A stretch of 21,441 nt of DNA from the IMG/VR virus record IMGVR_UViG_3300030328_003952, positions 1 to 21,441 of that record; one strand, given 5' to 3'. The position numbers and the translations under genes were made by a program. Positions 1 through 21,441 of this stretch are shown piece after piece. The stretch's first letter is position 1. Every line of letters starts with the position of its first letter. The stretch comes from a virus. The notes below the pieces were generated by a model. That model did no database searches. It had not been told where the DNA came from and was given only the letters and a program-made list of their open reading frames with translations.

Positions 1-235
1 TAATTGTTTTGTTTGTTAATGTTTGTGTAGCATCAGCTGTTGCTGTTCCATTTAATGCATCTCTAACATTAGTTGCTGAGCTATTATCTAAACTAATAGG
101 TATTTCACTAGCATCTATAGTAAAACTATCTGTAACCTTACTAACATTTTGCACTCCTACAGTTTTTGTAGCGCTATTATTTTGAACAGTTGCTTTTACA
201 TCTACTGGAGTCGTTACCTTTGCTGAAATAGCCAT
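1..235 (-). CDS. Fibre-like virion protein, N-terminal part (cut by window edge)
   Basis: The reading frame is open from the ATG at 235 down to the left edge, giving 78 N-terminal residues (MAISAKVTTPVDVKATV...). The visible part is rich in Thr, Ser, Val and Asn and ends in the motif TQTLTNKTI. That motif recurs in phage tail-fibre and tail-associated proteins, where 'TLTNKTI' repeats are common in the shaft region. The start overlaps the TAA of the upstream Ig-like gene (TAATG), so translation is probably coupled. It lies at the downstream end of the late operon, after the connector genes, where fibre or appendage proteins are expected. The role is inferred from composition, motif and position; length and C-terminal domain are unknown. 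Confidence 0.6.
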   Translation of the reverse strand, partial: MAISAKVTTPVDVKATVQNNSATKTVGVQNVSKVTDSFTIDASEIPISLDNSSATNVRDALNGTATADATQTLTNKTI

Positions 236-579
236 TACCAAATAGGTACCAATCCAGGAGAAACTACAACATCGCCTTGTAATTCTCTTGTTAAAGTTCC
301 ATCACTAGCTTGAGAAACTAATTCCCAAACCCCTTCATAATTATCAGCCAAACTATTTGTTTGGTCATCAGTTAATTTCATTGTTAATGTAGTTGCATTA
401 GTTTTTGTTAATCCACTACCTACTCCTAAAGTAAATGTTGCTGAAGAAGCATAGTCAGGCGCTATAACTACTTTGTAATCATAGTTAGCCGTACTATGAG
501 GTGCTTCAAATGTAATAGTATTTTCAAAATCTGTTTTTTGCATTATTTGTAAATCTTGATATTGTTCTAATTCTATCAT
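235..579 (-). CDS. Small Ig-like virion (tail/baseplate accessory) protein
   Basis: 114 residues with alternating hydrophobic strands and the pattern 'GVWELVSQASDGTLTRELQGDVVVSPGL' spread over residues 83-110. This resembles the short beta-sandwich phage proteins whose C-terminus reads Y-x-L-x-x-x-(S/D)-x-G-x-x-x-R-L-L-x-G-x-V-x-V-S-P (BppU N-terminal-like or head/tail fibre accessory proteins). It probably forms a small Ig-like domain in the virion, on the tail or neck. A good Shine-Dalgarno site (AGGAG) lies about 6 nt before the ATG, and the stop overlaps the next gene's start. The virion role is inferred from fold pattern and neighbours; the exact location in the particle cannot be told. 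Confidence 0.6.
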   Translation of the reverse strand: MIELEQYQDLQIMQKTDFENTITFEAPHSTANYDYKVVIAPDYASSATFTLGVGSGLTKTNATTLTMKLTDDQTNSLADNYEGVWELVSQASDGTLTRELQGDVVVSPGLVPIW

Positions 580-588
580 TTCTTACTC

Positions 589-828
589 CTAATATAAAAG
601 TACTACGTCTGTTGAACTACTTTTTGTTGCACAAATTGGATATGTGTGTCCTTTTAACAAATGAAATGCTACTACAACACCATTTACTGTTAAATTAACG
701 TTTGCTGATGTGCCCGTCATGTGCACTGCTCTACAAGCGTCTTGGTCATTTCCCGTTGCAACTACTGCTTTGATATACGGAGCAACACTTTCTTGTACTG
801 CGTAATCATTAAGTCCTTTATAACCCAT
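589..828 (-). CDS. Small putative virion protein
   Basis: 79 residues, preceded by a clear site AGGAGA about 6 nt before ATG. The N-terminal part is Tyr- and Ala-rich; the second half is beta-prone with 'VNGVVVAFHLLKGHTYPI' followed by 'SSSTDVVLLY'. The layout (beta strand, Gly-rich turn, 'G-x-x-Y/L-P-I', final 'Vxxly') resembles small virion surface or decoration-type proteins found beside fibre genes in environmental phages, but I do not recognise a named family. It sits 12 nt from its upstream neighbour in the late operon. A structural role is inferred from context only. Confidence 0.55.
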   Translation of the reverse strand: MGYKGLNDYAVQESVAPYIKAVVATGNDQDACRAVHMTGTSANVNLTVNGVVVAFHLLKGHTYPICATKSSSTDVVLLY

Positions 829-840
829 TGTTTTCTCCTA

Positions 841-1302
841 TTATTTAACTGCAAAAGTATTCATAGGTCTTGCTATAAACACTTTATTTTTATTACTTTC
901 ATTATCTGCTACTTTTTTATAAAATTCTCGCATATAATACTCTTTTAAATCTATATTTCCTTGCCTTTCTGCTAATTGAGCTTTTACATAACATACAACT
1001 GCCAACGACAATGTTCTATTTAAATTTAAATAAGAAGATTCGTCTGGAGAAGTCTTCTCTGTTAAACTTGAATATGTAGTTGCTGTAGGGTCTTCAATTA
1101 CAAAAGGTTTTGTAATGCAAGTATACTCAATTCTTAATCCTTCTGTAATGTTTTCATCTGGATAAATTAATGGTGAACTATTACCAGATTGAACTCTTCC
1201 ATCGCTATCAACAACACGACTAGAAGTTTTTCTTAACCTATAAAGTTTTAACCTTTTTCCTGAATGTATATATGCAAAGTTTTTATGTGTATCATAACTC
1301 AT
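841..1302 (-). CDS. Putative neck/tail completion protein, unknown family
   Basis: 153 residues. The N-terminus is basic (GKRLKLYRLRKTSSR). The middle holds an acidic beta segment, and the C-terminal half contains a likely amphipathic helix pair (LNRTLSLAVVCYVKAQLAERQGN followed by a KEYYMREFYKKVAD helix). Such 'LxxAVxxYVKAxLAExxGD-xxxxEYYxxEFxKK' helices are typical of small connector or neck-associated proteins in the segment after the adaptor gene. The ATG overlaps the TGA of the upstream adaptor gene (ATGA), with GAGGAT as ribosome site. Function is inferred from position between connector and fibre genes; it could equally be a minor tail protein. Confidence 0.55.
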   Translation of the reverse strand: MSYDTHKNFAYIHSGKRLKLYRLRKTSSRVVDSDGRVQSGNSSPLIYPDENITEGLRIEYTCITKPFVIEDPTATTYSSLTEKTSPDESSYLNLNRTLSLAVVCYVKAQLAERQGNIDLKEYYMREFYKKVADNESNKNKVFIARPMNTFAVK

Positions 1303-1577
1303 GGGTTTGTATCCTCGGTAACTATTGGTTCTGATGATAATCGTCTTATTTGTTTATACTTATCGTCATCATCCGTATCTTTAACACTTATAGTTTTTAT
1401 TGATATTAAATCTGATGGAAGGTCATAATCTCTAGTATTTTTTACAATATTTATTTTTGATACTTTTGTATCTATTTCATTAGAAGATTGCATTTCTGAA
1501 ATAGCGTCTTTTATATAAGCAATTACTAAACTTGTATCACGAGAGTTTGCTCTTTCCATTACTTCTAAAATTTTCAT
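1299..1577 (-). CDS. Putative head-tail adaptor protein
   Basis: 92 residues. It begins with a helix (MERANSRDTSLVIAYIKDA...) followed by beta strands in which 'INIVKNTRDYDLPSDLISI' reads like the 'xYxLPxDlixI' strand of phage head-tail adaptor or stopper subunits (gp6/gp4-like connector proteins). It then has a short Asp-rich turn, DTDDDDKYKQIRRLS. The position directly after the larger connector gene agrees with a ring protein that joins portal and tail. Both ends overlap neighbours by 4 nt (ATGA), so it is translated as part of the same coupled set. Assignment to the adaptor role is an inference from motif and order. Confidence 0.5.
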   Translation of the reverse strand: MKILEVMERANSRDTSLVIAYIKDAISEMQSSNEIDTKVSKINIVKNTRDYDLPSDLISIKTISVKDTDDDDKYKQIRRLSSEPIVTEDTNP

Positions 1578-2653
1578 GATGTTCTTCCTTCGGGTTGTCT
1601 TTGTGCTCTTTGTTGTTCTTCTGGTGCTACAATAGAACCAGTAATAGATTGTAATTCAGCAATTGCTCTTTGATAAAAATTGCTTGCTTTTTGTATTCTT
1701 TGATTAGCTAATCTCATATCTCCATCAGCTACTTGCACTACTGACATAGCCATTTCTGGGTCTTCATCTTGTAACCAATGTATAGCAGACAAACTTGTTT
1801 TGCTTGTAGCATCTGAAGAAGAATATCCTCCTTCAAGTATTTTTTCTGCATCAGATATACTTCCTAATCTTAACATATCTAATGATGCTGCATATAATAA
1901 AGCTACATTTTCATATTCTGTTAATACCCATGAATCGGTATTTTCATCAATAATTGGAGGAGCTGAATAAACAATCACTCCTTTATCTCCTCCTTTATAA
2001 CTAACTCCTGTTGGAGTTCCTCCTACTGGTGTATATACTTGACTAAATGTCAAAGTAGCATTTGTACCACTTGCTGTAGCAGCTGCTGATAATACAAATT
2101 GAGTAGTATTGCTTGGAATAGATTCTATTGTAGCTCCAGATGGTATACCTGAACCACTTACTTTCATTCCAACACTTAAAGCTGTATTGTCGTCTATTCC
2201 CACAGTTGTATTTCCACTTGTAGTATCGCAAGTTGCATCTACTAAACTGCTACCTGCTGGGTCATGTGCATTATAATCAGGGTCTGGTTTAATATATATT
2301 TTACCACTTAATTTATAATATTTAGGAAACATTTTTGTAGGAAAAGTAATACTAGAACTTTCATCTGTTGCATGTATATTTTTAGCAGACATTTCTGCTG
2401 CTATTCTTTTTTTAGTTCCATCAAAACGATATACTGATAATATTTTATCATAAGCTAAACTAGAACCATTTCCAATAATACTTGTTCCAGTACTATTAAA
2501 TCCGTTTATTTCAGTTTCAGATGCTATTGACCATAAAAATCTTTCAGGCAATGATGCTACAATAAATTTTGAACCAGCATTTATATATTCAACTAAAAAT
2601 CTAGATTTAGAAGAGTTTCCAGTTATATTATTTACTTTTTCCCATAATTTCAT
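1574..2653 (-). CDS. Head-tail connector / neck protein with an inserted beta-domain
   Basis: 359 residues. The N-terminal 135 residues and the C-terminal 145 residues are alpha/beta and helical and suit a connector or neck protein; the end contains 'DGDMRLANQRIQKASNFYQRAIAELQ', a long helix. Residues about 136-205 differ: they are Ser/Thr/Gly-rich with 'VGMKVSGSGIPSGATIESI' and 'TQFVLSAAATASGTNATLTFS'. This matches the common phage beta-domain pattern (VGxxVsGtGIpxGttI...itLSxxAta), which often decorates structural proteins. The site AAGGAA lies about 8 nt before the ATG. The gene follows the capsid gene after an 87-nt gap that holds a large hairpin. The connector role is inferred from order and size. 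Confidence 0.55.
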   Translation of the reverse strand: MKLWEKVNNITGNSSKSRFLVEYINAGSKFIVASLPERFLWSIASETEINGFNSTGTSIIGNGSSLAYDKILSVYRFDGTKKRIAAEMSAKNIHATDESSSITFPTKMFPKYYKLSGKIYIKPDPDYNAHDPAGSSLVDATCDTTSGNTTVGIDDNTALSVGMKVSGSGIPSGATIESIPSNTTQFVLSAAATASGTNATLTFSQVYTPVGGTPTGVSYKGGDKGVIVYSAPPIIDENTDSWVLTEYENVALLYAASLDMLRLGSISDAEKILEGGYSSSDATSKTSLSAIHWLQDEDPEMAMSVVQVADGDMRLANQRIQKASNFYQRAIAELQSITGSIVAPEEQQRAQRQPEGRTS

Positions 2654-2674
2654 AATTTTTTCCTTTTTGTAATC

Positions 2675-2718
2675 GGGTCCCCATAGGGAGAAAGGAGGTA
2701 AAGAACCTACAAAGACCC
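2675..2718 (-). promoter_or_regulatory. Strong RNA hairpin with an anti-Shine-Dalgarno loop, after the capsid gene
   Basis: In the leftward transcript, 2718-2706 pairs with 2687-2675 over 13 bp (GGGTCTTTGTAGG with CCTATGGGGACCC), four of them G-U. The loop is 18 nt. In the plus-strand orientation the four G-U positions become C-A or A-C mismatches, so the helix is specific to the late-operon RNA. The loop (2699-2689) reads ACCTCCTTTCT, identical to the 3' end of many bacterial 16S rRNAs. It lies 22 nt after the capsid stop and 21 nt before the connector start. No U-tract follows, so it is not a standard intrinsic terminator. It may be a 3' stabiliser for capsid mRNA, a partial terminator, or a translation-control element. 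Confidence 0.65.
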
Positions 2719-2740
2719 AATGTACAAATTAACTACTGAG

Positions 2741-4333
2741 TTATACCCAAATAGCGTGTGATTCTGGCATCATGTATTCGAAGCCAGCTTCAGTTAGAAT
2801 CATATCGACTCTCTTATCAACACCTGAGTTCTCTAAGTTTTGAACTCCGACATAAATAGAAGTGTCTCTATTAACTCCATTACCAACTAGTGGTCTGTAT
2901 TTAACATTGTTCATGTTAAGTGCTAAGATTTTAACGTGTGAACCATCTAAAGCAATACATCTAGCAACATTCATGCTACCATATACTGTTGTGATAGTTG
3001 TTACGTCTAATCCCATTACTTTTTTACGCCCAGTAACTGCAAGGTCTGCACCAAATAGTGCATGTGATGCAACATTTTCATTACCTGCTGCATTTTGAGT
3101 TACAGTGCTACCAATGCCAAGATTCTGTTTAAAGAATCCTCCTAGTTTATGCAACCAAGTGTAAACTTCAGTACTACATAAGAATACTGTAGCTGCGTCT
3201 TGATTGTATCTTGGGTCTTGGTATCTAGACATGTCTTGTAAGAAATCGTCTATAGTCTTAGCGCTAGTCCAAGAAAATAGGTTTCCATAATTTAAAACAT
3301 AGTCTACTGCACCTTGAGTATGATTAATTGAGTCTTGACTCACTTGTGTACTAAATAGTCCAGCGTGTTCAATATCCCATTTATGTTCAATTAGCTTGTC
3401 TTTCCAAACTCTTGCCCATTCGTTTGGTTCATACTTTAGAGCTGTTGCTCTTGCAGTATTAGTCATACCGAATTGAGTTCTAAAAATTTGAGTTTGTCCA
3501 TAGCCAGTTGAGTATGGATTGTCTTTCCACTCTTCGTTAGTTAGAGAAGAACCTTCTTCGTGAGCATTACCCACTACGTAACTTCTTCTACCTTCTAAGT
3601 CTTCAGCAATATCTAATCCAGCTACTGCACATACGTTAGCATTACTTCTCATAGCCGCATTTTCTAAAGAACCAGTAGGAAATCTTAAAATCTTTCCTTT
3701 AAGTTCAATAATTTCTGCATTAGTAATTGAGCCACCGCCAATGTTAAGTGTTTCATCGTCACCAGATGGTTTAACTTCAGTTACTCTAAATAACATATAG
3801 TCAGTTGGAGCACCGCCATTTGCTGTTGATGTAGTAGGAACTTTAATTACTTGACCTTTTTGGAAAAACTCAGGTCTAGTTGCTACGTCACCAATTTTAA
3901 TTGCGCCAGTAGTTTGTGAATATACATTTTGTAAATTACCTGCAGATTTATAATCTGAAGCAAATATTAATTGTAATTCATTTCCTACGGCGTCAATAGC
4001 AGCATCGCCTGCAAGCTTTTTAAAAGATGCATCGTTTACTACTGTTCCACTTGCTTTTCTGAAACCTACGCAATATGCGTATCTTTTCATAAAGGATTGT
4101 CTTTTTTCTGTGAATTTGAATTGTGGGTCATCCGTTGGTTTTTTAGATAGTGTTGACACTAATCTAAAGAACGGAGTTTGAGCAAGAGACAATTCAGAAA
4201 ATCTCTCACTAAAGTCGTATCTTCTACGTAAATCACCTGTAGACAATGCTACATCATTACGATAGGATTCAGTTAACCCTTCACTGTAACTTCCTAAAAT
4301 AGGACTTGCTACAGGATAGTCTTGTTCAGCCAT
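2741..4333 (-). CDS. Major capsid protein
   Basis: 530 residues. The order portal, scaffold, then this gene with the strongest ribosome site in the late operon (AGGAGGT about 5 nt before ATG) identifies the highly expressed major capsid protein. The N-terminus 'ELSLAQTPFFRLVSTLSKKPTDDPQFKFTEKR' is spread over residues 47-78 and follows the pattern of SU10/DUF5309-like HK97-fold capsid proteins (helix, TPF, then 'x-F-x-W/F'). The central part has long beta-rich stretches, and residues 280-400 carry a conserved-looking 'TQIFRTQFGMTNTARA' region. It should assemble into the icosahedral shell around the scaffold. No cleaved prohead protease gene is visible in the window. A large hairpin follows the stop. 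The exact capsid family is less certain than the role. Confidence 0.88.
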   Translation of the reverse strand: MAEQDYPVASPILGSYSEGLTESYRNDVALSTGDLRRRYDFSERFSELSLAQTPFFRLVSTLSKKPTDDPQFKFTEKRQSFMKRYAYCVGFRKASGTVVNDASFKKLAGDAAIDAVGNELQLIFASDYKSAGNLQNVYSQTTGAIKIGDVATRPEFFQKGQVIKVPTTSTANGGAPTDYMLFRVTEVKPSGDDETLNIGGGSITNAEIIELKGKILRFPTGSLENAAMRSNANVCAVAGLDIAEDLEGRRSYVVGNAHEEGSSLTNEEWKDNPYSTGYGQTQIFRTQFGMTNTARATALKYEPNEWARVWKDKLIEHKWDIEHAGLFSTQVSQDSINHTQGAVDYVLNYGNLFSWTSAKTIDDFLQDMSRYQDPRYNQDAATVFLCSTEVYTWLHKLGGFFKQNLGIGSTVTQNAAGNENVASHALFGADLAVTGRKKVMGLDVTTITTVYGSMNVARCIALDGSHVKILALNMNNVKYRPLVGNGVNRDTSIYVGVQNLENSGVDKRVDMILTEAGFEYMMPESHAIWV

Positions 4334-4362
4334 GTTAACCTCCTAAGGGTTTATGGGTTTGT

Positions 4363-5229
4363 TTACATTAACTTATCTAACCCAGCTCCTTGAGATAACA
4401 ACTTGTCAAATACGGCATCATCTAATGATTTATCTTCTACTTGTGTATTCCCAGCAGATGCAACACTTGTTGGCATTTGTCTAACATTTTTCATTTGTTG
4501 TATTACTTCATTTCTAGTGTTATTAGCTACAACTTTGTCTCTATTTCCTCTATTTTTCAAATAATAAACATCTTCTAATGTTAACTTATGCGATTTTGCA
4601 TAATCCATTAAATCTTCATAATCTTCTTCGGAAACATCGTATTTAGCTTTAAAATTACTTTCCTCAGAAGCTTTACGAGATTGCATAGATTGTTGTTTTG
4701 CAAAATCACCCAATCTTCGTTGCACTACTCCATCTACTGTTGCATTAAACAACTTAGCAGATTGAGAAGCAGGGTCTGACATAGCTTCATCATAATCAAA
4801 CATGAAATCTTCGTCTAATCCTAGTTGCTCTTTTACACTCTTAGGTGCCGAGCCGCCGCCCTCAAAATAGCCTCTCACATGAGATACTAAATTAGGGTCT
4901 TCTTTCATTGCATTTAGTAAAGGCATATAAGGTTCTAAATCGTTTAAACGAGTGTTAAGTCGTTTAGCTTCACGAGAAGAATCCGAATATCTCTTTTCTA
5001 AATTAGCTACATCCATTTCTGGTTGAGCTTGTTGCTCTTGAACAGGTTCTTGTTGAGGAACTTGCTCTTGTTGAGCTTGAATTGGCTGGTCTAGTGTTTC
5101 ACCCATAACTTGTTTATCAAGCTGAGAAAAAAAATCTTCAGCCACAGTATCATCCTGTGGGGTTACTGAATTTTCTGCTTTAACAGCATCATCTTCTAGT
5201 AAGTTGTCCGTTGTATTATTTGCATTCAT
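4363..5229 (-). CDS. Capsid scaffolding protein
   Basis: 288 residues, strongly acidic and hydrophilic, located directly between portal and major capsid genes. Residues 1-45 are Asp/Glu/Asn-rich. Residues about 47-72 are a Gln/Pro low-complexity tract (QAQQEQVPQQEPVQEQQ). Residues 74-100 form a likely coiled coil, and helices with mixed charge fill the rest. The C-terminus (DDAVFDKLLSQGAGLDKLM) is an amphipathic helix, the sort of tail that scaffold proteins use to contact capsid subunits. Known tailed-phage scaffolds share this placement, composition and lack of a conserved sequence. The site AAGGAG stands 7 nt before the ATG. Confidence rests on order and composition rather than a sequence motif. 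Confidence 0.82.
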   Translation of the reverse strand: MNANNTTDNLLEDDAVKAENSVTPQDDTVAEDFFSQLDKQVMGETLDQPIQAQQEQVPQQEPVQEQQAQPEMDVANLEKRYSDSSREAKRLNTRLNDLEPYMPLLNAMKEDPNLVSHVRGYFEGGGSAPKSVKEQLGLDEDFMFDYDEAMSDPASQSAKLFNATVDGVVQRRLGDFAKQQSMQSRKASEESNFKAKYDVSEEDYEDLMDYAKSHKLTLEDVYYLKNRGNRDKVVANNTRNEVIQQMKNVRQMPTSVASAGNTQVEDKSLDDAVFDKLLSQGAGLDKLM

Positions 5230-5273
5230 ACTGTACTCCTTTTAATTTACAGTTATTTTTTTAATTTATCAAC

Positions 5274-7496
5274 CTATTCTTTTGGTTGAATTTTTTCCTT
5301 ACTTTCTTCATACAAATCATTTAATTTGCTTTGTAATATTTTTTGCTCTTGTTGCGTTTCCATAACAGCTTTTGTTGTTCTAATTGAGCCTTGTGTAATT
5401 TTATCTTTAATTCCAGCTTGAACTAATTGTCTTTCTAAAGTTTCAATAGTTCCTTCTCTATCTTTCATAGTTTCTTGCATGCTAGATAACTGAGATTGTA
5501 ATTGACTATAAACACTTTTTCTTTCCATTAATTGTTTTTTGTTTCTTATATCTGTTTGTTCAATCATTGCTACATCGTCAATTAAACCAGCTTGATACCA
5601 TCTAAAGTATTCATCTAGTAATGCCCAACGATTTACGGGTTGGGTAGAACCAGCTACTATTCTAATATCATATTTTGCTGATTGATAATCATTATATCTA
5701 CTAATAACATTACCAAAATCATTATAAATAGGTATATTAATTGAAACTTCATTTACTTCACCTTCTGTTGCTCCTGCTTCTGGTTGAACAATTCTAAATA
5801 CTTTTTGTGAACTATAAGTAAATTGTGCTAAAACTTTAAAAACTTTACCTACTTGCTCTAAAGCAGGTTCTACTATATTATTAATCCATTGTCTAATTCT
5901 TCTAGTACCATATTCATCCATTGCTAATAAACCACGATAAGTTTCTGTGCTTGGTTGTCCTATTCCTTGCATACTAGAAGAAATACCGCTAATATATTCT
6001 ATATCTTGCTTTCCAGTTTGTGTTACATTGAAAAATGCATTATTAATAGGAGCTGGTTGTATTGCATTCGGCATATCAAAACCTTGTCTATATTTAAGCA
6101 TTGCTCCTGGAGAACTTGAATATTTTTCCCACTCTTCTTCATCAACACTTCCCTCAGTATATAGCCATCTAAGATTAGAAGCTAAATTTGCATTATGTAA
6201 CATAATTTGATGAGCTTTATTAATTTCTCTTTGTTTTCCAATCATAGGAGTTACAGCTCCTACTGGATATGGTGTTCCAGTATGAGTATAAGGTATCGGT
6301 ATGATAGGATAATCCTCTATTGGCAATATTGCTTCATATAAATACATATCACCTACCGAAGCACACATCTTAATTTGTGTTTTAAAAAAATCTACATATT
6401 CTACAACTAGTTTAGAAAAACTATCAATTTTCATAGATTCATCGAAACGTTTTTTCTCCATTACTTGTTGAACAACTCTAGTTTGAAGTTCTGTTAATTC
6501 TGCTTCAATAACTGCTTTTTGTTCAGATATTTTAGCTTCTATTTCTTTCATTAAATTTTGTATTTCTAAATCTCTTCTTTCTGGAAGTATTTCTTCTGCT
6601 TCTACTAATTTATCTAGCTCTAATTGCTTTTCTTTTAATTGTACATTTAAAGTATCTTCCAATGACTTTGATTGCTCTTCTGCTTGTTGTTTTATCTGAG
6701 CAATTTCTTCAGAAGTAGGAGGTTGTTGCATAAATACATTAACAAAAGCTATTTTTTCCTTAGTATATACTTCATAGAAATCAAGAAGCTCATCTTGCTC
6801 TCCTTCTAGTGTATATGCTTCGTATTCTACATCTCCAGGTTGTATTGTTTCTGAATTATGTATATCTCTAAAAGAATATTGCTTACTTGAAACGTTTCCA
6901 CTTGCTCTAATAATTTTTCTTTTATATTGAGGAAATAATTTTATTAAAGATGATTTTGATAAATTCTTTTGAACAATAATATAATTTGCATCTCTAAATA
7001 AAAAATCACGACTCATAGGGTCTATATACATATCATAAGGGTCGATACTATCATAGATAACTTCTCCAGCACCATTATCTGCATTAGAATCTACATCAAT
7101 TCTAAAAAATCCTATTCCCTTAACAAGAGCATCTTGTATAACAGATGAAAATACACTTTTTCCATCTGATAAATGCCAACAATATTCTGATACTGCACTA
7201 TGAACATTCGCAATATCAATATCGCTTCCTTCGGCACCAACCGCTTGCCATTTAGGATTTTTAGCTGTAACAAAAAACTTCATAATATCTACAGCTGGAG
7301 TTATACGATTTATAGTAAAATCTGGCATTCCAGATTCTTGTAAATTCTCTTTTTCTTCAGCGCTTAATTGGTCATTTAAATAAAAATCCATACTTTGCTG
7401 AGAATCAGTAAACCATTTTTTTCTATAATAGTTATTAGCTTTTTTAAAAAGCTGTCTATTAATTTCTGCTTTATTTTTTCTTCCTTTTTTTGCCAT
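5274..7496 (-). CDS. Portal protein (P22-like) with a coiled-coil insertion
   Basis: 740 residues. The segment 'INRITPAVDIMKFFVTAKNPKWQAVG' (residues 62-87, split by conserved Asn/Pro/Trp) and 'SIDPYDMYIDP' (about 150-160) are typical of P22-type portal subunits, which form the dodecameric ring for DNA entry. Residues about 262-348 are an uninterrupted Gln/Glu/Lys-rich coiled coil (KQQAEEQSKSLEDTLNVQ..., VIEAELTELQTRVVQQVMEK) placed between 'YEVYTKEKIAFVNVFM' and 'LVVEYVDFFKTQIKM', so it interrupts the domain that usually carries these two strands. The C-terminal 80 residues are a second coiled coil ending in charged residues. The site AAGGGAT lies 6 nt before ATG, just after the endolysin stop. 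Confidence 0.88.
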   Translation of the reverse strand: MAKKGRKNKAEINRQLFKKANNYYRKKWFTDSQQSMDFYLNDQLSAEEKENLQESGMPDFTINRITPAVDIMKFFVTAKNPKWQAVGAEGSDIDIANVHSAVSEYCWHLSDGKSVFSSVIQDALVKGIGFFRIDVDSNADNGAGEVIYDSIDPYDMYIDPMSRDFLFRDANYIIVQKNLSKSSLIKLFPQYKRKIIRASGNVSSKQYSFRDIHNSETIQPGDVEYEAYTLEGEQDELLDFYEVYTKEKIAFVNVFMQQPPTSEEIAQIKQQAEEQSKSLEDTLNVQLKEKQLELDKLVEAEEILPERRDLEIQNLMKEIEAKISEQKAVIEAELTELQTRVVQQVMEKKRFDESMKIDSFSKLVVEYVDFFKTQIKMCASVGDMYLYEAILPIEDYPIIPIPYTHTGTPYPVGAVTPMIGKQREINKAHQIMLHNANLASNLRWLYTEGSVDEEEWEKYSSSPGAMLKYRQGFDMPNAIQPAPINNAFFNVTQTGKQDIEYISGISSSMQGIGQPSTETYRGLLAMDEYGTRRIRQWINNIVEPALEQVGKVFKVLAQFTYSSQKVFRIVQPEAGATEGEVNEVSINIPIYNDFGNVISRYNDYQSAKYDIRIVAGSTQPVNRWALLDEYFRWYQAGLIDDVAMIEQTDIRNKKQLMERKSVYSQLQSQLSSMQETMKDREGTIETLERQLVQAGIKDKITQGSIRTTKAVMETQQEQKILQSKLNDLYEESKEKIQPKE

Positions 7497-7497
7497 A

Positions 7498-7890
7498 TTA
7501 ATCCCTTATTTCAAAATGTGGTAAATCATCAAAATTATTATTTTTTAAATTTGTATCTCTGTCCCAATCTCCACCCCAACGAATAGTAAGTCCCATCGAA
7601 GCTGCAATACCCATAACAAATCCAGCAAAATATGTAAATCGTTCTCTATCTTCCCAGTCTACTGGATAAGGAGCAACATCTACAGCCAATGAAGGATATT
7701 TGTTATGATTTCCTTTTGGATATTTTAATTTACTAAATCCTTCTTCAAATAACTTGTTCTGTTCTTTTTCGCCACGATGACCTTGCAAAACAGTACAATC
7801 AAAATCTTCTACTACTTTTTCAAATAGTTCTACTAATCTTGGGTCGCAAGTATTTAATCTTTCTTGTGATTTTTTTCCAAAACTTGGCAT
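7498..7890 (-). CDS. Endolysin, M15-family L-alanyl-D-glutamate peptidase
   Basis: 130 residues, the size of a single M15C/VanY-like endopeptidase domain with no binding domain. Visible zinc ligands fit the family: H62 and D71 in 'GNHNKYPSLAVDVAPYP' and H125 in 'DDLPHFEIRD', with D122 a candidate general acid/base. R39 in 'LQGHRG' and 'RWGGDWD' (104-110) are also conserved positions in T5-type and Listeria phage endopeptidases. It would cut the L-Ala-D-Glu (or similar) bond of the peptidoglycan stem peptide at lysis. Its ATG overlaps the TAA of the preceding peptidoglycan-binding-like gene, and a holin candidate sits two genes upstream, giving a lysis cassette placed inside the packaging/head genes. 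Confidence 0.88.
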   Translation of the reverse strand: MPSFGKKSQERLNTCDPRLVELFEKVVEDFDCTVLQGHRGEKEQNKLFEEGFSKLKYPKGNHNKYPSLAVDVAPYPVDWEDRERFTYFAGFVMGIAASMGLTIRWGGDWDRDTNLKNNNFDDLPHFEIRD

Positions 7891-8315
7891 TATTTTTGAC
7901 TACCTATATAATTAAATAATTTATCCATTAAATCTACATCTTTCATTCTTTCTTTAAAACTACTTCCCATTTCTTTTAATTTATCCATAGGAGTTGCTCT
8001 TTCTTCGTTATATAATGATTGATATTCTTCGCTGGTCATTTGTTGTTTAAAATTATCACCATACTTATCCCACATATCATATTCTCCAGTAAGCATATAT
8101 TCAGCAGGTAGTCCCATACTTTTTCTATAACCATATTTTTCAATATCTACCTCATTCATTCCTTTTTCCTCAAGTTGAATTTTAATATTTTCAGCTTGTT
8201 TTGTTTTTGGACCCTCTTCTCCATCAATTTTACCTTCATAAAGATAAAAATCTTGTAATTCTTGTTGTAGTTTTTTAATTTCTTCTTTACTTCTTATTTT
8301 TTTTTCTTGAAGCAT
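7890..8315 (-). CDS. Small protein with a peptidoglycan-binding-like N-terminus
   Basis: 141 residues. Residues 13-47 read 'IKKLQQELQDFYLYEGKIDG' followed by 'EEGPKTKQA'. This matches the PG_binding_1 pattern (LQqxLxxxgyyxGxiDGxxGpkTxxAv). The rest is Lys/Glu-rich and helical with no recognisable catalytic motif. The gene ends in TAATG overlap with the endolysin start, so the two proteins should be made together. A simple reading is that cell-wall binding and catalysis are carried on separate proteins. Alternatively it is a virion-associated wall-binding protein. The site AGGAAA lies 7 nt before ATG. The domain match is by eye and partial (about 35 residues). Confidence 0.62.
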   Translation of the reverse strand: MLQEKKIRSKEEIKKLQQELQDFYLYEGKIDGEEGPKTKQAENIKIQLEEKGMNEVDIEKYGYRKSMGLPAEYMLTGEYDMWDKYGDNFKQQMTSEEYQSLYNEERATPMDKLKEMGSSFKERMKDVDLMDKLFNYIGSQK

Positions 8316-8324
8316 AATTATTTC

Positions 8325-8540
8325 CTATTTTTTAAAAGTTTTTTCTGATGCTGAAATACCAAATGAACCAAGTGTAACCCAAACAAATGAATTATAAATA
8401 TAATCATTAACCATAAGTTCAATACCTATAATTCCCATTGCTAAATCTACAATTCCAAATATACACATAAGTGCAAATGATAAAAAACCTATAATGTTTT
8501 TTTCATTGTATTCATTTTCATCTTTAAACAATTCAAACAT
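8325..8540 (-). CDS. Holin candidate, two-TM membrane protein
   Basis: 71 residues with two predicted membrane segments, about 17-39 (IGFLSFALMCIFGIVDLAMG...) and 48-63 (IYNSFVWVTLGSFGIS), a charged N-terminus with several acidic residues and a basic C-terminal tail (EKTFKK). Size, topology and position just before the wall-binding and endopeptidase genes fit a class II-like holin, which would permeabilise the inner membrane so that the endolysin can reach peptidoglycan. No signal peptide is seen on the endolysin, so it would need such a partner. The ribosome site is weak (AAGAGA). No family signature was recognised, so the call depends on context. Confidence 0.65.
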   Translation of the reverse strand: MFELFKDENEYNEKNIIGFLSFALMCIFGIVDLAMGIIGIELMVNDYIYNSFVWVTLGSFGISASEKTFKK

Positions 8541-8552
8541 CTTTTTTCTCTT

Positions 8553-10127
8553 TTATGATATTATCCAACTTTTTGCTGTTCTTTTAGGTTTATACCATCT
8601 TGGTTTATTTTCTGACTTATTTTGTTTATAATTAGGGGGAAAAGCATGTAAATTAGCATAATATAATCCCTCAATTGTATCATCATGAGCCATTCTTGGT
8701 CCAAATGTAATGATTTCGTTAATTAAATCAAACATATTTTCTTTAAAATATAATGAACCTACACTAAAGATACCAGATAAACCTGAATAAATTCTATTTC
8801 TTTTTTGTGTACCTCCTGGTTTCTCAGGAATGACACTAATATCATATCTGTTTATTCGTCTTCTTTCGTCATTCAATGCTTGAAAAATACTACGATTCAT
8901 AGCTACATCTTCTACCGTTGCTTGTTTACAATTGTATTTTTTATATAATTCTATAATATAATCTACTACTCCCTTTTTATCCATAATAGAACCATCAACA
9001 TTTTTAGTTCCTAACGTAGGAATACTTCTATGCCTTTCGTATTCTAATACATATCTATTATTATTTGCATCAACTGCTATTACCATTATCACACTAAAGT
9101 CTGATTCTTTTGTATCAATATCTGTAGCTGGGTCGCATCCTATAAAAGTATTAACAGGAGTCTTCTGCCCATCATTGATAATATATCCAATTTTATCATC
9201 TTTATCATATTCATAATATCCTTCCCAATATTTAATATGTTTTTGTGTCCAAACTGAATCTTCTTCAGATTGTACCTGCATCATATACTCTTGATAGAAT
9301 TTTGATGGAGTACCACTATCTTGATAGAATTTCTTTTTTTCTTCTAACTTAGAAAGAGGAAACCATCCAGGCCACAAAGAGCTGCCATCTGGCAATATTG
9401 CTTTATATGTAATTACTCTCCACGCAAAATCGTCTTTACCTTTTTTTTGACGTTCGTAATTAATGATAAGATTATTGATGAAGCTATCATAATGCACAGG
9501 AGTACCATTAACCCGAAGCCTACCAGTATGAGGCTCGATAGCAGGATAAACCACAGCAGTAACGAGGTTAGAGTTTTTACTACGTGCTTCAGCTGTAATC
9601 GTGTTTGCTTCATGTTCGAAGTCATCGAGAATAATAAGGTCGTACCTCTTATGTAATTTAGCCCCTCCTCGAATCCCTGCAACATTCGATTTACTAATGA
9701 GCTTACATCCATTTTGTAATTCAACATCTTCTTCTGTCCATTTCTTTCCTTTCAAATTACCAAAGTAATATTTTATTTTATCGTTATATTCAAAGTGATA
9801 TTTAATATAGTCCATATTACCAGTACTCAGTTTTTGTGTCGCAGATACCCATGCATAAAATAGCATATCATCTTTTGGACAAAAACAAAAGTCCTTAATA
9901 ATTGAGCATTTTGTAAGCACAGTTTTCCCGTGACCACGAGGCAAAATAACCGCTAGTTGTTTTACTTCTGGGTTATCAATAGCATCAGCCATCTCATAAT
10001 GAAATGCTGGAGTTTCGCTTCGCATAAAATCGTCTGGTAAAAATAATTTACCAAAAGCAATCATATCCTTACTTGCTAGCTGTAGCGCTTCTTCTGCTTT
10101 GCTTACGTTTTGACTGTTTATGTTCAA
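8553..10127 (-). CDS. terL: Terminase large subunit (TerL)
   Basis: 524 residues carrying both catalytic domains. ATPase: Walker A PRGHGKT (63-69), Walker B LIILDDFE (164-171) with the catalytic Glu, and motif III 'RVNGTP' (205-210). Nuclease: first Asp in 'GCDPATD' (D332), second acidic group in 'VEDVA' (E407/D408) and the third in 'MAHDDT' (D482/D483), the RNase H-like triad that cuts concatemers. It docks on the portal and pumps DNA. The chosen start is TTG at 10127, with AAGGAA 6 nt upstream, because it keeps the usual N-terminal helix and 'AFGKLFLPDDF'. An ATG at 10064 just after the upstream gene's stop is the alternative. With the TTG start the gene overlaps its upstream neighbour by 59 nt. 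Confidence 0.95.
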   Translation of the reverse strand: MNINSQNVSKAEEALQLASKDMIAFGKLFLPDDFMRSETPAFHYEMADAIDNPEVKQLAVILPRGHGKTVLTKCSIIKDFCFCPKDDMLFYAWVSATQKLSTGNMDYIKYHFEYNDKIKYYFGNLKGKKWTEEDVELQNGCKLISKSNVAGIRGGAKLHKRYDLIILDDFEHEANTITAEARSKNSNLVTAVVYPAIEPHTGRLRVNGTPVHYDSFINNLIINYERQKKGKDDFAWRVITYKAILPDGSSLWPGWFPLSKLEEKKKFYQDSGTPSKFYQEYMMQVQSEEDSVWTQKHIKYWEGYYEYDKDDKIGYIINDGQKTPVNTFIGCDPATDIDTKESDFSVIMVIAVDANNNRYVLEYERHRSIPTLGTKNVDGSIMDKKGVVDYIIELYKKYNCKQATVEDVAMNRSIFQALNDERRRINRYDISVIPEKPGGTQKRNRIYSGLSGIFSVGSLYFKENMFDLINEIITFGPRMAHDDTIEGLYYANLHAFPPNYKQNKSENKPRWYKPKRTAKSWIIS

Positions 10128-10311
10128 CTTTTTCCTTGTGTAATTTTTCCATATATTTCTTAAGCTTATCTTCGTCTTTATTCATACGAATATACTTATC
10201 AATAATATTATCCATCATCATTGCATGCTGTTGTAACATTTGTATTTCCATAGCCATAGATTTTATAGCTCTTAGTATATCATGCTTTGTTAGACTTTTC
10301 TTATTTTTCAT
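10069..10311 (-). CDS. Small basic coiled-coil protein
   Basis: 80 residues, Met-, Lys- and Gln-rich. Residues 8-60 are likely one or two long helices (ILRAIKSMAMEIQMLQQHAM; KLKKYMEKLHKEKVEHKQ). The C-terminus is very basic and Ser-rich (SKRKQSRRSATASK), suggesting nucleic-acid contact. Start: ATGA overlap with the stop of the preceding 46-aa ORF, with a purine-rich AGGGGG upstream. The 3' end runs 59 nt into the TerL frame if TerL starts at TTG. No family recognised. Location between TerS and TerL suggests a packaging accessory role, but that is only inference. Confidence 0.6.
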   Translation of the reverse strand: MKNKKSLTKHDILRAIKSMAMEIQMLQQHAMMMDNIIDKYIRMNKDEDKLKKYMEKLHKEKVEHKQSKRKQSRRSATASK

Positions 10312-10448
10312 CCTTGCCCCCTGCTTCTTTTTTTATAGTATTTAGGACTAAGTTTATTTCCATACTTAGTATTATTGCTCATACCTTGTCTGGTTTTTTT
10401 CTTTGTCTTAACCCTCTTTTCAAATCCTCCGAATATTCTTCTTCTCAT
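10308..10448 (-). CDS. Tiny basic protein, 46 aa
   Basis: The frame begins at ATG 10448 and reads MRRRIFGGFEKRVKTKKK..., ending in 'KYYKKRSRGQG' before TGA, which overlaps the next ATG (ATGA). About 40 percent of residues are Lys or Arg. Short 'KxYRGQG'-ended basic ORFs of this sort are common, unannotated passengers near terminase and head genes in environmental phages (from memory of the pattern, not a search). It starts one base after the TAA of the 22-aa ORF, consistent with reinitiation; its own Shine-Dalgarno site is weak. It may bind DNA or RNA. Confidence 0.55.
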   Translation of the reverse strand: MRRRIFGGFEKRVKTKKKTRQGMSNNTKYGNKLSPKYYKKRSRGQG

Positions 10449-10517
10449 TTATTTCTTCTTTTTTCTTTTTTTTGGTCTACCGACTTTACCGCCGTATGTT
10501 CCTGGTCCTTTTGGCAT
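10449..10517 (-). CDS. Tiny basic protein, 22 aa
   Basis: A 22-codon frame beginning MPKGPGTYGGKVGRP and ending in a run of Lys/Arg (PKKRKKKK). It has a good ribosome site (GGGAG about 8 nt before ATG) and begins one base after the phosphoesterase stop. 'MPKGxGTYGxKVGRPxKK' is a motif I associate with very short phage ORFs in packaging regions. The close fit of start, site and neighbours argues that it is translated. The C-terminus looks like a DNA-binding or nuclear-localisation-type basic tail. Function unknown. Confidence 0.6.
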   Translation of the reverse strand: MPKGPGTYGGKVGRPKKRKKKK

Positions 10518-10518
10518 T

Positions 10519-11403
10519 TTAATTCTCCCAACAGTTTATTCTATCTTTAGTAAATTCCATAGTAATCCAACCCGTACGTTGAATCCCATAGAAGCTATAA
10601 CGAGCATAGTCTGCATATCTGAGGAACGACCCTCCTCTTACATACCATTTACGCTTTAGACTTTCTTCTCCATCTTCTATTGTTAATGAATCTATTGGTT
10701 TACAATACAACTGGTGGTTATGTCCTAAAAAGTAAACATCTCCATCAGAATATACTGAAGCCATCTGATTCAATTCCATGTCTCCATTTTTAGCTCCACT
10801 CTTTCCGTGTCCACTAACTAGAAACCAATCTTTTTCCCCAATAGTAATTTGAGAATATCCTGGCAATCTAAAATATGGAACATCCATTTCACTTGCTAAT
10901 GTTTTACATACATCAAAATCTAGTATATTAAAACTTCTTAGATAGTCGTGATTCCCTCCTCTTACAAATAGGCATTTATCTTGTATGGGTTGAACAAGCT
11001 TTAAAAAACTTAAATATTGTTCTTCTGGTGGGATGCCTTGTCCCCTTTGATTTATTTTATAATTAGGGGGAATCAGTTCTATCATATCTCCATTCCCAAA
11101 CCATCGTGCATTCGGGTCTTCATATATAATTTTGATTGCCTCTTGAAATTTCTTTAAATCAAATTCATTTGCTCCAACGTGTATATCAGTTAATCCATGT
11201 ATTCGTAGTTTCTCATCACTCTTTACTTGGAATAGTTTTCCAGGCTCTATGTGTTTCTTATCATACTCTTTTACATCTGAAGGTATAGGAATAGAAAACC
11301 ATTTACCGCAAGACTTACAACTAAATTGCTGCTTTACAGTTTCTTTGTTTCTCTTCTTACCCTCTTTTTTTGTTAACATGCTACTGCAATGTGGACAAAT
11401 CAT
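10519..11403 (-). CDS. Calcineurin-like metallophosphoesterase with N-terminal zinc ribbon
   Basis: 294 residues. A zinc ribbon is formed by C3-x2-C6 and C29-x2-C32. The phosphoesterase core follows with every metal-binding motif visible: D73-x-H75 (LTDIHVG), GNGD (D106), GNHD (150-153), H199 (SGHGKSG) and GHNH (227-230). The family uses two metal ions to hydrolyse phosphomono- or diesters; in phages some members process DNA ends or RNA, but the substrate cannot be read here. The zinc ribbon suggests nucleic-acid binding. It overlaps the TerS stop by 4 nt (ATGA), with AAGGAGG upstream, so it is translated with TerS and precedes TerL. A packaging or DNA-end processing role is inferred from this position. 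Confidence 0.88.
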   Translation of the reverse strand: MICPHCSSMLTKKEGKKRNKETVKQQFSCKSCGKWFSIPIPSDVKEYDKKHIEPGKLFQVKSDEKLRIHGLTDIHVGANEFDLKKFQEAIKIIYEDPNARWFGNGDMIELIPPNYKINQRGQGIPPEEQYLSFLKLVQPIQDKCLFVRGGNHDYLRSFNILDFDVCKTLASEMDVPYFRLPGYSQITIGEKDWFLVSGHGKSGAKNGDMELNQMASVYSDGDVYFLGHNHQLYCKPIDSLTIEDGEESLKRKWYVRGGSFLRYADYARYSFYGIQRTGWITMEFTKDRINCWEN

Positions 11404-12179
11404 TTATCCTCCTTGGATGTTTTTTCTGGAAGTATAGCTCTTGAGGCTCCTTCTATTTCATCAGGACTAAACCCTTGGAACATTCCTACGACTCCAGTTT
11501 CTATTTTCTTAACTTGATTACCTAATGTACCAATTGCTTTCCCTAATTCCTTTAAGGACTGCAATGCTATATTTTGGTCTTCGCTTGTATCTGCTAACTG
11601 CTTTAGGGAACCTAATATATATGCATGGTCAATTCCTAGTTGTTTAGCGATTTCTTTTGAAGTTTTTTCAATTTCGCTCATTACTCTCTCCTGTTTAAGT
11701 AAGACTACTGCTTTTTTTCTAGCCTTACCTTGGTTTGCTTCTGAAAATGCTTTCATATATGCACTTACTGCATCTTTTCCTACTGCCACGCTCGTGGCAA
11801 AAATTTTTTCTCTGTTTGTACAATTCGACCTCTCCTTTACCCTAGAGGAAGTATTCTTGATTTTGGTGCTAAATGTGTAACGATTCGGGTGTTTCTCAAA
11901 GTCCGTATCCATATTAGTTTTCTTAGAATTAATAAATGTTCCAACTATAGTTCTTACATACCCTTTAGATTGTTTATAGTTTTTAGAATCTTTTGGATGA
12001 CTAAGTTTATCAGACACTTTAAGGAGTTGAACAATACGTTTATCATCACTCAAAACCCAATCTCCCTCCTTTGCATCTCTCCATTCGGAGTGAAGTATCC
12101 CTTTGGGATGGTCCTTTAAAAACTCTTCTTTTGTATCATAGACGTAATGTCTTTTATTTCTAATTTTTTTACTTTCCAC
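11400..12179 (-). CDS. terS: Terminase small subunit (TerS) with extra N-terminal domain
   Basis: 259 residues. Residues about 118-225 read like terminase small subunits: 'TNREKIFATSVAVGKDAVSA' then 'YMKAFSEANQGKARKKA', a long helix with 'LLKQERVMSEIEK', and an oligomerisation-type helical segment 'IALQSLKELGKAIGTLG'. This is the helix-turn-helix plus 'vaxyIxxxxxxxA' layout of Terminase_2-like proteins, which recognise the packaging site and regulate TerL. Residues 30-85 form a separate beta-rich domain (EGDWVLSDDKRIVQLLKVSD; YVRTIVGTFI). The best start is GTG at 12179, overlapping the upstream gene by 11 nt; no ATG or strong ribosome site is nearby, so coupling is likely. Confidence 0.75.
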   Translation of the reverse strand: MESKKIRNKRHYVYDTKEEFLKDHPKGILHSEWRDAKEGDWVLSDDKRIVQLLKVSDKLSHPKDSKNYKQSKGYVRTIVGTFINSKKTNMDTDFEKHPNRYTFSTKIKNTSSRVKERSNCTNREKIFATSVAVGKDAVSAYMKAFSEANQGKARKKAVVLLKQERVMSEIEKTSKEIAKQLGIDHAYILGSLKQLADTSEDQNIALQSLKELGKAIGTLGNQVKKIETGVVGMFQGFSPDEIEGASRAILPEKTSKEDK

Positions 12180-12444
12180 GTTTTGCTAATTGTTTATGCA
12201 ATGACTCAATCAAATACATAACATCCTTGTGAACCCAATGTTTTATTCCATTGATTTCTATAGGTACACTATTTGTTCCCTCGGCAGCATCGGCTTCATC
12301 GTCTATAACCGTCATTATATGCTCTTCGTCTTCTAGTTCTTTAGTTAAGATGCGCTCTAGTTTAACTAGTTTCTCAATTTGACCTAAAATACGCTCTTGG
12401 TCCTCAAGAGGAAGTTTACTTAACCAATTAATTGATGTACCCAT
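12169..12444 (-). CDS. Small acidic helical protein, unknown
   Basis: 91 residues. Residues 8-45 are a likely coiled coil with heptad-like Leu/Ile spacing (LPLEDQERILGQIEKLVKLE; RILTKELEDEEHIM). An acidic loop (DDEADAAEG) follows, then a short beta segment 'PIEINGIKHWVHKDVMYLIE' and a final helix. No catalytic or metal motif. The site AAGGAA lies about 9 nt before ATG at 12444. The stop overlaps the GTG start of TerS, so the two are probably coupled. No family recognised; a TerS partner or regulator is possible from position alone. Confidence 0.6.
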   Translation of the reverse strand: MGTSINWLSKLPLEDQERILGQIEKLVKLERILTKELEDEEHIMTVIDDEADAAEGTNSVPIEINGIKHWVHKDVMYLIESLHKQLAKRGK

Positions 12445-12477
12445 ACATTTTTTCCTTGACTAACCTAATAAAACACT

Positions 12478-12514
12478 TTATCTTAGATAGCTACTAGCAG
12501 CTACTTATAGATAA
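12478..12514 (-). promoter_or_regulatory. Two-part stem-loop between the first two late genes
   Basis: Outer arms TTATCT (12478-12483) and AGATAA (12509-12514) and inner arms TAGCT (12488-12492) and AGCTA (12499-12503) give an 11-bp interrupted stem with a 6-nt loop. It lies in the 77-nt gap after the first late gene. All pairs are Watson-Crick, so it could form in either strand or as a DNA cruciform. No U-tract follows in the leftward direction. It could be a processing site, a partial terminator or a protein site. Confidence 0.45.
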
Positions 12515-12521
12515 TAGTAGA

Positions 12522-12716
12522 TTATGTAGATTTCTTTTTCTTTGGTTCTTTCTTTTTCTTTAATTGTTTACTTTGCTCTTCTTTTATTTTTAGAATTGCA
12601 GTAGCTAACAATTTTTCATTCATCTCTTGTTCTTTACGAACCTTATCTTCATATTCTTTTCTAGCTACTCCAGTAAGAGCAGAGCCACCACCTAAATCTT
12701 TACTAGTTATCGTCAT
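12522..12716 (-). CDS. First late gene: small Lys/Glu-rich protein, 64 aa
   Basis: A longer open frame reaches ATG 12818, but the start at 12716 is preferred because AAGGAG stands 6 nt before it and the extra N-terminus would cross the control region. The product begins MTITSKDLGGGSALTGVARK, a Gly/Ser-rich segment, then one highly charged helix (EYEDKVRKEQEMNEKLLATA...) and a poly-Lys tail (KKKKEPKKKKST). No membrane segment and no known motif. As the first gene of the leftward operon it could be a regulator or DNA-binding accessory protein, but nothing in the sequence proves that. Confidence 0.6.
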   Translation of the reverse strand: MTITSKDLGGGSALTGVARKEYEDKVRKEQEMNEKLLATAILKIKEEQSKQLKKKKEPKKKKST

Positions 12717-12748
12717 ACAGACTCCTTTGTTTACATCTAATCTAAGCA

Positions 12749-12766
12749 TACCCCATGTTATTTGCA
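12749..12766 (-). promoter_or_regulatory. Candidate leftward (late operon) promoter
   Basis: On the minus strand, TTGCAA (12766-12761) is followed by ATAACATGGGGTA (12761-12749) and then TAGATT 17 nt after the TTGCAA box. Two readings are possible: TTGCAA as -35 with TAGATT as -10, or AATAAC as a -10 with initiation near GGGG. The motif ATAACATGGGG also occurs on the plus strand at 13393-13403 upstream of another gene. It lies 33-50 nt upstream of the first late start codon. No terminator-like or coding explanation competes here. The exact boxes are uncertain. Confidence 0.4.
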
Positions 12767-12793
12767 ACAAAAAATTGTAGCATTTTGAAGTAG

Positions 12794-12807
12794 CCCTATA
12801 TATATAC
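12794..12807. repeat. 14-bp repeat CCCTATATATATAC, copy 1
   Basis: Exact 14-bp match to 13370-13383. Both copies lie in non-coding DNA upstream of rightward genes and close to an ATAACATGGGG motif. The repeat may be part of a promoter or a protein-binding site. On the plus strand TTGTAG lies 16 nt before the TATATA of this copy, which would also pass as a weak promoter. Confidence 0.55.
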
Positions 12808-12827
12808 ACCCACCCCATGGTAATGGG

Positions 12828-12856
12828 TTTATGATATATAACGTTTACGTTATAAA
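12828..12856 (+). promoter_or_regulatory. Candidate rightward (early) promoter
   Basis: TTTATG (12828-12833) and TATAAA (12851-12856) are separated by exactly 17 nt, a sigma-70-like layout with a good -10 and a poor -35. The start of the first rightward gene lies 52 nt after the -10. A perfect palindrome covers the spacer and the -10, so the promoter is probably controlled by a repressor or by autoregulation. Confidence 0.5.
12837..12854. promoter_or_regulatory. Palindromic operator candidate
   Basis: TATAACGT-TT-ACGTTATA is a perfect 8-bp inverted repeat with a 2-nt spacer. It overlaps the -10 box of the rightward promoter in the divergent control region. This size and symmetry suit a dimeric helix-turn-helix repressor. 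No such regulator was recognised in the window. Confidence 0.6.
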
Positions 12857-12908
12857 TTAATTTAAATTAAATCGAGTCAACAGCTACAGTCGTAGCAAGG
12901 AGAAAAGA

Positions 12909-13262
12909 ATGGAAAACATTCAAAAGGAAACTCAATCTAGTAAATCAACTAAGGAGCAGATAGCAGAATTAGAAGATGAAATTAGATTAAAAAAGCTTCA
13001 AGCCAATGCAGATCTAGGTGATAAATACATGGAAGAAGCTAAGAAGCACGTATCAGTTTCTAAAGAAGAGATACGTACAGGTAGAAATGGTCTTAAGTAT
13101 GTTATTAAACGTGATGCTAGAGATATTTCTAAAGACCATAATAAGAAGAAGATTCTTGTTACAGGTTTATATCAGAATGCAGTAAGTGCATGGAATGGTG
13201 ATTTAAATGTACAAACTGAGGAAGAGGAACTAAAAGAAATAGAAGCTAATATGAATGGTTAG
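12909..13262 (+). CDS. First rightward gene: charged coiled-coil protein
   Basis: 117 residues. Residues 10-45 form a probable coiled coil (KSTKEQIAELEDEIRLKKLQ). The middle is basic (RTGRNGLKYVIKRDARDISK) and the C-terminus acidic (EEEELKEIEANMNG). No membrane segment or metal motif. AAGGAG lies 7 nt before ATG. The gene stands alone between the palindrome-controlled promoter and a terminator, so it forms a one-gene transcript. That isolation is typical of an early regulator or host-takeover protein, but the sequence shows no known DNA-binding domain. Confidence 0.7.
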   Translation: MENIQKETQSSKSTKEQIAELEDEIRLKKLQANADLGDKYMEEAKKHVSVSKEEIRTGRNGLKYVIKRDARDISKDHNKKKILVTGLYQNAVSAWNGDLNVQTEEEELKEIEANMNG

Positions 13263-13278
13263 CAACTATAGAACAATG

Positions 13279-13308
13279 AGGTGTCTTAGGGCACCTTTTT
13301 GTTTTTTT
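13279..13308 (+). terminator. Intrinsic terminator
   Basis: AGGTGTC (13279-13285), loop TTAG and GGCACCT (13290-13296) form a 7-bp stem with one G-U pair, followed by TTTTGTTTTTTT. It lies 17 nt after the stop of the first rightward gene and should end its transcript. Confidence 0.88.
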
Positions 13309-13369
13309 ATATGATATTACTTATTGATTATGCGAAAACGGGGAATCAATGGGAGTATTAGAGTTATTA

Positions 13370-13406
13370 CCCTATATATATACTAAATGTGTATAACATG
13401 GGGATA
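13370..13406 (+). promoter_or_regulatory. Candidate second rightward promoter with repeated motifs
   Basis: After the terminator, a second copy of CCCTATATATATAC (13370-13383) is followed by TGTATAAC (TATAAC at 13392-13397, with an extended TG) and the motif ATAACATGGGGATA (13393-13406). The same ATAACATGGGG is found on the minus strand at 12761-12751 before the late operon. The element probably starts the transcript for the genes from 13455 on. Confidence 0.5.
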
Positions 13407-13454
13407 AACTAGAATTAGAATTACTTTAACCTATAAACTACATCGGAGGTATGT

Positions 13455-13610
13455 ATGTATATTAGATTAGAGAAGTCCTTGAATGATTCTTATCTTAGAA
13501 TAAGCTATCAAGGCAATGGTATGTGGTATTATCGTTGGAATGGTTTAGTTCCAGATGATAATGTTGATACTTGGACTATGATTGATATAGTCCTAGCCTT
13601 TCTTAATTGA
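13455..13610 (+). CDS. Small protein, 51 aa, unknown
   Basis: ATG at 13455 with GGAGGT immediately upstream (13445-13450) opens a 51-codon frame: MYIRLEKSLNDSYLRISYQG..., then an aromatic stretch 'GMWYYRWNGLVPDD' and 'TWTMIDIVLAFLN' before TGA. An earlier ATG at 13451 stops after four codons. The protein looks like a small alpha/beta domain with many Trp/Tyr residues; no membrane span is clear. It is the first gene after the second promoter. No homologue recognised. Confidence 0.6.
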   Translation: MYIRLEKSLNDSYLRISYQGNGMWYYRWNGLVPDDNVDTWTMIDIVLAFLN

Positions 13611-13616
13611 GAGGCT

Positions 13617-13629
13617 TTAGACAAATTAG
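13617..13629 (+). repeat. Direct repeat TTAGACAAATTAG, copy 1
   Basis: Exact 13-bp match to 13802-13814, flanking the structured block A. A shorter form, TTAGACAA, recurs at 14976-14983 at the end of block B. Confidence 0.6.
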
Positions 13630-13801
13630 GTGAAGCTTATACCTCTTATGGGCGTTCGTAGACTATGTCAAGTAGTTGAAACGTAAAGAGTCTTAGATTT
13701 AGCACAGGGTGCTTAAGTCCAGTTACGGGAGATTTAAGACGAATGAAATATTTGCACAAATCGAACATATAAATCCAGGCATTAACGTATAAGTGTAGCC
13801 A

Positions 13802-13814
13802 TTAGACAAATTAG
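13802..13814 (+). repeat. Direct repeat TTAGACAAATTAG, copy 2
   Basis: Second copy of the 13-bp repeat, followed by the leader ATAGAAAAGAGGTAAA and ATG of the gene at 13840. The same leader sequence precedes the gene at 15010. Confidence 0.6.
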
Positions 13815-13839
13815 ATAAATAGATAGAAAAGAGGTAAAA

Positions 13840-14112
13840 ATGAATATTGAATATGTAATACTTATAGTAATGCTTTCATCATTATTAGCATACTATATTG
13901 GTGCTTATTATGGTGAGAAGACAGGAAATGACCTTGGCGAAAGTCAAGCTATATGGAATAGATATAGACAAGAGTTAGAAATATGTCATTTAAAGTGGGA
14001 GAGTGGATATAAATGTAATTGTCCTACTAAAGATGCAAAAAGAAATTGTAATCATTACTTATGGGATGAATTATATTCTGATATAAAGAGAGGTTATTAT
14101 GACTTATCATGA
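13840..14112 (+). CDS. Small membrane-anchored Cys-rich protein
   Basis: 90 residues. Residues about 4-24 (EYVILIVMLSSLLAYYIGAY) are a single N-terminal membrane segment. The rest would lie on one side of the membrane and holds Cys/His residues at C49, H50, C59, C61, C70 and H72 (CHLKWESGYKCNC; KRNCNHYLW), a spacing that could bind one metal ion. The site GAGGT lies 6 nt before ATG. It overlaps the next gene by 14 nt. The membrane segment and Cys cluster are visible; function is unknown. Phage early membrane proteins of this size often act on host envelope or exclusion, which is only a general analogy. Confidence 0.65.
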   Translation: MNIEYVILIVMLSSLLAYYIGAYYGEKTGNDLGESQAIWNRYRQELEICHLKWESGYKCNCPTKDAKRNCNHYLWDELYSDIKRGYYDLS

Positions 14113-14290
14113 ATTAGGATATGAACGTAGAGATAGATTGTTTAGTGATTATAGAATACTATATAAACAATACTATGGAACATCTATGAGTGATTTACAG
14201 ATGCGTAAGTTATTAACTAATAATATAACTGATAAAGATTTAAAAATACGTATCAAAGCATTAACAATGTTATTAGAATTAAATGATTAA
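14099..14290 (+). CDS. Small basic helical protein, 63 aa
   Basis: 63 residues, starting inside the end of the previous gene, with GAGAGGT upstream. It has a Tyr-rich N-terminus (YHELGYERRDRLFSDYRILY), then 'SMSDLQMRKLLTNN' and a final helix (KDLKIRIKALTMLLELND). Helical content is high and the charge is mixed. No known domain. Block B, a long non-coding stretch, begins at its stop. Confidence 0.6.
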   Translation: MTYHELGYERRDRLFSDYRILYKQYYGTSMSDLQMRKLLTNNITDKDLKIRIKALTMLLELND

Positions 14291-15009
14291 TTATAGTAGG
14301 TGGATAGATATCGCAGTTCCAGCATCTATAATGTGAAGGGGCGAGACTCTACTTAATATCAGTTGGTAGTATATCTCATTTACCTCGTCTTGTCCCTTTG
14401 ATTTAAAGAATTAGATAGTATAGAAAGTCAATATTTGAGCGTTAGATAAAATGAATTATGTGTAGATGATAGATTTTGTCATACAGATTAAGCATAATAC
14501 GTATTTGTCAATTTGGTTTTGGTAACAAGACCTATCCGAGTGAAAACGTGAACTTGTATAAAATCTTTAATACAAGCATTATTATATTTATACTAGTATA
14601 ATGAACGGAAATAGCAAGGTGGCATTAATCAAATAAGCACACATGTTAAATAGAGATGTTAGTAGCACTAACAGCATGAGGTTAAGAGCCTGTTGTGAGA
14701 TTAGTTTCACAAGTTATGCTATCTAAATATTATTGAAATATAAAGAATTAAAATACGGCTATATTAGTGGATAACAATGTAACATCATGCATAATCCACC
14801 TTGAGGCAATTGGATATCTAATGTATATCTGAGTAGTTAGGCAATGGTCAAATGACTGAGCAAACCTATGTCAATCAAGATACCTACAAAATGCGAGACG
14901 CGCAGATGTATCATATAGGTATTGTAGGGGGATAGCTTCCCAATGCGTAATCCTACTGTAGACGTATTTTAATATTTAGACAATAAACCAAAATAGAAAA
15001 GAGGTAAAG
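14291..15009 (+). ncRNA. Structured non-coding block B, about 720 nt
   Basis: No gene is supported across 719 nt; stops occur frequently in all rightward frames. Clear stems: GAAGGGGCGAGAC (14335-14347) with GTCTTGTCCCTTT (14387-14399), 13 bp with three G-U; CTTGTAT/ATACAAG (14553-14559, 14570-14576); TGTTAGT/ACTAACA (14657-14663, 14667-14673); AGCAT/ATGCT (14673-14677, 14716-14720) enclosing TTGTGA/TCACAA (14693-14698, 14707-14712); ATACCT/AGGTAT (14880-14885, 14917-14922) enclosing GCG/CGC; GTAGG+GGGA with TCCC+CCTAC (14924-14932, 14938-14941 and 14952-14956). AGGTGGAT (14298-14305) is complementary to ATCCACCT (14794-14801), nearly 500 nt away. Short stems arise by chance in AT-rich DNA; the 13-bp stem and total length are the firm points. 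It might be a large ornate RNA of GOLLD or ROOL type, or a new one. Confidence 0.45.
14976..15006 (+). repeat. Repeated leader: TTAGACAA ... ATAGAAAAGAGGTAAA
   Basis: TTAGACAA (14976-14983) and the 16-nt ATAGAAAAGAGGTAAA that ends 1 nt before the ATG at 15010 also occur in the same order and place before the ATG at 13840. Both copies join the end of a structured block to a gene start. It includes the Shine-Dalgarno site and may mark a processing or boundary element. Confidence 0.55.
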
Positions 15010-15570
15010 ATGAAGAAGAAAGATTGGAAGACATACTATTGTATGCATTCAGGTTGTAAGAAATATAGATATCATAAAAGACTTAAATTATGTTTTAAAC
15101 ATTATCAAAGACTATATCTTAAAAATAGAGATGCATTTAAAGAAGCTAAAGCTAAATCAATAGAACAAGTTAAAAGTTATACTATTGAAACATCAGGTAG
15201 AGAATTTAAACACGACCCTAAACATTATAGAGATTTAAAGAGATTTAAAATTAAATATAAATATATGGAAGAGTGTATTTTATTAGTTAAATGGCAACAA
15301 GAATATGATGAAGCCGATGAAAAGAAACGAAAGATTATAGAAGCTAGAAAAAGATATATAATCAGAAGTAAATATAATAGGCTTAGTCCAGACTTATTAA
15401 GTAACTTTGACAATAGTTCTGATATAAACTATCAAGTTGTTAAAGATTATAAAGAACATATTAAGTATTTAGAAGCGTTTGACTGGAGAACTAGAACTGT
15501 TCTTAAAGGTAGAAATAAAATGAAATACTTATCACAAATGAAAAAAGAAGAAGAGGAAGAAGAATCATGA
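15010..15570 (+). CDS. Basic zinc-finger protein
   Basis: 186 residues, strongly Lys/Arg/Tyr-rich. The N-terminal C11-x4-C16-x11-C28-x2-H31-Y pattern (YCMHSGCKKYRYHKRLKLCF) matches a zinc-binding motif found in phage HNH nucleases and other phage DNA-binding proteins (C-x4-C...LC-x2-H-Y-x-R). No HNH catalytic motif follows; the remainder is helical, with basic segments and an acidic tail (KKEEEEEES). It probably binds nucleic acid. The start has GAGGT 6 nt upstream, in a 16-nt leader identical to that of the gene at 13840. The stop overlaps the next gene's ATG (ATGA). Confidence 0.65.
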   Translation: MKKKDWKTYYCMHSGCKKYRYHKRLKLCFKHYQRLYLKNRDAFKEAKAKSIEQVKSYTIETSGREFKHDPKHYRDLKRFKIKYKYMEECILLVKWQQEYDEADEKKRKIIEARKRYIIRSKYNRLSPDLLSNFDNSSDINYQVVKDYKEHIKYLEAFDWRTRTVLKGRNKMKYLSQMKKEEEEEES

Positions 15571-15803
15571 ATGAATCAAGAAAAAGATTATTAAATATAG
15601 TTGATAAATTCAATCAATATAGACTAGAACCAATGTCAACAGGAGATGAATGGGAATTTTATAACTATGAACCTAAAGCAGGTCATATTGTTAATGCATT
15701 TGCAAGTTATCGCTTATCACATCCTTTGGTAAGATGGTATTACAAGATTAAAGATTTATTTAATTGGAGAATTAAGATAAGATTATATAAAGGAGATGAA
15801 TAA
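15567..15803 (+). CDS. Small protein, 78 aa, unknown
   Basis: 78 residues. An N-terminal helix (SRKRLLNIVDKFNQYRLEP) is followed by an aromatic, acidic loop (GDEWEFYNYEPKAG) and a basic C-terminal part (VRWYYKIKDLFNWRIKIRLY) that looks amphipathic. No clear membrane segment. Both ends overlap neighbours: ATGA at the start, TAATG at the end, so it is translated in a coupled series with the genes around it. No family recognised. Confidence 0.55.
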   Translation: MNESRKRLLNIVDKFNQYRLEPMSTGDEWEFYNYEPKAGHIVNAFASYRLSHPLVRWYYKIKDLFNWRIKIRLYKGDE

Positions 15804-15955
15804 TGCAAGAATATTGGTATGATGCTGATACAGATATGATTTATTATAGTTGTCTCACATTTGTAGAATATTGGCAATTAATAATTTTTACATTGTTAAT
15901 ATGGGAATTTATTAAATATTTATATAGGAGATTAAAATATTATGTTAAGATTTAG
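15803..15955 (+). CDS. Small membrane protein, 50 aa
   Basis: A 50-codon frame opens at ATG 15803 (TAATG overlap with the previous stop), with AAGGAG 8 nt upstream. It reads MQEYWYDADTDMIYYSCLTF..., then one membrane segment (YWQLIIFTLLIWEFIKYLY, about 24-42) and a basic tail (RRLKYYVKI). The negative N-terminus and positive C-terminus suggest the tail faces the cytoplasm. It overlaps the following gene by 14 nt. No family; holin-like size, but far from the lysis genes. Confidence 0.55.
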   Translation: MQEYWYDADTDMIYYSCLTFVEYWQLIIFTLLIWEFIKYLYRRLKYYVKI

Positions 15956-16208
15956 ATATGGTAAAGATACTCAGACAGTTAAGATATTAAGACACTTAAG
16001 AAAATATGGTAATATCACTAGCCTTGATGCATTTGAATTATATCGTGTAACTAGGCTAAGTTCAATAATACATAGACTTAGACATACTGAAGGCTTTGAT
16101 ATAGATATGAGAAGAGTTCAACATAAAGAAGCAAATTTTGGTAAATATGTATTAGAAGATACTCAAAACAATAATCAGTTATTTTATGATTATAGAAGAT
16201 TAGTATAA
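15942..16208 (+). CDS. Winged-helix-like small DNA-binding protein
   Basis: 88 residues, basic. The segment 'QTVKILRHLRKYGNITSLDA' followed by 'FELYRVTRLSSIIHRLRHTEG' and 'FGKYVLE' reads like a winged helix: helix 1, 'GxITSxdA' turn, helix 2, recognition helix 'TRLSSIIHRLR', then a beta wing. This matches the phage 'LxxLxxxGsITsxeAxxxxgitrLsaRIxxLR' family of helix-turn-helix proteins. It may regulate transcription, possibly through the control-region palindrome, but no link is shown. The site AGGAG is rather far (12 nt) from ATG. Structured block C follows it. Confidence 0.7.
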   Translation: MLRFRYGKDTQTVKILRHLRKYGNITSLDAFELYRVTRLSSIIHRLRHTEGFDIDMRRVQHKEANFGKYVLEDTQNNNQLFYDYRRLV

Positions 16209-16351
16209 TAATTAGGCACGGGACTAGGGTGTCATCTATTCATCCGTTATGACATGAGGGACAAAAATATACATTTCATAAAAGTCCCGTTCAGCCTGAA
16301 TAGGTGTTGTATTTAACCTGAAATATGTTTATATTGTAGACGGAGGAATCA
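16209..16351 (+). ncRNA. Structured leader block C with pseudoknot
   Basis: P1: ACGGGACT (16218-16225) pairs perfectly with AGTCCCGT (16283-16290), extended outward by AGGC/GCCT (16214-16217, 16294-16297) across a 3-nt bulge. P2: TGTCAT/ATGACA (16230-16235, 16249-16254) sits inside P1. The P2 loop bases CTATTCA (16236-16242) are complementary to TGAATAG (16297-16303) beyond P1, giving a pseudoknot of 6-7 bp. A competing hairpin pairs GGGAC (16258-16262) with GTCCC (16284-16288) and would break P1. The 3' end leads into the ribosome site GGAGG of the nuclease gene at 16352. A pseudoknot plus a mutually exclusive helix is the usual layout of a riboswitch or cis-regulatory RNA; no known class is recognised. 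Confidence 0.55.
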
Positions 16352-17080
16352 ATGATAGATATACCAAAAATATATAACGATTACTTAGAAAAACTACGCC
16401 ATGAAAATAGAGAAAAATACTCTAAACATCGTGGTTGGTTTTCAGCTAGTGCAGCTGGTAGTTGTTTTAGAAAGCAATTGCACAGAACACAAGATTTACC
16501 ACTAGAACCAATGGATGAAAAATCTAATAGATTATTAAGACTTGGAACTCTAGTACATGCAGACTTTGAAAAATCACTAGACAAGTATAAAGAGAAAGGT
16601 TTAGAAGTTGTTACAGAACACCGAATAGAGATACCTGAGCTTAATGTAGTAGGTCATCTGGATGTAGGAGTTGTAAACAAACAAACAGACAAGATACACG
16701 TCTATGATATTAAGACTGCAGGAGCATGGAAATGGAGAATGAAGTTTGGTAGAAATCCAGACAAGAATCCTTCAGTTAACTATGAATTACAATTAGCTAC
16801 TTATGGAATGGGTTTAGGTAATGAACATGATATTACTGATGTAAACTTATCTATAATGTGGTATAATAAAGATAGTTCTATGATGAGAGAAGAAAATATA
16901 TCTAATCTTTACATAGAAGAAGCATTTGACTACTGGACTGAACTTAATGAAGTGCAAGAGAAAGTAGACAATGAGCCTGAACAGTTAAAACCTGGGACTA
17001 TGAATGTTCCTGTATATAATTGGGAATGCAAATATTGTGAATTTCAGGGCAAACATTGTCCTGGTTTATATAGTGTCTAA
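16352..17080 (+). CDS. PD-(D/E)XK nuclease, Cas4/RecB-like, with Fe-S cysteines
   Basis: 242 residues. The nuclease core is visible: 'RLGTLVHADFE' (63-73, with H69), D104 in 'GHLDVGV', D119-x-K121 in 'YDIKTAG' and Q147 in 'YELQLATYG'. These are motifs I-III and the QxxxY motif of the RecB/Cas4 exonuclease family. Four cysteines placed as in Cas4, AddB and Dna2 (C38 near the N-terminus; C226, C229 and C236 near the C-terminus) should bind a 4Fe-4S cluster. It probably resects phage DNA ends to give single strands for the annealing protein encoded downstream. GGAGG stands 6 nt before ATG, behind structured block C. No Cas1/Cas2 genes or array are present, so a CRISPR role is not indicated. Confidence 0.87.
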   Translation: MIDIPKIYNDYLEKLRHENREKYSKHRGWFSASAAGSCFRKQLHRTQDLPLEPMDEKSNRLLRLGTLVHADFEKSLDKYKEKGLEVVTEHRIEIPELNVVGHLDVGVVNKQTDKIHVYDIKTAGAWKWRMKFGRNPDKNPSVNYELQLATYGMGLGNEHDITDVNLSIMWYNKDSSMMREENISNLYIEEAFDYWTELNEVQEKVDNEPEQLKPGTMNVPVYNWECKYCEFQGKHCPGLYSV

Positions 17081-17104
17081 ACTATATAATACGGAGGAAC
17101 TTAG

Positions 17105-17326
17105 ATGAAAGATAAAAAACTAGAATGTAGTATATGTGGAGGAGAACATGATGACCCATACGGACATAATGCTGAGCCTATTAATAATGGAAAGTGTTGT
17201 AGTGTGTGTAATTCTGATGTGGTGCTCCCAACGAGAATAAGACTTATGTTTAACGACAAAGATGCAACAGTAGCTGAAGATATAATAGCTAAAATTAAAC
17301 AATTTAAAAAGAGATATGGAGGATAA
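17105..17326 (+). CDS. Zinc-ribbon protein, phage CxxCG-PYGHNAxPI-CCxxCN type
   Basis: 73 residues. Cys pairs C8-x2-C11 and C31/C32-x2-C35 frame the sequence 'DPYGHNAEPINNGKCCSVCN', a pattern seen in a widespread small phage zinc-finger protein (CxxCG...YGxNAxPIxxGxCCxxCNxxVVxxR). The C-terminal part is helical and basic (KIKQFKKRYGG). Probable single zinc site; the partner is unknown, with nucleic acid or protein both possible. GGAGG lies 7 nt before ATG. The next gene's best ribosome site is inside its final codons, so the two are coupled. Confidence 0.75.
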   Translation: MKDKKLECSICGGEHDDPYGHNAEPINNGKCCSVCNSDVVLPTRIRLMFNDKDATVAEDIIAKIKQFKKRYGG

Positions 17327-17330
17327 TAAA

Positions 17331-17954
17331 ATGGGATTTGATTTATATGGTGAAAACCCTAAGAATAACGCAATGGAAGATGATTTAAACAGAAGAGAAG
17401 AATTAGATAGATTGTGGGAAGATGATAAAATAACTGATGAACAGAAAGAAGAATATTTTGAATTACAAAAACAGTTAAGAGAGACTAATCCAGGTGATTA
17501 TTTTAGAAATAATGTTTGGTGGTGGAGACAAATGTGGAATTTTGTTTGTAATGCTTGCGAAAATGTATTAACTGAAGAAGATATGGCTGGTGGTTCATTT
17601 AATGATAATCATTTGATTTCAGAAGAGAAAGCATTAGCTATGGCTGATTTATTAGATGTATTAATAGAAGACGGAACAGTTGATGCTATTGAAAAAGATG
17701 TAATGGCTGGAGTTGAAAAAGCAAGAATAATTAATGAAGCAATATCTAAAGAAAAGGAAGAATTACGAGAAATTGTTCGTAAAGCTACTGGTAAAGAAGA
17801 TATAGCACCTATTGATTATCCAGAAGACTTTAGAAAACTTTGGGATAAACTAAATGACAAAGAAGATTGGGCTGGAAGATACCCTTTCGCTAAAGAGAAT
17901 GTAATACAATTTTCAAAATTTTGTAGACAATCAGGAGGATTTAGAATATGTTAA
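17331..17954 (+). CDS. Conserved phage protein of the 'MGFDLxGxNP...YFRNNVWWWR' family
   Basis: 207 residues from the ATG at 17331, chosen because GGAGG lies 8 nt upstream and family members begin MGFDLxGxNP. Conserved-looking parts are 'GDYFRNNVWWWRQMWNFVC' (in the first third), 'EEDMAGGSFNDNHLISEEKA' (middle) and the C-terminal 'VIQFSKFCRQSGGFRIC'. I recall this layout in many phage and some bacterial proteins of unknown function. No catalytic motif is obvious. Compared with the family, a charged helical stretch (about 125-160) near the middle may be an insertion. It overlaps the next gene by 7 nt. Confidence 0.72.
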   Translation: MGFDLYGENPKNNAMEDDLNRREELDRLWEDDKITDEQKEEYFELQKQLRETNPGDYFRNNVWWWRQMWNFVCNACENVLTEEDMAGGSFNDNHLISEEKALAMADLLDVLIEDGTVDAIEKDVMAGVEKARIINEAISKEKEELREIVRKATGKEDIAPIDYPEDFRKLWDKLNDKEDWAGRYPFAKENVIQFSKFCRQSGGFRIC

Positions 17955-18193
17955 AAGTTACAAATAAAAATAATTATGAAATAGTTGGAGACGGAAAAGA
18001 TAAAAATCCAATAAACAAAATATACAAAGATGAATGGATAGCATTTCTTGAAGTTAGACAAGATGGACAATATAATATGTATAGCCCTGAAGCTAGAAAT
18101 AGTGTTGATATGGATAGAGATACTTGGGCACAAATTATGGATAACTTTGATGATTTGTATGAAAAATGGGGGGATTTAAATGAGTGCGTTTAG
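17948..18193 (+). CDS. Small acidic protein, 81 aa, unknown
   Basis: 81 residues, acidic overall, beta-rich first half (LKVTNKNNYEIVGDGKDKNP, IAFLEVRQDGQYNMYSPEA) and a helical end (TWAQIMDNFDDLYEKWGD). It starts within the end of the previous gene and ends 14 nt into the annealing-protein gene, so it belongs to the same coupled set. GGAGG lies about 9 nt before ATG. The sequence resembles small phage proteins with an 'LEVRxxGxxNMxxP' strand, but no function is known. Confidence 0.6.
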   Translation: MLKVTNKNNYEIVGDGKDKNPINKIYKDEWIAFLEVRQDGQYNMYSPEARNSVDMDRDTWAQIMDNFDDLYEKWGDLNECV

Positions 18194-18782
18194 TGTATTA
18201 AGTAAAATAGATGTAAGTGAACATACAGAAAAGAAAGGTAAATTTACTTATCTTTCTTGGGCTTGGGCAGTTAGAATATTATTAGAAAACTTTCCAGAAG
18301 CAACGTGGCGTGTACATACATTTGCAGATGTGGTTAACACAGAATCACCTTATATGCGTACTGATGCTGGTGCATTTGTACAAGTAACAGTAACTGTAAA
18401 TGAGATAGAAAGAACACAAGTACATCCAGTATTAGACCACATGAATAAAACTGTAGTAGAACCTAATGCTTTTCAAGTAAACAATTCAATACAACGTTGT
18501 TTAGCTAAAGCAATATCTCTACATGGATTAGGATTATATATCTATGCTGGTGAAGATTTACCACAAGCTCCAGATGCATTAAATAAAGAGCAATACAAAT
18601 CAATGTTAAATTTACTTGGTATTATTGCTGATAAGGATTTGGAAGCAAAAGTAGTTGAACAAATTGGTAATGAAACTATCAATGACTCTAACTATAAAGC
18701 GGCTTTTAATAAATTGAAGCGTAAAGCTGATAAAGTAAAAAAAGCAATAGATGAACTTGATGAAAAGAGAGCAGCTAAATGA
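18180..18782 (+). CDS. Single-strand annealing protein, Sak3/DUF1071-like
   Basis: 200 residues. The opening 'FTYLSWAWAVRILLENFPEA' with 'KKGKFTYLSWAWA' before it, then 'YMRTDAGAFVQVTVTVNEIE' and 'VNNSIQRCLAKAISLHGLGL' match the DUF1071 (Sak3) family of phage recombinases, which anneal complementary DNA strands with help from SSB. The final 70 residues are charged helices typical of the C-terminal SSB-interacting region. It lies two genes upstream of the SSB and a short distance downstream of a PD-(D/E)XK nuclease, so the three form a resection-annealing set. Start chosen at ATG 18180 with GGGGGA upstream; its stop overlaps the next ATG (ATGA). Confidence 0.87.
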   Translation: MSAFSVLSKIDVSEHTEKKGKFTYLSWAWAVRILLENFPEATWRVHTFADVVNTESPYMRTDAGAFVQVTVTVNEIERTQVHPVLDHMNKTVVEPNAFQVNNSIQRCLAKAISLHGLGLYIYAGEDLPQAPDALNKEQYKSMLNLLGIIADKDLEAKVVEQIGNETINDSNYKAAFNKLKRKADKVKKAIDELDEKRAAK

Positions 18783-19048
18783 AACTAAGTGAAATAAATA
18801 AACCAAAAGAAAACTATAGAGATGAACTATATCAGACAAATAATAGTTATACTATTGGAGTAAATGATGGTAAAGAGTTTCGTAATGCAGTATTTACAGG
18901 AACTAAACTATATCATGGAAAGCCAATGCTAACATTTGTTATGAAAACAACTGATGACTTTGCTAGGAATAATTATATTAATTTAAATATTAATCAAAGT
19001 TATTTGTCTTATAGTATTGAAGAACCTAAGGAGGAAACAGATGGGTAA
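18779..19048 (+). CDS. Small protein, 89 aa, unknown
   Basis: 89 residues. The central part is beta-rich: 'NSYTIGVNDGKEFRNAVFTG' then 'TKLYHGKPMLTFVMKTTDDF', ending 'NLNINQSYLSYSIEEPKEE'. The pattern of short strands suggests a small OB-like or beta-barrel fold, but no motif supports this. It starts by ATGA overlap with the annealing-protein gene and ends 8 nt into the next gene. As part of the annealase-SSB run it could be a recombination accessory, an inference from position only. Confidence 0.6.
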   Translation: MKLSEINKPKENYRDELYQTNNSYTIGVNDGKEFRNAVFTGTKLYHGKPMLTFVMKTTDDFARNNYINLNINQSYLSYSIEEPKEETDG

Positions 19049-19310
19049 ACTAACAATAAAACAAGCTACGGACTTATTAGAAAAAGGCATTTTAACAAAT
19101 TCGCAATTTGAAGAAATGAGAAATAATGGAGAAATAAGTGCAGGTAGAGGAGTCAATCGTAGATATATTAAAACAGAAGATAATACTTGGGTATCACCTA
19201 TGTTATATTTTGCTGGACTCAAAGGAGCAAAGTATTCTAAAGAGATGACTGAGCTTAAACATAAAATAAATGAACTAATCATTGAACATACAGAAGGGGA
19301 AATGAAATGA
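19041..19310 (+). CDS. Small basic protein, 89 aa, unknown
   Basis: The ATG at 19041 is preferred over one 24 nt upstream because AAGGAGG is positioned 7 nt before it. The product reads MGKLTIKQATDLLEKGILTN, then 'SQFEEMRNNGEISAGRGVNR' and 'ELKHKINELIIEHTEGEMK'. The first half looks like a helical pair with a possible helix-turn-helix ('TIKQATDLLEKGILTNSQFE'), the C-terminus is a single helix. Overlaps both neighbours. No known family. Confidence 0.6.
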   Translation: MGKLTIKQATDLLEKGILTNSQFEEMRNNGEISAGRGVNRRYIKTEDNTWVSPMLYFAGLKGAKYSKEMTELKHKINELIIEHTEGEMK

Positions 19311-19870
19311 AAGAAGTAAATGCAATATATAACGAAAAAGATAATGATTTTACACCAGTAGCTGAAGCAACTTATCCAGCTCACGTTAGTAAATTTGAAT
19401 CTAGTGAATACAATGGAAGTACAGTATTCAATTTAACTTTTCGTGTTGCTGATGAAGCAAGTAAACTAGAAGTACCTAAATTAACTAAAGATAACAATGA
19501 CAATTATGTACCAACAGGTGAAACTATTAGTGCAGCATATGTTACAGGTAGAGAATACAGAGTTGATAAAGGTGTATGGTTAACACCTAATCCTAAAGAA
19601 GGAGAAGGTTGGAAGAACAAAAGATACAAAGAATTCTTTGAAGGAATAAATGTAAAGTTCCCTTCAGATAAAGAAGGAAATGTAGTTCTTGGTGAAGTAG
19701 AAGAATCAGATGTAATTGGTTTTCCTTGTTTAATAGAATTAAGAGAAACAAGTTTTACTAATAAAGATGGAGAAAAGAAAACATCTTTAAAAGTTACAAA
19801 TGTTCACCCTTGGGATGATGGAGATAAATTATCCTCAGAAGAGGTAGAAGCAGATGATTTGCCATTCTAA
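19307..19870 (+). CDS. Single-stranded DNA-binding protein (SSB-like)
   Basis: 187 residues. The body is beta-rich with strands such as 'TVFNLTFRVAD' and 'GFPCLIELRETSFTN', consistent with an OB fold. The C-terminus is acidic and ends EEVEADDLPF, closely matching the SSB tail (DDDIPF), whose final Pro-Phe recruits partner proteins. It would coat single-stranded phage DNA and help the annealing protein two genes upstream. Sequence similarity to E. coli SSB is not evident in the body, so the call rests on tail, fold pattern and context. A 6-bp hairpin (TGCCAT/ATGGCA) carries its stop codon in the loop, and structured block D follows. Confidence 0.82.
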   Translation: MKEVNAIYNEKDNDFTPVAEATYPAHVSKFESSEYNGSTVFNLTFRVADEASKLEVPKLTKDNNDNYVPTGETISAAYVTGREYRVDKGVWLTPNPKEGEGWKNKRYKEFFEGINVKFPSDKEGNVVLGEVEESDVIGFPCLIELRETSFTNKDGEKKTSLKVTNVHPWDDGDKLSSEEVEADDLPF

Positions 19871-20249
19871 ATGGCATATGTTGCGAGAGTAAGTTAAAGT
19901 GTCTTTTATCTAGTTTATATTCGGTTATCTACTAGATTATTAGGCACTTAACTTATAAGATTTGAGGATTCCATTTGCAACGAAGCTATATAGAGTCGAT
20001 GGGATAGCTAATCCTCAAAAAATTAGAGAATAAAGGGAGAGCGAAATAAAATGCGAAACTCCACCAGTACGTACGACAACGTAATATAAATGTCATGTGG
20101 GATTACTAATTCCCTTTGTTTTCTAATCATTATTTTGTAAATTATATGAGGGCTTGTTTTACGCTTTGGTCCAGGAATTCCAAACGGATTCTATGGAAGA
20201 AAAGTTGAGAAAGGTTGGCTACCCAAGCCCTTATATATAAGGAGGTATC
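19860..20249 (+). ncRNA. Structured non-coding block D with long helices and a pseudoknot
   Basis: From the ssb stop to 20249 no gene is supported. Helices: TGCCAT/ATGGCA (19860-19865, 19871-19876). P1 AAGTTA(a)AGTG/CACTTAACTT (19891-19901, 19945-19954), enclosing ATCTAGT/ACTAGAT (19908-19914, 19931-19937). P2 TTTGAGGATT/AATCCTCAAA (19961-19970, 20010-20019), enclosing AGCTAT/ATAGCT (19984-19989, 20004-20009). Pseudoknot: 19879-19887 with 19974-19982, 9 bp with three G-U, into the P2 bulge. P3: 20022-20039 with 20110-20127, 18 bp, enclosing CCAC/GTGG and TACGT/ACGTA. P4: TATATGAGGGCTTG/CAAGCCCTTATATA (20143-20156, 20224-20237), 14 bp, ending 3 nt before AAGGAGG. G-U pairs in P3 and P4 make the fold plus-strand specific. 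No known RNA class is recognised. Confidence 0.65.
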
Positions 20250-20435
20250 ATGGATAAACTTAAACAAGCACAAGAATTGTTGCGTATTAATACTGTCTGG
20301 AATAGAATTATACAACGTATAAAAATAAATCTAGGAATAGATTCAAATGAAAAACCAGTAAGTAATGATATGATAGATTTTATTGTGAAAGACGAATGGG
20401 AAAAAGAAAATGAACGAAGCAGTAATAACAATTAA
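20250..20435 (+). CDS. Small charged helical protein, 61 aa
   Basis: 61 residues, starting MDKLKQAQELLRINTVWNRI. The N-terminal two thirds are helical and basic (IIQRIKINLGIDSN); the end is acidic and then Ser/Asn-rich (KDEWEKENERSSNNN). A strong AAGGAGG site stands 4 nt before ATG and just after the 14-bp helix P4 of block D, so translation may depend on that RNA. The 3' end overlaps the next gene by 26 nt. No family known. Confidence 0.6.
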   Translation: MDKLKQAQELLRINTVWNRIIQRIKINLGIDSNEKPVSNDMIDFIVKDEWEKENERSSNNN

Positions 20436-20622
20436 ACTAAGTGACAATGAAATAGGATTATTAATAAATAGTCTTGGCATGCTAGAGTCAGCAGTTGTCC
20501 CTTGTGTAGATAATGGGAAATGGAAAGTACCATATGAAACATTAAAGAAAGACTTAAAAGAAATACAAGTAAAAGTAATAGAAAAAAGAAGAGAACATGA
20601 AATTAAAGAAAATATGAGGTAA
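20410..20622 (+). CDS. Small protein, 70 aa, unknown
   Basis: 70 residues. It has a beta-type start (EAVITIKLSDNEIGLLINSL) and a long basic helix at the end (YETLKKDLKEIQVKVIEKRR). The 'IxLSdnEixlLixsL' opening resembles small phage proteins of unknown function that form a helical hairpin. It starts inside the previous gene with a weak site (GGGAAAAAG). The stop lies 2 nt before the next ATG. Confidence 0.55.
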   Translation: MNEAVITIKLSDNEIGLLINSLGMLESAVVPCVDNGKWKVPYETLKKDLKEIQVKVIEKRREHEIKENMR

Positions 20623-20624
20623 AA

Positions 20625-20837
20625 ATGAAGTGTAGTAAAGGAAAAATGTTTTTAAAAGATTTAAATGTTGGTGATATGTTTAACCAAAATGGTACAGAAG
20701 GTATATTATTGGGTTGTGAAATAAATGCAGAAGTACTAGTTTTGACATTACCAAACAGAAGTCATTTTAAAAACAATGAAAGCTATTATAAAGGTAAACA
20801 TATATGGTCAGCTCATACGGAAGTGACAAAGGTATGA
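20625..20837 (+). CDS. Small beta-rich protein, 70 aa, unknown
   Basis: 70 residues. 'MFLKDLNVGDMFNQNGTEGI' followed by 'LLGCEINAEVLVLTLPNRSHF' looks like a small SH3-like or beta-barrel domain ('LxxLxvGdxFxxxGtxGxllg' is a pattern seen in several phage and bacterial small proteins). The C-terminus is polar (KGKHIWSAHTEVTKV). A GAGG site lies 5 nt before ATG. The stop overlaps the next start (ATGA). Function unknown. Confidence 0.6.
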   Translation: MKCSKGKMFLKDLNVGDMFNQNGTEGILLGCEINAEVLVLTLPNRSHFKNNESYYKGKHIWSAHTEVTKV

Positions 20838-21292
20838 AGTGCGTAGCATGTGGACACGACAGCACAAGAAAATACAACCCAACAAAGCGTATCATTTCGC
20901 TTTTGGAAAAAAGAGGAAACGGTTCAATTTGTCAAAAAATGTTGAAAAGAGTTATAAAATTAATTCGCAACAACATTAGTTCTGATAAAGATAATCAAAA
21001 AACATTCTATTTCCTGCAAGCAATATCTGAGATACCAGCTATAACTGTAACGAGAACAATTCATCAATACAATATAAGTGAACACGTGTATCAAGGTAAA
21101 GGATTTGCATATTTACAGCAAATGATAGTATCTGGATATGAAAATGAAGATAAGATGTTAAAAAATGAAATAAAAAAGTTTGGTAGAACACCAAAGAAAG
21201 TAAAAGTAGAAAGAGGAGAGTATAAAAATGTCTATAGTAGCAATGGAGGAAACGCTGTTTCCAGTAAAGGAAGTTCCAGCAATATATCTTGA
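20834..21292 (+). CDS. Zinc-ribbon protein with helical DNA-binding-like region
   Basis: 152 residues from ATG 20834, which overlaps the previous TGA (ATGA). It begins MKCVACGHDSTRKYNPTKRI, with C3-x2-C6 a half zinc ribbon; C33 is the only other cysteine, so a complete site is unproven. Helical segments follow (QKMLKRVIKLIRNNISSDKD; QKTFYFLQAISEIPAITVTR), then 'YQGKGFAYLQQMIVSGYENE' and 'NEIKKFGRTPKK'. The 'KGkGFxYLxxMIxxxxxNxxxxxxNE' layout resembles phage replication-associated proteins of unknown detail. The last 22 residues (VYSSNGGNAVSSKGSSSNIS) are low complexity and overlap the next gene by 65 nt, so the end may be unconstrained. Confidence 0.62.
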   Translation: MKCVACGHDSTRKYNPTKRIISLLEKRGNGSICQKMLKRVIKLIRNNISSDKDNQKTFYFLQAISEIPAITVTRTIHQYNISEHVYQGKGFAYLQQMIVSGYENEDKMLKNEIKKFGRTPKKVKVERGEYKNVYSSNGGNAVSSKGSSSNIS

Positions 21293-21441
21293 TAAATCTA
21301 TTCAGGAGAAACCACTTGACGGAACAGGTCATAAATTCATCATAAGAGAAGATACAGGAGATATATTATCTTGTATGACTGATGAATACAAAGTAGTTGA
21401 CAACAAATCAGTTGTTAATAAAGTTCAAAAAGTATTAAAAG
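21228..21441 (+). CDS. DUF932-family phage protein, N-terminal part (cut by window edge)
   Basis: ATG at 21228 with GGAGAG 7 nt upstream opens a frame to the window end (71 codons). The stretch 'GHKFIIREDTGDILSCMTDE' followed by 'YKVVDNKSVVNKV' matches the DUF932 (phage/plasmid-like) family pattern, 'hkxIiRxDtgexLgxvsdxYkvvqn'. Members are often found in phage early regions; their biochemical role is not established. The start lies inside the previous gene. ATG at 21243 is an alternative. Length and C-terminus are not visible. Confidence 0.78.
   Translation, partial: MSIVAMEETLFPVKEVPAIYLDKSIQEKPLDGTGHKFIIREDTGDILSCMTDEYKVVDNKSVVNKVQKVLK

Follow-up and report, generated by a model that had tools for sequence, protein, structure and literature searches.

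The gap behind the ssb-like gene of an uncultured marine phage carries an undescribed structured RNA composed of four separable domains, P1 to P4, two of which, P2 and P3, are portable units that comparison of relatives predicts to be closing stems around compact H-type pseudoknots, the internal helices of P2 being invariant. We are confident of this anatomy and of the portability of the modules. As to their function, the best reading overall, which we adopt tentatively and at just under an even chance, is that of a cassette of independent, co-transcribed RNA domains 3' of ssb that act in cis on the mRNA.

The window, i.e. the whole stretch of 21,441 nucleotides analysed here, is a 21.4-kb IMG/VR fragment with genes for terL, portal and a Sak-type annealing protein. 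Its TerL has hundreds of relatives among viral contigs and is only ~22-25% identical to those of the best-listed cultured phages, which include Roseobacter, Lentibacter and Methylophilales phages; in the cultured phages searched, neither the gap DNA nor the ssb protein found a match. The product of the ssb-like gene has no PHROG or Pfam match. Its AlphaFold (AF2) model has a pLDDT of 72 and Foldseek ranks bacterial SSBs first, with a best E of 5.6e-4 and low TM-scores; therefore it is likely, short of proof, that the gene encodes a single-stranded-DNA-binding protein. One contig among the relatives (L067/L079; 111,116 bp; also L175 and L182) has two copies each of terL and ssb and is probably two phages joined or a mis-assembly.

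On the + strand the gap (19871-20249) folds with a minimum free energy of -115.9 kcal/mol (z -6.15, none of 100 shuffles equally stable), and it is the most structured among the gaps of the window. As the - strand reaches -85.9 kcal/mol and a z of -3.3 versus shuffles, the rightward RNA is favoured, in agreement with the first-pass annotation. The gene-free stretch and the four successive domains that it had described were also recovered (Table 1, the limits of P1 being approximate); the gap holds short chance ORFs only, none of annotated size, and a protein encoded there was rejected since no ORF exceeds chance size. A DNA-level element that folds only incidentally, such as an origin or a site for packaging or recombination, could draw on the replication-type gene upstream and on the - strand, which too folds better than shuffles, and yet the G-U pairs and the difference between strands favour RNA, all copies are co-directional and the modules are dispensable and change gaps, making such an element very improbable. 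The packaging or replication RNA suggested earlier finds no support either, given that natural phages can do without the optional modules.

Table 1. Features of the gap and its flanking genes (window coordinates).
Feature	Position	Strand	Description
ssb-like gene	19307-19870	+	187 aa; SSB-type tip DDLPF at C-terminus; constant upstream neighbour of the RNA array
Hairpin over ssb stop codon	19860-19876	+	7 bp, UGCCAUU-CUA-AAUGGCA; ACCAUU..AAUGGU in L108 is a compensating change
P1	19890-19955	+	optional nested-stem module, apical UCGGUUAUCUACUAG; covarying variants in L102, L104, L107, L108
P2	19961-20019	+	portable 59-nt module; 10-bp closing stem enclosing H-type pseudoknot
P2 pseudoknot helix a	CCAU 19971-19974 x AUGG 19999-20002	+	descriptor match, 0 in 20 shuffles; pairs invariant
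P2 pseudoknot helix b	AGCUAU 19984-19989 x AUAGCU 20004-20009	+	descriptor; pairs invariant
P3	20023-20126	+	portable 104-nt module; 16-bp closing stem, small GC hairpin, conserved GCGMAACUCCAC, H-type pseudoknot
P3 pseudoknot helix a	UCCAC 20060-20064 x GUGGG 20097-20101	+	comparison of relatives
P3 pseudoknot helix b	GUAAU 20081-20085 x AUUAC 20102-20106	+	compensatory changes across relatives
P4	20143-20237	+	constant module; 13-bp closing stem, inner arm, GGU(UGGCU)ACC hairpin before 3' arm
Shine-Dalgarno AGGAGG of next gene	20240-20245	+	2 nt past P4 stem
ORF61	20250-20435	+	small protein downstream of gap; no PHROG or Pfam match; has relatives

The gap RNA is undescribed in Rfam: at the curated gathering score, the families of release 15 (riboswitches, ribozymes, GOLLD, ROOL and phage pRNA among them) gave 0 matches in the window and 0 in eight related loci, and at a relaxed threshold (E<=5) the gap gave only a chance match to a microRNA (E 2.1) and no ribozyme. 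A scan of 19871-20249 for an intrinsic terminator (a GC hairpin with a U tract) found none. The sequence TTTTGTAAATTATATG, before P4, was considered as a repeated phage promoter and rejected, as the weight matrix picks that site alone in each phage (five sequences), the next best scoring far lower.

Relatives of ssb were gathered from viral contigs and the DNA past the ssb stop codon was read in each; these relatives represent few lineages, and the counts given here are of sequences, not of independent events. P4 is constant within the ssb/ORF61 clade, being found in all 16 distinct sequences aligned. In the A4 alignment of these 16 sequences (RNAalifold) the 13 pairs of its closing stem are unbroken in every one and six pairs show covariation in the form of two-sided changes. 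The covariance model of P4 was strong in 15 of 26 records, with one site each, at the ssb locus. From the stem to the Shine-Dalgarno sequence the spacing is 2-3 nt in 15 of 16 relatives and 7 nt in the remaining one (L004).

Covariation is likewise seen in P3, both in its closing stem and in pseudoknot helix b. The latter appears as AGUGAA:UUCACU in L107, as AGUAAA:UUUACU in L104 and L108 and as AAUGAA:UUCAUU in L103 and L136, amounting to two-sided changes at three of six positions when blocks are set by hand and at two positions when MAFFT aligns the sequences, the short L103/L136 rows then being misplaced. The closing stem has two-sided changes as well, and the covariation score of P3 was reached by none of 500 shuffles, a control that ignores relatedness. 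The P3 covariance model (R1) scores 98 bits in the window. Pattern matches in L192, L193, L195, L196 and L199 have neither a closing stem nor a covariance-model match and were set aside as chance. Neither P3 nor P4 has a second locus in the same phages; each occupies a single one.

The set of modules is far from fixed. The gap past ssb is shortest in L013, at 104 nt, and longest in L004, at 621 nt, and four relatives (L006, L009, L011 and L012) have only P4 and a small hairpin. In L001, whose ssb DNA is 98.6% identical, P3 is gone and the base of its stem remains, whereas L002 and L015 are without P2 through a clean deletion of ~61 bp. Two unequal copies of P3 stand in tandem in L102; a different unit, X (GGGGUC..GACCCC), lies upstream of P4 in L103, L136 and L139; and L004 and L005 carry long inserts that are unrelated. 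P1 is absent from L006-L012, L103, L136 and L139. By these differences, P1 to P4 are separable units. The ssb gap of L005 (5559-6216) is another modular array, with three copies of a UUAGURC...GAGRUGAGU motif (by eye) and ~50 nt in common with L004.

This variation also bears on the 9-bp pseudoknot that the first-pass annotation had drawn from 19879-19887 into the P2 loop. Three relatives (L102, L104 and L107) have P2, at 98-100% identity, without the upstream GUUGC, and two (L002 and L015) retain the GUUGC partner and yet are without P2, indicating that the long-range pairing is not conserved; the H-type pseudoknots inside P2 and P3 had not been described.

In all relatives examined that have ssb, the array follows the gene on its 3' side, the region 3' of ssb having been read. 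Among relatives with less than 60% ssb identity the downstream gene differs, and most retain structure in the post-ssb gap (z about -2 to -5; the fold is weak in L113, the stretch is too short in L119 and six further loci lie outside the count). As the downstream gene varies while the gap stays structured, ssb is the constant neighbour. The near-constant distance of P4 from the ribosome site would suit a cis-regulator that senses a ligand or protein, either a riboswitch or an autoregulatory site bound by SSB, for which phage T4 offers a model in gp32, described as repressing the translation of its own mRNA (PMC535899). We consider such a regulator improbable: the array is 3' of ssb rather than in its leader, the downstream genes vary among phages, the GGUUGGC units found near the 3' arm in L124-L126 and L182 do not always stand beside a start codon (those of L124-L126 being the case in point), and P2 and P3 also occur in gaps without this ssb.

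The last point emerges from a scan of viral contigs for the core of P2, which recovered seven contigs; five are ssb gaps and the other two are L185/G040 (44 kb) and L189/G041 (15 kb). An ssb profile search of both gave no match, G041 being partial and G040 having an ORF that is SSB-like by eye only. In G041, P2 and P3 (the latter at 92 bits, E 8e-17) occupy two gaps ~3.2 kb apart. The single large pseudoknotted RNA that had been proposed must therefore be given up, as near-identical phages have lost P2 or P3 one without the other, and another phage has them that far apart. In G040 (8830-20607; L201 and L202) an ORF of 3925 aa borders structural genes.

Within P2 the closing stem, UUUGAGGAUU / AAUCCUCAAA, surrounds CCAU-9-AGCUAU-9-AUGG-G-AUAGCU, with the helices in the order a-b-a'-b'. 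A specific pseudoknot descriptor matches it and has 0 matches in 20 shuffles of the gap. As its pairs never vary, the P2 helices rest on complementarity and the descriptor and not on covariation. Between the window and L102, L104 and L107, P2 is 98-100% identical versus 68-83% for ssb, P1, P3 and P4, an excess that, as judged from these alignments, points to recent exchange or extreme constraint. The G040 copy has one change in the 39-nt core, whereas 7 of the 20 bases of its closing stem, UAUAGGAAUU / AAUUUUUAUA, are changed with all ten pairs kept. That the core is far more conserved than the closing stem points to specific recognition or to catalysis, and less to a fold that need only be stable. 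Small self-cleaving ribozymes usually combine a constant core with a closing stem that varies, and together with the compact pseudoknot and the sense orientation this is what ribozymes cutting the polycistronic mRNA would display; yet the gap matches none of the Rfam ribozymes at a threshold as loose as E<=5, the P2 helices are invariant and no familiar catalytic motif was recognised, so that we hold self-cleavage to be quite unlikely. A P2 match in a Saprospiraceae MAG (L190), lacking both a closing stem and a covariance-model match, was dismissed as chance, and an R3 match in G014 at 23417 (E 0.01) was rejected since the P2 core is not kept.

Movement between gaps is not limited to P2 and P3. 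A 94-bp module, M4, closed by ACTACAGAA/TTCTGTAGT, is found in the ssb gap of L004 and, at ~95% identity, in G005 and G019, where the gap is another one; in G005 strong similarity fades just beyond the closing stem. Module N (GUGAUGGAUUAGCCAGUA) occurs in G001, G003, G005, G019 and G041 with varying neighbours; it has the form GGCGGUGAUGGAUUAGCCAGUA..UAAGCCGCC and shows compensating stem changes (GGUGG/CCACC), its inner stem being AGACUCUAGAGUUU versus AAUUUCUAGAAAUU. All module copies seen are in sense orientation within their operons, supporting a role in the operon's RNA. The proposal of an undescribed structured RNA read rightward stands, given that P4 and P3 covary, that Rfam has no match and that the orientation is the same in every context.

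G005 and G019 also have in common a 378-nt gap (L170, G005 50812-51189; L172, G019 23831-24208) that is strongly structured (z -2.4 to -6.4) and is in part present in G001 and G003. In the window itself, the claim of an otherwise overlapping gene array is correct locally and fails elsewhere, as long gaps separate rightward genes at 13611-13839, 14291-15009 and 16209-16351. About 230 nt of the second of these are shared, at 89%, with a gap in G005 and G019, which marks it as conserved non-coding DNA. As the pseudoknot descriptor matched none of the window's other gaps, these do not as a rule have the P2/P3 topology, although the descriptor also misses the window's own P3 owing to a helix b mismatch at one end. 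At 13384-13411, in the gap that follows the leftmost rightward gene, the window has TGTGTATAACATGGGGATAAACTA, which is conserved in G001 and appears in G003 as TGTGGATAAC (a DnaA-box complement); it is a possible origin.

On the cis-acting cassette that we favour, P4 would be the constant unit, a structured leader directly before the ribosome site of the next gene, and P1, P2 and P3 accessories that are acquired, lost, duplicated and passed on among phages. The modules may serve in cis as rigid folds on the polycistronic mRNA, either nuclease-resistant or nuclease-recognised, which could define where the ssb message ends on its 3' side, how stable it is and how it is kept apart from the message that follows, while P4 could set the processed 5' end or the initiation context of the next gene. 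A cis role in mRNA processing or stability, which we infer at somewhat below even chances, accounts for the location, orientation, interchangeability and dispensability of the modules and less well for the constancy of the P2 core. It is also conceivable, if rather doubtful, that these marine phages draw on a common, circulating pool of small RNA domains, each closed by a stem and several of them pseudoknotted, which pass as exact modules from one intergenic island or phage to another by recombination and plausibly have anti-defence or RNase-blocking functions.

The main rival is that the RNAs act in trans, as decoys or antitoxin mimics released from the transcript to titrate host defence proteins. 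Such decoys would account for module exchange and for the constant P2 core, and the units are indeed accessory, exchanged and once duplicated intergenic pseudoknots with a conserved core and an exchangeable closing stem. P2 and P3 do offer an H-type pseudoknot unit as in type III antitoxin RNA; the loop arrangement is different, and the helix order is unlike that of ToxI as we know it, a' and b' here abutting with a b-to-a' linker of 8-11 nt. Tandem repeats of the 36-nt type are lacking, each unit has a long closing stem, the window holds four different modules, and two similar P3 copies were met only in L102. ORF61 and the next genes have no Pfam match above cut-off, to a ToxN-family toxin or otherwise, although a decoy would not need an adjacent toxin gene, and no host or toxin was matched to the candidate RNAs. 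Precedent exists in the pseudo-ToxI of phage PhiTE, an intergenic phage RNA that acts against ToxN and expands and recombines as a unit (PMC3475682). On balance we regard decoys as unlikely; a ribozyme, a riboswitch or an SSB operator is possible as well, each being weaker as a reading than both cis action on the mRNA and decoys.

New structured-RNA families as such are not rare. To our knowledge, exact pseudoknotted modules that move between gaps and phages are undescribed so far, and a limited check of the literature found no description of them. Stable hairpins also occupy the gaps between co-directional genes of T7, as intercistronic RNase III sites immediately ahead of a ribosome site; RNase III cleavage is putative here, and as far as we know the T7 sites are neither pseudoknotted nor portable. 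The gp32 protein of T4 is an autogenous translational repressor that binds its own mRNA (PMC535899). The gene 32 operator of T4 and RB69 contains a pseudoknot and resembles the present array in linking a pseudoknot RNA to a phage SSB gene; it lies in the gene 32 leader, upstream of the start, whereas the array is 3' of ssb and P2 and P3 are also found where this ssb is absent. GOLLD and ROOL, large structured bacterial RNAs of which some reside in phage or prophage, are single conserved RNAs, in contrast to small exchangeable modules with no Rfam match (Rfam; PMC12286853). The closest likeness is to PhiTE pseudo-ToxI as a phage-encoded intergenic pseudoknot RNA that expands and recombines unitwise, although that RNA consists of tandem short repeats like those of the plasmid antitoxin and here single stem-closed units of several unrelated kinds are found, with no toxin match (PMC3475682). 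As the modules are only 59-110 nt long, these hypotheses are open to cheap tests by in vitro transcription. Phage genomes are scanned for protein cassettes and hardly for RNA cassettes; if RNA modules are exchanged like genes, the "empty" gaps of phages would be a source of undescribed pseudoknots, each module a ready probe for some RNase, defence protein or catalytic activity, and the whole an RNA counterpart of accessory protein-gene cassettes.
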